This document shows, piece by piece, positions 1 to 64,000 of a stretch of 64,000 bases of DNA. Made by a program: the position numbers and the translations under genes. The stretch lies in NCBI RefSeq assembly GCF_030846775.1, contig NZ_CP132910.1, forward strand, positions 1,212,001-1,276,000. Reading direction: 5' to 3'. Numbering within the stretch: the first letter of the stretch is position 1; every line of letters begins with the position of its first letter. A model generated the notes under the pieces. It ran no database searches and was not told the DNA's origin. It worked only from the letters and a program-made list of their open reading frames with translations. The stretch is from Geothrix sp. 21YS21S-2. Lineage in GTDB: Bacteria > Acidobacteriota > Holophagae > Holophagales > Holophagaceae.

Positions 1-2505
1 TCCGGCCAGCTCGGAGGCGAGCCCATGCCCGCGGGCCAGGAGATGACCTACACCGTGCGCGCCCAGGGCCGCCTCCTGGCGCCCGAGGAGTTCACGCAGG
101 TCGTCGTGCGGGCCAACCCCGACGGGTCGGTGGTGCGGGTGGGCGACGTGGCCCGGGTGGAACTGGGCGCCATGTCGTACAAGCAGGTCGGGCGCTTCAA
201 CGGCCAGCCCAGCTGCATCGTGGCCGTCTACCAGACCCCGGGCTCCAACGCCCTGGAGGTGGGCAACGCCGTCAAGAAGGAGATGCGCAACCTCCAGGCC
301 CGCTTCCCCGCGGACCTGCAGTTCACCACGTCGGTGGACACCACCCTGCCGGTGAAGGAGGGCATCAAGGAGATCGTCTGGACCCTGGGCGAGGCCATGA
401 TCCTGGTCATGCTGGTGGTCTACCTCTTCCTGCAGAACTGGCGCGCCACCCTCATCCCCATGATCGCCGTGCCCGTGAGCCTCATCGGCACCTTCGCGGT
501 GTTCCCGATGCTGGGATTTTCCATCAACACCCTGTCGCTGTTCGGCCTGGTGCTGGCCATCGGCCTGGTGGTGGACGACGCCATCGTGGTGGTGGAGGCG
601 GTGGAGCACCATATCGAGCAGGGCATGAAGCCCCGCGAGGCCACGGTCCAGGCCATGAAGGAAGTGGCGGGCCCCGTGGTGGGCATCGCCCTGGTGCTCT
701 CGAGCGTGTTCATCCCCGTGGCCTTCCTGGGCGGCATCCAGGGCCGGCTCAACAAGCAGTTCGCGGTGACCATCGCCATCTCCGTGCTCATCTCGGCCTT
801 CAACGCGCTATCCCTGTCGCCGGCCCTCTGCGCCCTGATCCTTCGGCCCCGGGAGCAGATGAAGGGGCGCTTCGCGAAGTTCTTCGAGGCCTTCAACGAC
901 CAGTTCCACTCGGCCACCAACGGCTACGTGAACTTCTCCCACCGCCTCATCCGCAAGGGGGCCATCCCCCTGGTGGTGCTGGCCGTGTTCGCGGCCATGG
1001 ACTTCGGGCTGGGCAAGGGCCTGCCGTCGGGCTTCGTTCCCACCGAGGACAGCGGCTACTTCTTCGTGAACTACCAGCTGCCCGCCGGCGCCAGCCTCCA
1101 GCGCACCGACGCCGTGGGCCGCAAGGTGGAGAAGATCGTCCTGGAGACCGAAGGGGTGCGCTACATCAGCAACATCATCGGCTTCAGCCTCCTGGCCCGG
1201 GTGTCGGCGCCCTACAACGGCTTCGCCTTCGTCACCCTCCAGCCCTGGGACGACCGCAAGGGCCAGCACATGGAGGCCGGGGAGATCCTCAAGCGCCTCA
1301 ACGGCAGGCTGGCCAAGGAGGTGCCCGAGGCCAACGTCTTCGGCTTCCTCCCCTCGGCCATCCCGGGCCTGGGCGTCTCCAACGGCTTCTCGCTCTGGCT
1401 GCAGGACCGCAGCGGCGGCGACCCCGACTACCTGGACCGCAACCTCAAGACCTTCCTGGCGGCGGCCCGCAAGCGGCCCGAGCTCACCGGGGTCAATTCC
1501 CAGTATTCCACCGCCGCTCCGCAGATATTTGCCGAGGTGGACCGGGACAAGGCCCTCAAGCAGGGCGTGGCCGTGGCCGACGTGTACCAGACCCTCCAGG
1601 CCTACCTGGGCGGGCTCTACGTGAACCAGTTCAACCGCTTCGGCCGCCAGTGGCGGGTCTACCTCCAGGCCGAGGGCCAGGAGCGCCGGGGGGTCGAGGA
1701 CATCGCGCGCTTCCACGTGCGGGCCGGGGACGGCACCATGGTGCCCCTGAGCGCCCTGGTCACCACCCGGAAGATCCAGGGCCCCGAGTACACGAACCGC
1801 TTCAACCTCATGCGCAGCGCCCAGGTGCTGGGCTCGGCGGCGCCGGGCTACAGCTCCGGCCAGGCCATGACGGCCCTGGAGCAGGTGGCGAAGGAGACCC
1901 TGCCCCGGGACATGAGCTACGACTGGGCCGACCTCTCCTACCAGGAGAAGAAGGCCGAGGGCACCACGGGCCTGGTGTTCGCCCTGTCCCTGGTGTTCGT
2001 GTTCCTGATCCTGGCGGCCCTCTACGAGAGCTGGTCCCTGCCCTTCTCGGTGCTGCTGTCGGTGCCCATCGCCATCTTCGGGGCCTTCTTCGGGCTCTGG
2101 GCCCGCAAGTACGACTTCGGCGTGTTCGCCCAGATCGGACTGGTGATGCTCATCGGCCTCTCCGCCAAGAACGCCATCCTCATCGTGGAGTTCGCCAAGG
2201 ACGAGCTGGAGAAGGGCCGCGACCTCGTGGACGCCGCCCTGGAGGGCGCACGCCTCCGCCTGCGGCCCATCCTGATGACGTCGTTCGCCTTCATCCTGGG
2301 CTGCGTCCCGCTGTGGACCGCCTCCGGCTCGGGCGCGGTGTCCCGGCGCATCCTGGGGACGGTGGTGATCGTCGGCATGCTGGCGGCCACCCTCATCGCG
2401 GTCTTCATCATCCCGGTGCTCTTCGTCGTGGTGGAACGCCTGGCCACCCGCAAGAAGGGCCTCAACCCCCGCGTCAACCATGACGAGGACGAGGAGGCCC
2501 CATGA
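1..2505 (+). CDS. RND efflux transporter permease (AcrB/MexB-like), 5' end missing
   Basis: Inner-membrane pump of a tripartite proton-driven drug/solvent efflux system (HAE-1 RND family). The reading frame is open from base 1, and the residues before the first ATG at 25 already match the family (GQLGG), so the gene starts upstream. About 835 C-terminal residues are present of the usual 1030-1050. Visible landmarks are the TM4 proton-relay motif GLVVDDAIVVVE (two Asp), the FNGQPS loop typical of the porter domain, and GLSAKNAILIVEFAKD, which carries the relay Lys of TM10. The stop overlaps the start of the outer-membrane channel gene by four bases (ATGA), so the two are translationally coupled. 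The periplasmic adaptor gene presumably lies just upstream of the window. The substrate cannot be told from sequence. Confidence 0.95.
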   Translation, partial: SGQLGGEPMPAGQEMTYTVRAQGRLLAPEEFTQVVVRANPDGSVVRVGDVARVELGAMSYKQVGRFNGQPSCIVAVYQTPGSNALEVGNAVKKEMRNLQARFPADLQFTTSVDTTLPVKEGIKEIVWTLGEAMILVMLVVYLFLQNWRATLIPMIAVPVSLIGTFAVFPMLGFSINTLSLFGLVLAIGLVVDDAIVVVEAVEHHIEQGMKPREATVQAMKEVAGPVVGIALVLSSVFIPVAFLGGIQGRLNKQFAVTIAISVLISAFNALSLSPALCALILRPREQMKGRFAKFFEAFNDQFHSATNGYVNFSHRLIRKGAIPLVVLAVFAAMDFGLGKGLPSGFVPTEDSGYFFVNYQLPAGASLQRTDAVGRKVEKIVLETEGVRYISNIIGFSLLARVSAPYNGFAFVTLQPWDDRKGQHMEAGEILKRLNGRLAKEVPEANVFGFLPSAIPGLGVSNGFSLWLQDRSGGDPDYLDRNLKTFLAAARKRPELTGVNSQYSTAAPQIFAEVDRDKALKQGVAVADVYQTLQAYLGGLYVNQFNRFGRQWRVYLQAEGQERRGVEDIARFHVRAGDGTMVPLSALVTTRKIQGPEYTNRFNLMRSAQVLGSAAPGYSSGQAMTALEQVAKETLPRDMSYDWADLSYQEKKAEGTTGLVFALSLVFVFLILAALYESWSLPFSVLLSVPIAIFGAFFGLWARKYDFGVFAQIGLVMLIGLSAKNAILIVEFAKDELEKGRDLVDAALEGARLRLRPILMTSFAFILGCVPLWTASGSGAVSRRILGTVVIVGMLAATLIAVFIIPVLFVVVERLATRKKGLNPRVNHDEDEEAP

Positions 2506-3905
2506 GCCGCCGCCTGCTGCCCCTCGCCGCGCTGTTCCTGGCCGGCTGCGCCATGGGTCCCAACTACCGCCGCCCCGAGGCCCAGCCCCCCGCCGCCTTC
2601 CGGGGCCAGGCCCAGGCCGAGGCCGCGTCCCTGGCCGACCAGCCCTGGTGGGACGTCTTCGGCGACCCCACCCTCAAGGATCTGGTCGCCGAGGCCCTGA
2701 AAAGCAATTTCGACGCCCGCACCGCCACCTGGCGCGTGGAGGAGTACCGCGCGCGCCTGGGCATCGAGCGGGCCGGATGGCTCCCCGCCATCGTGCCCGG
2801 GGCCTCCTTCAACCGGGGCCGGCAGTCCACCTACTCGGTAAGCGGCCACGACATGGGCCAGGGCTACGACGTGCACGCGGGCGCCTCGTGGGAGCTGGAT
2901 CTCTGGGGCCGGGTGCGCCGCCTGAACGAAGCCGGCCTGGCCGGGTACCTGGGGGCCCAGGACGCCCGCCGGGGCGTGTACCTCGCCACCCTCGCGACGA
3001 CCGCCTCGGCCTATTTCGAGCTGCGCGAGCTGGACCACCGCCTGGAGATCGCCCGGTCCACCACCGCGGCCTTCGGGGAGACCTACGACCTCTTCAGCCG
3101 CCGCCTCGCGGGCGGCGCCGCGTCGGCCCTGGAGACCGCCCGGGCCCGGGCCGCCCAGGCCTCGGCCGCGGCCTCCATCCCCGGCCTGGAACGCCAGATC
3201 CAGGCGCAGGAGAACCTCCTCTGCCTCCTGCTGGGCCGCAACCCGGGGCCCATCCCCCGCGGCGCGGACCTGGCCCTGCAGCCCCTGCCCCCCGCCATCC
3301 CCGCGGGCCTGCCCTCGACGCTCCTGGAGCGCCGCCCCGATCTCCGGGAGGCCGAACAGCGCCTGGTGGCCGCCAACGCGGCCGTGGGCGTGGCCAAGGC
3401 CAGCCAGTTCCCGGTCTTCAGCCTCACGGGCCTCCTGGGGGGCGTGGCCCCGGAACTGGGCCAGCTCTCCGGCCCCGGCAAGGAGTGGGCGGTGGGCGCG
3501 TCCCTGACCGGCCCCGTCCTCCAGGGTTTCCGCCTCCAGCGCCAGAAGGACGCGGCGGTGGCCCAGTGGGAGCAGGCCCGGGTGCGCTGGCAGGCCGCCG
3601 TGGCCGGAGCCTTCGGCGAGGTGTCCACGGCCCTGGTGGCCTACGCCAAGCACGCCGAGGCCGAGAAGGAGCTGGCAGGCGCCGTGGAGGCCCTGAAGTC
3701 CGCCGTGGCCCTGGCCAACCTCCGCTACACCGCCGGCCTTTCCAACTACCTGGAGGTCCTGGACGCCCAGCAGCAGCTCTTCCCCGCGGAGAACGCCCTC
3801 TCCCAGGCGCGGCTCGCGCGGCTCCTGACGATGGTGCAGCTCTACAAGGCGCTGGGAGGCGGGTGGAACCTCGCGGATCCCGGGGCCGTCAAGCCGGGTC
3901 CCTGA
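2502..3905 (+). CDS. outer-membrane efflux lipoprotein, NodT/OprM family
   Basis: Outer-membrane channel partner of the RND pump. The 467-residue product begins with a lipoprotein signal peptide whose lipobox (FLAGC) places the acylated Cys at residue 16, followed by MGPNYRRPE, the hallmark start of NodT-family factors. Two OEP repeats follow, with long coiled helices rich in Ala/Glu (for example LETARARAAQASAAAS) and the second-repeat ERRPDLREAEQRLVAAN motif. It starts inside the stop of the permease gene (ATGA), so the two form one operon. Its 3' end overlaps the convergent LuxR-type gene by 17 bases. Length and domain order are normal for the family. Confidence 0.95.
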   Translation: MSRRLLPLAALFLAGCAMGPNYRRPEAQPPAAFRGQAQAEAASLADQPWWDVFGDPTLKDLVAEALKSNFDARTATWRVEEYRARLGIERAGWLPAIVPGASFNRGRQSTYSVSGHDMGQGYDVHAGASWELDLWGRVRRLNEAGLAGYLGAQDARRGVYLATLATTASAYFELRELDHRLEIARSTTAAFGETYDLFSRRLAGGAASALETARARAAQASAAASIPGLERQIQAQENLLCLLLGRNPGPIPRGADLALQPLPPAIPAGLPSTLLERRPDLREAEQRLVAANAAVGVAKASQFPVFSLTGLLGGVAPELGQLSGPGKEWAVGASLTGPVLQGFRLQRQKDAAVAQWEQARVRWQAAVAGAFGEVSTALVAYAKHAEAEKELAGAVEALKSAVALANLRYTAGLSNYLEVLDAQQQLFPAENALSQARLARLLTMVQLYKALGGGWNLADPGAVKPGP

Positions 3906-4851
3906 CGCCGCCCAGGGCCGCGGCGAGCATGGCCTTGTCGTTGATGTCGAGCTTCTGGTACACCCGCGCGAGCTGCACCCGCACGGTGTTGGGGGAGCTG
4001 CCCAGCTGCCCCGCGATCTCCCGGTAGCTCCGGCCGGTGGCGTAGAGCCGGGCCACCTCGGCTTCGCGCGCGCTCAGGCTGGCCACGGCGCCGCGCTCCC
4101 GGGCCTCGCATACGACCTGCTCGCCCCGGCCGGAGAAGTGGAGCTCCACCTGCCGGCCCAGGTAGGGCCCGCCCTCCCGCAGGGACTTCAGGGCCGCGGG
4201 GGGCAGGCGGGTATCGGAGAGGTCGCGCCATTCCCGGCGCGCCAGGCCCATGAAGGCCCGGTCGGCGATCTCGAGTACGCCTCCGCGCGAGACCAGCGCC
4301 AGGCTGCGGCGCCCATCCGGCGGCGCATGCAGATCCAGCACCCGGGCCCGGTTCAGGTCCAGGGCGCAGGCGAGGTGCCGCCAGGCCGCGGCCATGCGCT
4401 GCTCCTCGCACGCGTCGAAGGCCTTGCGGATGCCCCGGTAGAGTACCACCCATCGCAGCCGGCGGTGGTCGGGCTGGTCATCGCCCACGAGGAGGAGGTG
4501 GCGGAGGTCGTACGCCTTCGAATACGCAGCCAGCGGCTGGTTCTCCTTGCCCCGGTACCGGTCCTGGGTGTCCACGTTCTGGATGACCCCCGGCCTGTTC
4601 ACGAAATGCCGCGTCACGGGATCGAAGCGGGACAGCTCGGCGTACCTCGGGAGAAGGGCCTGGTCGCGGTTGTAGACGCAGACGCCGTCCATGCGGATCT
4701 CGCCCGAGGCGGGCTCGCCGAAGCCGAACACGGCGCCGTCGAACTCGATCCAGTCGCGGAGAAGGTCCAGCGCCCGCCGCGGGAACTCGTCGGCGGGCGC
4801 CGACGAGGCCAGGCGGTACAGGCGTGTCAAATCGGCGACGAAGGCATCCAT
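3889..4851 (-). CDS. LuxR-family HTH transcriptional regulator
   Basis: A 320-residue predicted DNA-binding regulator. Residues about 255-315 form a GerE/LuxR-type helix-turn-helix: LSAREAEVARLYATG, then REIAGQLGSSPNTVRVQLARVYQKL. The N-terminal 240 residues resemble no sensor domain I can name; they are rich in aromatic and charged residues and could be a divergent GAF/PAS-like ligand fold. No receiver Asp is visible, so it is probably not a two-component regulator. It converges on the efflux operon and overlaps its last 17 bases. Control of that operon is possible by proximity, but nothing in the sequence shows it. The 239-base region upstream (4852-5090) is unusually AT-rich and should hold its promoter and that of the hydrolase gene. 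Confidence 0.85.
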   Translation of the reverse strand: MDAFVADLTRLYRLASSAPADEFPRRALDLLRDWIEFDGAVFGFGEPASGEIRMDGVCVYNRDQALLPRYAELSRFDPVTRHFVNRPGVIQNVDTQDRYRGKENQPLAAYSKAYDLRHLLLVGDDQPDHRRLRWVVLYRGIRKAFDACEEQRMAAAWRHLACALDLNRARVLDLHAPPDGRRSLALVSRGGVLEIADRAFMGLARREWRDLSDTRLPPAALKSLREGGPYLGRQVELHFSGRGEQVVCEARERGAVASLSAREAEVARLYATGRSYREIAGQLGSSPNTVRVQLARVYQKLDINDKAMLAAALGGVRDPA

Positions 4852-5090
4852 GGCCTACCCGGAACAAAGCAGCCCGGCCCGCGGGGGCGAGGCCGGCAAC
4901 GCACATTCATTTCCCCGTGAAATCCTGAATGAATCTAGCAGGGGGCCAAATTAGCAGCAAATAGTACATTTGCATTATTACGTCGCTTTCCACCGGGCTC
5001 CATACTTCGTCCAAGGCTCCAGATCCCCTCTCATTCCAGGCCATCCGTGGCAGGCCCGGGGCCTGCCGGCCACGCATCCAGGAGGACACC

Positions 5091-6434
5091 ATGAATATAA
5101 GATTTTTCGGTTGTTTGGCCCTGACCCTGGCCCTGCTCCTGCCAGGGTGCAAGGGGTCGGACGGGCCCATGGGACCGACCGGCGCCAGCGGCACCAACGG
5201 CACCAACGGAACCAACGGGACCAACGGCACCAACATCGGGACCATCGGCGAGGGCGCGGTGGTCGTGGCCGGCGTCCTGCCTGCGGATCCCCAGGAGAGC
5301 ATCTACGTGCGCAAGGTCGGGCACGGCCCCCAGACCATCGTGCTGGTGCCCGGCAACAACACCTCGGGCGCCATCTTCGAGGGCATGCTGGACCACTTCA
5401 GGTCGAACATGGACCTGAACGACGCCTACACGGTGTACACGTTCGACTACCGCGGCAGCGGCCACTCCAGCTACAACAGGAAGATCACCGGCCTCCGGGA
5501 TTTCGCCCTGGACTTCGAGAAGGCCATGGGCCAGCTCACGGGCTTCCCCGCCTCCGGCGTGACGCTGGTGGGCTATTCCATGGGCTTCGGCGTCGCCCTG
5601 GAGATGGTGATCGCCAACCCGGCCCGCTACGCCAACGTCGTCAGCCTCACGGGCATCGGCACGCGCGGCGTGCGGGTCAGCTTCAACGCGGGCCAGGCCG
5701 GAACGGATTCCACCGGCAAGGTCTGGGCGGCCGGCGACTGGGTCACCGTCACCAACGACACCGCCGGCATGGTCGGGGCCGGCTTCCAGCAGCGCTCCTG
5801 GCAGGGCGACCAGCGCACCTTCGCCAACATCCAGGCCACCTGGAACCTGGTGGTCTTCGAGGACATCCTCAAGTACGACATCACCAAGGCCTTCACGCCC
5901 GGGGCCGTGACCGACACCACGTTCACCACCGACCTGAACTACACCAACGCCCTGCTGGACGGCCTCACCATCCAGTACATGCCCGAGTCGCTGTACTTCA
6001 GCCACAAGTTCAACGTCTCGCCCCTGAACGTCGTCAACACCGCGGCCAACGCCGACGGCACCACCGTCACGATCCCCGGCGACGGGCGCCTGGGCACCCT
6101 CCTCACCGGGAAGAAGACGCTGCTGGTCAAGGCCGTCACGGATTTCGCGAACTGGCGGGGCGACCAGGTGATCTACGACAACTACACCGCGACCACGAAG
6201 TACGACCTCAAGCATGCCGGCGCCACCTGCAGCGCGGTCATGATCGACGCCAACCAGGGCTACGACCACGGGTTCCCCGTCGCCCACCCCCTGGAGGTGG
6301 TGCGCCTCCTCGACACCTTCATCAAGGGCAACCTCACCCCGGCCACCGCCTCCGCGGCGCTGGGCGGCGCGACCCTCACGCTCTATCCCACGACGGAGAC
6401 CACCTGGGAGACGGCCACGTTCACGGGATTCTAG
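5091..6434 (+). CDS. alpha/beta-hydrolase lipoprotein with short collagen-like tract
   Basis: A 447-residue predicted envelope lipoprotein. The signal peptide ends in a lipobox LLPGC, with Cys at residue 20. Residues 25-48 are a Gly-X-Y tract: GPMGPTGAS and then five GTN triplets, encoded by 9-base direct repeats. An alpha/beta-hydrolase domain follows, with the nucleophile elbow GYSMG (Ser163), an upstream FDYRGSGHS oxyanion/cap strand, and a C-terminal DHGFPVAHP segment likely to supply the catalytic His. The substrate is unknown; esterase or peptidase activity would be usual for the fold. A ribosome-binding AGGAGG lies seven bases before the ATG. It converges with the DJ-1/PfpI gene, the two stop codons sharing the bases CTAG. 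The Gly-X-Y tract is too short for a stable collagen rod and probably acts as a spacer from the membrane. Confidence 0.85.
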   Translation: MNIRFFGCLALTLALLLPGCKGSDGPMGPTGASGTNGTNGTNGTNGTNIGTIGEGAVVVAGVLPADPQESIYVRKVGHGPQTIVLVPGNNTSGAIFEGMLDHFRSNMDLNDAYTVYTFDYRGSGHSSYNRKITGLRDFALDFEKAMGQLTGFPASGVTLVGYSMGFGVALEMVIANPARYANVVSLTGIGTRGVRVSFNAGQAGTDSTGKVWAAGDWVTVTNDTAGMVGAGFQQRSWQGDQRTFANIQATWNLVVFEDILKYDITKAFTPGAVTDTTFTTDLNYTNALLDGLTIQYMPESLYFSHKFNVSPLNVVNTAANADGTTVTIPGDGRLGTLLTGKKTLLVKAVTDFANWRGDQVIYDNYTATTKYDLKHAGATCSAVMIDANQGYDHGFPVAHPLEVVRLLDTFIKGNLTPATASAALGGATLTLYPTTETTWETATFTGF

Positions 6435-7102
6435 ACATCATGGATTGGCCCCGCATCCGATGAGGGGCCAATACATGATGTCCAGTTCCGGCGCCCGTTC
6501 CCGTCGGGGAACGGATATTCCATGTGGCGGGCCGTGGCGCGAGCCACGGCCTCGCCGTGGAAGCGCTGCACGATGCGCAGCGCAAGGTCGATGCCCGCGG
6601 CGATCCCCGCCGAGGTCATCACCCGGCCCTCGTCGACCACATTCGAGGCCTCGTCCACCGCGACGTCCGCAAAGAGCTCCCGCATCAGCCCGAGGGAGCG
6701 CCAGTGGGTCGTGGCCCGCAGCCCCGCCAGCAGCCCCGCCTTGCCCAGCACCAGGGCCCCGGTGCACACCGAGGCCACCAGGGCGCACCGCTCCGCCTGG
6801 GCGCGGACGAAGGCCAGGAGCGGCTCGTTCAGCATCTCCCTGCGGGTCCCCATGCCGCCCGGAACCAGAAGGATGTCCAGGGGCGGGCAGTCCGCGAAGG
6901 TGGCCGCGGGGATCACCCGCATGCCCCCGGACGTGGTGACGGCCTCCGGCGTCCCGGCCACCAGCACCACCTCGAAGGGCGAGGGTTCCTCGCGCCGGCG
7001 GGCCTCGTCCAGGCGCGTCACGGACAGGACCTCGAAGGGACCGCAGAAGTCCAGGACCTCGACGTCGTTGAAGATCAGGATGCCGACAAGCCTGCGGTCC
7101 AT
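6431..7102 (-). CDS. DJ-1/PfpI family protein (isonitrile-hydratase-like)
   Basis: A 223-residue class-I glutamine-amidotransferase-like protein. The nucleophile-elbow Cys is Cys113 in SVCTGALVLG, followed by the ATTHW motif, both typical of the isonitrile hydratase/FtrA-N branch of the DJ-1/PfpI superfamily; an acidic residue near the N-terminus (Glu15 in NDVEVLDFCGP) fits the family active site. No AraC-type DNA-binding domain follows, so it is the stand-alone form. The start is the ATG at 7102, which has an AGGGG ribosome site eight bases upstream. The open frame continues far upstream but is a shadow of the GNAT gene. The last 13 residues are encoded by a palindrome (6434-6482) and look like an extension past the usual family end. 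It is probably co-transcribed with the GNAT gene 26 bases upstream. Confidence 0.88.
   Translation of the reverse strand: MDRRLVGILIFNDVEVLDFCGPFEVLSVTRLDEARRREEPSPFEVVLVAGTPEAVTTSGGMRVIPAATFADCPPLDILLVPGGMGTRREMLNEPLLAFVRAQAERCALVASVCTGALVLGKAGLLAGLRATTHWRSLGLMRELFADVAVDEASNVVDEGRVMTSAGIAAGIDLALRIVQRFHGEAVARATARHMEYPFPDGNGRRNWTSCIGPSSDAGPIHDV
6434..6482. terminator. 19-bp palindrome at convergent gene ends
   Basis: Left arm 6434-6452 and right arm 6464-6482 are inverted repeats of 19 bases with one mismatch around an 11-base loop (GCATCCGATGA). It lies directly behind the hydrolase stop codon and inside the last codons of the DJ-1 gene on the other strand. Its place between convergent genes suggests a transcription stop or mRNA-stabilising hairpin for the hydrolase. 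There is no U-tract, so it is not a canonical intrinsic terminator. Confidence 0.55.
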
Positions 7103-7128
7103 GGCGAACCCCTTCCGGGATCCAGTAT

Positions 7129-7716
7129 CTACCCTTTGCCTGGCGCGTAGTTCGGCCTGCTCGCCGGGGCCGGCTTGCGGCGCTTCGGGGGAGGGCCGTC
7201 GCGGTGGCGGATGTAGTCCGGGTCGTAGGTGAGGTTGCGGGACAGGAAGACGTGGGGCGTCTCCTGGCCGAAGCCCTGCTTCCGGAAGAAGCCCAGGGCG
7301 GCCTCGTTCTCGGCGTCGGTGTCCACCATGATCATGCGGGCGCCCAGCTTGATGAAGACTTCCGTGATGCGTTCGAGGAGCCGCGCCGCGATGCCCTTGC
7401 GGGCGATGTCCTCGTCCACGCCCAGCCACAGCAGGTAGCCGTAGCTCCAGGCGCTCCCGCGCTTCTCCAGGACCGTGCCCAGGGCGAAGCCCACCACGGC
7501 GCCCTCCAGTTCCGCCACCAGGCAGGTCTCGCCGTCGGAGGCGAAGTGCACGGCCAGCTCGTACTCGTCCCAGGTGCGGTAGAGCGCCGGCCACTTGTCG
7601 GCGGGGAACAGGCGCTCCCCCAGGGCGAAGACGGCGGGGAGGTCCGCCAGGGACATCTCCCGGATGACCGCGCTGGCGGGACTGGGACGGGATCGGGAAC
7701 GGGACGGGCCGGGCAT
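7129..7716 (-). CDS. GNAT-family N-acetyltransferase
   Basis: A 195-residue acetyl-CoA-dependent acetyltransferase of unknown substrate. The GNAT fold is visible from about residue 17: IREMSLADLPAVFALGERLF (beta1-alpha1), a central VAELEGAVVGFALGTV strand pair, then the acetyl-CoA pyrophosphate loop region LGVDEDIARKGIAARLLERI, in which the usual R/Q-x-x-G-x-G/A appears as ARKGIA. The C-terminal NEAALGFFRKQGF is the typical alpha4-beta7 signature. The first 15 residues are Ser/Arg/Pro-rich and may not be translated, but no better in-frame start is seen. It is 26 bases upstream of the DJ-1/PfpI gene on the same strand. An AT-rich stretch (7742-7793) precedes it. Confidence 0.88.
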   Translation of the reverse strand: MPGPSRSRSRPSPASAVIREMSLADLPAVFALGERLFPADKWPALYRTWDEYELAVHFASDGETCLVAELEGAVVGFALGTVLEKRGSAWSYGYLLWLGVDEDIARKGIAARLLERITEVFIKLGARMIMVDTDAENEAALGFFRKQGFGQETPHVFLSRNLTYDPDYIRHRDGPPPKRRKPAPASRPNYAPGKG

Positions 7717-7793
7717 GGGACTTCCTCGCGGAGGCCTCCATTATGACCTGGGTGATTCCGATTTTATTTGTGGATAATATCTGGTTTTTACAA

Positions 7794-8753
7794 TTATTGA
7801 TTTCCGAAAAGGGCCACCGAGGTCCTGCCGTCGCTCATCCTGACGGCCCGGAACATGCCCGGGGTGTTGAAGGGCTGCGTGACGCGGCCCGCCGCGTCCA
7901 TGGCGATGAGGCCGCCCCCGCCGCCCAGCTTGAGGGCTGCGTCCAGGGCCGCGGCGGCGGCCTTCTCCAGGGGCGCGCCCTGGTAGGCCATGCGCGCGGA
8001 GATGTCGTAGGCGACCACCGTGCGGATGAAGAACTCGCCCCAGCCGGTGCAGGACACGGCGCAGGTGCGGTTGTCGGCGTAGGTGCCCACCCCGATGAGG
8101 GGGGCGTCGCCCACGCGGCCGGGGAGCTTGTCCAGCATGCCTCCCGTGGAGGTGGCCGAGGCCAGGTTGCCGTGCCGGTCCAGCGCCACGGCGCCCACGG
8201 TGTCCTTGGTGGTGGGCCTGGCCTTCTCGCGCTCCTTCAGGCTGCGGAAGGACTCCCACTGGTGGGCGGTCCGGAAATAGGCGTTGGGCACCAGCTCCAG
8301 GCCCTGGGCCCTGGCGAAGGCCTCGGCGCCTTCGCCGATCATCATCACGTGGGGGGTCTTCTCCATGACGAGGCGGGCCAGGCCCACGGGGCTCTTCACG
8401 TGCCGGATGCCGGCCACGGAGCCGGCCCGGAGGGTCCGCCCGTCCATGATCGCCGCGTCCAGCTCGTGGGTCCCGTCCCGGGTGATGGTGGCCCCCACGC
8501 CGGCGTTGAAGAGGGGGTTCTCCTCCATGGACCGCACCGCGGCCTCCACCGCGTCCAGGGCCGGGCCGCCCTTGTCCAGGACGGCGTAGCCCGCCGCCAG
8601 GGCCTTTTCGAGCCCGGCGCGGTACGCCTTCTCCGCCTCGGGCCCGATGCGCGCCGTGGTGACGTTGCCCGCGCCGCCGTGGATGGCGAGTCCGAACGGG
8701 GCCTGGGCCAGCGCGCAGACCGCGGCCAGGAAAAGGAAGGTTGATCGCACCAT
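7794..8753 (-). CDS. isoaspartyl peptidase/L-asparaginase (plant-type, Ntn hydrolase)
   Basis: A 319-residue threonine hydrolase that cleaves isoaspartyl dipeptides and asparagine after autoproteolytic splitting into two subunits. An N-terminal signal peptide (cleavage after ALAQA, about residue 18) indicates export to the periplasm. The alpha subunit opens with LAIHGGAGN, and the predicted nucleophile is Thr185 in the block TVGAVALDRHGNLASATSTG, with the substrate-binding TSTGGM and GTYAD motifs following. The residue just before the nucleophile is Asp, where the bacterial type enzyme has Gly; plant relatives vary here, so autocleavage is still likely. It is the last gene of a reverse-strand group purD, SRPBCC, this gene, with 11 bases between it and the preceding one. 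The start ATG at 8753 is chosen because the signal peptide begins there. Confidence 0.92.
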   Translation of the reverse strand: MVRSTFLFLAAVCALAQAPFGLAIHGGAGNVTTARIGPEAEKAYRAGLEKALAAGYAVLDKGGPALDAVEAAVRSMEENPLFNAGVGATITRDGTHELDAAIMDGRTLRAGSVAGIRHVKSPVGLARLVMEKTPHVMMIGEGAEAFARAQGLELVPNAYFRTAHQWESFRSLKEREKARPTTKDTVGAVALDRHGNLASATSTGGMLDKLPGRVGDAPLIGVGTYADNRTCAVSCTGWGEFFIRTVVAYDISARMAYQGAPLEKAAAAALDAALKLGGGGGLIAMDAAGRVTQPFNTPGMFRAVRMSDGRTSVALFGNQ

Positions 8754-8764
8754 GGGACCTCCGC

Positions 8765-9259
8765 CTACTTGAAATGCTGCTGGAGCTTCTTGAGCGTCCA
8801 GGCGTTGCCGGACTTGAAGAACTCCCGCATGCGCTGGGACTCCTCGTCGGCGGCGTAGCCCATCATGGCCAGCCGCAGCCCGGTGCGCCCGCCCAGGTCG
8901 GTGAGGGTCGCCACGGTCCACACCCCCTGCCAGGCGTTCGGGAACGGGAAGCCCTGCGGGGGCCGGTCGATGCGGAACGAGACCATGCGCCCCGGCTCGA
9001 AGGAGAGGATGCGGTTCTGGATCGTGGACGGGTCGCCCAGGGTGGCGGTGGCGCTGTAGCAGGAGCGGATGAGGCCGCCCACGCGGAAGTCCATGTCGCA
9101 CTGGGCCGGGCCCAGGAGCTTGTAGCCTTCGGGGGTGGAGAAGACCTTCCACACCTCGGACACCGGTGCTTCGATGATCCCCTCGACGACCAGGGGGGAG
9201 ACGTCGGCGGCGGCAAGGTGGAGGATGAGGGTGAAGGCGGGGAGGAGGGCGCGCAGCAT
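8765..9259 (-). CDS. exported SRPBCC (START/AHSA1-like) domain protein
   Basis: A 164-residue protein with a short signal peptide (about residues 1-18, ending in LAAA) followed by an SRPBCC/AHSA1 ligand-binding fold: VEGIIEAPVSEVWKVFSTPE at the start of the domain is the family opening, with WTVATLTDLGGRTGLRLAM near the end. Such proteins bind hydrophobic ligands, and the exact role here is unknown. It sits nine bases downstream of purD and 11 bases upstream of the isoaspartyl peptidase, so it is probably in the same transcript. The pairing with a secreted peptidase is suggestive but not conclusive. Confidence 0.82.
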   Translation of the reverse strand: MLRALLPAFTLILHLAAADVSPLVVEGIIEAPVSEVWKVFSTPEGYKLLGPAQCDMDFRVGGLIRSCYSATATLGDPSTIQNRILSFEPGRMVSFRIDRPPQGFPFPNAWQGVWTVATLTDLGGRTGLRLAMMGYAADEESQRMREFFKSGNAWTLKKLQQHFK

Positions 9260-9268
9260 GGTGCCAGT

Positions 9269-10579
9269 CTACAGGAATGGATCCGCCACCGTCCGCCCCG
9301 CCGCCGCGTGGTTCAGCGCCCGCAGCCCGATGTCGCGCCGCCTCTGCATGCCGGGCCAGTGCACGTCGGCCACGGCCCCCTCCACCTTGGCCCGTGCGGC
9401 CTCCAGGTCGGCGGCGGTCGTCACCAGGTTCAGCACGCGCCCGCCGCTGGTCACCCAGCCTTCCTGGGTCTTCCGGGTGCCGGCGTGGACCACCTTGACG
9501 CCCTCGGGGGCGCCCAGGGCGATGGGGACGTCCTTCTCGGCGCCCTCGGGGTAGCCGCCGGCGGCCAGGACCACGGCGATGGCGCAGCCGGGGCGGAGCT
9601 TCACGGAATCGCGGCGCAGGCGGCCCTCGGCCACCTCCAGCAGGAGGGACGCGAGGTCCTCGTCGAGGAGTTCCATGAGCACCTGGGTCTCGGGGTCGCC
9701 GAAGCGGACGTTGTATTCCAGGAGCTCGGGTCCCCGGGCCGTCCACATGACGCCCAGGAAGAGCACGCCCCGGGCCCGCAGGCCGTCCTTGCGCAGGCCG
9801 GCCACGGTGGGTTCCACCAGGTCCCGGCGCAGCCGCTCCAGGTCGGCGGGGGAGAGGAAGGGGATGGGTCCGAAGGCGCCCATGCCGCCGGTGTTGGGGC
9901 CCTGGTCCCCGTCGAAGATGCGCTTGTGGTCCTGGCAGGGGGGGAGGACGGCGTAGGCGGCGTGATCGGCGTCCACGTCCACCAGCACGTGGAGGGAGAG
10001 TTCCATGCCCACCAGCGGCGCCTCCAGCACGACCTTGCGCGAGGCCTCGCCGAACTGGCCGGCCATGAAGGCGCGCACGGTGGCCAGGGCCTCCTCGCGG
10101 CTCCCGGCCAGCACCACGCCCTTGCCCGCGGCGAGGCCGTCGGCCTTCAGGACGATGGGCAGGCCCAGGCTCCACGCGCGGATGGCCGCCTCGGCGGGTT
10201 CCAGGGCCGTGAACGTCATGCTCGCCGCGCAGGGGATGCCGTGGCGGACCATGAAGTCCTTGGCGAAGGCCTTGCTCCCCTCCAGGCGCGCGGTGGCCGC
10301 GTCATGGCCGAAGACGGGCACGCCCTCCCCGCGCACCGCATCGGCCAGCCCCGCCACCAGCGGGACTTCCGGTCCCACCACCACCAGCCCGGGGCGGTTG
10401 AGGGCGCACCAGGCGGCGATGCCGGAGACGTCCTCCACCGCGAAGGGGAGGCAGGTGCCGAGCCCGGCCAGGGCATCGCTGCCCGGCGCGGCGTAGAGCT
10501 CCACGGGATCAGGACCGGACTTCAGCTTCATGGCCATGGCATGTTCCCGGCCGCCGGAGCCGATGAGCAGGATCTTCAT
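9269..10579 (-). CDS. purD: phosphoribosylamine-glycine ligase
   Basis: Second committed step of purine synthesis: joins glycine to 5-phosphoribosylamine with ATP in the cytosol. The 436-residue product has the expected length and order: N-domain MKILLIGSGGREHAMA, central ATP-grasp with LKADGLAAGKGVVLA and the signature RFGDPETQ, and a C-terminal domain with VVLAAGGYPEGAEKD. The start ATG is the only sensible one. It heads a reverse-strand operon with the SRPBCC and isoaspartyl peptidase genes and is divergent from ruvA, the two starts being 48 bases apart and sharing a promoter region. No PurR-like operator or riboswitch is evident in that gap. Confidence 0.97.
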   Translation of the reverse strand: MKILLIGSGGREHAMAMKLKSGPDPVELYAAPGSDALAGLGTCLPFAVEDVSGIAAWCALNRPGLVVVGPEVPLVAGLADAVRGEGVPVFGHDAATARLEGSKAFAKDFMVRHGIPCAASMTFTALEPAEAAIRAWSLGLPIVLKADGLAAGKGVVLAGSREEALATVRAFMAGQFGEASRKVVLEAPLVGMELSLHVLVDVDADHAAYAVLPPCQDHKRIFDGDQGPNTGGMGAFGPIPFLSPADLERLRRDLVEPTVAGLRKDGLRARGVLFLGVMWTARGPELLEYNVRFGDPETQVLMELLDEDLASLLLEVAEGRLRRDSVKLRPGCAIAVVLAAGGYPEGAEKDVPIALGAPEGVKVVHAGTRKTQEGWVTSGGRVLNLVTTAADLEAARAKVEGAVADVHWPGMQRRRDIGLRALNHAAAGRTVADPFL

Positions 10580-10627
10580 ACTTCACCCCTTTCAAGAATC
10601 CTACTTCGACTGGGCTATCCTAGGTGC

Positions 10628-11218
10628 ATGATCGGACGACTGCGCGGCCTGCTTATCCATAAGAGCCTCAACTCCGCCATGGTGGAATGCGGGGGCGTCG
10701 GCTACCTCTGCTCCATTTCCCTGGGCACCTTCGGCCTGCTGCCGGAGGAGGGCCAGGAGGCCATCCTCCACGTGGAGACCCTGCTCCGGGAGAACGACCT
10801 GAGCCTCCTGGGCTTCGCCACCAGGGAGGAGAAGCAGCTGTACCGCCTGCTGGTCAAGGTGGACGGCGTGGGCCCCAAGCTCGCCCTGGCGGCCCTGGGG
10901 GCCCTGCCCCTGGCGGACCTGGTGCAGGCCATCCGGGCCCGGGACGTCAGGGCCCTCACCCGCATCCCGGGCGTCGGCAAGAAGACCGCCGAGAAGCTCT
11001 GCTTCGAGCTGTCGGAGAAGCTGGGCGGCATGGGAGGGCTGGACGGGCTGGCCGGGGGCGGAGCCCCCCGGGACGCCTGGGAGGCCGACCTGGCTTCGGC
11101 CCTCACGAACCTCGGGTTCCGGGAGGACGCCGTCCTCCCCATCGTCAAGGGCCTCGCCGCGGACCGCCCCCCCCTGCCCGAAGCCCTGCGCCTCGCCCTC
11201 AAGGGACTCCAGCGATGA
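10628..11218 (+). CDS. ruvA: Holliday junction branch migration protein RuvA
   Basis: The 196-residue DNA-binding subunit that clamps Holliday junctions for the RuvB motor. Domain I is the OB fold (MIGRLRGLLIHKSLN, VECGGVGYLCSIS), domain II has the two helix-hairpin-helix motifs (VDGVGPKLALAALG and IPGVGKKTAEKLCFELSEK), and a short linker leads to domain III (DLASALTNLGFREDAVLPIV), which contacts RuvB. The ATG at 10628 is chosen over longer in-frame readings because the protein family begins exactly MIGRLRG. ruvB and ruvC are not adjacent. The stop overlaps the next start (ATGA), coupling it to the dehydrogenase gene. Confidence 0.97.
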   Translation: MIGRLRGLLIHKSLNSAMVECGGVGYLCSISLGTFGLLPEEGQEAILHVETLLRENDLSLLGFATREEKQLYRLLVKVDGVGPKLALAALGALPLADLVQAIRARDVRALTRIPGVGKKTAEKLCFELSEKLGGMGGLDGLAGGGAPRDAWEADLASALTNLGFREDAVLPIVKGLAADRPPLPEALRLALKGLQR

Positions 11219-12153
11219 GCGTCCGGATCCTCTCCACCTCGGCGCTGGCGGGTCCGTCCCTCCAGGGCCTGGGCGCGAGGTTTCCGGAGCTGTCCATCGC
11301 CCCCTTCCGCTCCATCGCCTGGAAGATGAGCCTGGCCAACGCCGAGGCCCTGGTGGTGCTGCTCACCGAGGCCCTGTCGGAGGCCGACCTGGACTACGCC
11401 CCCAAGCTGAAGGTCATCGGCACCTGCTCGGCGGGCGTGAGCCACCTGCCCGTCGAGGCCTGCGCCCGCCGGGGCATCGCCATCGTGAATACCGCGGGCG
11501 TCCTCGCGGACCCCACCGCCGACCTGGCCCTGGCCCTGCTCCTGGCCCTGACCCGGCGGCTCAAGGACGGCGAGGCCCTGGTCCGTTCCGGCACCTGGAA
11601 GGGCTGGGCCATGGACCAGGTCCTGGGAACGGGGGTGGCCGGGAAGGTCTGCGCCATCCTGGGCACCGGGCCCGTGGGCAAGGCCTTCGCCCGCAGGGTC
11701 TTCGCCCTGGGCATGAAGCCCGTGTTCTGGGACCGCGAGAGCAAGGGGACCCCTGTGGACTTCGGCGCGGGCATCGCCCGGCGCCTTCCGCTCTCGGACC
11801 TCCTGCCCCGGGCCTCGGTCCTGAGCATCCACTGCCCCCTCACGGCCGACACCCGGGGGCTGCTCACCCGCCCCATCCTGCAGCTCCTGCCCAAGGGGGC
11901 CTTCATCATCAACACGGCCCGGGGCGGCATCCTGGACGAGGACGCCGCCATCCAGATGCTCCACCAGGGGTTCCTGGGCGGGGTCGGCATGGATGTGTAC
12001 GAGGATGAACCGAATATTAATCCCGCATGGCTGAAGGCTCCCCGCGCGGTCCTCCTACCACATCTGGGAAGTGCCACCCTGGACACACGGGAGGCCATGT
12101 CCCGGGTTCTTTGCGATGGCATCGCCGAGACCCTGGAGGGTAAGCTTGGGTGA
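11215..12153 (+). CDS. D-2-hydroxyacid dehydrogenase, NAD-binding
   Basis: A 312-residue member of the D-isomer-specific 2-hydroxyacid dehydrogenase family, which interconverts 2-oxo and D-2-hydroxy acids with NAD(P). The Rossmann motif is ILGTGPVGKAF (about residues 145-155). The catalytic triad positions are recognisable: Arg in NTARGGILDED, Glu in YEDEPN, and His in LLPHLGSAT. The closest general type is glyoxylate/hydroxypyruvate reductase, but substrate cannot be fixed from sequence. The start codon overlaps the ruvA stop. The TPR gene follows 18 bases later. Confidence 0.9.
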   Translation: MSVRILSTSALAGPSLQGLGARFPELSIAPFRSIAWKMSLANAEALVVLLTEALSEADLDYAPKLKVIGTCSAGVSHLPVEACARRGIAIVNTAGVLADPTADLALALLLALTRRLKDGEALVRSGTWKGWAMDQVLGTGVAGKVCAILGTGPVGKAFARRVFALGMKPVFWDRESKGTPVDFGAGIARRLPLSDLLPRASVLSIHCPLTADTRGLLTRPILQLLPKGAFIINTARGGILDEDAAIQMLHQGFLGGVGMDVYEDEPNINPAWLKAPRAVLLPHLGSATLDTREAMSRVLCDGIAETLEGKLG

Positions 12154-12171
12154 TTCTGCTGGAGGTTCTCT

Positions 12172-13704
12172 ATGCCCCGTCAATGGCTCCGGCTGCTGGA
12201 CCCTGAAATCCACGAACTGCGACAGGCCGACGGCAAGTCCCTTGCCGGAAGCCTGACCTATGGCCGCGCCCTCAACGGGCGCAGCCTCCACGAGGAGGCC
12301 CAGGCGGTCCTCGACAAGGCGCTGGCCCTGGACCGGGGCGACGGTGACCTGTGGTTCGAGCGCATCATGGCCCAGGGCGACCACGGCACGCTCGAGGACC
12401 TGGAGGAGCTCCACTCCCAGCTGGCCAGCATCCGCGCCGAGCATCCCCAGGACGCGGCCGTGCTGCGCAACATGGGCTTCGTGCGGATCCTGCAGCAGCG
12501 CTCCGACGAGGCCGAGAAGCTCCTGCGCCAAGCCCTCTCGGCCAACGGCGCCGACCCCAAGGCCCTGGAGCTCATGGGCCTGCTGTGCATCCAGCGGGAG
12601 AACCCCCAGGAGGCCAAGACCTGGCTCCTGAAGGCCCTCAGCCTCCAGCCCCGGGACCCCCGCTCCCTTCGCCTCCTGGGCATCACCTGCATGGACCTGG
12701 GGGATTCCAAGTCCGCCGAGGTCCAGTTCATGGCCGCCCTGGAGCACGATCCCGACTACTTCTGGGGCTGGCACAGCCTGGGCGAGCTGCTCCTAAAGCG
12801 GGGCGAGCTGGAGGAGGGCCTGCGGTGCATCCACCGGGCCCGCTGCATCCAGCCCAGGGAACCCGCCAGCTACTTCATCCTCGCCGAGCTCTTCTCCGAG
12901 CAGGGCCACATGGAGCTGGCCCAGGGCGAACTGCACCAGCTCACGTCCATGACCGCCCCCACCGAGGTGCTCTCCGAGGCCTACGCCATGCTGGGCGAGA
13001 TCCGGCGGGACCTGGGGGACACGGAGGGGGCCACCTGCTACTTCTCCCTGGCCACCGAGACGGACCCCGAGGCCGCCGACCCCTGGGCGGCCCTGGGCGA
13101 CATGGCCCGGTCGGAATGCCACTGGGAGGAGGCCCTGCGCTGCTACCAGGAGGCCCTGGCCCGGCGCCCCGGCGCCGCCGACCTGCTGGTCCAGACCGGC
13201 TACGCGCACCTGCACCTGGGCCTGCCCCAGGAGGCCGAGGGGCTCTTCCTGTCCGCCCTGGAGGCGGACCCCGGCGAATACAGCGCCTACCTGGGCCTGT
13301 CGGAATGCTACCGGAACCTCCAGCGCCCCGAGGACCAGCTCTCCATGGTGCGCCTGGCCATGGAACTGGCCCCCGAGGACCCCGACGTGTGGAACGCCCG
13401 CGGCGTCGCCCTGGAAGTGGCAGGCAGGGCCAAGGACGCCACGGAGGCCTACGAGCACGCCCTGGGCCTCGACCCCATGCACCGCAAGGCCGCCAACAAC
13501 CTGGGCTTCCTGCTGGAGAAGCGCATGCAGGCCGGCGAGACCGACCTGCACAGCCGCGCCATGGAGGCCTGGAAGCGCCGGCTCCTCATCTGCAGGGACG
13601 AGGGCCAGAGCTTGAAGATGGCAACGGAACACCTGGTCAAGCTGGGGGTCGCGGAAGACACCATCCGGCGATGGCTTGAGCGTGACCCGGCCCTCGGTTC
13701 CTGA
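12172..13704 (+). CDS. tetratricopeptide-repeat protein
   Basis: A 510-residue protein made almost entirely of TPR helical hairpins, probably a protein-interaction scaffold. At least ten repeats are visible, spaced by 34 residues, with consensus residues such as AWHSLGELLLKRGELEEGL-type, DPWAALGDMARSE, and VWNARGVALEVAGRAKDATE followed by YEHALGLDP. There is no signal peptide or membrane segment, so it is likely cytoplasmic, or acts at the inner face of the membrane near the Sec machinery encoded next door. The start ATG at 12172 has a GGAGG ribosome site about seven bases upstream. Function is otherwise unknown. Confidence 0.9.
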   Translation: MPRQWLRLLDPEIHELRQADGKSLAGSLTYGRALNGRSLHEEAQAVLDKALALDRGDGDLWFERIMAQGDHGTLEDLEELHSQLASIRAEHPQDAAVLRNMGFVRILQQRSDEAEKLLRQALSANGADPKALELMGLLCIQRENPQEAKTWLLKALSLQPRDPRSLRLLGITCMDLGDSKSAEVQFMAALEHDPDYFWGWHSLGELLLKRGELEEGLRCIHRARCIQPREPASYFILAELFSEQGHMELAQGELHQLTSMTAPTEVLSEAYAMLGEIRRDLGDTEGATCYFSLATETDPEAADPWAALGDMARSECHWEEALRCYQEALARRPGAADLLVQTGYAHLHLGLPQEAEGLFLSALEADPGEYSAYLGLSECYRNLQRPEDQLSMVRLAMELAPEDPDVWNARGVALEVAGRAKDATEAYEHALGLDPMHRKAANNLGFLLEKRMQAGETDLHSRAMEAWKRRLLICRDEGQSLKMATEHLVKLGVAEDTIRRWLERDPALGS

Positions 13705-13728
13705 TAAGCTTGGGGGTTCGGAGTACCC

Positions 13729-14067
13729 ATGAACGGATTGCTGTTGACCTTGCACGTGATCGTGAGCCTTCTGCTCATCGGAGTCATCCTGCTCCAGCCC
13801 GGATCCAAGGGCGGCGGGCTGGGTGCCACCTTCGGCGGCGGCGGCGCGAATTCCGCCTTCGGAGCCCGGGGCGCGGCGCCCTTCCTTGCCAAGTTCACGT
13901 ACTACCTCGCGGCGGGTTTCATGGTCACCTCCCTGGTGATCGAAGTCCTCATCGTCAAGGCGAACCGGTCCGTCCTGGACCGCGCCGCGGCCGTGAAGAC
14001 CGCGCCCGTCAAGCCCGCGCCCGCGATTCCCGTGCCCGCGCTTCCGGCGGCGCCCGCCAAAAAGTGA
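13729..14067 (+). CDS. secG: preprotein translocase subunit SecG
   Basis: Small accessory subunit of the SecYEG channel, 112 residues. Two transmembrane helices (about 5-23 and 55-72) flank the conserved cytoplasmic loop with the glycine-rich GGGLGATFGGGGANSAFG signature and the LLQPGSKGG stretch. An Ala/Pro/Lys-rich tail of about 30 residues follows, common in this family. A GGAG ribosome site lies seven bases before the ATG. It is 24 bases downstream of the TPR gene and 41 bases upstream of tRNA-Leu; secG next to a tRNA-Leu gene is a frequent bacterial arrangement. Confidence 0.95.
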   Translation: MNGLLLTLHVIVSLLLIGVILLQPGSKGGGLGATFGGGGANSAFGARGAAPFLAKFTYYLAAGFMVTSLVIEVLIVKANRSVLDRAAAVKTAPVKPAPAIPVPALPAAPAKK

Positions 14068-14070
14068 GGA

Positions 14071-14099
14071 TTGACGGGTGCCGCAACCCGTGGCATCCT
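14071..14099 (+). promoter_or_regulatory. sigma-70-type promoter of tRNA-Leu
   Basis: A -35 box TTGACG (14071-14076) and a -10 box CATCCT (14094-14099) are separated by 17 bases, and the tRNA begins ten bases further on. The -35 box is one mismatch from TTGACA; the -10 box is a weaker match to TATAAT. Confidence 0.7.
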
Positions 14100-14108
14100 T
14101 AGTGTTCT

Positions 14109-14194
14109 GCCCGCGTGGTGAAATTGGTAGACACGCCATCTTGAGGGGGTGGTGGCCACAAGCCGTAGCGGTTCGAGTCCGCTCGCGGGCACCA
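14109..14194 (+). tRNA. tRNA-Leu (anticodon GAG)
   Basis: An 86-base class II tRNA with encoded CCA. The acceptor stem GCCCGCG (14109-14115) pairs with CGCGGGC (14184-14190), followed by discriminator A and CCA. The anticodon stem CCATC/GGTGG encloses the loop TTGAGGG, giving anticodon GAG for CUC/CUU. The long variable arm expected of tRNA-Leu is present, and the T arm holds GGTTCGAGTCC. All stems are intact, so it should be functional. Confidence 0.97.
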
Positions 14195-14201
14195 GTAAAT
14201 T

Positions 14202-14230
14202 AAGCGCTCCCCCCGGAGCGCTTTTTTTTT
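14202..14230 (+). terminator. intrinsic terminator behind tRNA-Leu
   Basis: Perfect 9-bp stem AAGCGCTCC (14202-14210) / GGAGCGCTT (14215-14223) with a CCCC loop, followed by an uninterrupted T run to 14230. It ends the tRNA transcript just before mutY. Confidence 0.95.
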
Positions 14231-14240
14231 ATGCTGGGGG

Positions 14241-15338
14241 ATGCCCTTCGCCGACGCCGCCACGCTCCTGGCTCCCCTCGCACCCTGGTTCGACGCGGTG
14301 CGCCGGCCCATGCCCTGGCGGGCCGGGGACCTGGACGCACCCCATCCCGACCCCTACGCCGTGCTGGTCTCGGAGATCATGCTGCAGCAGACCCAGGTGG
14401 CCACGGTGATCCCGTACTTCCTGCGGTGGATGGGGAGGTTCCCGGATGCCGCATCCCTGGCGGCGGGGACCGAGGACGAGATCCACGGGCTGTGGGCGGG
14501 CCTGGGGTACTACCGCCGGGCCCGCAGCCTCCAGGGCGCGGCCCGGGCCATCGCCGAAGGCGGATTCCCCCGCACCCTGGAAGGCCTCCTGGATCTTCCG
14601 GGCCTGGGCCCCTACACCGCGGCCGCCGTGGCGGCCCAGGCCTTCCAGCTGCCCACCCCCGCCCTGGACGGCAACGCCTTCCGGGTGGCGGCGCGGGTGC
14701 TGGCCCTGGAGGACGACCCCCGCCGCCACGCAGGAGCCCTGCGGGACTGGCTGGCCCCGGCCCTGGCCGCCCACGGCCCCTCGCGGCTCACCCAGGCCGT
14801 GATGGAGCTGGGGGCGACCGTGTGCACCCCGGCCCCGCGCTGCGCGTCCTGCCCCCTCCAGGGGGCCTGCGCGGCCCGCGTCCTGGGCATCCAGGACCGC
14901 ATCCCCCCCGCGCAGCCCCGCACGAAGGTCACGGAGGTCGAGATCCATCTCGCCGCCATCGCGTCGGGCCCGGGCTGGCTCCTTCGTCCCCCGGGCGCCA
15001 AGGGGCTCCTGGCGGGGCTCTGGAGCTGGCCGTCGGCCGGGGCCGTCCCGGCGTTCCAGGGCGCGGCGGAACCGGCCGCAGCCTACGGGATCGAGGGGAG
15101 GGAACCGGCCGGGTGGATCCAGGTGTACTCGCACCGGCGCGAGACCGTGCGCCCCATCGTGGCGCGCGTGGCCTCCGAAGCCGCGCCGCCGGGCATGGAG
15201 TGGGTCCGGGCGGATCGCCTGTCCGATCTGCCGATGGGCCGGCGTGACCAGAGGCTGCGCGATGCCGTCGACGCGCCGGGAGCCCCCCTCACCGCAGCCG
15301 GCCTGAACGCCCTGCGGGAGATCCTCGCAGGAAGCTGA
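14241..15338 (+). CDS. mutY: A/G-specific adenine DNA glycosylase
   Basis: Base-excision repair enzyme that removes adenine mispaired with 8-oxoguanine; 365 residues. Landmarks are PMPWR, the EIMLQQTQVATV motif with the catalytic Glu, the helix-hairpin-helix LPGLGPYTAAAVAAQA, and LDGNAFRV with the catalytic Asp. The Fe-S loop has four Cys with spacing C-x5-C-x2-C-x5-C; the E. coli enzyme has x6 in the first gap, so it is one residue shorter here. The C-terminal Nudix-like domain that reads 8-oxoG follows from about residue 225. The start is ten bases past the terminator of the tRNA, so it probably has its own promoter overlapping that region or depends on readthrough. Confidence 0.93.
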   Translation: MPFADAATLLAPLAPWFDAVRRPMPWRAGDLDAPHPDPYAVLVSEIMLQQTQVATVIPYFLRWMGRFPDAASLAAGTEDEIHGLWAGLGYYRRARSLQGAARAIAEGGFPRTLEGLLDLPGLGPYTAAAVAAQAFQLPTPALDGNAFRVAARVLALEDDPRRHAGALRDWLAPALAAHGPSRLTQAVMELGATVCTPAPRCASCPLQGACAARVLGIQDRIPPAQPRTKVTEVEIHLAAIASGPGWLLRPPGAKGLLAGLWSWPSAGAVPAFQGAAEPAAAYGIEGREPAGWIQVYSHRRETVRPIVARVASEAAPPGMEWVRADRLSDLPMGRRDQRLRDAVDAPGAPLTAAGLNALREILAGS

Positions 15339-15344
15339 TCCTTT

Positions 15345-15380
15345 CTCGGCGAGCCTCGGCTCCTCGGCTGCCTTGGCGAA
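15345..15380. repeat. GC-rich CTCGGCG-type intergenic repeat, host copy
   Basis: The stretch beginning CTCGGCGAGCCTCGGCTCC is a near copy (one substitution, one insertion, one substitution) of the right arm of the palindrome at 15514-15605. It lies between mutY and the insertion sequence and was originally between convergent mutY and the AspT-type gene. It contains short self-complementary blocks and is followed by an A run, so it could serve as a weak terminator for the gene on the other strand. Confidence 0.6.
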
Positions 15381-15385
15381 AAAAG
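15378..15385. repeat. 8-bp target duplication of the ISL3 element, left copy
   Basis: GAAAAAAG directly before the left inverted repeat; an identical copy stands at 19366-19373. Eight bases is the usual duplication length for ISL3-family insertions. Confidence 0.9.
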
Positions 15386-15407
15386 GGTTCTTCACGGATT
15401 TGAGGGG
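15386..15407 (+). repeat. ISL3 left terminal inverted repeat
   Basis: GGTTCTTCACGGATTT plus six further bases; 20 of 22 positions match the complement of the right end. Confidence 0.92.
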
Positions 15408-15513
15408 TGGCGCCGACCCACACTCACTTTAGCTTGGTGCTGACGAGGAGGCCGGGTCCGGTCGATAGGGGCCGTTCTGAGCCCGTCATCCAGGTAAGTT
15501 GAAACGAAAAGCT

Positions 15514-15605
15514 TATCGCCGAGGCGCCGAGGGGCCGAGGTTCGCCGAGAAAAGATCTTCTTTTTATTCCTCGGCGATCCTCGGCTCCTCGGCGCCTCGG
15601 CGATA
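15514..15605. repeat. 36-bp-arm palindrome inside the ISL3 leader
   Basis: Left arm 15514-15549 and right arm 15570-15605 are 36-base inverted repeats with two mismatches around a 20-base AT-rich spacer. Each arm is built from CTCGGCG/CGCCGAG units. It lies between the left end of the insertion sequence and its transposase gene. Readthrough transcripts would form a very stable hairpin here, which could shield transposase translation from outside promoters, as known for other insertion sequences; this role is an inference. The rest of 15408-15670 shows no gene. Confidence 0.85.
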
Positions 15606-15670
15606 GGCCCTTCGATCGAGATTGCCGGATTCATCGGGTAACAGGTCGGCAGCAGTGGACTTCAGGCATC

Positions 15671-16215
15671 TTGGAGTTGTCGAGAAACCAGGATGAGAGG
15701 AGGCCGCTGCTGCCTACCAAGGAGCTTATTGCCCGTTTGGGCGGATGGAAAGGGCATCGCGTCGGAACCGTGGAAAGGTTCGAACCGGGGGAGAAGGGTA
15801 CCCGCGCCCAGGTCTGGATCGAGTTGCTCGGCTTCGGTGTCCACCCTCGGACCTGCAGCGGCTGCCAGCGCAAGGTTTCAGCGGTGCACGACTGGTCCCA
15901 GCGAGAGATCCGGGACCTGCCCGTGTTCGACGCGGATACCGTGTTGGTGGTCGGGCGTGCCCGGGTGGCCTGCCCTGCCTGCGGACCCAAGCTGGAGGCC
16001 CTGGACTGGCTGGAACCCTATGCACGGGTCACCAACTGCATGGCCGAGAGTGTGGCCCGCATGTGCAAGGTCATGCCCATCAAGCGGGCTGCCGAGCATT
16101 ATGGCCTCCACTGGGGCACAGTGAAGGACATCGACAAGGCCTATCTGGAGCGCACGCTGGAGCCAGCCAGACCAGGCAAGGTCCGGCTGCTCATGATGGA
16201 CGAGTTCGCCCTCCA
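15671..16215 (+). pseudogene. ISL3-family transposase, 5' fragment
   Basis: N-terminal 181 codons of a DDE transposase: a Cys-rich zinc-binding head (CSGCQRKV and CPACG), a helix-turn-helix (MPIKRAAEHYGLHWGTVKDI), and the first catalytic Asp in LLMMDEFALH. The frame is cut after the second base of the next His codon by the IS91-like element; residual reading continues only four codons to a stop at 16228. The start is uncertain: TTG at 15671 is the only usual initiation codon in frame, whereas an AGGAGG at 15698-15703 stands just before CTG CTG CCT ACC AAG, where family members normally begin. The rest of the gene resumes at 18633. Confidence 0.92.
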
Positions 16216-16224
16216 TAATAGTCA

Positions 16225-16290
16225 GTAAATCGGGTTCGCGGAACCCAGGCCTTCGGCTGGGTCGGTGCGATGACGCGCAACCCGATTTAC
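16225..16290. repeat. palindromic left end of the IS91-like element
   Basis: GTAAATCGGGTT (16225-16236) and AACCCGATTTAC (16279-16290) are a perfect 12-bp inverted repeat. Nested inside are CGCG/CGCG and ACCCAG/CTGGGT pairs, giving a long branched hairpin nine bases from the element end. Subterminal hairpins are typical of the origin or terminus sites of HUH elements. Confidence 0.75.
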
Positions 16291-16524
16291 GGTCTTGAAC
16301 AAGCCCGGAGCGGCAGGGGCCGGCGCGACTGGGCTGCTATGGGCAAATCGAGCTTGGCAGGCCGCCTGAGGATGGTGGAAACGCCTTGGCCATCGTCTCC
16401 CTGACCTTCGATTTCACGCTCTGTTCTGGCCGCGATGGTTCCGCTCCTGTCCATGAGCAGACCCTCTCCAGCCCACCGTGGTGGCAGGTTGCGGCGCGAG
16501 AAAGCCTGGTCGTTGTGGGGACGG

Positions 16525-17647
16525 TCAGCATGGGGCGTCAACTTCGGGAGGTGCCCGGGGGGCGGTGGGATCCAGGCGGACCCGGTGGAGCATGCCGCCG
16601 CAGACAGGGCAGGCGCGCATCTCTTGCTCCAGCCATGTCACCGGGGATGGAGTTGCCTTGACCTTGGTCTCGCCCAGGGCCTGCCGGGCCTGGTCCAACA
16701 GACCTCCGGGCTGGGCGGCGGCGTAGAGGCCGGCGTGGCGGATTTTTCGGAAGCCCGGGGGGAGGACGTGCTGGACCAGGCGGTGGAGGAATTCCGGCGG
16801 CTCCAGGGTCGCGGTGAGGCCGTGCTTGGTGCGAAAGGTCACCTGGTCGTCCGTGACATCCACCAACCGGGAATTGGCGATGCCCACCCGGTGGGTATAG
16901 CGCCCGAGGTAATGGAGCACGTGGCCGGACTTGCGGAACGGCTTCTTGACGTAGGCGATCCAGCGCTTCTCTTTCACCTGTGCGATCAACTGGGCGTAGG
17001 CGGCCACGACGTTCCGGGAACTTGCCCCCATCCCGGGCGGCCCCCAGGGCGGCCAGGACCTTGCCGCGGAACACGTCGCCCAGCATCTTCAGGGGAAACA
17101 GGTAGCGGTGCTTGAGCCGGATGAAACGGCCGCCATCCAGGCTCAGGCCGCCGGTGCTGACCAGCGCGTGGACATGGGGGTGGAAGGCCAGTTCCCGGGT
17201 CCAGGTATGCAGGATCAGAGTCAGGCCAAAGGTCAGGCCCTTGCGGGTCCTGCCCAGCTCCAGAAGCGTATCGGCCACGGCGCGCAGCATGGCTTGGTAG
17301 ACCTCGGCCGGGTGGAGCCGGGCCAGAGCCCGCAGTTCAGCCGGCAGGGTGAACACCACGTGGAAGTGGCCAATGGCCAGGATCCGTCGACTGCGCGCGG
17401 CGATCCACTTCTCCTGGGCCAGGGCCTGGCACTTCGGGCAGTGCCGGTCCCGGCAGGAGTTGTAGGCGATCCGCTCATAGTCGCCGTGCTCGCAGACCAG
17501 CTTGTGGCCGCCGAGGGCGGCGGTGCGGCAACGACTGATCGCGGTCAGCACCTTCTTCTGTCCCGGGGCAAGGCGATGCCTGGCCTCCAGGGCGGGGCGG
17601 TGCCTGCGGACGATCTCGCCGATGTCGAACCGGGGCCGGGGCCCCAC
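16525..17647 (-). pseudogene. IS91-family HUH transposase, frameshifted
   Basis: Rolling-circle transposase carried in two overlapping frames. The first (from ATG 17647) has a Cys-rich zinc-binding head (CEHGDYERIAYNSCRDRHCPKC) and the metal-binding HUH motif FHPHVHALV. Family similarity leaves this frame near AALGAARDGGKFPERR, and the continuation, VVAAYAQLIAQVKEKRWIAYV, lies in the +1 frame, which carries the paired-tyrosine motif YLGRYTHRV and a C-terminal CPVCGG knuckle ending at 16525. The crossover is around 17020-17035, beside a run of five G. Either a one-base change has killed the gene or the ribosome shifts frame there. Its start is three bases behind the recombinase stop. Confidence 0.85.
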
Positions 17648-17650
17648 GCC

Positions 17651-18493
17651 TCAATCCGGCAGGTCTTCCAACGGACTGCGGATGGCAGCAACCTGGCTTG
17701 GTGCGACCTGGGTGTAGATCTGAGTGGACCGGATGCTGCCGTGGCCCAGGACAACCTGGATCCGGCGCAGGTCCTCCCCGTTCTCCAGCAGATGGGTGGC
17801 GAAGGCGTGGCGGAGCATGTGCGGACCCACGATCTTGCCGATGCCGGAGGCGGCTGCCGCGCACAACAGGGCCCGGCGCGCCGTCTCAGGGCAGATGGGG
17901 TTGCCCAACTTGGAGGCGAACAACCAGGGCTTCGGCGGCTGCTCGTGCTTGTAGTAGGTCCGCAGCAACCCGTAGAGCTTGCCGTCCATGGGCACCATCC
18001 GCTCCTTGCCACCCTTGCCATGGCGGACATGGATGACCTTCTGCATGGCATCAATATCACGGGTTTCCAGCAGGCTGGCCTCATTGATACGCAAGCCGGT
18101 GGCATAGATCAGGGTGAAGAACATGCGGTACTTGGCGGTCGTGAACCCGTCCAGGAGCCGCTGGATCTCAGGCCGGCCGAGGATCGAGGGCAGGTGCGCC
18201 TTGGCCTTGGGGATGGTGATCCAGGCCACCTTCTCCGGCTGGCCCAGTGTCCTTGAATAGAGAAATTTCAGGGCCGAGTAATGCTGCCCAAGCCGGGACG
18301 CCCCGACCGCCTGGCCGCGGAGATGGTCAACCCAGCGCCGAACCGCCTCCTGGCTCGCATCCGGCAGGTCCTGGCCGAGGAACTCCTCGAAACGCCGGGC
18401 CGAAGCGACATACAACTCGATGGTTCTTTCCGCCCGGCCCGCCATTCGGAGATCGCCGGAAAATCTGGACAGAGATACACTATCTGCACGCAT
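17651..18493 (-). CDS. tyrosine recombinase of the IS91-like element
   Basis: A 280-residue phage-integrase-type recombinase that appears intact. An N-terminal SAM-like core-binding domain (about residues 8-90, TIELYVASARRFEEFLG) is followed by the catalytic domain with all expected residues: Arg in TGLRINEA, Lys in GKGGKERMVP, the box HMLRHAFATHL, His in LGHGSIRSTQ, and the nucleophile Tyr in QIYTQV. A strong AAGGAGG ribosome site precedes the ATG, but it lies in the arm of a long hairpin (18501-18547). The recombinase-then-transposase order with a three-base gap is an arrangement known in part of the IS91 family; its job in transposition is not well understood. Confidence 0.92.
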   Translation of the reverse strand: MRADSVSLSRFSGDLRMAGRAERTIELYVASARRFEEFLGQDLPDASQEAVRRWVDHLRGQAVGASRLGQHYSALKFLYSRTLGQPEKVAWITIPKAKAHLPSILGRPEIQRLLDGFTTAKYRMFFTLIYATGLRINEASLLETRDIDAMQKVIHVRHGKGGKERMVPMDGKLYGLLRTYYKHEQPPKPWLFASKLGNPICPETARRALLCAAAASGIGKIVGPHMLRHAFATHLLENGEDLRRIQVVLGHGSIRSTQIYTQVAPSQVAAIRSPLEDLPD

Positions 18494-18500
18494 GCAGTTC

Positions 18501-18547
18501 CTCCTTGGTTATGGGGACGGTGCTGACACACCGCCATAACCAAGGAG
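18501..18547 (-). promoter_or_regulatory. hairpin over the recombinase ribosome-binding site
   Basis: CTCCTTGGTTATGG (18501-18514) and CCATAACCAAGGAG (18534-18547) are perfect 14-bp inverted repeats, with a further CGGTG/CACCG pair inside. In the recombinase mRNA the 3' arm contains the AAGGAG ribosome site, so the folded RNA would hide it. Bases 18548-18632, from here to the element end, hold no gene. Confidence 0.65.
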
Positions 18548-18632
18548 CCTGCTTTTATATACTTCCGCAAGTCCCCCGGTGAGCGACCGGACTGGACGGG
18601 CGTTTTTCACCCTGCCGGGAAGCGGCTTCGTT

Positions 18633-19359
18633 CAAGGGGCAGAGCTACGCCACGGTGTTCGCCGATACCGAAACCCGCCAAGTGCTTTGGGTGGGCAAAG
18701 GCCGGGGCAAGGCGGATATCAGGCCCTTCTTCGAATGGCTCGGCAAGCGGCGGTGCCGCAAGATCGCGGCGGTGGCCATGGACATGTCCCCCACTTTCGA
18801 AGCGGAAGTCCGCCAACACTGCCCCAATGCCGAGATCGTCCTGGACCAGTTCCATGTCCTGGCCAATTTCGGAAAGCAGGTGCTCGACCGAATCCGGGTC
18901 AACGAGGCCAATCGGTGCCGGGACGACAAGGCCGCCCGGGAACTCATCAAGGGGGCCAAGTGGCTCCTGCTGGGCAACTGGGAGAACCTGCCCAACCGGG
19001 AGAGCAAGACCAGGCTCAACGCGCTCCTGGAGGCGAACCAAGCCCTCATGACGGCCTACGTCATGAAGGACGCCCTTAAGGCCCTGTGGGGCTTTAAGCG
19101 AGAGGGCTGGGCCCGGAAGGCCTGGGAGAACTGGCTGGCCATGGCCACCTCAAGCGGCCTGCCGCCTTTGGTACGTTTTGCGAAAAACCTGGCCAAGCGG
19201 ATCGAGGACATCCTCTCGCACTGCCGGTGGCACCTGAACACCAGCATCCTGGAGGGGATCAACAACAAGATCAAGGTCCTGAAGCGGATCGCCTATGGGT
19301 ACCGGGATGAGGCCTACTTCTTCCTCAAGATCCGTGCGGCCTTCCCCGGAAATCCGTGA
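18633..19359 (+). pseudogene. ISL3-family transposase, 3' fragment
   Basis: C-terminal 242 codons of the split DDE transposase, continuing exactly in frame from the fragment ending at 16215. It holds the second catalytic Asp (VLDQFHVLANF) and the Glu (ILEGINNKIKVLKR), plus the usual VLWVGKGRGK and RRCRKIAAVAMDM stretches. The coding region runs into the right inverted repeat and stops at 19357-19359. Apart from the insertion no damage is seen, which suggests that the IS91-like element arrived recently. Confidence 0.92.
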
Positions 19360-19365
19360 AGAACC
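19344..19365 (-). repeat. ISL3 right terminal inverted repeat
   Basis: The complement of the left end with two mismatches (CC in place of GA at the inner positions); it includes the transposase stop codon. Confidence 0.92.
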
Positions 19366-19373
19366 GAAAAAAG
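19366..19373. repeat. 8-bp target duplication of the ISL3 element, right copy
   Basis: GAAAAAAG directly after the right inverted repeat, identical to 15378-15385. The downstream transporter gene ends eight bases further on. Confidence 0.9.
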
Positions 19374-19380
19374 GTTGCCT

Positions 19381-21057
19381 TCAGAGCGTCATCGCCAGCA
19401 GCGCCTGCGCCAGCACGATCTTCAGGATCGTCGCCAGCGGGTACACCGCCGCGAAGCCGACGTTGGGCAGGTCGTTCTTCGACTGCTGGGTGGCGTAGCC
19501 CAGCACCACGGGCTGCGTGTGGGTTCCGGCCACGATGCCGAAGAGGAGGCTCAGGGGGATGCGGAACACCTTGTGGCCGAGCCAGTAGGCCAGGGTGTCG
19601 GCGAGGGTGGCCACCACCAGGGCCGCGAGCAGGAAGATGGGCAGCCAGCTGATGTTCCTGGAGAGGATCTGCCGGAAGCCCTCCCCGGAGATCACGCCGA
19701 TGCCGGCGGCGAACAGCACCAGGCCGAACTGGCGGATGGTGTGGTTGGCGCTGTAGGGGATGTTCCACACGAACTGGCCCAGCTTGTGGAAGCGGCCCAG
19801 GACGAGGCCCACCACCAGGGGGCCGCCGGCGAAGCCCAGCTTGAAGATGATGCCGTGGCCCAGGGGGAAGGGAATCTGGCCCACGGCCAGGCCCAGGGCG
19901 AGGCCCATGGCGAAGGTGAGGAAGCTGGCTTCGGAGAGTTCGCGGTAGCTGTCGCCGAAGAGCTCCTCCACGGCGGCGATGTTGTCCCGGGCCGTGGCCA
20001 CGCGGATGCGGTCGCCCAGTTCCAGCACCGTGTCGGCGTCGGGCACGAACCACACGTCGCCGCGGCGGAGGCGGCTGACCATGCAGTTGTGCTTCTCGGG
20101 CAGCTGCAGGTCTCTCAGGGGCCGGCCGATGAGGTCGTGATTGCTCACGAAGACGCGGGTGGAGTCGTACTCGCTGATGTCGTGCTGGAGCGCGATGTCC
20201 GACTTGCGGCCCAGGAAGGCCTGCGCCCGCTCCACATCCTCGGGCGTGCCCACCACGACGAGCAGATCGCCCGCCTCCAGGGCCACGTCCAGGGGGGCCA
20301 TGATGAAGTCCCCGCCCCGCTTGAGGCGGTTGAACACCACCTTGCAGTTGGCCTGCTCGCGCAGGTCCACGTGGGTCCGGCCGGCGGCCCGGGCCTCCAC
20401 CTCGATGGTGCGGGCCTTCAGGTGGCTGGAGCCGGAGCTGGAGCCGTGGAGAGCCGCGGCCTCCCGCTCCAGGTCCACCTTGAAGATCCGCCTGCTCAGC
20501 GGAATGCTGAGCATGGGCACCAGGACGCCGATGGGGTAGGCGATGGCGCTGGCCACGGTGGGCTGCGCGATGACCAGGGCGTCGGAGGTGGTGCGCTTGA
20601 GGGCCTCGATGACGCCCGCGAGGGCGGGCATGTTGGTGAAGGAGCCCGCCAGGAGGCCCGCGGCGTAGCGGCTGTCGAAGCGGAGGACCTTCGCCAGGAC
20701 CACCACCACCGCGGTGCTGAAGACCATGACCACGGCCACCACGGCGTTCCTCTTGAGGCCCTCCTTGCTGAAGGAAGCCCAGAAGCTGTGGGCGATGGCC
20801 AGGCCCATGGCGTAGACGAAGATGGCCAGGCCCAGCTCGTAGATCAGCTTCATCTCCCGGGAAAGGTCCTTCTTCACGAGGGGGTCGAGGCCGGGGGTGA
20901 CCACCACGGCGCCCAGGGCGATGCCCGCGAAGAGGATGCTGGCGATGCCGAAGGAGGCCCCGGCCACCCGCAGCTTGGAGATGGGATAGCCCAGGGCCAC
21001 CACCGCGAAGAGCATCAGCAGGGGGTTGTGGGCGAGCAGATGGGTCAGGAAGGCCAT
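19381..21057 (-). CDS. aspartate:alanine exchanger-type transporter (AspT/YidE/YbjL family)
   Basis: A 558-residue inner-membrane protein of the AAE family (TC 2.A.81). Two hydrophobic blocks of about five helices each (residues 8-180 and 385-558) flank a central soluble region with two TrkA-C/RCK_C ligand-binding domains (around 205-285 and 290-375; VALEAGDLLVVVGTPEDVER and TVLELGDRIRVATARDNIAA). The duplicated Ala/Gly-rich motifs GLLAGSFTNMPALAGV and GIVAGTHTQPVVLGYA are family hallmarks. AspT itself swaps aspartate for alanine, but most relatives have unknown substrates, so a specific solute is not claimed. It converges with mutY, separated by the ISL3 insertion, and its stop lies eight bases past the insertion duplication. 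Confidence 0.9.
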   Translation of the reverse strand: MAFLTHLLAHNPLLMLFAVVALGYPISKLRVAGASFGIASILFAGIALGAVVVTPGLDPLVKKDLSREMKLIYELGLAIFVYAMGLAIAHSFWASFSKEGLKRNAVVAVVMVFSTAVVVVLAKVLRFDSRYAAGLLAGSFTNMPALAGVIEALKRTTSDALVIAQPTVASAIAYPIGVLVPMLSIPLSRRIFKVDLEREAAALHGSSSGSSHLKARTIEVEARAAGRTHVDLREQANCKVVFNRLKRGGDFIMAPLDVALEAGDLLVVVGTPEDVERAQAFLGRKSDIALQHDISEYDSTRVFVSNHDLIGRPLRDLQLPEKHNCMVSRLRRGDVWFVPDADTVLELGDRIRVATARDNIAAVEELFGDSYRELSEASFLTFAMGLALGLAVGQIPFPLGHGIIFKLGFAGGPLVVGLVLGRFHKLGQFVWNIPYSANHTIRQFGLVLFAAGIGVISGEGFRQILSRNISWLPIFLLAALVVATLADTLAYWLGHKVFRIPLSLLFGIVAGTHTQPVVLGYATQQSKNDLPNVGFAAVYPLATILKIVLAQALLAMTL

Positions 21058-21242
21058 GGCTACTCCTGCGGGGTCCGGGTGGACGCCGTGGAAGGGAGGG
21101 CGGCTGGCTGGGGGAGGAACACCCGTGGGCCATTCCGCAATTTCTTATCCATCCATCCTATCGCCGCTCCATTGGTCGTTCGTCACACCTGACGAGCGGG
21201 ATGGCAGTCAGCTATGCTTGATGGTTCATCCCGAGGATTCCC

Positions 21243-22817
21243 ATGACGGTCCGGCGTGTGGCCCGCTTCCGCCCTTTCCGCGAACAGGACAACCGGCATT
21301 CCGACGCCTGGACCTTCCTGCGCAAGGGCGTGCTCCGGATCCTGGACCTTCTGGCCGTGTCCATGGCCATCCTGCTGGTACTCGCCCCCTTCGTCTGGCG
21401 CAAGTGGAAGGCCGACAAGGTGGTTGACGCGTGGTCCCAGCCCAGGATGAGCGAGATCTCCCGCGTGGAGACGGACTGGATGACCCTGCCCCGCCTGCCG
21501 GATTTCACCCGCGGGGACGAGCCGGTGGTGAAGGAGTTCCTCAACGCCGAACCCCTGGTCCTGGCCGTTCGGGCCCGGTCGGCCCCCCGGAGCCTATGGA
21601 TCCGCAGGGGGGACGCGCTCGTGCGGGCGGAAGGGGCCGCCGAGGCGGCCACCCTGAACGCCTGGTTCGCCAAGGCCGAGAAGGACCAGGTATTCATCTC
21701 CTTCCCCACGGATGTGTTGCCAGGGGAACAACGCAGCGGCCCCAAGGTCGTCCTGCAGGGGGACCGGTGGGCCGTGGCCAAGGCCTGGCGCGAAGGCAGC
21801 CCCGAAGTCGAGCAGTTCCTGCGCAACCATTTCGGGCCCACCCGGAGCTTCCGGGTAGTGCTGCTGAAGGACGGCGACGAGTCCCGCAAGGACCTGTCGC
21901 CCCAGGCCTGGGGCGCGGAGCCCCACCTGCAGGGCGACCCCTACTGGGGGGTCCATTCCGCCTTCTCGGTGCAGCTCATCAGCAACGAATTCCCGGGCTG
22001 GACCTTCACCGTCATCCCCTTCCGGGCCGAGGGCCGGGCCATCCAGCTCAACCTGCGCGTGCAGTTCGCCCTGGCCGCGGCCCTGGCCGTGATCGTGGGC
22101 CTGTCCCTGGTGCTGGCCCTCTACCTCCGGGCCCGGGCCCGGCGCAAGGCCACCCTGGACGCGGACCGCATGGCCTCCATGACCCACAGCCTCAAGACCC
22201 CGCTGGCCATCCTGAAGTTCCGGTGCGACACCCTGCGCCTGGGGCGCCTCCCCCCCGACCAGCTGGATTCCCAGTTGATCCAGATCGGCGAGGAGGCCGA
22301 CCGCCTGTCCACGATCATCGAGCATGCCCTGATGGCCATCCAGGGCCCCTCGGAGTCGGGCCCGCAGCAGGTGGTGAGCCCCCAGTGGATCCAGGGCGTC
22401 GCCGAGGACCTGGCCCCCGCGTTCGAGGCGGAGAACCGGCGCCTGGTGCTGACCTGTTCGGACCAGGCGGGCCGGGCGGCCCTGCCCTCCCTCCGGGCCG
22501 CCCTCTTCACCCTGGTGGAGAACGCGCTGTTCCATGGCGCGGGCACGGTGACGGTGGAAACCTCGCGCGTGCGCAAGCGCTTCCTGATCAAGGTCTGCGA
22601 TCAGGGGCCCGGCCTGGACTCCATGGACATGCGGACGCTGGGCCGTCCATTCATGCGCATTCGGGAGAAGGGCAAGGAGGGTTTCCGGAAGGACGGCCAG
22701 GGCCTCGGCCTCAGCCTCCTCATCAAGGTCGTGGAGCGGGAGGGCTGGGGGCTGACCTTCGCGTCCGAACCGGGACGGGGCCTTTGCGCGACCTTGGAGA
22801 TCCAGCTCGCATGTTAA
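21243..22817 (+). CDS. two-component sensor histidine kinase
   Basis: A 524-residue membrane kinase. A first membrane helix (about residues 36-58, ILDLLAVSMAILLVLAPFVW) is followed by a periplasmic sensor region of about 220 residues with no recognised fold. A second helix (about 275-297) leads to a HisKA domain, with phospho-acceptor His315 in MTHSLKTPLAI, and a HATPase domain with N-box LVENALFHG, DQGPGLD and GQGLGLSL. It forms a pair with the OmpR-type regulator 25 bases downstream. A cluster of Arg at the N-terminus is cytoplasmic. The signal is unknown; the neighbouring genes (transporter, P-type ATPase) do not settle it. Confidence 0.92.
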   Translation: MTVRRVARFRPFREQDNRHSDAWTFLRKGVLRILDLLAVSMAILLVLAPFVWRKWKADKVVDAWSQPRMSEISRVETDWMTLPRLPDFTRGDEPVVKEFLNAEPLVLAVRARSAPRSLWIRRGDALVRAEGAAEAATLNAWFAKAEKDQVFISFPTDVLPGEQRSGPKVVLQGDRWAVAKAWREGSPEVEQFLRNHFGPTRSFRVVLLKDGDESRKDLSPQAWGAEPHLQGDPYWGVHSAFSVQLISNEFPGWTFTVIPFRAEGRAIQLNLRVQFALAAALAVIVGLSLVLALYLRARARRKATLDADRMASMTHSLKTPLAILKFRCDTLRLGRLPPDQLDSQLIQIGEEADRLSTIIEHALMAIQGPSESGPQQVVSPQWIQGVAEDLAPAFEAENRRLVLTCSDQAGRAALPSLRAALFTLVENALFHGAGTVTVETSRVRKRFLIKVCDQGPGLDSMDMRTLGRPFMRIREKGKEGFRKDGQGLGLSLLIKVVEREGWGLTFASEPGRGLCATLEIQLAC

Positions 22818-22842
22818 TATTTCATAGTTCCGGAGTCATGAA

Positions 22843-23538
22843 TTGGCACACCTCCTTGTAGTCGAGGACGAAGTCGAGCTTCAGCAACTGCTCGTCACGA
22901 ATCTTGAATTCGAAGGCTTTTCCGTCGAGGTGGCGGGTGACGGGATCCCCGCCCTGGCGGCCCATGCCAGGCGCCGCGCGGACCTCATCCTCCTGGACCT
23001 CATGCTGCCCCACCTGGACGGTTTCAAGGTCATCGAGGCGCTGCGCAGGGCCAACGACGACGTGCCCGTCCTCATGCTCACCGCGCGGGGCGCCGAGGCC
23101 GACCGCGTCAAGGGGCTCAGCCTGGGCGCGGACGACTACCTGGTGAAACCCTTTTCCGTCCTGGAGCTGGTGGCCCGAATCCGGGCCATCCTGCGCCGGA
23201 CCCGCGCCGCCGAGCCGCCCAAGGTCCTCACCAGCGGCCCCTACCACTTCGATTTCACCGCCATGACGGCCACCCGGGACGGCAGGAACCTGGAACTCAC
23301 CAGCCGGGAGATGCGGATCCTGGAAATCCTCGTGACCTACCCCGGCCGCACCCACAGCCGCTCGGACCTGCTGCGCCTGGCGTGGGAAGCCGACGCCCGG
23401 CCTTCGCCCCGGACGGTGGACGTGCACGTGGCCAACCTGCGCAAGAAGCTGGGCGACGACGACAAGAACCGCCACATCGCCACCGTGGGCGGCGAGGGCT
23501 ACCGCTGGACGGACCGGATCAGCCAGGAGCCTGCCTGA
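22843..23538 (+). CDS. OmpR/PhoB-family response regulator
   Basis: A 231-residue DNA-binding regulator. The receiver domain has VVEDE, phospho-acceptor Asp52 in LILLDLMLPHLDG, Thr in LMLTARG, and Lys in YLVKPFS. The C-terminal winged helix is complete (LTSREMRILEIL, RSDLLRLAWE, RTVDVHVANLRKKLG). No ATG is in frame at the right place; the start is TTG at 22843, with GGAG eight bases upstream. The gene follows its kinase by 25 bases. Its last 20 bases overlap the convergent TetR-type gene. Confidence 0.93.
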   Translation: MAHLLVVEDEVELQQLLVTNLEFEGFSVEVAGDGIPALAAHARRRADLILLDLMLPHLDGFKVIEALRRANDDVPVLMLTARGAEADRVKGLSLGADDYLVKPFSVLELVARIRAILRRTRAAEPPKVLTSGPYHFDFTAMTATRDGRNLELTSREMRILEILVTYPGRTHSRSDLLRLAWEADARPSPRTVDVHVANLRKKLGDDDKNRHIATVGGEGYRWTDRISQEPA

Positions 23539-24199
23539 GGCTCCGGGCCGACAGGTAGGCCTCCAGCATCGCCACCAGTTCGGCCGACAGGGAACTCTGG
23601 TCGATCGCGGGATCCTCCGGATGGGCGGCGAACCGATGCGTCAGCGCCTCCACCGTATGGATGACCACATAGGCGGCATGCTCCAGTGCGGGGTGCCGCA
23701 CATCGGGATAGGTGCGAAGCAGCCCCGCCAGCGTGCGCGCATACTGATGCTCGGATTCCAGGAGGAGCCGGTGGACATGCTCCGGAAGGGGCGTCTCCTC
23801 CAGGAGGATGTGCTGGAGGCGGGGGCGCCGGACATGGACGTCCAGCATTCCGGAGACATAGTCCTCCAGCGATGCGTGCAGGGTATGGTTCTCGGCCAGC
23901 ATGTGGCCCACCCACTCCCGCATGCGGCGCCGGGTCTCCTCGATGTGGCGTTCCAGCAACGCCACGGCCAGGGCCTCCTTGCTGGGGAAGTACTGGTAGA
24001 GGGTCCCGATCGAGACGCCCGCGGCCTCCGCAATGCGGTTGGTGGTTCCCTCCGCGTAGCCCCGCTCCTCGAAAACCTGAGCAGCGGCCGTCAGGACAGC
24101 GTCCACGGTGGCCTTCGACCGTCGCTGGACGGGCGACCTCCTTGGTTCCAGGCGGGACTTTGACTTCGCGGTTCGGGAAGCTGCAACGCGAGTATTCAT
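23519..24199 (-). CDS. TetR-family transcriptional regulator
   Basis: A 226-residue repressor-type protein. After a basic N-terminal tail of about 28 residues, the TetR helix-turn-helix is clear: AVLTAAAQVFEERGYAEGTT, then RIAEAAGVSIGTLYQYFPSK. The C-terminal ligand domain (from about 85) is all-helical and not specific. It is divergent from the P-type ATPase gene with 21-57 bases between starts, the classic layout for a TetR repressor controlling its neighbour. A short inverted repeat CCTGA-8-TCAGG (24202-24219) in the gap could be an operator, but it is brief. The 3' end overlaps the OmpR-type gene. Confidence 0.92.
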   Translation of the reverse strand: MNTRVAASRTAKSKSRLEPRRSPVQRRSKATVDAVLTAAAQVFEERGYAEGTTNRIAEAAGVSIGTLYQYFPSKEALAVALLERHIEETRRRMREWVGHMLAENHTLHASLEDYVSGMLDVHVRRPRLQHILLEETPLPEHVHRLLLESEHQYARTLAGLLRTYPDVRHPALEHAAYVVIHTVEALTHRFAAHPEDPAIDQSSLSAELVAMLEAYLSARSLRQAPG

Positions 24200-24256
24200 A
24201 ACCTGAATGTTGACTCAGGATTGGTGAATGGCAAGCAGGACTGCAATGGTGACGCT

Positions 24257-26830
24257 ATGACTTCCCCTCCCCGCCCCCACCGCCCTTCCAGCCTGGACCT
24301 CGGCGGCTTCCCTGGCCTCTCGGAGCAGGAGTCGACGCTCCGCATGGAACGCCACGGGCCCAATGAGCTGCCTTCACCGGAAAGGCGGGGGCTCCCGGCC
24401 ATCGCCTGGGAGGTGGTCCGCGAACCGATGTTCATCATGCTTGTGGCCGCAGGGTCCCTGTACCTGCTGATGGGGGAGCCGGGGGATGCCCTTATGCTCC
24501 TCGGCTTCGTCTTCGTGGTCATGGGCATCACCATCGTCCAGGAGAGGCGCACCGAACACGCCCTGGAGGCCCTCCGGGACCTCTCCAGCCCGCGGGCGCT
24601 GGTCATCCGGGATGGCGCGCAGCGGCGCATCCCCGGCCGCGAAGTGGTTCCCGGAGATGTCCTGGTGGTGGCCGAAGGGGACCGGATCCCGGCGGACGCC
24701 CTCCTTCGCGCCGGGATCAACCTGTCGGTGGACGAGTCCCTGCTGACGGGAGAATCCGTTCCCGTACGCAAGAGGGCCTCGACGGAGGGCAAGGCGCTCG
24801 ACGTCCCCGGCGGGGACGATCTGCCCTCCCTTTTTTCGGGAACCCTGGTCACCGCGGGTCAGGGCGTGGCGGAAGTGGTGGGAACGGGCCTCCATACGGA
24901 ACTCGGGAAGCTGGGCAGGGCCCTGCAGCAGGTGGACGTCGAACCCACCTTCCTTCAGAAGGAAACAGGCCGCCTGGTGCGCACGTTCGCCCTGGCCGGC
25001 CTGAGCGCCTGCGTCGTGGTCGTGGTCCTCTTCGCCCTCACCCGGGGCGGAGGAGGGCAAGCATGGAGGGAGGGCCTGCTGGCCGGCATCGCGCTGGCGA
25101 TGGCCATCCTTCCCGAGGAATTCCCGGTCGTCCTTACGGTTTTCATGGCCCTCGGGGCCTGGCGCATCTCCCGGAGCCGGGTCCTCACCCGGCGCATGCC
25201 GGCCATCGAGAGCCTCGGAGCGGCCACCGTCCTCTGCGTCGACAAGACGGGCACCCTGACCCTCAATCAGATGACCCTCAAGCGGCTGGATGTGCAGGGT
25301 TGCTCCCCGGACCTGACCGGGGACGTTCTACCGGAGCCGGCCCACGAGCTGATGGAATACGCCATCCTCGCCAGCAAGCGGGACCCTTTCGACCCCATGG
25401 AGCGCGCCCTCCACGCCGCCGGGAAGAGGTGGCTGATGGAAACGGAGCACCTTCATCCGGACTGGTCCCTGGCGAAGGAATACCCGCTGGCCCCGGACCT
25501 GCTGGCCGTAACCCATGCCTGGGACTGCGGCGGGGGCCAGTTCATGGTGGCGACCAAGGGCGCGCCCGAAGCCGTGGTGGACCTCTGTCACCTGCCCGCG
25601 GACCAGAAGGCCGGGATCGAGGCCCGCGTGGCGGACCTGGCCTCCAAGGGTCTGCGCGTCCTCGGGGTGGCCCGGGGCCGTTTCAGCTCGGCCGCCCTTC
25701 CGGAGGAGCACCACGACCTCACCTTGGAATTCCTGGGCCTCCTCGGACTGGAGGATCCGGTCCGGCCCACGGTCCCTGTGGCGGTGGCCGAGTGCCGCAC
25801 GGCGGGCATCCGGGTGATCATGATCACCGGGGACTACCCCGCTACCGCCGAAAGCATCGCCCGGCAGGCCGGCATTTCCGATCCCGGGAAGGTCATCACC
25901 GGTCCGGAGCTGAACCGGATGAGCGACGAGGTTCTCGCCGAGCGGATCCGGGAGGTCAACGTTTTCGCCCGCGTCGTTCCGGAACAGAAGCTTCGCCTCG
26001 TCATCGCCCTCAAGGCCAACCGGGAGGTCGTCGCCATGACGGGGGACGGCGTCAATGATGCCCCTGCCCTCAAGGCGGCCCACATCGGCGTGGCCATGGG
26101 AGGCCGCGGAACGGACGTCGCGCGGGAAGCGGCGTCCCTGGTGCTGCTGGACGACGATTTCACCTCCATCGTCGCCGCCGTCAGGCTCGGACGGCGGATC
26201 TTCGACAACATCCGCAAGGCGGTGGCCTTCATCTTCGCGGTGCACATCCCCATCGCCGGCCTTTCCATCCTGCCGATCTTCTTCCCGGGATGGCCGCTCC
26301 TGCTGTTGCCGGTGCACATCGTCTTCCTGGAACTGGTGATCGACCCTTCCTGCTCGCTGGTCTTCGAAGCGGAAGAGGCCGAGCCCGGCATCATGTCCCG
26401 CCCCCCGAGGGATCCCCAGGAACGGCTGTTCAGCCTGAAGTCCGTCGGACTCGCCCTGCTGCAGGGGGCCACCGCCCTGGGCGCCTGCGTGGCCGTCTAC
26501 CTCCTGGCCCGCCCCGGTCACGGAGACGATGCAGCACGGGCCCTGACCTTCGTCACCCTGGTGGTTTCCTTCCTGGCCATCATCCTGACCAACAGGTCCT
26601 GGACGCAGAGCATCCTCGCCAGCCTCGGGAACCCCAACAAGGCCCTCTGGTGGGTGCTGGGCGGCACGATCACCTTCCTGGCCCTGGCGCTCATCCTGCC
26701 CGCGAGCCGGCGCCTCTTCCACTTCGCGCCCATCCACGGCCTGGACCTGGGCATGGCATGCGCCGCCGGCTTCGCCAGCATCCTCTGGTTCGAGGTCCTC
26801 AAGGTCGTGCGCCGGAGAGCCGCTGTCTAG
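24257..26830 (+). CDS. cation-translocating P-type ATPase (P2-like)
   Basis: An ATP-driven cation pump of about 857 residues. It has the N-terminal cation-ATPase domain (GLSEQESTLRMERHGPNELP), actuator motif TGES (164-167), phosphorylated Asp329 in CVDKTGTLT, and hinge motif TGDGVNDAPALKAA (595-608). The membrane helix before the phosphorylation site reads PEEFP (286-290), where Ca-ATPases have PEGLP, so the ion cannot be assigned; no heavy-metal CPC motif or metal-binding domain is present. ATG 24257 is chosen as start; in-frame TTG 24221 or GTG 24224 would add 11-12 residues and neither has a better ribosome site. It probably answers to the divergent TetR regulator. Its stop directly abuts the stop of cpoB. 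Confidence 0.92.
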   Translation: MTSPPRPHRPSSLDLGGFPGLSEQESTLRMERHGPNELPSPERRGLPAIAWEVVREPMFIMLVAAGSLYLLMGEPGDALMLLGFVFVVMGITIVQERRTEHALEALRDLSSPRALVIRDGAQRRIPGREVVPGDVLVVAEGDRIPADALLRAGINLSVDESLLTGESVPVRKRASTEGKALDVPGGDDLPSLFSGTLVTAGQGVAEVVGTGLHTELGKLGRALQQVDVEPTFLQKETGRLVRTFALAGLSACVVVVVLFALTRGGGGQAWREGLLAGIALAMAILPEEFPVVLTVFMALGAWRISRSRVLTRRMPAIESLGAATVLCVDKTGTLTLNQMTLKRLDVQGCSPDLTGDVLPEPAHELMEYAILASKRDPFDPMERALHAAGKRWLMETEHLHPDWSLAKEYPLAPDLLAVTHAWDCGGGQFMVATKGAPEAVVDLCHLPADQKAGIEARVADLASKGLRVLGVARGRFSSAALPEEHHDLTLEFLGLLGLEDPVRPTVPVAVAECRTAGIRVIMITGDYPATAESIARQAGISDPGKVITGPELNRMSDEVLAERIREVNVFARVVPEQKLRLVIALKANREVVAMTGDGVNDAPALKAAHIGVAMGGRGTDVAREAASLVLLDDDFTSIVAAVRLGRRIFDNIRKAVAFIFAVHIPIAGLSILPIFFPGWPLLLLPVHIVFLELVIDPSCSLVFEAEEAEPGIMSRPPRDPQERLFSLKSVGLALLQGATALGACVAVYLLARPGHGDDAARALTFVTLVVSFLAIILTNRSWTQSILASLGNPNKALWWVLGGTITFLALALILPASRRLFHFAPIHGLDLGMACAAGFASILWFEVLKVVRRRAAV

Positions 26831-27562
26831 CTAGAACCCCAGGTCGTCCAGTTCCTGCTTGGCGGTCCTGGCCTCCGGGGTGCCCCGGAAACTGTCCGTG
26901 ATCTCCTTGAAGGCCTTGATGGCCGCGGGCTTGAGGCCCTGCTTCAGGAGGCACTGGGCGCGCTTGAGCTTGGCGGGAAGGAACTGGTTGGAGCTGGGGA
27001 ACTCCTTCAGGATCCGCTCGAAGGAGGGCTGGGCCTTGTCGTAGGCCTTCTGGTTGTAGGACGAGAGGCCCAGATAGAAGAGCGCGTCGGGCGTGCGGGG
27101 GCTCTGGGGATGGGCCTTGATGAAGAGGGCGAGGCCGTCGGCGGCCAGGGCGTAGTTGCCCCGGTTGTAGTCCAGGACGGCGGAGTTGAAGGCCTTCTCG
27201 TCGTCCGAGGCGGCGGCGGGGGGTTCGTCGGCGGGCTGGGGACGGCTTGCGGGGCGCCGGGGCGCTGCTGCGGCGTCGCCCAGGCGGTTGTTGAGCACCC
27301 GGGTGCTGTCCTGGAGCTGGCGCATGGTCTCCTGGAGATCGGCCTGGAAGCGCCGGTCCTGGGTGCGGGACACCTCGGAGGCCTGGCGGTCGTCGGCGGC
27401 CTTCTTGTTGGCGTCCTCCATCTGGCTGCGCAGCTTGAAGATTTCCACCTTGAGGTCGGTGACCTGGTCCTCGACCTTCTTGAGGCGGTCCTCTGAGGAA
27501 CATCCGACGCAGAGCAGCAGGCCCGTGAGCGTCAGGGTGGAGAGCATGGCCCGATTCGTCAT
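26831..27562 (-). CDS. cpoB: Tol-Pal system protein CpoB/YbgF
   Basis: Periplasmic coordinator of outer-membrane constriction and peptidoglycan synthesis; 243 residues. A lipoprotein-type signal peptide ends at Cys21 (LLLCVGC), which is unusual because the E. coli protein is soluble. Next comes a coiled coil (about 25-90, DRLKKVEDQVTDLKVEIFKL), a Pro/Ala linker, and three TPR-like repeats (FNSAVLDYNRGNYALAADGL, LGLSSYNQKAYDKAQPSFER, RAQCLLKQGLKPAAIKAFKE). ATG 27562 is preferred to GTG 27568 because CAGGAGG then stands six bases upstream. It is last in the tolB-pal-cpoB order and separated from pal by a hairpin. Confidence 0.92.
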   Translation of the reverse strand: MTNRAMLSTLTLTGLLLCVGCSSEDRLKKVEDQVTDLKVEIFKLRSQMEDANKKAADDRQASEVSRTQDRRFQADLQETMRQLQDSTRVLNNRLGDAAAAPRRPASRPQPADEPPAAASDDEKAFNSAVLDYNRGNYALAADGLALFIKAHPQSPRTPDALFYLGLSSYNQKAYDKAQPSFERILKEFPSSNQFLPAKLKRAQCLLKQGLKPAAIKAFKEITDSFRGTPEARTAKQELDDLGF

Positions 27563-27581
27563 CGGCACCTCCTGAAAGACA

Positions 27582-27611
27582 AAGAGCGGAGGAACGTGTC
27601 CCTCCGCTCTT
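27582..27611 (-). terminator. hairpin terminator/attenuator between pal and cpoB
   Basis: Perfect 11-bp inverted repeat (27582-27592 with 27601-27611; AAGAGCGGAGG on the coding strand) with an 8-base loop, followed on the reverse strand by TGTCTTTC. It resembles an intrinsic terminator with a broken T tract and would reduce cpoB expression relative to pal, or protect the pal mRNA 3' end. Confidence 0.75.
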
Positions 27612-27635
27612 GGATGTCACATGGTCGGCTTCCCG

Positions 27636-28229
27636 CTACTGGAGCTTGAACTCGTCGCGGCGATTCTCGAGCCAGCTCGCCTCGTCCTTGCCGACGACCA
27701 GGGGCTTCTCCTTGCCGAAGCTGATGGTCGTGAGGCGGTCGGAAGCGACGCCGAGGCCCACCAGGTAGGCCTGGGCCGCATGGGAGCGGCGCTCGCCCAG
27801 GGCGAGGTTGTACTCCACGGTGCCGCGCTCGTCGCAGTGGCCCGCGATCTGGACCTTGGCCTGGGGATAGGCCTTCATGAAGTCGGCGATGGCCTGCAGC
27901 TTGGCCTTGTCGGCTTCGCGGATGTCGGACTTGTCGAAGGCGAAGTTGATGTTCTTGAGGGCTGCGGCGGCGGCGCGCTGGTAGGCGGCGGCCTTCTCGG
28001 CCTCGGCGGCGGCGGCGGCCTTGCGGGCGGCCTCGGCCTCCGCTTCGGCCTTGCGGCGGGCGGCTTCTTCAGCAGCGCGCTTCTGGGCGTCGATCTCTTC
28101 CTGGGTCGGGCCGGTGGCGACCGGGGCCTTGGGCTGCTCGACCGGAGCAGGGGCGGGCTTCTTGCAGGCCACGCCGATCCCCAGGGTCAGGACCACAGAA
28201 AGAGGAATGAGGTTTCGAACGAAGCGCAT
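27636..28229 (-). CDS. pal: peptidoglycan-associated lipoprotein Pal
   Basis: Outer-membrane lipoprotein that ties the envelope to peptidoglycan; 197 residues. The signal peptide has its lipobox Cys at 22 (GVACKK). A Lys/Glu/Ala-rich helical linker of about 55 residues, longer than in E. coli, leads to an OmpA-type peptidoglycan-binding domain with NINFAFDKSDI, IAGHCDERGTVEYNLALGE and RR in the diaminopimelate-binding region. ATG 28229 is chosen: GGAGG lies seven bases upstream, and the in-frame TTG at 28247 overlaps that site. It is 65 bases downstream of tolB in the same direction. Confidence 0.95.
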   Translation of the reverse strand: MRFVRNLIPLSVVLTLGIGVACKKPAPAPVEQPKAPVATGPTQEEIDAQKRAAEEAARRKAEAEAEAARKAAAAAEAEKAAAYQRAAAAALKNINFAFDKSDIREADKAKLQAIADFMKAYPQAKVQIAGHCDERGTVEYNLALGERRSHAAQAYLVGLGVASDRLTTISFGKEKPLVVGKDEASWLENRRDEFKLQ

Positions 28230-28294
28230 GATAGGTTCCTCCAACACGCATTAAGTTTAACGCGACCCGGAACATCCGGGCACGAAATATTTCC

Positions 28295-29632
28295 TTATCT
28301 GGACCGCGTCCATTTAGGGCTTTGACAACCATCAAATGCAGTGAGCTTTCTTAGCGTGTTGCCGGAAAGGTCGGTGGTGTACAGCTGCATACCCCCCCGG
28401 CTTCCGCTGGTGAACACGATCCGCCGTTCATCCGGGGACCAGGACGGGGATTCCGAACTGGCCACTCCGGTGGTGATTTGATAAGACTTCCCATCTCCCA
28501 GCTTGTAGACGAAAAGATCGAATTTTCCTTCGAAACGGGAGACGTAGGCGACCATGGAGCCCGAGGGGCTCCAGGCGGGGCTGCCGTTGTAGGTGCCCTC
28601 CCGGGTCAGGCGGCGGACGTTGGAGCCGTCCTCCTCCATCAGGTAGACCTGGGGGCCTCCCTCGCGGTCCGAGGTGAAGGCCATCTGGGTCCCCGCGGGG
28701 TTCCAGGAGGGGTCCGTGTTGATGCAGTTGCTGTCCGTGACGCGCCGGACCTTCCCGGTGGCGACTTCCAGCACGACGATGTCCGTGTTGCCGCGCCGGT
28801 CGCCCTGCACCAGGGCCAGGCGCTTGCCGTCCGGGGACCACACGGGGCAGAAGCAGTGCCCCTCGACCTTGCCGGCCACGGGATAGAGCCGCACATGGGG
28901 CCCGCCCGCGACCTTCTGGCCCCAGATCTCGGGGGCGCCGCCCTTGTAGGTGACGTAGGCGACCCGGCCGTCCGGGGCCACGGTGGGCGAGATGGTGAGG
29001 CTCTTGTAGCTGGTGATGGGCATGAGGTTCGCCCCATCCCGGTCCATCTGGTAGATCTCCTTGATGCCGGGGCTCAGCTGCCGCACGAAGACGACGGAGG
29101 TGGAGGCCACCCCGGCCTGCCCCGTCAGCCTGGACATGAGGTCGTCGGAGAGCTTGTGGGCCATGCGCCTGAGCGCGGCCTCCCTGCCCGTGTACCGCTT
29201 GCTGAAGACGGCGGTGCGGGCCTTCTTGTCCTGGGCGGCCTTGACGTCCACCACCTGGGCCACCACCTCCACGGAGCCGTCCGCGGCCCGCGTCAGCGTG
29301 GTGGTGAGGAGCCACTCGGTGCCCGCGTCCGCCCAGCCCTTGTAGCTGGAGGCGTCGGTTCCGGCGGGATGGGCGCCCTTGATGACGGCGAAGGGTCCCG
29401 CCTCGTCCAGATCCTTGATCAGGACCTCGTGGAAGTCCCCGGTGGCCTTGGCTTCGGCGAGGCCGGTGACCTGGGGCCGGGGGACGGCGATGCCGAGCTT
29501 GGAGCCGGCGGAAGCCTCCAGCACCACTTCCTGGCCCTGCTGGGCCTGGCCCCATGCGACCGGGGAGAACACCAGCCCCAGGCCGAGAATCACCCGCGAA
29601 ACCACGTTTCCAATCGAGCCAGAACAGGTCAT
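28295..29632 (-). CDS. tolB: Tol-Pal system beta-propeller protein TolB
   Basis: Periplasmic partner of Pal, 445 residues from ATG 29632. A signal peptide ends near VAWGQA. The N-terminal alpha/beta domain is followed by a six-bladed WD40-like propeller made of the typical repeats SPTVAPDGRVAYVTY, CPVWSPDGKRLALVQG, DPSWNPAGTQMAFTSD, SPAWSPSGSMVAYVSR and SPSWSPDERRIVFTSG. Upstream in-frame codons add a non-signal extension and are rejected, although the ribosome site (a run of G) is weak. tolA, tolQ and tolR are not in the window. Confidence 0.94.
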   Translation of the reverse strand: MTCSGSIGNVVSRVILGLGLVFSPVAWGQAQQGQEVVLEASAGSKLGIAVPRPQVTGLAEAKATGDFHEVLIKDLDEAGPFAVIKGAHPAGTDASSYKGWADAGTEWLLTTTLTRAADGSVEVVAQVVDVKAAQDKKARTAVFSKRYTGREAALRRMAHKLSDDLMSRLTGQAGVASTSVVFVRQLSPGIKEIYQMDRDGANLMPITSYKSLTISPTVAPDGRVAYVTYKGGAPEIWGQKVAGGPHVRLYPVAGKVEGHCFCPVWSPDGKRLALVQGDRRGNTDIVVLEVATGKVRRVTDSNCINTDPSWNPAGTQMAFTSDREGGPQVYLMEEDGSNVRRLTREGTYNGSPAWSPSGSMVAYVSRFEGKFDLFVYKLGDGKSYQITTGVASSESPSWSPDERRIVFTSGSRGGMQLYTTDLSGNTLRKLTAFDGCQSPKWTRSR

Positions 29633-29705
29633 GCCCCCACTATACCCCCACATTCCGCGAGTTACGGCGCAAATTTGCACATTGCTCCCCTATTTGAACT
29701 CATAA

Positions 29706-30098
29706 CTATAGTTGTGGCGCGCCAGAACCCAGCAGCGACACCAGCCGGAGATTGGCAGCGGGCATGGGCAGGCGCGCCATTTCCCCAGGGGCGAACCAGC
29801 CCCAGGCCAACTGCGCATCCAGGGGCATCGGGCCTTCGCAGAGGAACAGGTGGAGCTCCACCCTGAAGCCGCCGTAGTCGTGCTCCACGGCCCCCAGGGG
29901 TTCGGCGCGCTCCGGCGTCCATTCCAGCTCCTCCCGCAGTTCCCGCAGCAGCGCGGCCTCCAGGGTCTCGGCAGGCTCCGCCTTGCCTCCGGGGAATTCC
30001 CAGAGCCCGGGAAAGCGCGCCGATTCCAGGTCCCTTCGCTGCAGGAAGAACCTGCCGCCGCGGCGGATCGCCCCGACGGCCACGCGCACGGGGATCAC
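29706..30098 (-). CDS. NUDIX hydrolase, MutT-like (8-oxo-dGTP diphosphatase)
   Basis: A 130-residue Nudix enzyme, probably cleaning oxidised nucleotides. The Nudix box reads G-GKAEPAETLEAALLRELREE with the metal-binding RELREE intact; the conserved Gly after it is Glu (REELEW). WEFPGGKAE and the opening VAVGAIRRGGRFFLQRR are typical of MutT. Translation starts at GTG 30098, whose GTGA overlaps the rnhB stop. This is a better choice than longer readings because the family begins at this point. Coupling to rnhB and the presence of mutY elsewhere suit a nucleic-acid quality-control role. Confidence 0.9.
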   Translation of the reverse strand: MIPVRVAVGAIRRGGRFFLQRRDLESARFPGLWEFPGGKAEPAETLEAALLRELREELEWTPERAEPLGAVEHDYGGFRVELHLFLCEGPMPLDAQLAWGWFAPGEMARLPMPAANLRLVSLLGSGAPQL

Positions 30099-30898
30099 GC
30101 CCCGGGCCCCGCGAGGAAGGCCAGCCGCTCGGCGTAGCGCGAACGCAGGGCCTCGATCCACTCCAGCTTCAGGCGCGCGTAGGCCGGGCGCAGCGCGGAC
30201 TCCACCCAGGCCTGGAGCTCGGCGACGGATGCGCAGGCCTCCATCGCCTCGGCCAGGGGGGCGCGCAGGCCCTCCTCCGGGCGCTGCAGCGCGGCCACCG
30301 GCGCGTAGCTGATGCGGTGGATGCGGGAGGGGCCCAGCTCGGCCAGGGCCTTGCGGTGGACGGGGGTCCCGTAGCCCTTGTGCCGGCCGAATCCGTAGCC
30401 CGGCAGGGACGCGTCCATTCCGGCCATGAGCGCGTCCCGGTGGGTCTTGGCGAGGATGGAGGCGCAGGCGATGGCGCAGCTCAGGGCGTCGCCGTCCACC
30501 ACGAGGCGCTCCGCCAGGCCCGTGCGGGGGGCGCGGTTGCCGTCCACCAGGAGGATGCGCGGCTTGAGTTCGCACTGGGAGACCGCCTGGCGCATGGCCA
30601 GGAGGGAGGCCTCCAGGATGTTCTCGCGGTCGATGGCCATGTTGTCCACCTCGGCCACCGCCCAGCAGGGCAGGATCATCTTCAGCTCGGAAGCCATGGC
30701 GGCCCGCTTCTCGGGCGGGACCAGCTTGCTGTCCCTGGCTTCGCGCAGCACGTGGCCCCAGCGGGCCGCGGCCTCCCGGTCCAGGACGGCGCAGGCCGCC
30801 ACCACGGGCCCGGCCCAGGCGCCCCGGCCGGCCTCGTCCACGCCGCCCCAGGGGATGCCCCCGGGGAGGTTGCCCAGGTCCCAGTCCAGCGGGTTCAT
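30095..30898 (-). CDS. rnhB: ribonuclease HII
   Basis: Removes ribonucleotides from DNA and RNA from RNA-DNA hybrids. The product is 267 residues, about 60 longer than E. coli RNase HII, with the extra length at the C-terminus (from about 205, helical, function unknown). Catalytic residues are visible: Asp21-Glu22 in GGVDEAGRGAWAGPVVAA, Asp in LLVDGNR, and a later Asp in ILAKTHRD; GRHKGYGTPVH is the typical substrate loop. The start ATG overlaps the stop of the M61 peptidase gene (ATGA), and its stop overlaps the mutT start, so three genes are translationally chained. Confidence 0.95.
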   Translation of the reverse strand: MNPLDWDLGNLPGGIPWGGVDEAGRGAWAGPVVAACAVLDREAAARWGHVLREARDSKLVPPEKRAAMASELKMILPCWAVAEVDNMAIDRENILEASLLAMRQAVSQCELKPRILLVDGNRAPRTGLAERLVVDGDALSCAIACASILAKTHRDALMAGMDASLPGYGFGRHKGYGTPVHRKALAELGPSRIHRISYAPVAALQRPEEGLRAPLAEAMEACASVAELQAWVESALRPAYARLKLEWIEALRSRYAERLAFLAGPGA

Positions 30899-32691
30899 GC
30901 GCGCCGCACCGGGAAGGGCTGGCCGGTCCAGGCCTGGAAGGCGGCCTTCTGGGCCGGGGTCGCCTTCAGGTCGGCCGTGATGTGGACGACGCGCTGGGGA
31001 TTCTCGGCCAGGGTCAGGAGGTAGGTCTCCACGCGGCCGCGCTCCGCGGCCAGGATCCGCACCTGGTCGCCGGGGCCGGCGTCGCCCAGGCGGCCCTGAA
31101 CCTCCTGGGCCGAAGCCGTGCGCCAGCCGTCCACCGCGAGGATCTCCATGCCGTAGCCCAGGCCCCCCTTGGCCGCGGGGGAGCCGGGGACGACGTTCTG
31201 CACGACGGGGGCGCCGGGCTGGAACGTGAGTCCGGCCCAGACGCGGGCCCGGCGCAGGGCGTCGGGATCCTCGGCCTCGGCGCCCGGCAGGGCCTCCCAG
31301 GGAGCGCGGGCGTTCAGCCTGATGCCGTACGCCTTCTCGATGCCGGCCGCGTCGAGCGGCGCCCGGCCCTGGATATGGGCGCTCCAGAAGGCCTGGGGAT
31401 CCTTCCCCGTGAGGTCCTGGAAGGCCCTGCGCACGTCGGGGTCGGTGACGTGGCCGTCGCCGTGGCGCTCCCAGAGGAGCGCGAACAGCCCGTCCAGCCC
31501 CTTGGCGCCCCCGGTGGCCAGGCGAAGCTCGGCGTCCATCATCCAGCCGACCATCGCGCCCATGTCGTAGTAGCTCACGGTGCTGTTGGGGGAGAACTCC
31601 GTGGGCTTGTAGTGGCGGATCCAGGCGTCGAAGCTGGCCTCCTCGAGGCTCTGCTCCAGGCGCCCGGGCCGGGTGGTGTTGTCGGTCCAGGATGCGGCGA
31701 GCTTCCGGGAGACCCAGGACCAGGGCGCCACGCCAGCCTTCAGCACCAGGTCGTACTGGATGAAGCTGGTGAACCCCTCGTGGAACCACAGGAGGCGCGT
31801 GGGGTTCTCCGCCAGGTAGTCGAAGGGGCCCAGCGCCGCGTCCCGCATCCGCTTGACGTTCCATACGTGGAAGAACTCGTGGGCGATGAGGGTGTAGAGG
31901 TCGTAGTACCCGTCGGCCCTCTCCAGCTGCTGGGGGTCGGCCAGGAGGGAGGTGCAGTCCCGGTGCTCCAGCCCGCCCCGGATCCTGGGGCAGAACGTGA
32001 GGAGGAAGAGGTAGCGCCGGAAGGGGAACCCCCCGAAGATGCGCGCCGCGGCGCCCACGATGGCCTCGGTGCCCTCCACGATGCGGGCCTCGTCCCCGGG
32101 GTGCTGGCCGGTGATGGCCACCTGGAACTCGCAGCCCCGGGAGCGGAAGGTGTGCATGCGGAAGGTGCCCAGCTCGAAGGGCGAGTCCACCAGGGTGTCG
32201 TGGTCCTCGGCGAGGTAGCTCCCCTCCCGCCGGGGCAGGATGGTGGCCACGCGCCATCCCTTGGGCCAGCCTTCGAAGCGCACCTCGCAGGGCCGCGAAG
32301 GCTGCCCCTCGAGATAGAGGAAGGTGGCCGCGCCCACCAGGTGGGCATGGAGCGCGTCCACGTGGTTGGTGCGCACGGTCAGGTCGTTGCAGAACAGGCG
32401 GTAGGTCACCTTCAGGCCGCGCGGGGAGCCCTCCACGCTCCAGCGCTGCTTGTCCAGCTTGCGGAAGGGGCTGGGCTGGCCCGCGCCGTCCACCACCTCG
32501 AGCCGGTCCAGGAACCGCGCGTAGTCGCGCACCAGGTAGGAACCCGGCGTCCAGGCCGGGAGGGCCAGGACGGCGCCGCCCTCCACCGCCTCCGCGGGAA
32601 AGTTGAGCTCCACTTCGATCTCGTGCATGGAGAGGCTGATGGGACGGATGGTGGCCAGCACCGGCTCCGGGAGGATCTGTTTCACGGCCAT
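30895..32691 (-). CDS. M61-family metallopeptidase with PDZ domain
   Basis: A 598-residue glycyl-aminopeptidase-type enzyme. The N-terminal beta-sandwich (WTPGSYLVRDYARFLD is a family hallmark) leads to a thermolysin-like catalytic domain with zinc motif HEFFH (271-275), a downstream Glu in LWFHEGFTSF, and GGLEHRDCTSL before it. A C-terminal PDZ domain (about 500-585, VVQNVVPGSPAAKGGLGYGM) is present. No signal peptide is seen from ATG 32691, so the enzyme is probably cytoplasmic. It is 11 bases behind the DUF2520 gene and overlaps rnhB by four bases. Confidence 0.92.
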   Translation of the reverse strand: MAVKQILPEPVLATIRPISLSMHEIEVELNFPAEAVEGGAVLALPAWTPGSYLVRDYARFLDRLEVVDGAGQPSPFRKLDKQRWSVEGSPRGLKVTYRLFCNDLTVRTNHVDALHAHLVGAATFLYLEGQPSRPCEVRFEGWPKGWRVATILPRREGSYLAEDHDTLVDSPFELGTFRMHTFRSRGCEFQVAITGQHPGDEARIVEGTEAIVGAAARIFGGFPFRRYLFLLTFCPRIRGGLEHRDCTSLLADPQQLERADGYYDLYTLIAHEFFHVWNVKRMRDAALGPFDYLAENPTRLLWFHEGFTSFIQYDLVLKAGVAPWSWVSRKLAASWTDNTTRPGRLEQSLEEASFDAWIRHYKPTEFSPNSTVSYYDMGAMVGWMMDAELRLATGGAKGLDGLFALLWERHGDGHVTDPDVRRAFQDLTGKDPQAFWSAHIQGRAPLDAAGIEKAYGIRLNARAPWEALPGAEAEDPDALRRARVWAGLTFQPGAPVVQNVVPGSPAAKGGLGYGMEILAVDGWRTASAQEVQGRLGDAGPGDQVRILAAERGRVETYLLTLAENPQRVVHITADLKATPAQKAAFQAWTGQPFPVRRA

Positions 32692-32702
32692 GCTCGCTCC
32701 AG

Positions 32703-33338
32703 TCAAAGATCGCCAAGTTCCAGGAAGACATCCTTCCAGCCCTGGGGCAGGGCCGCGGCGTCCCGCTCGATGGTCGCGGCGTCGCCCCGGACGAAGGGGC
32801 CGGTGCGGCCCGCGGCGCCGTGGGCCTCCACGTTGCGCAGCGTGGCCTCGGCCAGGGGGGCCAGGCCCCGTCCCGGCAGCGCCACGCCCTGGCGCGCCAG
32901 CAGTTCCCGGGCGCCGAGCCACAGGGTGGCGGCGTGACCCGAGGCCAGGACCGCGCACGCGTGGTACAGGGGCTTGAGGTCCGCGGGCAGGACGAAGGGC
33001 GAGAAGCCCAGGTCCGTGAAGGCCGCCACGAGGCCTACCGGGACGTCGCCGGTGAGGGCCAGGGGGGTGCCCCGCCAGTCGGCGGCGGCGCCGCCGAAGC
33101 TGGTGAGGGGGTGCGCGCTGGGGACGCCGTCCAGGTGCAGGCTCCCCGAAAGATGGACGCAGCGGCCGGGGAACTGCCGGGCCAGGGCTTCCACGGCCCC
33201 GTCGGGGACCGCCAGCAGCACCGGGCCCTCGGGCCTCGCGGTGCCCGGCAGCAGCGCCACCCGGTCCCCCCAGGCCTCCGCCAGGGCCCGACCCGCGCGC
33301 CCCCGGCCGAGGATGGTGAAGGATGTCCAGGCTTCCAT
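32703..33338 (-). CDS. Rossmann-like/DUF2520 domain protein
   Basis: A 211-residue protein of the family pairing an N-terminal Rossmann fold (FTILGRGRAGRALAEAW, a GxGxxG dinucleotide loop) with a C-terminal DUF2520 helical domain (LKPLYHACAVLASGHAATLW is its signature). It resembles ProC/ketopantoate-reductase-type enzymes in layout, but the reaction is unknown. The ATG at 33338 is taken because the Rossmann strand begins straight after it. It is the first gene of the reverse-strand chain leading to rnhB and mutT, and its start is 27 bases from the divergent gene on the other strand. Confidence 0.88.
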   Translation of the reverse strand: MEAWTSFTILGRGRAGRALAEAWGDRVALLPGTARPEGPVLLAVPDGAVEALARQFPGRCVHLSGSLHLDGVPSAHPLTSFGGAAADWRGTPLALTGDVPVGLVAAFTDLGFSPFVLPADLKPLYHACAVLASGHAATLWLGARELLARQGVALPGRGLAPLAEATLRNVEAHGAAGRTGPFVRGDAATIERDAAALPQGWKDVFLELGDL

Positions 33339-33365
33339 GCCCCTAGAGTATCCCAATGGCCGCCA

Positions 33366-34082
33366 ATGGCAGAGAATGGTCCGGTGACCTGGCCCCTTCC
33401 CCCCGACATGCCCTGGCCCCAGTTCCTCCGGCGCCTTCGGCACCCCGCCCCTCCCCCCGGGTGGCTCGAGGCGGCCGCGGAGCTGGACGAGGTGCGCCGG
33501 CGGCCCCTCCTGCTGCGGTGGATCGCCCAGCACCCCCGCATCGGCGCCCACCTGCGGGCGCGCCTGCTGCCCACCCTCCCCTGGCGGGCGCTGGCCAGCA
33601 TCGCCCAGGACGCCTCGGCCCACCCCCAGGCCCGCCAGCATGCCACGGAGCGCCTCAACGCCCTGTGGCCCGGCCTCACCATGGGCGAGCGCCGCAGCCT
33701 GGCCATGGCCGCGCCCCGGCAACTGTGGCCGCAGATCTGGCGTAACCGCGACCGCCGCGTGCTGGAGGCCTTCCTGCAGCACCCGCGGCTGGGCGCGGAG
33801 AACCTGGAGGCCCTGATCCAGCCTCCCCTCACCGCCCCCCAGGCCGAGGCGCTGCAGGCCTCACGGTGGCTGGAGATGGTGCCGGTGGCCCATCAGGTGC
33901 TGGTGGCCCTGGACCGGGGGCTGGAGAACCCGGACTCGGGGCTGGTCCTCGGCATGGCGTCGCCCTGGATCAAGGCCTTGCCGGAGGAGGAGCGGCTGCT
34001 GGTCGCCGCGCGCATGGTCAATCCGGCCCTTCGCCGCATGGTGCGCGCCTGGGCTTCGCCGCGGCTGGAGGAGCAGGACTAA
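33366..34082 (+). CDS. helical protein of unknown function
   Basis: A 238-residue protein that I do not recognise. It is almost wholly alpha-helical, rich in Leu, Ala, Arg and Trp, with repeated units of about 25 residues such as LLLRWIAQHPRIGAHLRARL, RVLEAFLQHPRLGAENLEAL and MVNPALRRMVRAWASPRLEE. The HPRLG/HPRIG pairs suggest short HEAT-like or leucine-rich-variant repeats. There is no signal peptide, membrane helix or catalytic motif. The ATG at 33366 lies 27 bases from the divergent DUF2520 gene; a later ATG at 33408 is possible. It ends 46 bases before a long palindrome that may stop its transcription. Confidence 0.7.
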   Translation: MAENGPVTWPLPPDMPWPQFLRRLRHPAPPPGWLEAAAELDEVRRRPLLLRWIAQHPRIGAHLRARLLPTLPWRALASIAQDASAHPQARQHATERLNALWPGLTMGERRSLAMAAPRQLWPQIWRNRDRRVLEAFLQHPRLGAENLEALIQPPLTAPQAEALQASRWLEMVPVAHQVLVALDRGLENPDSGLVLGMASPWIKALPEEERLLVAARMVNPALRRMVRAWASPRLEEQD

Positions 34083-34128
34083 GTGGTAACAAAACCATTG
34101 TTTGTCGCCGGGGATTGGTGGGCTTTAT

Positions 34129-34203
34129 CTCCTTCATCCCAACCAGTCGGGTAGGCCGGGGGCGCAAGCTCCCCGGCCTACCCGACTGATTGCGATGAAC
34201 GAG
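34129..34203. repeat. long palindrome between convergent genes
   Basis: Arms 34129-34161 and 34171-34203 pair over 33 bases with three mismatches; the inner 17 bases (AGTCGGGTAGGCCGGGG) are perfect, with loop GCGCAAGCT. It lies between the unknown helical-protein gene and convergent elbB and can act as a bidirectional terminator-like hairpin. The complement of 34145-34187 contains a 34-base block identical to 61150-61183, the 3' end of the group II intron. Confidence 0.88.
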
Positions 34204-34220
34204 GATGGGGCCGTGGATTG

Positions 34221-34901
34221 CTACTGCACCCGCGCGAGCACCTCGGAGCAGCACCGCTCGATCCCCGTCCAGACGTCCGAGATGCGGGCGTCGTCGTACA
34301 TGTAGGCGGGGGTCGTCACCAGCTTCAGGCCCTCGTCGATGACGATCTCGCGCGCGGAGGGCACCGCCTTGTGGGTGACGCCCAGCTTCCCGACGGCGCC
34401 GGCGACGCCCTCCCCCGAGCCCAGGGTCAGCGTCCCCTTGCGGCCCAGGGCCGACAGCACCATGGCCACCAGGGCCGGCGCGATGCAGATGGCGCCCACG
34501 GGCTTGCAGGCCTCGAAGAACGCCGAGGCGAACTTCAGGACGTCGGGGCGCACCGTTCCGGCCGCGCCCTCCCTCGCGAAGGTGCAGAAGTTCTTGGCGA
34601 CGCCGGCGCCCCCGGGCAGGAGAAGCGCGTCGAACTGCGCAGGGTCCGCCTTGGCCAGGTCCATGCACTTGCCCACGCGGGCGATGCGGGAGGCCTCCTC
34701 CAGGACGTTGCGCACGGCGTCCTTGCGGGTTCCGGTGCGGTGGTCCACCACCTCCGCCTGGGGAGCGTCCGGGGCGAAGCACGTGACCCGGGCCCCGTGC
34801 TGGTCCAGGGCCAGCAGGGTGAAGACCGCCTCCCGGATCTCCGCGCCGTCCACGTGGCCGCATCCGGAGAGAAGCACTGCGACGTTGGGAACCTTGGCCA
34901 T
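34221..34901 (-). CDS. elbB: isoprenoid biosynthesis glyoxalase ElbB
   Basis: A 226-residue DJ-1/PfpI-superfamily protein of the ElbB (SCRP-27A) type, shown in E. coli to have glyoxalase activity. Family blocks are VAVLLSGCGHVDGAEIREAV at the start, DALLLPGGAGVAKN, the nucleophile-elbow Cys in GAICIAPALV, and the closing TTPAYMYDDARISDVWTGIE. Length and order are standard. It converges with the unknown helical-protein gene across the palindrome and is divergent from the aminotransferase, only 24 bases separating the two starts. Its name notwithstanding, a role in isoprenoid synthesis is not established. Confidence 0.93.
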   Translation of the reverse strand: MAKVPNVAVLLSGCGHVDGAEIREAVFTLLALDQHGARVTCFAPDAPQAEVVDHRTGTRKDAVRNVLEEASRIARVGKCMDLAKADPAQFDALLLPGGAGVAKNFCTFAREGAAGTVRPDVLKFASAFFEACKPVGAICIAPALVAMVLSALGRKGTLTLGSGEGVAGAVGKLGVTHKAVPSAREIVIDEGLKLVTTPAYMYDDARISDVWTGIERCCSEVLARVQ

Positions 34902-34925
34902 GACCGCCTCCTGTATCCTCTATCC

Positions 34926-36086
34926 ATGATATCCAGACGCCTCCCCGGCTCGTTCGAGTCCAATCCCCTTTCCCGGGAGATCGCCGCGTTCCGCCGGGAG
35001 GGGCGCCCCTTCCTGGACCTCACCTCCTCCAACCCCACCCGCTGCGGGGTCCCCTACCCGGAGGCGGAGATCCTGGCGGCGCTGTCCTCGCCCGCGGTCC
35101 TTTCGTACGACCCGGACCCCCGGGGTCCGGCCCGGGCCCGGGAGGCGGTGGCGGCCTGGCACGGCCTGGACCCCGGGGACCTGGTGCTCACGGCCTCCAC
35201 CTCCGAGGCCTACTCCTGGCTCTTCAAGCTGCTGTGCGACCCCGGGGACGATGTCCTGGTGCCCTCGCCCAGCTACCCCCTCTTCCACTGGCTGGCGGCC
35301 CTGGAGGGCGTGGAGGCCCGGCAGGTGCCGGCCCTGCGCTCGGACCGGTGGGACCTGGACTTCCAGGCCCTGGCCGGGGCCGTGACCCCCCGCACCCGGG
35401 CCGTGGTGGTGGTGAACCCCAACAACCCCACGGGCCAGTTCCTGTCCCGGGGGGAGTGGCGGGAGCTCCTGGCCTTCTGCGCCGCGCGGGGCCTCGCGCT
35501 CCTGGTGGACGAGGTGTTCGCGGACTACGCCCTGGAGCCTGCCCCGGACCACCTCCCCAGCGCCCTTGCGGAGGCGGACCCGCCCTGCCCCCTCTTCGTG
35601 CTTTCGGGCCTCAGCAAGATCGCGGCCCTGCCCCAGGTGAAGCTGGGCTGGATCGCCGCCCGGGGCGGACCCGCCCGGGCCTGCCTGGAGCCCCTGGCCT
35701 TCATCGCCGACCAGTACCTGTCCGTGTCCGCCCCGGCCCTGGCCGCCGCCGGCGCCCTCCTGGGCCTTGCGAAGGGCATCCAGGCCGGGCTCCTGGCGCG
35801 CCTGAGGTCGAACCTGGCCGCCCTGGACGCGGAACTCGCCCGGCGCCCCTCCCTCGGCAGGGCCCGGGTGGAGGGGGGTTGGTCGGCCATCCTCCGCGTA
35901 CCCGCCCTGGAACCGGGAGACGACCTGGCCCTGCGCATCCTCCGGGACGCGGGGGTGCTCCTCCACCCCGGGCACTTCTTCGACCTGCCGGGGGACGGGC
36001 ACCTGGTGTGCAGCCTCCTGCCCGCGGAATTCCCAGAGGGCATCGCGAGGGTGGGGGAAATTCTCGACGGCGTCCGCCCGGAATGA
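34926..36086 (+). CDS. PLP-dependent aminotransferase, class I/II
   Basis: A 386-residue fold-type I aminotransferase. The expected landmarks are present: an N-terminal LTSSNPTRCG, TASTSEAYSWLFKLL, VNPNNPTGQ (pyridine-ring loop), LVDEVFADY with the Asp that pairs with the cofactor nitrogen, and the Schiff-base Lys in LSGLSKIAALPQVKLGWI. The substrate is not fixed; aspartate/aromatic-type enzymes are closest in layout. ATG 34926 is preferred over the long upstream reading, which is a shadow of elbB. It converges with the SRPBCC gene 11 bases downstream. Confidence 0.92.
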   Translation: MISRRLPGSFESNPLSREIAAFRREGRPFLDLTSSNPTRCGVPYPEAEILAALSSPAVLSYDPDPRGPARAREAVAAWHGLDPGDLVLTASTSEAYSWLFKLLCDPGDDVLVPSPSYPLFHWLAALEGVEARQVPALRSDRWDLDFQALAGAVTPRTRAVVVVNPNNPTGQFLSRGEWRELLAFCAARGLALLVDEVFADYALEPAPDHLPSALAEADPPCPLFVLSGLSKIAALPQVKLGWIAARGGPARACLEPLAFIADQYLSVSAPALAAAGALLGLAKGIQAGLLARLRSNLAALDAELARRPSLGRARVEGGWSAILRVPALEPGDDLALRILRDAGVLLHPGHFFDLPGDGHLVCSLLPAEFPEGIARVGEILDGVRPE

Positions 36087-36097
36087 TTATTTTTTAA

Positions 36098-36520
36098 TTA
36101 TTTACCTGAGGCCATGCGGGCCAGGGTGCGCATGCCGGGGGCCAGGCCCTCCCGCAGCGTCCGGCCCCGGGTGAGGGCATAGAACCATGAAAGCAGGCCG
36201 GTTATCTCGATGGAATGGGTCATGCGCGTGCCCAGGTCGCAGGCCTCCTGCGCGTGGGTGTGGTGGATCTCGGCCAGGGGCAGCTTCACCAGGGCCGTGA
36301 ACGAGGCCTGCTCCTCCACCCGGGCCAGGCGGAAGGTGCGGGAGCCCTCGCCCCGGAGCTTCATGCGCCCCAGGGTCCCCGAGGAGAAGGGGCCCGAAAG
36401 CTCGGCGTAGGTGATGCCCGTGTCCCACTGGGGCCAGGCGGATACCTCCTCCAGCTTGGCCCAGACCGCCCCGGGTTCCGCCGAGGTGTCCAGGGTATGC
36501 TCCGCATGCCAACCGACCAT
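36098..36520 (-). CDS. SRPBCC-family protein
   Basis: A protein of about 140 residues with the START/polyketide-cyclase-like fold: AEHTLDTSAEPGAVWAKLEE and VSAWPQWDTGITYAELSGPF open it, and LGTRMTHSIEITGLLSWFYA closes it. These bind small hydrophobic molecules, and the ligand here is unknown. ATG 36520 is selected because the fold begins there and a GGGGG run lies upstream; an in-frame start at 36589 would add 23 residues with a hydrophobic stretch. It converges with the aminotransferase gene. Confidence 0.82.
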   Translation of the reverse strand: MVGWHAEHTLDTSAEPGAVWAKLEEVSAWPQWDTGITYAELSGPFSSGTLGRMKLRGEGSRTFRLARVEEQASFTALVKLPLAEIHHTHAQEACDLGTRMTHSIEITGLLSWFYALTRGRTLREGLAPGMRTLARMASGK

Positions 36521-36672
36521 CGCTGCCGTTCCCCCAGCTAATAATAGCTCATACAGTCCGTTCAATTCATGGCACTTCCAGATAACCATGAATCCGCCCC
36601 GCGGGGTAAGGGGGAAATCGCCGCAGGTGAAAGGGAGGCTCCGACTCTGTATGTTAGAAGGTTGGAGAAGTC

Positions 36673-37953
36673 ATGCAGCCATCAAAACGGGCCCAGTTGG
36701 CCATTTTCTGCACCGTCGTCGTGGATCTCCTCGGCTTCGGCATCGTCATTCCCATCCTTCCGCTCTATGCGAAAAACCTGGCGCTGCACCCCTCGCCCTG
36801 GATGGACTGGGTGAACCACGCGCTCAACCTCAAGGATTCCCCCTTCGTGTTCTGGGCCGGGGTGGTCCTGGTGATCCACCCCATCGCCCAGTTCATCTCC
36901 GCGCCCATCCTCGGGCGGGTGTCGGACCTGGTGGGACGCAGGCCCGTGCTCTGGATGTCCCTCATGGGCACCTGCGCGGCCTACCTCCTCATGGCCATGA
37001 CCGGGAGGTTCGAATGGGTCCTGGCGGCCCGGGTCCTGGACGGCGTCACGGGGGGCAACATCTCCGTGGCACAGGCGGCCATGGCGGATTCCTCCTCGCC
37101 CCAGGAGCGCTCCAAGGCCCTGGGGATCATCGGGGCGGCCTTCGGCCTGGGGTTCGTCCTGGGCCCGGCCCTGGCCGGGATCCTCTCCGGCTCCGCCACG
37201 GGCAAGGCGATGCTCGCGGCCCACGGCTGGCACCTGCCCTTCTTCGTCGCCGCCGGCATGAGCTTCATCGCGTCCATGCTCGTCCTGGTCCTGCTCCCGG
37301 AGACCCTCACGCCCGAGGCGAGGCTCCACGCAAGGAAGGTCCAGAGCCGGGGCCACGCCCTCGTGCACGCCCTGAAGCGCCCCGGGATGCCCCAGATACT
37401 CCTCATCGCCTTCCTGGCCATGACCGGCTTCGCCATGATGGAGGGCACCTACGCCCTCCTCTGCGCCAGGCGGTTCAACTTCAGCCAGAGGGGCGTGGGC
37501 TACCTGTTCGCCTTCGTGGGCATCCTCATCGTCATCTACCAGGGCGGGCTGGTGCGGGTCGTGGCCAAGCGCATCCCCGAGCGGGTCGCGCAGCTGGCGG
37601 GCCTGGCCATGATGGCCTGCAGCCTGCCCCTGATCCCCTACGCCCCCTGGGAGGCGCCCTTCCTCCTGGTCATGGTCCCCCTGGTGTGGGGCTCGGGCAT
37701 GAACCAGACCGCCACCTCGGCCCTGGCCAGCCAGATCACCCCCCGGGACGAGCAGGGCGGCCTATTCGGCGTTATCACATCCATGTCCACCATCGGAAGG
37801 ATCGTGGGTCCGCTCCTGGGCACCTACACCTTCGCCAAGTTCGGCTTCGCCGCGCCCTACTGGGTGGCGGCGGGATGCCTGGCGCTGGGCCTCGTGGTGG
37901 CCATCGGGCTCCTCCGGACGCCGGCGCCGCAGCCCGAGGAAGACCCCATCTGA
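36673..37953 (+). CDS. MFS transporter, TetA-like exporter
   Basis: A 426-residue inner-membrane major-facilitator protein with twelve predicted helices. Motif A between helices 2 and 3 is LGRVSDLVGRRPVL, and helix 5 carries the antiporter motif C-like GAAFGLGFVLGPALAG, both typical of drug:proton antiporters of the TetA/Bcr kind. The first helix FCTVVVDLLGFGIVIPILPLY is characteristic. Substrate is unknown. GGAG lies eight bases before the ATG. hutH follows 19 bases later, so they may share a transcript, though there is no functional link evident between export and histidine breakdown unless the exporter handles a product. Confidence 0.92.
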   Translation: MQPSKRAQLAIFCTVVVDLLGFGIVIPILPLYAKNLALHPSPWMDWVNHALNLKDSPFVFWAGVVLVIHPIAQFISAPILGRVSDLVGRRPVLWMSLMGTCAAYLLMAMTGRFEWVLAARVLDGVTGGNISVAQAAMADSSSPQERSKALGIIGAAFGLGFVLGPALAGILSGSATGKAMLAAHGWHLPFFVAAGMSFIASMLVLVLLPETLTPEARLHARKVQSRGHALVHALKRPGMPQILLIAFLAMTGFAMMEGTYALLCARRFNFSQRGVGYLFAFVGILIVIYQGGLVRVVAKRIPERVAQLAGLAMMACSLPLIPYAPWEAPFLLVMVPLVWGSGMNQTATSALASQITPRDEQGGLFGVITSMSTIGRIVGPLLGTYTFAKFGFAAPYWVAAGCLALGLVVAIGLLRTPAPQPEEDPI

Positions 37954-37972
37954 CACTTCCAACGGAGAATGC

Positions 37973-39457
37973 ATGACCAGCCTGAACGGAAACGACCTTG
38001 ACGCACGCGTCCTGAGGGGCATCGCCCGGGGGGCCGCCGTCACCCTGGACGAGAAGGCCCTGGCCCGCGTGGCGGAGAACCGGAAGGTGATCCAGCGGAT
38101 CCTGGACGAGGGGAGGACGGTCTACGGCATCAACACCGGCTTCGGCCAGTTCGCCACCGTGGTGATCCCCCCCGACCAGCTCGCGCAGCTCCAGCTCAAC
38201 CTCGTGCGCAGCCACGCCGCGGGCGTGGGCGAGCCCCTGCCCAAGGACCAGACCCGGGCGCTCATGGCCGCGCGGATCAACTGCCTGCTCAAGGGGCACT
38301 CGGGCATCCGCCCCGAGCCCATCCGCCTCCTGGCGGCCTGCCTCAACCGCGACGTCCTGCCCGTGGTGCCCTGCCAGGGCAGCGTCGGGGCCTCCGGCGA
38401 CCTGGCCCCCCTGGCGCACATGGCCCTCCTCCTGGTGGGCGAAGGCCTGGCCTGGGACGGCACGGCCCACATCCCCGGCGGCAAGGCCCTGGCCAAGGCC
38501 GGCCTCAAGCCCATCACCCTGGAGCCCAAGGAGGGCCTGGCCCTCATCAACGGCACCCAGCTCATCACCGCCCTCGGAAACCTGGCCGTGGCCCGGCTCA
38601 TGGACCTGGTGCCCCTGGCCGACGAGATCGCCGCCCTGAGCCTGGAGGCCCTGCGGGGCACCCGGGCCCCCTACGACCCCCGCATCCACCAGGCCCGCCC
38701 CCATCCCGGCCAGATCCAGGTGGCCGCCCACATGCTGGAGATCCTGGGCGAGACCAGCGAGATCGCCGAGAGCCACAAGGACTGCACCCGGGTCCAGGAC
38801 GCCTACTCCCTGCGGTGCATCCCCCAGGTGCACGGGGTGACCCGGGACGCCCTCCAGTTCGCCGGGGACATCCTCAAGCGCGAGCTCAACAGCGCCACCG
38901 ACAACCCGATGATCTTCACGGAGACCCAGGAGAGCCGCAGCGGCGGCAACTTCCACGGCCAGTACCCCGCCTTCGCCTGCGACCTGCTGGCCATCGCCGC
39001 CTGCGACCTGGCCAGCATCTCCGAAAGGCGCCAGGAGCGGCTCGTGAACCCGGCCTACTCCGACCTGCCGGCCTTCCTCACCCGGGAGGGGGGCCTGGAA
39101 TCGGGCTTCATGATGGCCCACGTCACCTCCGCGGCCCTGGTCTCGGAGATGAAGGGCCTGGCCAACCCCGCCTGCGTCGACACGATCCCCACCAGCGCCG
39201 GCAAGGAGGACCACGTGAGCATGGGCCCCATCGCCGCCCGCAAGCTCATGCGGGCCGTGGACGCCCTGGAGCAGGTGCTCGCCCTGGAGGCCCGCATGGC
39301 CCTGGAAGGGGTCCGGATCCTCGGCATGGCCCCCGCCAGGGGCCTCGCCCCCCTCATGGAGCGGCTCGCCGCGGCCTGCCCCCCCTGGAACGACCGCCCA
39401 ATGTACGAGGAGATCGCACACGCCGCTGACGCTTTGCGGGTGCATGTGGGAGAATGA
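37973..39457 (+). CDS. hutH: histidine ammonia-lyase
   Basis: First step of histidine degradation: non-oxidative removal of ammonia to give urocanate. The 494-residue product has the Ala-Ser-Gly triad (140-142, in GSVGASGDLAPLAHMAL) that cyclises to the MIO electrophile, the catalytic Tyr in VYGINTGFGQFA, and the later NSATDNPMIF and QERLVNPAYSDLP blocks. Other hut genes (hutU, hutI) are not in the window. A start ATG with GGAG is present. The stop overlaps the HD phosphohydrolase start (ATGA). It could instead be another MIO enzyme such as a Tyr/Phe ammonia-lyase; the overall match is best to HutH. Confidence 0.93.
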   Translation: MTSLNGNDLDARVLRGIARGAAVTLDEKALARVAENRKVIQRILDEGRTVYGINTGFGQFATVVIPPDQLAQLQLNLVRSHAAGVGEPLPKDQTRALMAARINCLLKGHSGIRPEPIRLLAACLNRDVLPVVPCQGSVGASGDLAPLAHMALLLVGEGLAWDGTAHIPGGKALAKAGLKPITLEPKEGLALINGTQLITALGNLAVARLMDLVPLADEIAALSLEALRGTRAPYDPRIHQARPHPGQIQVAAHMLEILGETSEIAESHKDCTRVQDAYSLRCIPQVHGVTRDALQFAGDILKRELNSATDNPMIFTETQESRSGGNFHGQYPAFACDLLAIAACDLASISERRQERLVNPAYSDLPAFLTREGGLESGFMMAHVTSAALVSEMKGLANPACVDTIPTSAGKEDHVSMGPIAARKLMRAVDALEQVLALEARMALEGVRILGMAPARGLAPLMERLAAACPPWNDRPMYEEIAHAADALRVHVGE

Positions 39458-40122
39458 CCGTCATGATCCCCTGGAGAGAGCGATGCGAGGAGGCCCTGGG
39501 GGCCCAGACCCGGGCGGACGCCATCCGCTTCTGGGGAGCCTCGCACGGCTCCAGGCCCATCTTCGACTACCGGTTCGAGCACACCCTGGCCGCGGTGAAG
39601 ATCGCGAAATGGCTGGCCCCCCTGGTGGGGGCCGACCTGGAGACGGTGGAGTGCGCGGCCTGGCTCCATGACTGCCGCAAGGTGCTCAACGACCCTCGGG
39701 CCAAGGACCACCATGCCCAGGAGGCCAGCGACGCCGTGGAGGACATCCTCCGGGGCACGGACTTCCCGCCCGGGAAGATCCCCGCGGTCCGCCACGCCAT
39801 CGAGCATCACGTCGGCCTCAAGCTGACCCGCAGGCTCGAGCCCGTCGAGACGGCCTGCCTCTGGGACGCCGACAAGCTCAGCAAGCTGGGAGCCGCCAGC
39901 CTCGTGCACTACAACTGCATCGCCGGGGCCTTCGACCCCGTCGAGACCTCCGGCATCCTCGCCCGGGGCCAGCACTGGCTGGGCCTGGCCAGGGGCATCG
40001 CCGGCAGCATGAACACCGAGGCCGGGCGCGCCGAGGCCCTGCGCCGCCTGGCCTTCCTCGAGACCTACTACGAACAGCTCCGCCGCGAGTGGAGCGATCC
40101 CATGGAGCCCGCCACGCCATGA
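39454..40122 (+). CDS. HD-domain phosphohydrolase
   Basis: A 222-residue soluble HD-superfamily protein. Metal ligands are visible as His43 (YRFEHT), His72-Asp73 (WLHDCRK) and a later HHAQEASDAV, IEHHVG and WDADKLSKLG series, the arrangement of small YfbR/YqeK/Cas3-HD-like phosphohydrolases acting on nucleotides. The substrate is unknown. It overlaps hutH by four bases upstream and the HEAT-repeat gene by four bases downstream, so it is translated as part of a chain. An alternative start at ATG 39463 would remove three residues. Confidence 0.88.
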   Translation: MTVMIPWRERCEEALGAQTRADAIRFWGASHGSRPIFDYRFEHTLAAVKIAKWLAPLVGADLETVECAAWLHDCRKVLNDPRAKDHHAQEASDAVEDILRGTDFPPGKIPAVRHAIEHHVGLKLTRRLEPVETACLWDADKLSKLGAASLVHYNCIAGAFDPVETSGILARGQHWLGLARGIAGSMNTEAGRAEALRRLAFLETYYEQLRREWSDPMEPATP

Positions 40123-42716
40123 GCGACTTCCCGGAACTCCTGCAGACTCTTCAAATGGCCCTCAAGACGAGGTTGATGTACACCGCCGCGCATCCGCGGG
40201 CCAAGGGGTCCATGGAGGCCCTGACGATGCAGATCGAGGACTGGCTCGAGGACAGTCCCACCCTCCACATCGCCACCTCCGGAGGCCGGATGTTCGTGGA
40301 CGGCCAGCCCTTCGAGGGCCAGGGCGTCCACCTCACGAGCACCGGGAAGCTCCTCGCGGAGCGGCAGATCTCGGGAATCATCTTCAGCCGGGGAATCGAG
40401 GCCTGGGAGGTGGAGGAGCTCCTGGACCTGCTCATCCTGAAACCCGCCCGCATCGAGGAGATGGGCGGCGCCGGCCGGATCATCGCCGACAAGAACCTGC
40501 CCCACGTCCAGATGGGCCAGGTGCAGTACCGCGAGGTGCGCGAAGGGGAGGGCGGCACGCAGTCCGACGCCGGCCCCGCCATGCGGCCCGTGACCATCCC
40601 CGCCGGCGCCCAGCCCCAGGCCGAGCCCGCCCCCAAGGCCCCCCCCGCGCCCACCCTGGACGCCCTCCAGGCCATGGTCGAGCAGTGGCGCCACGAGTTC
40701 CGCAAGCTGCACGAGAAGAAGATGGCCAGCATGTACGGCCAGGGCACCGGCGCTCCCGGAGCCGGACCCGGCGCCCCGGGCTTCGGCGGCCCCGGCCTGG
40801 GCGCCCCCGGCTTCGGGGGCCCCGGCACCCAGGAGTTCGGCTCGGGCGGCCCCGGCCCCGGCGGCATCGGCCCCGGCGGCCCCGGCACGGACGGCCCCGA
40901 ATCCGCCGGCGACGGCGGCCCCGGCATCGGCTTCGGCACCCTTGGCGGCGAAGGCGGCTCGGGTTCCGGGGGACCCGCCGCCGGCGGCCCCGGGGGCCCC
41001 GCCCCCGCCGTCGCCGCCGACCTGGCCTTCCTGGAGAAGACCGGCCCGACGGATCTCTCGTTCCTGGCGGGCTCGCTGTCCAGCATGGGGTTCGGGGACG
41101 GCTTCCCCACCGCCCAGCAGATGGAGGGCCTGCGCACGGCCCTGAAGGAGCTGCCCCCCGGGGCCCTCCTGTCCGTGGTGGCCGGCCTGGACACCCTGCC
41201 CCATTCCCCCGCGGGCCTGCGCATGGGCTTCCAGGCCCTCGCCCCGGAGCTCTTCGCCCACGCCGCCGCCACGCTCCTGGCCCAGGGCGCGGGCCAGGGC
41301 GACACCTGGGACGGGCTGAAGGACCACCTCCACGGGATCCTCCAGGGTTCCCCCTCCTTCCAGGGGCTCCTGGCGGCCCTGGAGACCGAGCTGCGCAACC
41401 GCGGGCTCGGCCTGGAAAACCTCCACGACCTGGTCTCCCGCATGGACTGGGAGACCATGGGCGTGGACGAGCAGCTCCGGCTCGTCGCCGAGCACGACCA
41501 CCTCTGGAAGCTCAGCCACGACCAGCGCCTCCGGTTCCTCCGCAAGCTGCTGGACGAAGGCCGCCTGGACACCTTCGGCACCATCCTCGACGAGGTGATC
41601 AGAAGCCTCACCAGCGACGACGCCCACCGCCGGGAGATGGCGGCCCGCACCCTGGCGGGCGTGGCCCACTGGCTGTCCGTGCCCGGCATCCCCCCGGAAT
41701 GCGAGCTGCCCCTCCTGGGCGGCCTCACCGGGCACTTCGGCTCCGAGCGCATGCCCCGGGTGCACCACGTCACCACCGAGGCCCTGGGCACGGCCCTGGA
41801 CGAGATGGTCCAGCGCGGCGAGCCCGGCCACGCCCATGCCCTCCTCCTGGAACTGGACGCCCTGGTCATGTTCCTGGAATCGAAGGAGCCCTGGCGCACC
41901 GACGCCCTGGCCTGGCTCTGGGACAGGCTGGCCCAGCCCCCCTCCCTGGCCCGCGTGATGGAGCTGGTGCACACCTCCAACCCCGAGACCCTCCTCAACG
42001 AGCTGATCCCCTACCTGGAGAAGGTGGGCATGCCCGCCGCCCAGGCCCTGGTGGAGGTGCTGGGCGAGGAGCAGGACCGCAAGCGGCGCTCCCGGCTCAT
42101 GGAGGTCATCCGCGGCCTGGGCGACCTGGCCCTGCCCGCGGTGGTGGAGTCCCTGGAATCCCCCAAGTGGTTCCTGGTGCGCAACACCCTCAACCTCATG
42201 GCCGACATGGGGGACCTGGCGGCCCTCAAGCCCGCCGAGGCCTGCCTGGCCCACCGGGACGTGCGGGTGCGCTGCGCGGCGGTGCGCACCGTCTGGAAGG
42301 TGGGGGGCCCCGTGGCCATGCCCGCCCTTATCGCGGCCTTCGCGCACGCGGACCCGGACACGATGCTGGAGATCATGTTCGCCTTCGGCCAGATCCGGTC
42401 GGCCGCGGCCATCCCCACCCTGGGCGCCTTCGCCACCGACCACCGCATGCCCGAGAAGCTGCGGACCCGGGCCGCCGAGGTGATGGGCGCCATCGGGGAC
42501 CCCTCCGCCCTGCCCTTCCTGGAGGAGCTCGTGCGCCGCAGGGGCCGGATCTTCACCACCGCCGAGCCCACCGGGATCCGCGTCGCGGCCTGCAAGGCCC
42601 TGGCCGCCCTGGGCACCCCGGTGGCCCTGGGCTCCCTGCGCGCCCTGGTGGCCAAGGAGCCCCGGAACACCGACCGGCCCCTCCTCCAGCAGGTCCTCGA
42701 GCAGAGCCTCCGGTGA
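40119..42716 (+). CDS. HEAT-repeat protein with long Gly/Pro-rich linker
   Basis: An 865-residue protein, probably a scaffold or sensor in the same pathway as the kinase downstream. The N-terminal 170 residues form a mixed domain (LLQTLQMALKTRLMYTAAHP; LLAERQISGIIFSRGIEAWE) of unknown function. Residues about 207-299 are low-complexity Gly/Pro (GAPGAGPGAPGFGGPGLG and similar). The C-terminal half is helical and ends with at least five HEAT/PBS-lyase-type repeats, for example LGDLALPAVVESLESPKWFL, VRCAAVRTVWKVGGPVAMPA and GAIGDPSALPFLEELVRR. The start overlaps the HD gene stop (ATGA), and the stop overlaps the kinase GTG start (GTGA). No signal peptide. Confidence 0.85.
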   Translation: MSDFPELLQTLQMALKTRLMYTAAHPRAKGSMEALTMQIEDWLEDSPTLHIATSGGRMFVDGQPFEGQGVHLTSTGKLLAERQISGIIFSRGIEAWEVEELLDLLILKPARIEEMGGAGRIIADKNLPHVQMGQVQYREVREGEGGTQSDAGPAMRPVTIPAGAQPQAEPAPKAPPAPTLDALQAMVEQWRHEFRKLHEKKMASMYGQGTGAPGAGPGAPGFGGPGLGAPGFGGPGTQEFGSGGPGPGGIGPGGPGTDGPESAGDGGPGIGFGTLGGEGGSGSGGPAAGGPGGPAPAVAADLAFLEKTGPTDLSFLAGSLSSMGFGDGFPTAQQMEGLRTALKELPPGALLSVVAGLDTLPHSPAGLRMGFQALAPELFAHAAATLLAQGAGQGDTWDGLKDHLHGILQGSPSFQGLLAALETELRNRGLGLENLHDLVSRMDWETMGVDEQLRLVAEHDHLWKLSHDQRLRFLRKLLDEGRLDTFGTILDEVIRSLTSDDAHRREMAARTLAGVAHWLSVPGIPPECELPLLGGLTGHFGSERMPRVHHVTTEALGTALDEMVQRGEPGHAHALLLELDALVMFLESKEPWRTDALAWLWDRLAQPPSLARVMELVHTSNPETLLNELIPYLEKVGMPAAQALVEVLGEEQDRKRRSRLMEVIRGLGDLALPAVVESLESPKWFLVRNTLNLMADMGDLAALKPAEACLAHRDVRVRCAAVRTVWKVGGPVAMPALIAAFAHADPDTMLEIMFAFGQIRSAAAIPTLGAFATDHRMPEKLRTRAAEVMGAIGDPSALPFLEELVRRRGRIFTTAEPTGIRVAACKALAALGTPVALGSLRALVAKEPRNTDRPLLQQVLEQSLR

Positions 42717-43780
42717 CCGTCCTGCCCGAGCCCCAGCAGCTCATGGAGGCCTTCGCGGCCTTCACGCAGGCCTCGGAACAGCTCCAGCAGCGCTACGAAT
42801 CCCTCCAGGACCAGCTCGGACAGCTGGGCAACGAGCTCCAGACCGTCCTGGAGACGGTCCCCTACGCCATCTGGGTGGTGGGGCCCGGCGGCGAGCTGCG
42901 CTTCACCAACCGCAACCGGGGCCTGGGCGGCTCCTTCCTGGACGGGCCCGACCCCTGGGAGCCCGGAGCGCCCCTGGGCCTCCGGCGGTTCAAGGGCGAC
43001 GACGGGCAGGACCGCTTCATGGAGCAGGAGAGCCGCCCCACCGACACCGGCCAGATCATCAGCCTCCGGGACGTCACCGAGGCCCACCTGAGGGCCGAGC
43101 AGGCCAGCCGGGAGGAGCGGCTCCAGGCCATGGGCCTCATGGCCGCGGAACTGGCCCACGAGATCCGGAATCCCCTGGGCAGCCTCTCGCTCTTCTCGGG
43201 GATGCTGGTGGAGGACCTCCAGCACATGCCGGCCCAGGCCGAGCTGGCCCACCACATCCAGGACAGCGTGCAGCGCCTGAACACCCTGGTGGCCAATACC
43301 CTCACCTTCAGCCGGGACATCAGCCCCAAGCCCAGGCCCTTCGCCCTGGCCGAATTCTGGGAGAACGTCCGCAAGTCCACCAGCCTCCCCGAGGACGTCC
43401 AGTGGGAGAACCGGGTCCCCCAGGCGGCCACCTGGCACGCGGACCCCGACCTCCTGCGCCAGGTGGCGGTGAACCTCCTCCAGAACGGCCTGCGCGCCCT
43501 GGACGGACGCCCCTCGCCCAGGCTCGGCCTCACCGCGGTGCGGGAGAACGTGGGGGGCAGGCCCCACTGGCGGCTGACCCTGGAGGACAACGGGTGCGGC
43601 ATCGCGGCCGACGCCCTGGCGCGGATCTTCGACCCCTTCTACACCACCTTCGGGGGCGGCACGGGCCTGGGCCTGGCGGTGAGCCACCGGATCCTGATGG
43701 CCCATTCGGGCCTGATGAACATCGAGAGCAGCCTGGGCCAGGGAACCAAGGTCCATCTCCGGCTCCCCGCGGGGGCCTGA
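42713..43780 (+). CDS. soluble PAS-type sensor histidine kinase
   Basis: A 355-residue cytoplasmic kinase. An N-terminal coiled coil (about 12-40, ASEQLQQRYESLQDQLGQL) precedes a short PAS-like domain (ETVPYAIWVVGPGGELRFTN). Then follow HisKA with phospho-acceptor His149 in ELAHEIRNPLGSLS, and HATPase with NLLQNGLRAL, DNGCGI and GGGTGLGLAV. Translation begins at GTG 42713, inside the HEAT gene stop. No response regulator lies next to it, so its partner is elsewhere or the HEAT/HD proteins are part of the output. No membrane helices are seen. Confidence 0.9.
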   Translation: MTVLPEPQQLMEAFAAFTQASEQLQQRYESLQDQLGQLGNELQTVLETVPYAIWVVGPGGELRFTNRNRGLGGSFLDGPDPWEPGAPLGLRRFKGDDGQDRFMEQESRPTDTGQIISLRDVTEAHLRAEQASREERLQAMGLMAAELAHEIRNPLGSLSLFSGMLVEDLQHMPAQAELAHHIQDSVQRLNTLVANTLTFSRDISPKPRPFALAEFWENVRKSTSLPEDVQWENRVPQAATWHADPDLLRQVAVNLLQNGLRALDGRPSPRLGLTAVRENVGGRPHWRLTLEDNGCGIAADALARIFDPFYTTFGGGTGLGLAVSHRILMAHSGLMNIESSLGQGTKVHLRLPAGA

Positions 43781-43810
43781 CTATGGCACCATGGAGAGTT
43801 CGGAGGCAAC

Positions 43811-44326
43811 ATGTCGCTTCACATGATCGGACCTGGGAAAAATTCGCCTGAGATCGTCAACGCGGTCGTCGAAATCCCCTACGGTTCGCGGATCAAGTAC
43901 GAGATCGACCACGTCACCAGCCTCGTGAAGGTCGACCGGGTGCTCTACTCCCCCATCCACTACCCCGCCGAGTACGGCTTCATCCCCCATACCCTGGCCC
44001 CCGACGGCGATCCCTGCGACATCCTCGTGCTCATCGTGGGCGCCACCTACCCCGGCGTCATCATCGAGGCCAAGCCCATCGGCATCCTCCGCATGTCCGA
44101 CGACATGGGCCAGGACGACAAGATCCTCAGCGTGGCGGCCTCGGACCCCAACTACATGCACGTGGACACCCTCGCCGACCTCCCGCCCCACCTCCTCCGG
44201 GAAGTGGAGCACTTCTTCCTCACGTACAAGAACCTCGAATCCAAGGACGTCATCAGCGGCGGCTGGGCCGGCAAGGCCGAGGCCCTGGCCTTCATCGAGG
44301 AATGCATCCAGGCGTATCGACATTAG
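43811..44326 (+). CDS. ppa: inorganic pyrophosphatase
   Basis: Soluble family I enzyme that splits pyrophosphate to phosphate, driving biosynthetic reactions; 171 residues, the usual bacterial length. The signature DGDPCDILVL (metal-binding Asp triplet) is complete, as are EIPYGSRIKYEID, HYPAEYGFIPHTL and the later DDKILSVA. A ribosome site (GGAGG) stands seven bases before the ATG. It is 30 bases behind the PAS kinase gene and may belong to the same transcript. Confidence 0.96.
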   Translation: MSLHMIGPGKNSPEIVNAVVEIPYGSRIKYEIDHVTSLVKVDRVLYSPIHYPAEYGFIPHTLAPDGDPCDILVLIVGATYPGVIIEAKPIGILRMSDDMGQDDKILSVAASDPNYMHVDTLADLPPHLLREVEHFFLTYKNLESKDVISGGWAGKAEALAFIEECIQAYRH

Positions 44327-44374
44327 GCCAAAGGGCTGGCGCCCCGCGGCCCCCTTCCAAGAGGAGGTTCGTGC

Positions 44375-45061
44375 ATGGGTCTGATCTGCTTCGATCTCGA
44401 CGGCACCCTGGTGGACCCGCTCCGGGCGATGGTCCACTGCATCGAACTCACCTGCCGCGAACTGGGCATCCCCGCCCCCGCCCGGGACCTGGTGCGCCGC
44501 TTCATCGGCTTCGGGCCCGGGGAGCTCTTCGCATCCCTGCCCGGCCTGGCGGACCCGGCGCGCCTGGACGAGGCCATCGCCCGGTACTGGTTCCACTTCG
44601 GGGAATCGGGCATCGCCAAGCACCGGGTCTACGAGGGGATCCCCCTCATGCTCACCCGGCTCCGCCGCCAGGGCCACAGCCTCCACCTGGTCACCGTGAA
44701 GCCCACCCGCTACGCCCGCCGCGTGCTCCACGAGTTCGACCTCCTGCTGAGCTTCGACGAGGTCTTCGGCACCGCCCCCAAGGACCGCTACAAATCCAAG
44801 AGCGAGGTGCTGACCCAGCTCCGGCTCCAGGGCGTGGTGAAGCCCGGCGGCTACATGGTCGGCGACCGGGCAGACGACATGGCCTCCGGAAAGGCCAACG
44901 GGCTCATTCCCCTGGGGGTCACCTACGGCTTCGGCACCGCTTCGGAGCTCCAGGACGCGGGTGCGGACAAGCTCTTCGGCACGCCGGCCGCGCTGGACGA
45001 ATGGTTCAAGACCTCGCTGCCGGGGTCCGAGATCCACGACGCGTTCTCGAAGTCGGAATAG
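44375..45061 (+). CDS. HAD-superfamily hydrolase (phosphoglycolate-phosphatase-like)
   Basis: A 228-residue phosphatase of HAD subfamily IA. Motif I is FDLDGTLVDPL with the nucleophile Asp near residue 6, a helical cap domain follows (about 15-85), motif II is the Thr in LHLVTVKPTRYA, motif III is the Lys in DRYKSKSEVL, and motif IV is MVGDRADDMASGK. The likely substrate is a small phosphate ester, but it cannot be named with certainty. AGGAGG precedes the ATG by six bases. It converges with the metallopeptidase gene, with seven bases between the stops. Confidence 0.91.
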   Translation: MGLICFDLDGTLVDPLRAMVHCIELTCRELGIPAPARDLVRRFIGFGPGELFASLPGLADPARLDEAIARYWFHFGESGIAKHRVYEGIPLMLTRLRRQGHSLHLVTVKPTRYARRVLHEFDLLLSFDEVFGTAPKDRYKSKSEVLTQLRLQGVVKPGGYMVGDRADDMASGKANGLIPLGVTYGFGTASELQDAGADKLFGTPAALDEWFKTSLPGSEIHDAFSKSE

Positions 45062-45068
45062 GGCCGTT

Positions 45069-47810
45069 TCACGGCCTGGCCACCCGGACCTCGATCGGGT
45101 TCAGACCATCCGATAATCGAACGAGGAAGGTGCCGCCCGAAGGCACATCCGTGAGGGACAGCGACGCGCTTCCGCCCGTTAGCCTGATCGCCAACGCGGT
45201 GGTCGCGCCGCCCATGTGGAGCACCGTGGCATAAGGGTTGGCTGCGGCGTCCCACGTGAGCTTCAGGCGGCCTCCGGATTCCTCGGCCACCAGGGCGCCG
45301 GAGGCGACTTCGGAGGCCAGGGCCGTGCGGCGCGCCGCGGCGGCTTCCCGGGGGACCCTGCGCAGGGCGGCGCCGGAGGGGGGGCGAAGTTCCAGGTTCC
45401 TGATCTCGTCGGTGCCGTCCAGCGTGAACGCGAAGTGGCGGAAGCCCTCCGGGAGGTCCTGGATGCGGCTTGCTCCGAACCGGACGGTGCTGGAGCCGGA
45501 GGCGCGCGTGACCGTGAGTTCGTGGGTGCCGGCCCTGGGGACGATGGCGGGACCGGAGACGAGTTCCGTGGGGGACAGGTGGATCTCCCCGCCGGGGCTG
45601 ATCCAGCCCGACACCAGGGTGCGGGTGGCCGCGGTGGCGGCGGCGGACACCACGGCGCCGCCCCTGGCGCCGATGGAATCGATGAAGGTCATGGCGGCCA
45701 GGTAGTTCCAGTCCGACACCCAGACCGTGTCGAGGTAGCTCATGAGATCGGCGTACGTGGCGGGCGCGTAGGACCTGGACGTGGCGGGATCGTAGCCCCA
45801 GGTGCCGATGCCCCCGCCGGCGTAGGGGTAGTTCAGCTGCGGCGTGCCGGCGCCGCCGCCGGGGGTGTGGGAGAGGTTGAAGCCGTGGCCGATCTCGTGG
45901 ACCATGGAGGCCACGGCCTGACCCGCGCCGAACCGCGCCCCGGTGGTCGTGTCGATGCCGAGCCCCACGCCCTGGCCCTGCAGGTGGAGGCCGACGATGC
46001 TGGACCCGGTCCAGCTGGACGGAAGCCCCAGGTCGATGAAGCCGAAGTAGCTGGCGGCGCTCCCGTCCACGGCCCTGAGCGCCACGAGCTCGTCCAGGAT
46101 ACCGGCCCAGCCGTAGTAGCTGTTGTCGGTGGCGGTGGAGCCCTTGGCGGGGGGCGTGGCGATGACGGTGGAGGTGGTGTAGGCGGCGCGCAAGGACGTG
46201 GCCACGGCCTTCACGGGCCACACCGCCTTGATGGCCGAGGCGATCCCTGCGGCCGCCGGCAGCACCGGCGCGGCGCCCTGGTGGACGACGGGCACCAGCA
46301 CCAGGTCCAGCTGGTAGCCGGTGCCGTCCACCACGGGCGTGAGCGTCTGGGAGAGCGCGCCGCCGGAGATCACCACCGTCATCCCGGCCACCAGGTCCGC
46401 GGCCGGGACCTCGGCGGTGTAGGCGCTGGCGAGGTCGCCCTCGGCCACGGCCGTGGGGAGGGCCGCCGGACCCGCGAGGGTGAGCGTGTCGAGAGTGGAG
46501 CCGGCCGCGTTCTTCAGGGTGGCGGTGAAGGCGGGGGCGCCTATGCCGGCGCGGTCCGCCAGGATGCGGGCCGCCAGCAGCGCCGGCTTGCCGGGAACCA
46601 GGGGCAGGCCGGACCTGAGCACGGTCTGGCCCCATTCCAGATCCTCGAGCCAGTAGGAGGCGGGACCCACCGGGTCGGTGACGGTGACCTGGAGGGTGGC
46701 CGTGCTGGTGACCGCGGTGCCCTGGGTGCGGGTGGCCACGAGCGGCAGCGCGTAGGTGCCCAGGGCGGCGGCGGTGGCGTCGATGGTCAGGTTGGCGCTG
46801 GCCAGGGCGGTGGAGGAGGGCGTGTCGAAGGACGCCGGCAGGCCGGCGACGGGCCCCGCGGAAAGGGCGGTGGTGCCCAGGTAGACCGGATCGCCGCCGC
46901 CGGCGTCCTGGAAGTAGGTGCCGTTGTGCCCCAGCGAAACCGGCACCTTCAGCGTCCCGCCCTTCACCACGCTCACCGCGGCCGGAGCCTGGATCCAGAA
47001 GGTCGTGGACGATACGTACACCTCCACCGGCAGGTACGTCACGGAGGTGCCCACGGTGCCGGTGAGGTAGAAGGCGTAGGTCCCGTCCGCCAGGGTGGAT
47101 GCCGCGGTGAGGGTGACCGTCGTGACATAGTCCAGCTCCGCCGGGTTGTCCGCGAAGGCTACGGCCAGGCCCGCGGGAAGCCCCGTGGCGGCGAGGGCCG
47201 CCTTGGTTCCTCCGGCGTAGGAGACCAGGGTGTTGGTGTTGTACGGGGCGAAGTTGAGGGTGACGCTGGAGCCCCTGGCCAGCGAGATGACCTCCCTGTC
47301 GTCGAGCGTGTCGGAGCTGTCCACCCAGCTCAAGGCGAAGGCCCTCGTGGGGCTCGTGAGGGTGAGGTGCAGGGTGGCGCTGGCGGTGGCGGAACCGCTG
47401 ACGCCCTGGAGGGTGATCGCGTAGGTGCCCGCCGTGGGCAGGACCCGGGTCTTGCCGGTGACGTCCGCGGGATCGGGGTAGCCGGCCTGCACCGTCAGTT
47501 CAGCCGTCGTGCCGGTGGTGGAGCCCGGGGCGAAGGCCGCCTTCACGCCGGCGGGCAGCGTGCTGGCCACCACCGAGCACGCCACCGCGTCCGTGAAACC
47601 GGACGCGCGGGTGAGGGTGACGGTCTCCGTTCCGTCCTGGCCGACCTCCATGGAAAGGGAGGGACTGGCCATTGAGAGGGGCACCACGGCTTCGGTGGCC
47701 GCGCGGGGCGAACCGCCGCCGCCGCACGCGAGCACGGCCAACAGAATAACGCCGGAAACCGCGGCCCGGAAGCGTGTTGCGGGATAGCTGAAACGGATCA
47801 TGCAGGGCAT
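45069..47810 (-). CDS. secreted M66-like zinc metallopeptidase lipoprotein
   Basis: A 913-residue exported protein. The signal peptide ends at a lipobox (VLACGGGG). Residues about 35-430 look like several Ig-like/bacterial beta-sandwich domains rich in Thr, Ala and Val (YAITLQGVSGSATASATLHL; LDYVTTVTLTAASTLADGTY). The catalytic part holds HEIGHGFNLSH (638-648), the HExxHxxxxxH zinc motif, followed by LNYPYAGGGIGTWGYD and DLMSYLDTVWVSDWNY, an arrangement like that of StcE-type M66 peptidases. A C-terminal beta domain follows. The substrate may be a glycoprotein, as in M66 family members, but this is inference. Start ATG 47810 has a GGGGGTG ribosome site; ATG 47801 is also possible. Confidence 0.85.
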   Translation of the reverse strand: MPCMIRFSYPATRFRAAVSGVILLAVLACGGGGSPRAATEAVVPLSMASPSLSMEVGQDGTETVTLTRASGFTDAVACSVVASTLPAGVKAAFAPGSTTGTTAELTVQAGYPDPADVTGKTRVLPTAGTYAITLQGVSGSATASATLHLTLTSPTRAFALSWVDSSDTLDDREVISLARGSSVTLNFAPYNTNTLVSYAGGTKAALAATGLPAGLAVAFADNPAELDYVTTVTLTAASTLADGTYAFYLTGTVGTSVTYLPVEVYVSSTTFWIQAPAAVSVVKGGTLKVPVSLGHNGTYFQDAGGGDPVYLGTTALSAGPVAGLPASFDTPSSTALASANLTIDATAAALGTYALPLVATRTQGTAVTSTATLQVTVTDPVGPASYWLEDLEWGQTVLRSGLPLVPGKPALLAARILADRAGIGAPAFTATLKNAAGSTLDTLTLAGPAALPTAVAEGDLASAYTAEVPAADLVAGMTVVISGGALSQTLTPVVDGTGYQLDLVLVPVVHQGAAPVLPAAAGIASAIKAVWPVKAVATSLRAAYTTSTVIATPPAKGSTATDNSYYGWAGILDELVALRAVDGSAASYFGFIDLGLPSSWTGSSIVGLHLQGQGVGLGIDTTTGARFGAGQAVASMVHEIGHGFNLSHTPGGGAGTPQLNYPYAGGGIGTWGYDPATSRSYAPATYADLMSYLDTVWVSDWNYLAAMTFIDSIGARGGAVVSAAATAATRTLVSGWISPGGEIHLSPTELVSGPAIVPRAGTHELTVTRASGSSTVRFGASRIQDLPEGFRHFAFTLDGTDEIRNLELRPPSGAALRRVPREAAAARRTALASEVASGALVAEESGGRLKLTWDAAANPYATVLHMGGATTALAIRLTGGSASLSLTDVPSGGTFLVRLSDGLNPIEVRVARP

Positions 47811-48049
47811 GGGCACCCCCAATAAAACATTCAGAATCCATCGTTATACAGGGAATTCATGGGAAACCCGGTTCCCTCCGCCGAATGGACATGGGCGGGG
47901 GCTCAATAGTTGAGACCCGCTCGCTCCGGATTTCAAGCCCACCTTGCGCCCGGTTTTTCCGGGCCCCAGCTTTTTGGTTGCCTTTGGGCCGCCGTGACGA
48001 AAAGATGGCATCAACCATTTCCTTCAAAAGCCAAACCAAGGAGATACCC

Positions 48050-50083
48050 GTGCCAAAGCCCCAATCAGCCCCTCGTGTTGCGGCCATCGTCGGGCCGTAC
48101 ATGTCCGGGAAGACCACCCTTCTCGAAAGCCTCCTCTTCGCGGCCAACGCCATCCCCAGAAAGGGGACCGTCAAGGAGGGCAACACCGTCGGCGATGCAT
48201 CGGTCGAGGCCAAGGCGCGCCAGATGAGCGTCGAGGCCTCGGTCGCCACCGCCACCTACCTGGGCGAGACCTGGACCTTCATCGACTGCCCGGGATCGGT
48301 CGAGTTCAGCCAGGAGAGCATCAACGCCCTGATGGTGGCCGACGCCGCCGTGGTGGTGTGCGAGGCCGACCCCACCCGCGCGCCCATGGCCGCCCCCATC
48401 CTCAAGCTGCTCGACGACCACAACATCCCCCACACCATCTTCCTCAACAAGGTGGACAGCCTCACGGACCCGGGCAAGATCGCCGAGACCCTGCGCGCCC
48501 TGCAGCCCATGAGCCCCCACCCCCTCGTCCTGCGCGAGTATCCCATCCACGCGGGCAGCTTCATCACGGGGTACGAGGAACTGAGCATGGAGCGGGCCTT
48601 CAAGGCCAACCCCGGACATCCCTCCGACGAGATCCCCATCCCCGACTCCATCAAGGAGGAGGCCATGCTGGCCCGCCAGGAGATGCTGGAAGCCATCAGC
48701 ACCCTGGACGACGCCCTCATGGAAAAGCTCCTGGACGAGCAGGTGCCCACCCGCGAGGAGGTGTTCGCCACCCTCACCCGCGGCTTCCGGGGGGACCAGA
48801 TCGTGCCCGTGCTCCTGGGTTCGGCCGACAAGGACCTGGGCGTGCGCCGGCTTCTCAAGCTCCTGCGCCACGAGGGCCCCGAGCCCGCCGACACCGCCGC
48901 GCGCCTGGGCATCCCCGCCGGCAAGGACGTCCTCGTCCAGGTGTGGAAGACCCTCAACGCCCAGCACGTTGGCAAGCTGTCCCTGGCCCGCGTGTGGCAC
49001 GGGGAGGTCACGGAAGGCATGGCCTTCGCCGCCGGCCGCCCCAGTTCCCTCACCCGGCCCTTCGGCGCCAAGCAGGAGAAGGTGGTCAAGGTCGGACCCG
49101 GCGAGATCGTGGCCCTGGGCCGCATGGAGACCGTCAGGACCGGCGACTGCCTCACCCTCAACGCCCCGGTCGAGCTGCCCTGGCCCGACCCCATCCAGCC
49201 CATGACCGCCCTGGCCGTGCGCTGCGCCAAGAGCGGCGACGAGGTCAAGCTCTCCACCGCCATCCAGAAGCTCGTGGACGAGGATCCCTCCTTCACCATC
49301 GAGCAGAACGCCGAGACCCAGGAGCGCGTGATCTGGGGCCAGGGCGAGATCCACCTGAAGGTGGCCCTGGACCGCATCAGGCGCTGGGGCGTCGAGGTGA
49401 CCTTCGCCCAGCCCACCATCCCCTACCGCGAGACCATCCGCAAGCCGGTCAAGCAGCACGGGCGCTACAAGCACCAGTCCGGCGGCCACGGCGCCTTCGG
49501 CGACGTGCACATCGAGTTCAAGCCCCGGCAGCGCGGCGAGGGCCTGAAGTTCTCCGACACCATCGTCGGCGGCGTCATCCCCAAGAACTACATCCCCGCC
49601 GTGGAGAACGGGTTCCACGAGTTCGCCAAGCAGGGCCCCCTGGGCTTCCCCATGGTGGACGTGGAGGCCGTGCTCTTCTTCGGGTCCTTCCACACCGTGG
49701 ACTCCAGCGAAATGGCCTTCAAGGCCGCCACCCGCGTGGCCATGAACGAGGGCCTGCCCCAGTGCAACCCCGTGCTGCTCGAGCCCATCCTGGAGATCCA
49801 CATCTCGGTGCCCTCCGAGCACACCTCCAAGGCCCAGAAGATCATCACCAGCCACCGCGCCGGCCAGATCCTGGGCTTCGACGCCAAGCCGGGCTGGGAA
49901 GGCTGGGACATCGTGGACGGCTACCTGCCCCAGAGCGAGCTCCAGGGCATCATCGTCGAGCTGCGCAGCCAGACCCAGGGCGTGGGCTCCTTCACCTGGG
50001 CCTTCCACCACCTGCAGGAGCTGGAAGGCCGCGACGCCGACAAGGTGGTCGAGGCCCGGAAGAAGGCGCTGGCCGAAGCCTAG
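48050..50083 (+). CDS. elongation factor G-like translational GTPase
   Basis: A 677-residue EF-G paralogue. The GTPase domain has the P-loop GPYMSGKTTL (15-24), the switch II region DCPGSVEF, where canonical EF-G has DTPGHVDF, and NKVD. Domains II to V follow in normal order (domain IV with GGHGAFGDVHIEFKP, domain V with GYLPQSELQGIIVELRSQTQ). The altered DxxG-x-x-F box and overall divergence put it with EF-G-like proteins of unclear role rather than the housekeeping factor. GTG 48050 is chosen as start: AAGGAG lies six bases upstream; ATG 48005 would add 15 residues with no ribosome site. Bases 47811-48049 are the shared upstream region with the divergent peptidase gene. Confidence 0.9.
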   Translation: MPKPQSAPRVAAIVGPYMSGKTTLLESLLFAANAIPRKGTVKEGNTVGDASVEAKARQMSVEASVATATYLGETWTFIDCPGSVEFSQESINALMVADAAVVVCEADPTRAPMAAPILKLLDDHNIPHTIFLNKVDSLTDPGKIAETLRALQPMSPHPLVLREYPIHAGSFITGYEELSMERAFKANPGHPSDEIPIPDSIKEEAMLARQEMLEAISTLDDALMEKLLDEQVPTREEVFATLTRGFRGDQIVPVLLGSADKDLGVRRLLKLLRHEGPEPADTAARLGIPAGKDVLVQVWKTLNAQHVGKLSLARVWHGEVTEGMAFAAGRPSSLTRPFGAKQEKVVKVGPGEIVALGRMETVRTGDCLTLNAPVELPWPDPIQPMTALAVRCAKSGDEVKLSTAIQKLVDEDPSFTIEQNAETQERVIWGQGEIHLKVALDRIRRWGVEVTFAQPTIPYRETIRKPVKQHGRYKHQSGGHGAFGDVHIEFKPRQRGEGLKFSDTIVGGVIPKNYIPAVENGFHEFAKQGPLGFPMVDVEAVLFFGSFHTVDSSEMAFKAATRVAMNEGLPQCNPVLLEPILEIHISVPSEHTSKAQKIITSHRAGQILGFDAKPGWEGWDIVDGYLPQSELQGIIVELRSQTQGVGSFTWAFHHLQELEGRDADKVVEARKKALAEA

Positions 50084-50100
50084 GCTCAATGCGTTTCCGG

Positions 50101-50132
50101 AACGGGAGGGACCTCGCGGTCCCTCCCGTTTT
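50101..50132 (+). terminator. strong hairpin terminator behind the EF-G-like gene
   Basis: Perfect 13-bp stem (AACGGGAGGGACC at 50101-50113 with its complement at 50118-50130), TCGC tetraloop, then TT. It separates the EF-G-like gene from cinA. Confidence 0.9.
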
Positions 50133-50148
50133 GGCTTAGGCTGGAGGC

Positions 50149-51393
50149 ATGCTGCGCATCGAATGCATCGCCATCGGCTCGGAACTCCTCACCACCTCCC
50201 GGCTGGACACCAATTCCGTCTGGCTGGCCGAGCGCCTAGGGGAACTGGGCCTGGCCTTCCACCGCAAGACGGCCGTGGGCGATTCCCGCCACGACCTCCT
50301 GCAGCTCTTCCGGGAGGCCCTGGACCGGTCGGACCTGATCCTCTGCACCGGCGGACTGGGACCCACCTTCGACGACTTCACCAAGGAGGTGTGGGCCGAG
50401 GCGCTGGACGCGCCCCTGGTGGAGGACCTCGCCTCCCGGCAGGCCATCCTGGACTTCTACGCGAGCCGCAACCGCACCCCCGCCGCCTCCAACTTCAAGC
50501 AGGCCCTCATCCCCCTGGGCGCCGAGGCCCTGCACAACCCCGCGGGCACGGCGCCCGGGGTGCGCTGGGAGAACCCGCCCGGCTACCCGGGCCGGACCAT
50601 CATCCTCTTCCCCGGGGTGCCCCGCGAGATGAAGCTCATGTGGCACAACCACGTCGCGGCGGGCCTGGAGGCCTTCAGGGGCCCTTCCACCTCCACGCTG
50701 CGCATGGTCTTCGGGTCGGTGCCGGAGAGCACCCTGGAGGAGCGCGTGCGGCCCCTGAGGGTCAAGCACGCCGGACTCGACTGGACCATCCTCGCCGGCC
50801 TCCACCATGTGGAGCTGCTGGCCCGCGGCGGCGATCCCGCGGCCCTGGCGGCGGCGGAGGCCGACTTCCGGCGGGACCATCCACTGGACCTGGCCTTCGT
50901 CGGCGCCGAGGGAGGCATCGAGGACGCCCTGCTGGCCCTCCTGGAGGCCCGCGGCGAGACCCTGGCGCTGGCCGAGAGCATGACCGGCGGCAACATGGCG
51001 GCCCGCATCACCTCCGTGCCCGGCTCCAGCCGCGTGTTCCAGGGCGGCGGCGTGGTCTATTCCGTGGCCGCCAAGGCCGCCCTGGCGGGCCTGGACCCGG
51101 CCTTCATCCGCGCCGCGGGCACCGTCAGCGAACCCGTCACCCGGGCCCTTGCGGAGGGCATCCGCGCGCGCCTGGGGACCACCTGGGGCCTGGCCGTCAC
51201 CGGCAACGCGGGTCCCACCGAGGACAAGGACGGTCCGGCGCCCGTAGGCACCTGCCTGGTCGCCGCCGCGGGCCCGGACGGGACCTTCTACAAGGCCTTC
51301 ACGATGTTCGGGACCCGCATGGAGATGCAGGCGCGGGGAGCCTCCTGGGCGCTGGACTACCTTCGCAGGACGATCCTGGAAAAAAGGGACTAG
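50149..51393 (+). CDS. cinA: CinA family protein (nicotinamide-nucleotide amidohydrolase)
   Basis: A 414-residue two-domain protein. The N-terminal MoCF-like domain (1-245; AIGSELLTTSRLDTNSVWLA, CTGGLGPTFDDFTKEV, FPGVPREMKLMW) has ADP-ribose pyrophosphatase activity in characterised relatives. The C-terminal PncC domain (about 255-414) has the catalytic Ser in LAESMTGGNMAARIT and VTGNAGPTEDKDGPAPVGT, and deamidates NMN to recycle pyridine nucleotides. The family's common VTGIAGPGGG loop is altered to VTGNAGPTED here. The gene stands alone between the terminator and the CHASE kinase. Expression with competence genes is known in other bacteria but not shown here. Confidence 0.94.
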   Translation: MLRIECIAIGSELLTTSRLDTNSVWLAERLGELGLAFHRKTAVGDSRHDLLQLFREALDRSDLILCTGGLGPTFDDFTKEVWAEALDAPLVEDLASRQAILDFYASRNRTPAASNFKQALIPLGAEALHNPAGTAPGVRWENPPGYPGRTIILFPGVPREMKLMWHNHVAAGLEAFRGPSTSTLRMVFGSVPESTLEERVRPLRVKHAGLDWTILAGLHHVELLARGGDPAALAAAEADFRRDHPLDLAFVGAEGGIEDALLALLEARGETLALAESMTGGNMAARITSVPGSSRVFQGGGVVYSVAAKAALAGLDPAFIRAAGTVSEPVTRALAEGIRARLGTTWGLAVTGNAGPTEDKDGPAPVGTCLVAAAGPDGTFYKAFTMFGTRMEMQARGASWALDYLRRTILEKRD

Positions 51394-51430
51394 TATCCTG
51401 GTAGTCCAACTCCACCCTGGAGGGGTGCCC

Positions 51431-53986
<2,556 letters not shown>

Positions 53987-53987
53987 A

Positions 53988-55454
53988 TCAGTTGACGGTC
54001 ACCGTCGCCGTCCGCGTGGCGCTGCCGTAGGGACCCTCCGCCAGGAGGGTGTAGGTCGTGGTGGCGGCGGGCTTCACGACGGCGCTGGTGCCCCTCGCGG
54101 GGCCCGGTTCGGGGGTCAGGAAGAACCGGGTCGCGCCGGTGGCGGTCCAGGACAGGGTGACGCTGGCCCCGGCCGCCACGGTCGACGGGGAGGCGGCGAA
54201 GGCCTGGATCACGGGGGCCGCGCCGGTGGGCACGGTGGTGTGGACCGTGTCCATCTGCACCACCTCCAGGTCCGCGCCGGTGATGCCTCCCAGGGCGTGG
54301 AGGTCGGCGTTGTCCCAGCGGGGGTCGGGGCTGCCGGAGATGAACCACGCGGAGCCGTTGTCGGCCAGGATCATGCCGTAGGTCTTCAGGGCCTGCAGGA
54401 TCACCCGGGACTGGGGCGGGAAGCCGGAGATGTCCTTGCCGGCCTTGAGGCGGATGCGGGCGCCCATCGGCGGGGCGCTGGCGCTGGTGTTGGAGGAGGC
54501 CCAGTGGGTGGCGGGGGCCACGAAGGCCCTGCGGGTCGTGGGCACGGTAAGGCGCAGCGCGTGGCGGAGGTTGTCCGAGGCCACCTCGCCGTACTTGGCC
54601 AGGCCCGGGAAGAGCGGGAGCCCGGCGGCGTCGGCGCTGGTCCAGCCCCAGGGGCGCAGGGCGTTGGAGGTGGCGTCCCAGATGGCGCCGCTGTCGGCCT
54701 TCCAGGAGCCGCCGGTCTGCAGCTGGGAGCCGTAGAGCTCGTAGATGAAGTTGTTGTCCCGGTCCAGCACGATGACGTGGCGGTCGCCGGAGGTGCCCGT
54801 GGGATCGGCGCCCTCGAAGGGGGGCGGCACGGGGATGGGCATGGGGCCGGGGTCGCTCTCGTCGCCGTAGGCCTGGTAGGCCACGGCCACCCGGGGCTGG
54901 GTGGCGGCCACCACGGCGTAGGGGATGCCGATGGGCGCGCCGTCGTACGTGCCCGAGCCGAAGTCCGCGTGGAGTCCGGCGCCCGCGCCCACGAAGGCGA
55001 TGATGGCGGCGGAGGCCGGGTCCGCGGGCAGGCCCGAGACGTCCTGGTTCCAGGGGCTGTCCGCGGGGAACGGCAGCCAGCCGTTGAGGGACGCGCCAAG
55101 CCCCAGGTCGGGCGTTCCCGGCGGCGCCGCCGGCACCACGGTGACCGCCGCCCGGGCCGTGCGGGACGGGTCGGAGGCGAGGGCCGCCTGCACGTGGCAG
55201 GTCACGGGCGCCAGGGGGGCCGTGTAGACGCCGGCGGCGGAGATGGTCCCTGAGGCGGCCTCGACCACGCTCCAGGTGACGGCCACTCCGGAGACCCCGC
55301 CCAGCGAGGCGGAGAACGCCACGGTGCTGCCGGTCAGCACGGTCACGGCGGCCGGCTGGACCGCGAGCGCCGCCGGAGCGGCAGGGGAGGACCCGCCGCC
55401 GCAGCCCGGCGCAAGGAGGACGGGAAGACAGATCAGGGCATGGACTGCGCGCAT
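53988..55454 (-). CDS. secreted lipoprotein with Ig-like ends, core of unknown function
   Basis: A 488-residue exported protein I cannot name. The lipobox Cys is near residue 18 (LLAPGCGGG). An N-terminal Big_2/Ig-like domain (about 28-110, VTVLTGSTVAFSASLGGVSG) and a C-terminal Ig-like domain (about 405-488, ATTTYTLLAEGPYGSATRTA) flank a core with strong, specific-looking blocks: PFPADSPWNQDVSGLP, HVIVLDRDNNFIYELYGSQ, SGAIWDATSNALRPWGWTSA, and WFISGSPDPRWDNADLHALG. The Asp/Trp-rich core suggests a carbohydrate- or peptide-binding or hydrolytic function. Start ATG 55454 has GGGGAGG five bases upstream. It converges with the CHASE kinase gene, one base apart, and is divergent from plsY. Confidence 0.8.
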   Translation of the reverse strand: MRAVHALICLPVLLAPGCGGGSSPAAPAALAVQPAAVTVLTGSTVAFSASLGGVSGVAVTWSVVEAASGTISAAGVYTAPLAPVTCHVQAALASDPSRTARAAVTVVPAAPPGTPDLGLGASLNGWLPFPADSPWNQDVSGLPADPASAAIIAFVGAGAGLHADFGSGTYDGAPIGIPYAVVAATQPRVAVAYQAYGDESDPGPMPIPVPPPFEGADPTGTSGDRHVIVLDRDNNFIYELYGSQLQTGGSWKADSGAIWDATSNALRPWGWTSADAAGLPLFPGLAKYGEVASDNLRHALRLTVPTTRRAFVAPATHWASSNTSASAPPMGARIRLKAGKDISGFPPQSRVILQALKTYGMILADNGSAWFISGSPDPRWDNADLHALGGITGADLEVVQMDTVHTTVPTGAAPVIQAFAASPSTVAAGASVTLSWTATGATRFFLTPEPGPARGTSAVVKPAATTTYTLLAEGPYGSATRTATVTVN

Positions 55455-55515
55455 GGCGACCTCCCCACGGGGCCATGCTATCCCGAATCCGGCCCGGATC
55501 GGGTACCCTGCTGGG

Positions 55516-56166
55516 ATGACCATGCCTGCCATCAAACTCTACCTGATCTGGTGCCTCGGAGCCTTCCTGGCCGGGAGCATCCCCTTCGGCCTCCTGCTGG
55601 TCAAGCTCGCGGGCAAGGGCGACGTGCGCGCCCAGGGCTCGGGCAACATCGGCGCCACCAACGTCATGCGGGCCGGGGGCAAGGCCCTGGGCATCGCCAC
55701 CCTGCTGCTGGACGCGGCCAAGGGGTTCCTGCCGGTCCTCCTCGCGAAGAAATTCGGCTTCGCCCCGGAATTCATGGCCTTCGTGGCCCTTGCGGCCGTG
55801 CTCGGCCACGTGTTCACGCCCTGGCTGAAGTTCCAGGGCGGCAAGGGCGTCGCCACCGCCCTGGGGTGCGTGCTGGCCTACCACGCGCCCATGGTCGTGC
55901 CGGCCCTGGGCGCCTTCGTGCTGTGCCTGCTCGTCTTCCGCTACGTGAGCCTGGGCAGCGTCGTGGCCGCCCTGGTGCTCCTGCTCACCGCCATGGGCTT
56001 CATGGGGGCCTGGGCGCGGCTCCCGGTGCAGGAGGGCATGGCCCAGTGGCCGATCCTGGCCTGGGCGCTCCTGGTGGGCCTGGTCATCCGCAAGCACGCC
56101 GCCAACATCAACCGGCTTGTGCAGGGCACGGAGTCGAAGTTCTGGGGAGCCGGCAGGAATGTCTAA
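55516..56166 (+). CDS. plsY: glycerol-3-phosphate 1-O-acyltransferase PlsY
   Basis: Membrane enzyme that transfers acyl groups from acyl-phosphate to glycerol-3-phosphate, starting phospholipid synthesis; 216 residues. Motif 1 is FLAGSIPFG, motif 2 SGNIGATNVMRAGG, motif 3 GHVFTPWLKFQGGKGVATALG: all three are intact. About seven membrane helices are predicted. The gpsA start lies inside its last codons (eight-base overlap), so the acceptor-making and acceptor-using enzymes are translated together. A GGG-rich ribosome site precedes the ATG. Confidence 0.96.
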   Translation: MTMPAIKLYLIWCLGAFLAGSIPFGLLLVKLAGKGDVRAQGSGNIGATNVMRAGGKALGIATLLLDAAKGFLPVLLAKKFGFAPEFMAFVALAAVLGHVFTPWLKFQGGKGVATALGCVLAYHAPMVVPALGAFVLCLLVFRYVSLGSVVAALVLLLTAMGFMGAWARLPVQEGMAQWPILAWALLVGLVIRKHAANINRLVQGTESKFWGAGRNV

Positions 56167-57166
56167 GAAACCCGATATCACGATTTTCGGTTCCGGCGCC
56201 TGGGGCACCGCCCTGGCCATCGCCTGGGCCCGCCAGGGGGCCCGGGTGGACCTGTGGGGCCACCCCCCCTCCCTGGTCACCGCCCTCGCCACCACCCGGC
56301 GCCACCCGTCCCTGGCCGACGTGGAGATCCCCCAGGGCGTCCGCCCCATCCTCGACCCCGAGGACGGCTTCCGGGCGGGACTCTGGGTGACCGCCCTGCC
56401 CACCCAGGTGAACCCCAAGGTGTGGACGGACCTGGCCTCCCGCACGGCCTCCCGCCCCGAGCTCCTGGTGTCGGTGAGCAAGGGCATCCTGCAGGGCAGC
56501 TTCAAGCGCGTCTCCGAGACCCTGGAGGGCATCCTGGGCGTTCCGGTGGGGGTCTTCAGCGGGCCGACCTTCGCCGACGAGGTGAGCCGGGCCCAGCCCT
56601 CCGCCATCGTCCTGGCGCTGCCGGCGGCCATCCCCGACGACCGCGCCGCGGAGCTGCAGGCCCTCCTGGCCACGCCGGCCCTGCGCGTCTACCTTAGCCG
56701 GGACGTGGCCGGCGTGGAGCTGTGCGGCGCCTTCAAGAACGTCCTGGCCATCGCCGCGGGCCTGGTGGAGTCCCTGGGCCTGGGCAACAACGCCCGCGCC
56801 GCCCTGATCACCCGGGGCCTGGCCGAGATGAGCCGCCTGGTGGAGGCCCTGGGGGGCACCCGGGACACCCTCATGGGCCTGGCGGGCCTGGGCGACCTGG
56901 TGCTCACCGCCACCGGCCCCCAGAGCCGCAACCGCACCTTCGGGGCCCTGGTGGGCAAGGGCATGACCCCCGAGGCCGCGGCGGCCTCCCTGGGCAACCA
57001 GGTGGTGGAGGGCGCCTTCACCGCCGAGGCCGCCCTCGGCCTCGCCCGGAGCCTGGGCGTGGAGCTGCCCATCACCCAGGAGGTGGTGCGCCTGCTCGAG
57101 GGCGCCGATCCCAGGGAATCCGTCAACCGGTTGATGCAAAGGTCGCTGAAGCCGGAGGCAAGTTAA
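56159..57166 (+). CDS. gpsA: NAD(P)-dependent glycerol-3-phosphate dehydrogenase
   Basis: Makes sn-glycerol-3-phosphate for phospholipids; 335 residues. The Rossmann loop is FGSGAWGTALAIAWAR, and the family blocks VSVSKGILQGSF (KG motif), VFSGPTFADEVS, catalytic Lys in CGAFKNVLAIAAGL, and GLGDLVLTATGPQSRNRTFG are all present. It overlaps plsY by eight bases and supplies its substrate. ATG 56159 is chosen over the longer reading because the Rossmann fold starts at once. A signalling gene follows 32 bases downstream. Confidence 0.97.
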   Translation: MSKKPDITIFGSGAWGTALAIAWARQGARVDLWGHPPSLVTALATTRRHPSLADVEIPQGVRPILDPEDGFRAGLWVTALPTQVNPKVWTDLASRTASRPELLVSVSKGILQGSFKRVSETLEGILGVPVGVFSGPTFADEVSRAQPSAIVLALPAAIPDDRAAELQALLATPALRVYLSRDVAGVELCGAFKNVLAIAAGLVESLGLGNNARAALITRGLAEMSRLVEALGGTRDTLMGLAGLGDLVLTATGPQSRNRTFGALVGKGMTPEAAAASLGNQVVEGAFTAEAALGLARSLGVELPITQEVVRLLEGADPRESVNRLMQRSLKPEAS

Positions 57167-57198
57167 TCCCCCGGCCCTTTCCGGCCGATGGAGTCTCC

Positions 57199-58767
57199 AT
57201 GCAGCCGGAACCCCCAGCCTCCAGGATCCTCGTCATCGAGGACGACCGCGCATGGCTGGCCCTGGTGGCCCACCTCTTCCGCACCCGGGAGCCCGGCAGC
57301 GAGTGCCTGACGGCCGCGGACCTGGCCTCGGCGCTCCCGATGCTGGCCGCCCCGGGCCTGGACCTGGTGCTCCTGGACCTGAACCTCCCCGATTCCCGGG
57401 GCCTGGAGACCCTCCGGCGGGTGCGCCGGGCCAATCCGTCGGCCTCCGTGGTGGTGATGACGGCCGACACCGACGAGGACCTGGCCATGGAGTGCCTGCG
57501 CAACGGGGCCCAGGACCACTTCGTGAAGGGCGCCTGGGACGCCCCCACCCTCCTGCGGGTGGCGCGCTACTCCCGGGAGCGCATGGCCACCGAGCGCCGG
57601 CTGCGCCGGAGCGAGGAGCTCTTCCAGGCGATCTCCGAGAACATGATGGATATCCTGGCCATCGTGGACGACCAGGGGCGAAGGACGTTCACCAGCCCTT
57701 CCTATGCGCGGGTCCTGGGCTACGGCCCCGGTGAGCGCTACCCCTTCCTGGAGGAGGCGGTCCACCCCGAGGACCTCCCGGGCGTGGCCGGCGCCCTGAA
57801 GGACCTGATCGCCCGGGGGACCCTCCCGGTCCTGGAGTTCCGCCTGCGCCACCGGGACGGCTCCTACCGGGTGCTGGAGGCCCGGGCGGCGCGGTTCGGG
57901 GACGCGGACGGCCACCAGGGCCTGGTGGTGGCCCGGGACGTGACCGAGCGCAGGCTCGCCGAACAGGAGCGCGCCGCCCTGGAGGTCAGCCTCCGGCACG
58001 CCCAGAAGCTGGAGTCCGTGGGCCAGCTGGCCTCGGGCATCGCCCACGAGATCAACACCCCCATCCAGTTCGTGAACCTCAACCTGACCCTCCTGAAGAA
58101 GGCCTTCATCCAGCTCACCGGCCTCCTGGACCTCTACCGGGAGGAGCTGGGTCCCAGCCCGCGGCTGAAGGCGGCGGAGGAGGACGCCGACCTCGCCTAC
58201 CTGTGCGCGGAGCTCCCCAAGGTGCTCCAGGACTCCCTGGACGGGGTTCAGCGCGTGGCCCGCATCGTCCGGGCCATGAAGGAATTCACCCATCCGGGGG
58301 CCAAGGACCCCACCCTCCTGGACGTGAACCGCCTGGCCGGAAGTGCCGCCACCATCGCGGCCAACGAATGGAAGTACGTGGCGACCCTGGACCTGGATCT
58401 GGAGGAGGGGCTTCCCGCCGTGCGCGGGCACGCCGCCGAGCTCAGCCAGGTGTTCCTCAACCTCATCGTGAACGCCGCCCACGCCATCGGCGCCCGGGGG
58501 GGGATGGGGACCATCACCGTCTCCACCCGGAGCCGGGAGGGCCTCGTGGAGATCCGGGTGCGGGACACGGGCACCGGCATCCCCCCGGAGGTCCAGGCCA
58601 AGGTCTTCGAACCCTTCTTCACGACCAAGGGGGTCGGCAAGGGCACGGGCCAGGGCCTGACCATCTGCTACCAGAACATCGTCAACCTCCACGGGGGGAA
58701 GATCTTTTTCGAGACGGAGCCCGGCGTGGGGACCACCTTCGTCATCCAATTGCCTAGGGAGGCCTGA
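57199..58767 (+). CDS. REC-PAS histidine kinase
   Basis: A 522-residue soluble kinase of the first gene in a signalling cassette. An N-terminal receiver (phospho-Asp60 in LVLLDLNLPDSRG; ILVIEDDRAW at the start) leads to a PAS domain (about 135-255, ENMMDILAIVDDQGRRTFTS), HisKA with His283 in GIAHEINTPIQFVNLNL, and HATPase (NLIVNAAHAI, DTGTGI, GKGTGQGLTIC). Its receiver implies control by another kinase or phosphorelay. The HEINTP box is typical of kinases paired with regulators that are not DNA-binding. Its stop TGA shares a base with the next start. Confidence 0.92.
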   Translation: MQPEPPASRILVIEDDRAWLALVAHLFRTREPGSECLTAADLASALPMLAAPGLDLVLLDLNLPDSRGLETLRRVRRANPSASVVVMTADTDEDLAMECLRNGAQDHFVKGAWDAPTLLRVARYSRERMATERRLRRSEELFQAISENMMDILAIVDDQGRRTFTSPSYARVLGYGPGERYPFLEEAVHPEDLPGVAGALKDLIARGTLPVLEFRLRHRDGSYRVLEARAARFGDADGHQGLVVARDVTERRLAEQERAALEVSLRHAQKLESVGQLASGIAHEINTPIQFVNLNLTLLKKAFIQLTGLLDLYREELGPSPRLKAAEEDADLAYLCAELPKVLQDSLDGVQRVARIVRAMKEFTHPGAKDPTLLDVNRLAGSAATIAANEWKYVATLDLDLEEGLPAVRGHAAELSQVFLNLIVNAAHAIGARGGMGTITVSTRSREGLVEIRVRDTGTGIPPEVQAKVFEPFFTTKGVGKGTGQGLTICYQNIVNLHGGKIFFETEPGVGTTFVIQLPREA

Positions 58768-59939
58768 TGCGGATCCTGCTGGTGGACGACGAGCCCATGC
58801 TCCTGGAGGCCTTCCGGCGCTCCATGCGCATGGAGCGGCCCGCGTGGCACGTGGCCCTGGCCGGCTCCGGGGAGGAGGCCCTGGCCCTCCTGGGGCGGGA
58901 AAACTTCGACATCGTGGTGACCGAGCTCCTCATGCCCGGCATGGACGGCGCGGCCCTCCTGCGCGACGTGCACGGCTCCAGCCCCTCCACCCTGCGGGTC
59001 GTCCTTTCCGGCCAGCCCCGGGTGGACCTCATGGAGGCCGCCGAGGGCCACTTCCACCGCTTCCTGGCCAAGCCCCTGGACCCGGAGATCCTGGTGGGCG
59101 TCCTGGAGGAGCTGGTGCTGGGCGAGACCGGCGGCCTGGACGAGAAGGCCCGGAAATTCGTCTCGGGCCTCAAGGCCATCCCCAGCCTGCCCGTCATCTA
59201 CGGCCGGATCCGCACCCTGCTGTCGGGCGAGGATCCCTCCATGCCGGCCCTGGTGGCCCTGGTGCAGTCGGACCTGGGGATCGCCTCCAAGCTGCTCAAG
59301 CTGGTGAACTCGGCCTACTTCTCCCTGGAGCGCAAGGTCACGGACCTGGGGCAGGCCATCAGCATGCTGGGCCTGGAGACGGTGAAGACCGTGGTCCTGG
59401 TGCGGGGCGCCATGGAGGCCCTCCAGGCGCTCGAACCCGCCGGACTGGACATGAGCGCCCTGTGGCGCCACTCCCAGGGCGTGGCCAATGGCGCGCGGGC
59501 CATCGCCGCCGGGGAGGGGCAGCGCCCCGCCGTCATGGAGGACGCCTATTCCCTGGGCCTCCTCCACGACATCGGCCGGGTGATCCTGGCCCTGGACCCG
59601 GACGCGGACTACCGCCGGGTCGCCGAGGCCCCCGCCCAGGGCCTGGTGGCCGCCGAGCGCCAGCTTTACGGCACCGACCACCCCCACGTGGGCGCCCAGG
59701 TGCTGAGCCTGTGGGGCCTGCCCCAGGAGTTCTGCCAGCGCATCCGGGAGCACCACGCCCCCTCGCTTCCCTCCGGCAGCTTCCCTTCCGGACTGGCGCT
59801 CTACGCCGCCGACGGCTTCCTGGAGGGCGCGGCGGACCTCTTCCAGGACGGACGCTCCGATGAACGGATCCTGGCCTACGGCGACCCCCACCGCCCCGGG
59901 CGGTGGAAGACCTTCCTGACCACCCCGCTCCCCGAATGA
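58767..59939 (+). CDS. REC-HDOD protein with Glu at the phosphorylation site
   Basis: A 390-residue signalling protein, second gene of the cassette. The receiver starts ILLVDDEPMLLEAFRR and has the Lys switch (FLAKPLDPE), but the phospho-acceptor position is Glu53 in VVTELLMPGMDG, where Asp is expected. The codon is GAG at 58923-58925. Glu at this place often mimics the phosphorylated state. Residues about 130-330 are an HDOD domain (FVSGLKAIPSLPVIYGRIRT; LVQSDLGIASKLLKLVNSAY; LGLLHDIGRVIL), a fold that acts as a non-enzymatic protein or ligand binder in motility and c-di-GMP signalling. TGATG overlap with the kinase stop. Confidence 0.92.
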   Translation: MRILLVDDEPMLLEAFRRSMRMERPAWHVALAGSGEEALALLGRENFDIVVTELLMPGMDGAALLRDVHGSSPSTLRVVLSGQPRVDLMEAAEGHFHRFLAKPLDPEILVGVLEELVLGETGGLDEKARKFVSGLKAIPSLPVIYGRIRTLLSGEDPSMPALVALVQSDLGIASKLLKLVNSAYFSLERKVTDLGQAISMLGLETVKTVVLVRGAMEALQALEPAGLDMSALWRHSQGVANGARAIAAGEGQRPAVMEDAYSLGLLHDIGRVILALDPDADYRRVAEAPAQGLVAAERQLYGTDHPHVGAQVLSLWGLPQEFCQRIREHHAPSLPSGSFPSGLALYAADGFLEGAADLFQDGRSDERILAYGDPHRPGRWKTFLTTPLPE

Positions 59940-59953
59940 CCTCCGGAGTCCCC

Positions 59954-61111
59954 ATGCTCGCCAGAATCCTCTTCGTGGACGACGATCCCCTCCTCACCGC
60001 CGCCTTCGGCCGGGCCTACCGCAAGCGGTTCGACTTCCACGCCGCCGCCTCCGGGGACGAGGGCCTGGAGCTCATCCGCACCTCCCTGCCCTTCGCGGCG
60101 GTGGTGGCCGACATGCGCATGCCGGGCATGGACGGCGTGGAGTTCCTCGCCGAGGTCAAGCGCATCTCCCCCGACACCTCCCGCATCATGCTCACCGGCC
60201 AGGCCGACCTGGAGACCGCCATGGAGGCCGTGAACAAGGGCCATGTGTTCCGGTTCCTGAACAAGCCCTGCGACGAGGAGAACCTGGCGGAGGTGCTGGA
60301 GGCCGGCATCCGCCAGTACGACCTGGTCACGGGCGAACGGATCCTCCTGGAACAGACCCTCACGGGCAGCGTCCAGACCCTGGTGGACCTGCTCTCCGTC
60401 TTCGACGCCAAGATCTTCGGCCGCAGCCAGCTCCTGCGCGAATACGCCATGAAGATGGCCGGCCGCATGGGCATCCGGAACCCCTGGGACCTGGGCCTGG
60501 CGGCCCTGCTGGCCCCCATCGGCCGGCTGGCCATCCCCGTGGACATCCAGGCCAAGGTGGCGCGGGGGGAGCGCCTCACCATCCAGGAGCAGGAGGCCTT
60601 CCGCACCGTGCCCGAGGTGGGCGCGCGCATGGTGGCCAACATCCCCAGGCTCAAGTCCGTCTCCCGGATCATCCTCTATTCGGCCAAGGACTTCGATGGC
60701 GAGGGCTACCCCATGGACGGCACCCGGGAGGACGCCCTCCCCCTGGAGTCCCGGATCCTGCGCGTGGCCACCGACTTCGTGGAGGGCCTGCGCCAGCGGC
60801 ACTCCCGCAGCGTCGTCTTCGAGCAGCTGCGCCTGCGGAAGGGCGCCTACGACCCGGCCGTGCTGGCCGCCCTGGGCCAGGTGCTGGGCGCGGACCCCGC
60901 CGCCGAGCCCGAGGCCACCCACCGCCTGCTGGACATCGAGAGCCTGGCCCCCGGCATGCTCCTCATGGCCGACGTGCTCAACCCCGACGGCATGATCCTC
61001 ATCCCCGCCGGGACCCGCCTCTCCATGATCCAACTGGAGCGCCTGCGCCACTTGAGCCGCCTGGGCCGCATCGAGGAGCCCATTCTGGTGGACGTTCCGG
61101 AAAACCTGTGA
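59954..61111 (+). CDS. response regulator with degenerate HD-GYP domain
   Basis: A 385-residue protein, last of the cassette. The receiver is complete (ILFVDDDP; phospho-Asp53 in VVADMRMPGMDG; MLTG; LNKP). The second domain has the HD-GYP outline but not its active site: the HD of the canonical LLHDIGKIGIP is Ala-Pro (LLAPIGRLAIPVDI, 185-198), and the upstream HH of the HHE..GYP block is lost (LYSAKDFDGEGYP, 241-253) although GYP remains. It therefore probably binds, but does not hydrolyse, cyclic dinucleotides. A C-terminal piece (300-385) is unassigned. Start ATG 59954 has GGAG six bases upstream; ATG 59936 overlaps the HDOD gene stop and is also possible. Confidence 0.9.
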   Translation: MLARILFVDDDPLLTAAFGRAYRKRFDFHAAASGDEGLELIRTSLPFAAVVADMRMPGMDGVEFLAEVKRISPDTSRIMLTGQADLETAMEAVNKGHVFRFLNKPCDEENLAEVLEAGIRQYDLVTGERILLEQTLTGSVQTLVDLLSVFDAKIFGRSQLLREYAMKMAGRMGIRNPWDLGLAALLAPIGRLAIPVDIQAKVARGERLTIQEQEAFRTVPEVGARMVANIPRLKSVSRIILYSAKDFDGEGYPMDGTREDALPLESRILRVATDFVEGLRQRHSRSVVFEQLRLRKGAYDPAVLAALGQVLGADPAAEPEATHRLLDIESLAPGMLLMADVLNPDGMILIPAGTRLSMIQLERLRHLSRLGRIEEPILVDVPENL

Positions 61112-61190
61112 ACAGGGCTGAAATTCTCATTTTCCTTTATCCCCTTTATAGTCGGGTAGGCCGGGGAGCTTGCGCCCCCGGCCCCCCTCA

Positions 61191-61223
61191 GATCCGGACG
61201 TGCGGGACTACCGCATCCGGCTC
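61191..61223 (-). ncRNA. group II intron domain V
   Basis: On the reverse strand GAGCCGGATGCGGTAGTCCC and CGCACGTCCGGATC form the 34-base catalytic hairpin; the stem GAGCCGGA.../...TCCGGATC with the bulge and apical CGG/CCG pairs matches bacterial domain V. Confidence 0.88.
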
Positions 61224-61227
61224 CTCG

Positions 61228-62556
61228 TCACGGTCGCTGAGGACGTAGTTTCGATGCGTAACTGATGGCTGGGGCCAGTGGGAACCGAGCCAGAAGCTTG
61301 TTCATGCGATCCCAGGTCATGCGGGCCCGCTGGGACCTCCGGTTGAGCCATCCACGCCACCTTCGCCCAACTTCATAGCGGAAGTGCGCCAGGGCCCTGG
61401 AGTTCCCCGTGATCCCGTAATACCTGAAGTGACCGACCAGTTTCTGGTTGATCGTCCGCCATTGCTCGCGCACCGGGAGGTGGCGGTGTTTGGCCATCCA
61501 CTCCCCGATCTTCGTGAGCGCCCGACTCATCCGGCTCTTCGCGGTCTTCCGCTTCACCACCCACCGGCCGTTCTTGGCCGTGGCCCAGTAGTGGGTGAAT
61601 CCCAGGAAGTCGAAGTGGCCTGGTCCCCCATTGGGGTCCCTGGGCTCCCTCGGCTTCCAGAACTCCACCAGCCGGGTCTTATCCGGGTGGATCGTCAGGC
61701 CATACCGCTCGAACCGCTTGGGCAGGACTTCCATAACCCGCTTGGCATCCTCCTCCTGGGCAAAGCCCATCACGAAGTCGTCCGCGTAGCGCACCAGGAA
61801 GGCCCGACCCCGGAGTCGGGGCTTGACCTCCCTTTCAAACCACACGTCCAGCACCTCGTGGAGGTAGATGTTGGCGAGCATCGGACTGACCACCCCGCCC
61901 TGGGGCGAGCCGGTTTCCGGGTGCGTGATGCATCCTTTCTCCAGCACGCCCGCGTTGAGCCATTTGCCGATCAGGCGCCTCAGAACGCCGTCCTTCATCC
62001 GCAGGTCAAGGATTTCCCGCAGCTTCCCGTGGTCCAAAGTATCGAAATACTTACGGATATCCACGTCAAGCACCCAGCCTCCCCCCATGTCCATCAACCC
62101 CTGCCAAATCGCCTCCAGCGCCATGTGCGCGGAGCGCCCGGGCCTGAACCCGTAGGAGCAGTCCAGGAAGTCCTGCTCATAGAGCGGTTCCATCACCATC
62201 ACCACGGCCCTTTGCAGGACCTTGTCTTCGAAGGCGGGAATGCCCAGGGGGCGTTGGCTGCCATCCCCTTTCGGGATGTAGGTTCTCCGGACTGGAGGGG
62301 CCTTGTAGGTGTCGCCGTTCTTAGCCCGGTTCAGGAGGCTCTGGAGGTTGGACTCCAGGTTTTCCCCGTATTCCTTGCCCGTCACGCCGTCCACCCCGGT
62401 CGCCCCATCCTTGCGGGTGCGCCCGAAGGCTTCCTTCATCCAGTCCAGGTCCATGTGGTAGGCCAAGGAGGTGAAAGCCACCTCCGGGTGGATCCTGGCC
62501 AGTTCTGCGATCCGTTGTTGTTTCGTGGAGACGCTGTTGGATGTCATTGCACCCAT
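61228..62556 (-). CDS. ltrA: group II intron reverse transcriptase/maturase
   Basis: A 442-residue intron-encoded protein that splices and retro-transcribes the intron. The reverse transcriptase domain covers about residues 40-330, with IPKGDGSQRPLGIP (RT1-2), the catalytic YADD (257-260), and SPQGGVVSPMLANIYLHEVL (RT4). The maturase (X) domain follows (WRTINQKLVGHFRYYGITGN; LAHFRYEVGRRWRGWLNRRS). No C-terminal HNH endonuclease is present, as in class C introns. ATG 62556 has AGGGA about seven bases upstream; in-frame codons further upstream lie in the ribozyme and are not part of the family. The frame is intact, so the intron may be mobile. Confidence 0.95.
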   Translation of the reverse strand: MGAMTSNSVSTKQQRIAELARIHPEVAFTSLAYHMDLDWMKEAFGRTRKDGATGVDGVTGKEYGENLESNLQSLLNRAKNGDTYKAPPVRRTYIPKGDGSQRPLGIPAFEDKVLQRAVVMVMEPLYEQDFLDCSYGFRPGRSAHMALEAIWQGLMDMGGGWVLDVDIRKYFDTLDHGKLREILDLRMKDGVLRRLIGKWLNAGVLEKGCITHPETGSPQGGVVSPMLANIYLHEVLDVWFEREVKPRLRGRAFLVRYADDFVMGFAQEEDAKRVMEVLPKRFERYGLTIHPDKTRLVEFWKPREPRDPNGGPGHFDFLGFTHYWATAKNGRWVVKRKTAKSRMSRALTKIGEWMAKHRHLPVREQWRTINQKLVGHFRYYGITGNSRALAHFRYEVGRRWRGWLNRRSQRARMTWDRMNKLLARFPLAPAISYASKLRPQRP

Positions 62557-63147
62557 TATCTTTCCCTTCAACGGTTCCGTGATCCGGCAGCTCCTTGGCT
62601 CCAGCGGGTCCCGGCGGCCCGGTTCCCCGCGATCATCGCTACTATGAGCTGCTCCGACTTCCGGCCACCCCTCCCGCGCTCCTTCGTTTCCTTCAGTTTG
62701 CGGTACCGCCCTGTGCCGGCTGTTCGCTCCCGCCGGGGGCGGCACCCCCCGGCGAGCCTGGGTTCGTTTTACGTGGCTTCCCTCACCACTGGGTTGTTGG
62801 CGGAGATGGCTGGATCTCCCAGGTTCCTGGGGAACCCCTGTGCACGTGCCCTGCTCTATGACCCCGGTGGGACCCTACGGTCAGGCCCTTGCGACCTTCG
62901 GGTGCTGTCTTCCGATCGGAGAACGGCGTCGACTCCCACGGTTGGATGCTTTCGGGGCTCCATCACACGGCCCATGCACTCCCTGTCTACGCTTCACGAG
63001 GTCGGTCGCCCTTCCCCACGCAAGACTCGGTTCCGGCTGCTGGCCAGCTTTGCCGGGCGGGGCTTGCTGCCTCCCCGCTGGGCTCCATTGCGAGGTTTCA
63101 GTCTGTCTTAGGTCATCCATCCTCCTCGCCCAGGCTTGGCCTGGCGC

Positions 63148-63221
63148 ACTCCCCGTCCATCCCCGTTCATCGCCGGCAAATTCAGCGTTTAATTAGCCGG
63201 GCATGAACGGGGATGGACGGG
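63148..63221. terminator. hairpin at the 5' exon of the group II intron, behind yicC
   Basis: Arms 63148-63175 and 63194-63221 are 28-base inverted repeats with two mismatches around an 18-base AT-rich loop. It lies 32 bases past the yicC stop, in the place of its terminator, and the intron begins at its outer edge. Each arm contains the tandem-like TCCCCGTCCATCCCCGTTCAT. Confidence 0.85.
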
Positions 63222-63253
63222 GATGGGTGAGGATGAAAAAAATCTTTAGCCCC

Positions 63254-64000
63254 CTACTCCAGGTTCGCCCCCTGCTCCCGGATCTGATCCAGGACGCCCT
63301 TGGCCTCCATGACCGCCCGGGTCATGGCCAGGCGCTTGCACTTGGAGCCGCAGGTGTTGAGTTCCCTGAGCACCTCCTGGCTCCAAACGTCCAGGGCCTT
63401 GCCGCCCAGGTTGCCCTTGCGCAGCCGCTCCCGGAAATCCTCCAGGTGGGAGGCCAGGCGAACGAGCTCCTCCCGCACATCCTCCCGGACCGCCAGGGCG
63501 CCCGCCTCGGCGATGATCCGCTCGGCCGGTAGCTGACCCGACAGACGGGCGTCCTCCAGCACTTGCTCCAGGCGCTTGCGGTAGAGTTCCGGCAGTTCCC
63601 GGGCCTGGGCCTCGCTCTCGGCCTGCAAGGCGGCGCAGAGGGCCTCCAGGCGGGCCGCGCCGTCCTGGAAGGCGGGCAGGAGGCGCTCGCCTTCCTTCTC
63701 CCGCCCTTCATTCCAGAGCTTCAGCAGCGTGTCCAGGGCTTCCAGGATGGAACCCTCCAGCCGCTCCGCCAGGTCGGCGGAGGGGGGCAGCCAGGCGCCC
63801 GGCAGCCGGAAGAACGCCTCGGCGGACAAGGGCGGCAGGTTGAGCCACTCGGCGTCCTCCTGCCAGGTCTTGGCCATGGACCGCAGCAGCGAGCGGTTGA
63901 TCTGGGGCTCCAGGGAGGGCTCGTCCTGCACCTCCACCGCCAGGTCCACCTTGCCCCTCAGGGCCGCCTCCCGCACGCGGGCCCGGATGCCGGCCTCCAG
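63254..64000 (-). CDS. yicC: YicC/YloC-family endoribonuclease, N-terminus outside the window
   Basis: C-terminal 248 residues of a conserved RNase of the YicC family; the frame stays open to base 64000, so about 30-40 N-terminal residues lie beyond. Visible are the end of the YicC N domain (EAGIRARVREAALRGKVDL, matching the family RxxVxxxLxRGKVxV block) and the C-terminal DUF1732 part with RLEALCAALQAESEAQ, LVRLASHLEDFRERLRKGN, and the closing DVWSQEVLRELNTCGSKCKR, where relatives read LxQExNREANTLGSK. E. coli YicC takes part in small-RNA turnover. The gene is followed by the hairpin that carries the group II intron. Confidence 0.93.
   Translation of the reverse strand: MEAGIRARVREAALRGKVDLAVEVQDEPSLEPQINRSLLRSMAKTWQEDAEWLNLPPLSAEAFFRLPGAWLPPSADLAERLEGSILEALDTLLKLWNEGREKEGERLLPAFQDGAARLEALCAALQAESEAQARELPELYRKRLEQVLEDARLSGQLPAERIIAEAGALAVREDVREELVRLASHLEDFRERLRKGNLGGKALDVWSQEVLRELNTCGSKCKRLAMTRAVMEAKGVLDQIREQGANLE

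What the first reader, a model, noticed from the sequence alone, without database searches (positions are those of the whole stretch)
34129..34203. Stand-alone palindrome sharing 34 identical bases with the group II intron end
The complement of 34145-34187 contains the same 34 bases as 61150-61183 (domain VI region of the intron), but here the second arm completes a perfect 17-bp stem that the intron lacks, and the palindrome extends to 33-bp arms. It may be a repeat family from which the intron took its end, an intron-derived relic, or a small element mobilised by the intron machinery. Both this palindrome and the one at the intron 5' exon carry CGATGAACG with GGATGG.
Basis: partly seen in the sequence, partly recalled or inferred. 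Interest (0 to 1): 0.65.

Follow-up and report, generated by a model that had tools for sequence, protein, structure and literature searches.

The report
Palindromic scar of a group II intron
[quoted passage not shown] similar scars occur in five other Acidobacteria.

Summary
The palindrome at 34145-34187 shares 34 bases with the 3' end of the group II intron at 61151-63149 (33 intron bases plus the conserved first exon base, T). The chromosome has twelve copies of that 3' end (eleven full-length and near-identical, one truncated) but only one stand-alone palindrome, so it is not a repeat family. It is best read as an intron relic. The introns insert into REP-like palindromes that hold two mirror-image target sites. 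In an unoccupied paralogue these sites flank a 113-bp interior hairpin; in the window copy that interior is missing and the domain VI palindrome lies exactly between the two sites. Five other Acidobacteriota carry the same kind of palindrome at unrelated loci. Each matches the domain VI of an intron of its own genome or family (30-34 of 33-34 bases), and both flanks start with the same base, matching the intron's first exon base wherever that is known. How the end was mirrored is inferred: either 3' ends joined at both mirror sites and then collapsed, or one domain VI cDNA snapped back. Intron fragments are known; I found no description of palindromised domain VI scars in the library searched.

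The parts
34145..34187 (.). Stand-alone domain VI palindrome (17-bp perfect stem; GCAA loop on the + strand)
34154..34187 (+). 34 bases identical to the intron 3' end (33 intron bases + exon base T)
34083..34141 (+). Left outer arm of the target repeat, 48/59 identical to unoccupied repeat L034
34190..34213 (+). Right outer arm of the target repeat, 20/24 identical to L034
34221..34901 (-). elbB (isoprenoid biosynthesis glyoxalase), convergent neighbour
32820..34082 (+). ORF of unknown function ending at 34082, convergent neighbour (true start uncertain)
61151..63149 (-). Full-length 1999-nt group II intron, source type of the palindrome
61151..61225 (-). Intron domains V and VI (Rfam RF00029)
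61228..62745 (-). Intron-encoded reverse transcriptase/maturase
63150..63236 (-). 5' exon side of the intron: REP-like target palindrome, ends GATGGACGGGGA at the intron

Best explanation
The palindrome is a scar of the resident group II intron. Shown: the intron inserts after GATGAACGGGGA or GATGGACGGGGA and before T in REP-like palindromes; unoccupied repeats hold two mirror-image sites around a 112-113 bp interior hairpin; in the window copy that interior is missing and is replaced by domain VI with its 3' arm mirrored, with both junctions at the |T insertion points; the same kind of object recurs at other loci in five other Acidobacteriota, each resembling the domain VI of an intron of its own genome or family. 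Inferred: intron 3' ends became joined to the outer arms at both mirror sites (two head-to-head insertions or two abortive reverse-splicing events), and the stretch between them collapsed at the GGCCGGGG word that domain VI shares with its own reverse complement, leaving only the tips. The perfect hairpin between convergent genes may since act as a bidirectional transcription stop (speculative).
For: Single palindrome against 12 intron 3' ends in the genome. 33/33 match to the own intron including the loop, next best intron 29/33. Flanks match the outer arms of unoccupied repeat L034 with identical spacing to the intron sites. Simulated collapse of two head-to-head introns at GGCCGGGG gives exactly the 43 observed bases. 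Parallel cases: G450 32/34 and G447 31/34 with own introns as best match, G019 34/34 with a family intron, G005 32/33, G004 30/34. The first flank base is the same on both sides in 6 of 6 and equals the intron exon +1 base where known.
Against: No intact head-to-head intron pair was seen. All 12 introns sit on the strand predicted to be the lagging-strand template, so a second insertion on the opposite strand should be rare. The source intron was not found in G004, G005 or G019 themselves (draft genomes). The flanks of the other five palindromes were not traced to unoccupied repeats.
Confidence: 0.6

Rival explanations
1. Intron relic made from a single insertion: during target-primed reverse transcription (or later replication) the cDNA of domain VI folded back on itself, copied its own 3' arm into a perfect palindrome, then rejoined the left arm of the repeat through the similarity of the two arms.
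For: Needs only one intron. Fold-back points fit all variants (G019 keeps GG opposite TA, G004 keeps the A.C mismatch of domain VI). [quoted passage not shown] a group II intron RT switches template to exon DNA (PMC3280974). G447 flanks share 6 bases. A 248-bp truncated intron shows incomplete insertions occur here.
Against: In the window copy the left flank is the natural left arm, not a copy of the right arm (they differ at the third base), and the 5' exon interior that a single insertion should leave is absent.
Confidence: 0.3
2. Ordinary bidirectional intrinsic terminator or REP hairpin whose likeness to domain VI is chance or convergence.
For: Lies between convergent genes; hairpins with given 9-10 bp arms occur at background rate (controls); similar-looking hairpins exist in unrelated phyla without matching introns.
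Against: 33/33 identity with the own intron's domain VI including the loop, repeated with the local intron in other genomes; no T tract; single copy.
Confidence: 0.06
3. A small non-autonomous palindromic element mobilised in trans by the intron machinery, or the repeat from which the intron acquired its domain VI.
For: Occurs at different loci in related genomes, with an intron-like 3' end next to exon-like flanks.
Against: Never more than one copy per genome seen in this lineage. Lacks domain V and everything needed for reverse splicing. The left flank is an inverted 3'-exon-type arm, not the 5' exon an inserted element would have.
Confidence: 0.04

Closest known systems
Truncated or fragmented group II introns of bacteria (PMC4424553, PMC4496777)
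   Same: Non-functional remnants of a resident intron in its target sites; a 248-bp 5'-truncated copy is also present here (L016).
   Different: Known fragments are colinear truncations; here only domain VI remains and its 3' arm is mirrored into a perfect palindrome.
Group IIC introns at intrinsic terminators and attC sites (PMC4424553)
   Same: Insertion next to or in DNA hairpins, intergenic location.
   Different: The target here is a REP-like repeat with two mirror sites; the RT class was not determined.
RmInt1-type endonuclease-minus introns (PMC8914252)
   Same: Strong bias for the template of lagging-strand synthesis.
   Different: RmInt1 homes to an IS element site; no palindromic scars were found described.
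REP / BIME elements
   Same: Intergenic hairpin; the surrounding outer arms belong to a REP-like family of this genome.
   Different: The domain VI palindrome itself is single-copy.

Membership tests
Group II intron (the palindrome itself) | Domain V with catalytic triad next to domain VI | tested here: not met
   Rfam scan finds domain V only at 61151-61225, not near 34145
Group II intron (61151-63149) | GUGYG 5' end, domains V-VI, 3' AY end, RT/maturase ORF | tested here: met
   GTGCG..GAC ends, RF02005 and RF00029, TIGR04416 above cut-off
Group II intron relic | Sequence identity to a resident intron at an intron target site | tested here: met
   33/33 identity and junctions at both |T sites of the repeat
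Repetitive palindrome family (REP-like) | Many copies of the palindrome in the genome | tested here: not met
   One stand-alone copy
Intrinsic terminator | GC-rich hairpin followed by a T tract | tested here: not met
   Hairpin -58.8 kcal/mol but no T tract on either side and not picked by the scan; T-less termination not testable here
Group IIC (class C) intron | RT phylogeny in class C and insertion at a hairpin motif | tested here: inconclusive
   Hairpin targets seen; best structural relatives are a class C RT but also LtrA; no tree was made

The most novel reading that the evidence does not exclude
Group II introns that target palindromic repeats repeatedly generate 'domain VI palindromes' through mirrored or snap-back joining of their 3' ends, a distinct product of intron mobility that swaps the interior of the target hairpin for an intron-derived hairpin and may leave a working bidirectional terminator between convergent genes.
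Probability: 0.35. Interest if true: 0.6.

Novelty: new variant of a known kind. Interest (0 to 1): 0.45.

Why it matters
Intron remnants are normally thought of as colinear truncations. A mirrored domain VI scar recurring in six Acidobacteriota points to a bilateral or snap-back outcome of reverse splicing that could be reproduced in the laboratory. It also gives a signature for finding past intron insertions after the intron has gone, and suggests how an intron could replace the hairpin it targeted.

Tried and rejected
(1) A widespread repeat family: the scan of 84,980 species for GTCGGGTAGG..CCTACCCGAC gave 28 loci in many phyla, but outside Acidobacteriota the interiors do not match local introns, several look like ordinary terminators (Clostridia, Actinomyces), and reversed-pattern controls show such hairpins at background rate; these are not claimed. 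Hits in viral contigs looked unrelated. (2) An orthologous empty site at elbB: in no congener did the sequence beside elbB match the window's (one contig ends there); the paralogue L034 was used instead. (3) Palindromes from the other intron type of G002 (GTCGAGTAG..CTACTCGAC): none in 77 family genomes. (4) Simple snap-back for the window copy: disfavoured but kept as a rival. (6) Ten library searches found no paper describing domain VI palindromes; most subscription papers are not held.

Full report
Window 34145-34187 reads AGTCGGGTAGGCCGGGG-GCGCAAGCT-CCCCGGCCTACCCGACT, a perfect 17-bp stem that folds at -58.8 kcal/mol with its surroundings, z = -12. Bases 34154-34187 equal the complement of 61150-61183 over 34 positions. 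The intron's own domain VI lacks the second perfect arm and has the branch-site A unpaired. The 34th base is the exon's first base: all twelve intron 3' ends in the genome read CCTACCCGAC followed by T.

The genome is one 5.25-Mb contig. AGTCGGGTAGGCCGGGG occurs 14 times: 12 intron 3' ends and the two arms of this palindrome. A 131-base query and a palindrome pattern found no second stand-alone copy. Eleven introns are full length, ten of them 1999 nt with 0-1 differences and one of 2001 nt; the twelfth is a 5'-truncated copy of the last 248 bases, 92% identical. They encode a group II RT/maturase, and the window copy matches two Rfam intron models.

The introns insert in REP-like palindromes of the form CATCCCCGTTCATCCCCGGC-loop-GCCGGGGATGAACGGGGA|TGGACGGGGATGAAGG, so each repeat holds two inverted target sites. 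Two unoccupied repeats make the geometry clear: in L034 and L064 the two |T sites enclose 113 and 112 bp that fold at -67 and -84 kcal/mol. The flanks of the window palindrome match the outer arms of L034 (48/59 on the left, 20/24 on the right), with the same spacing to the |T points. The interior hairpin is absent and the domain VI palindrome sits in its place.

Other genomes carry the same kind of object. Among 77 genomes of the family, stand-alone palindromes with these ends occur in G000, G004 and G005, and a variant keeping the intron's GG opposite TA occurs in G019 (L092). Another lies in G326/G450 of a different family and one in a Thermoanaerobaculales genome, G447. The three palindromes inside the genus lie next to different genes in each genome. 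Those of G000, G004, G005 and G019 appear to lie between convergent genes. Interiors track the local intron: best matches are own introns for G000 (33/33), G450 (32/34) and G447 (31/34), and introns of family members for G019 (34/34), G005 (32/33) and G004 (30/34). The first flank base is identical on both sides in all six and equals the intron's exon +1 base where known. Similar-looking hairpins in other phyla do not match local introns and are not claimed: a given pair of 9-10 bp arms also turns up by chance or in terminators (controls).

Mechanism, inferred. Joining intron 3' ends to both mirror sites and deleting between them at GGCCGGGG, a word shared by domain VI and its reverse complement, gives exactly the observed 43 bases. 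[quoted passage not shown] For the window copy, the natural left arm, the missing 5' exon and the exact double junction favour bilateral joining. The strand bias (12/12 introns on the strand predicted by sampled GC skew to be the lagging-strand template, as known for RmInt1, PMC8914252) and the absence of intact head-to-head pairs count against it. I put the relic reading at about 0.9 overall, bilateral joining at about 0.6 and snap-back at about 0.3.

Function today is unknown. The hairpin lies between elbB and an upstream convergent ORF and could stop transcription from both sides, but it has no T tract.

Noticed in passing
G000 introns at 1.27-4.85 Mb (window copy 61151-63149): All 12 intron copies lie on the strand predicted by sampled GC skew to be the lagging-strand template (6 minus below 2.94 Mb, 6 plus above 3.8 Mb; origin near 3.3 Mb), and ten full-length copies differ by 0-1 bases, a very recent burst.
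   Followed up: partly
L016 (G000 C1:4143390-4143640): A 5'-truncated copy of the last 248 bases of the intron, 92% identical, whose 3' exon matches the repeat subtype of the window palindrome.
   Followed up: partly
L122, L126, L133 (Roseiflexus MAG): Three near-identical 37-bp palindromes with the same 10-bp ends at different loci in a genome with no detected group II intron; an unrelated repeat.
   Followed up: no
L129, L140, L142 (Conexibacter, Streptomyces altiplanensis, an actinomycete MAG): Perfect 42-bp palindromes with the same ends, 19-bp stems and GNRA-type loops but no matching domain VI found; scars of unsampled introns or coincidence.
   Followed up: partly
G000 C1:699313, 424350, 1080445, 4306524, 539490: Five Y1 transposase (PF01797) matches, four with an interrupted frame; could relate to the REP-like target repeats or to IS200.
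   Followed up: no
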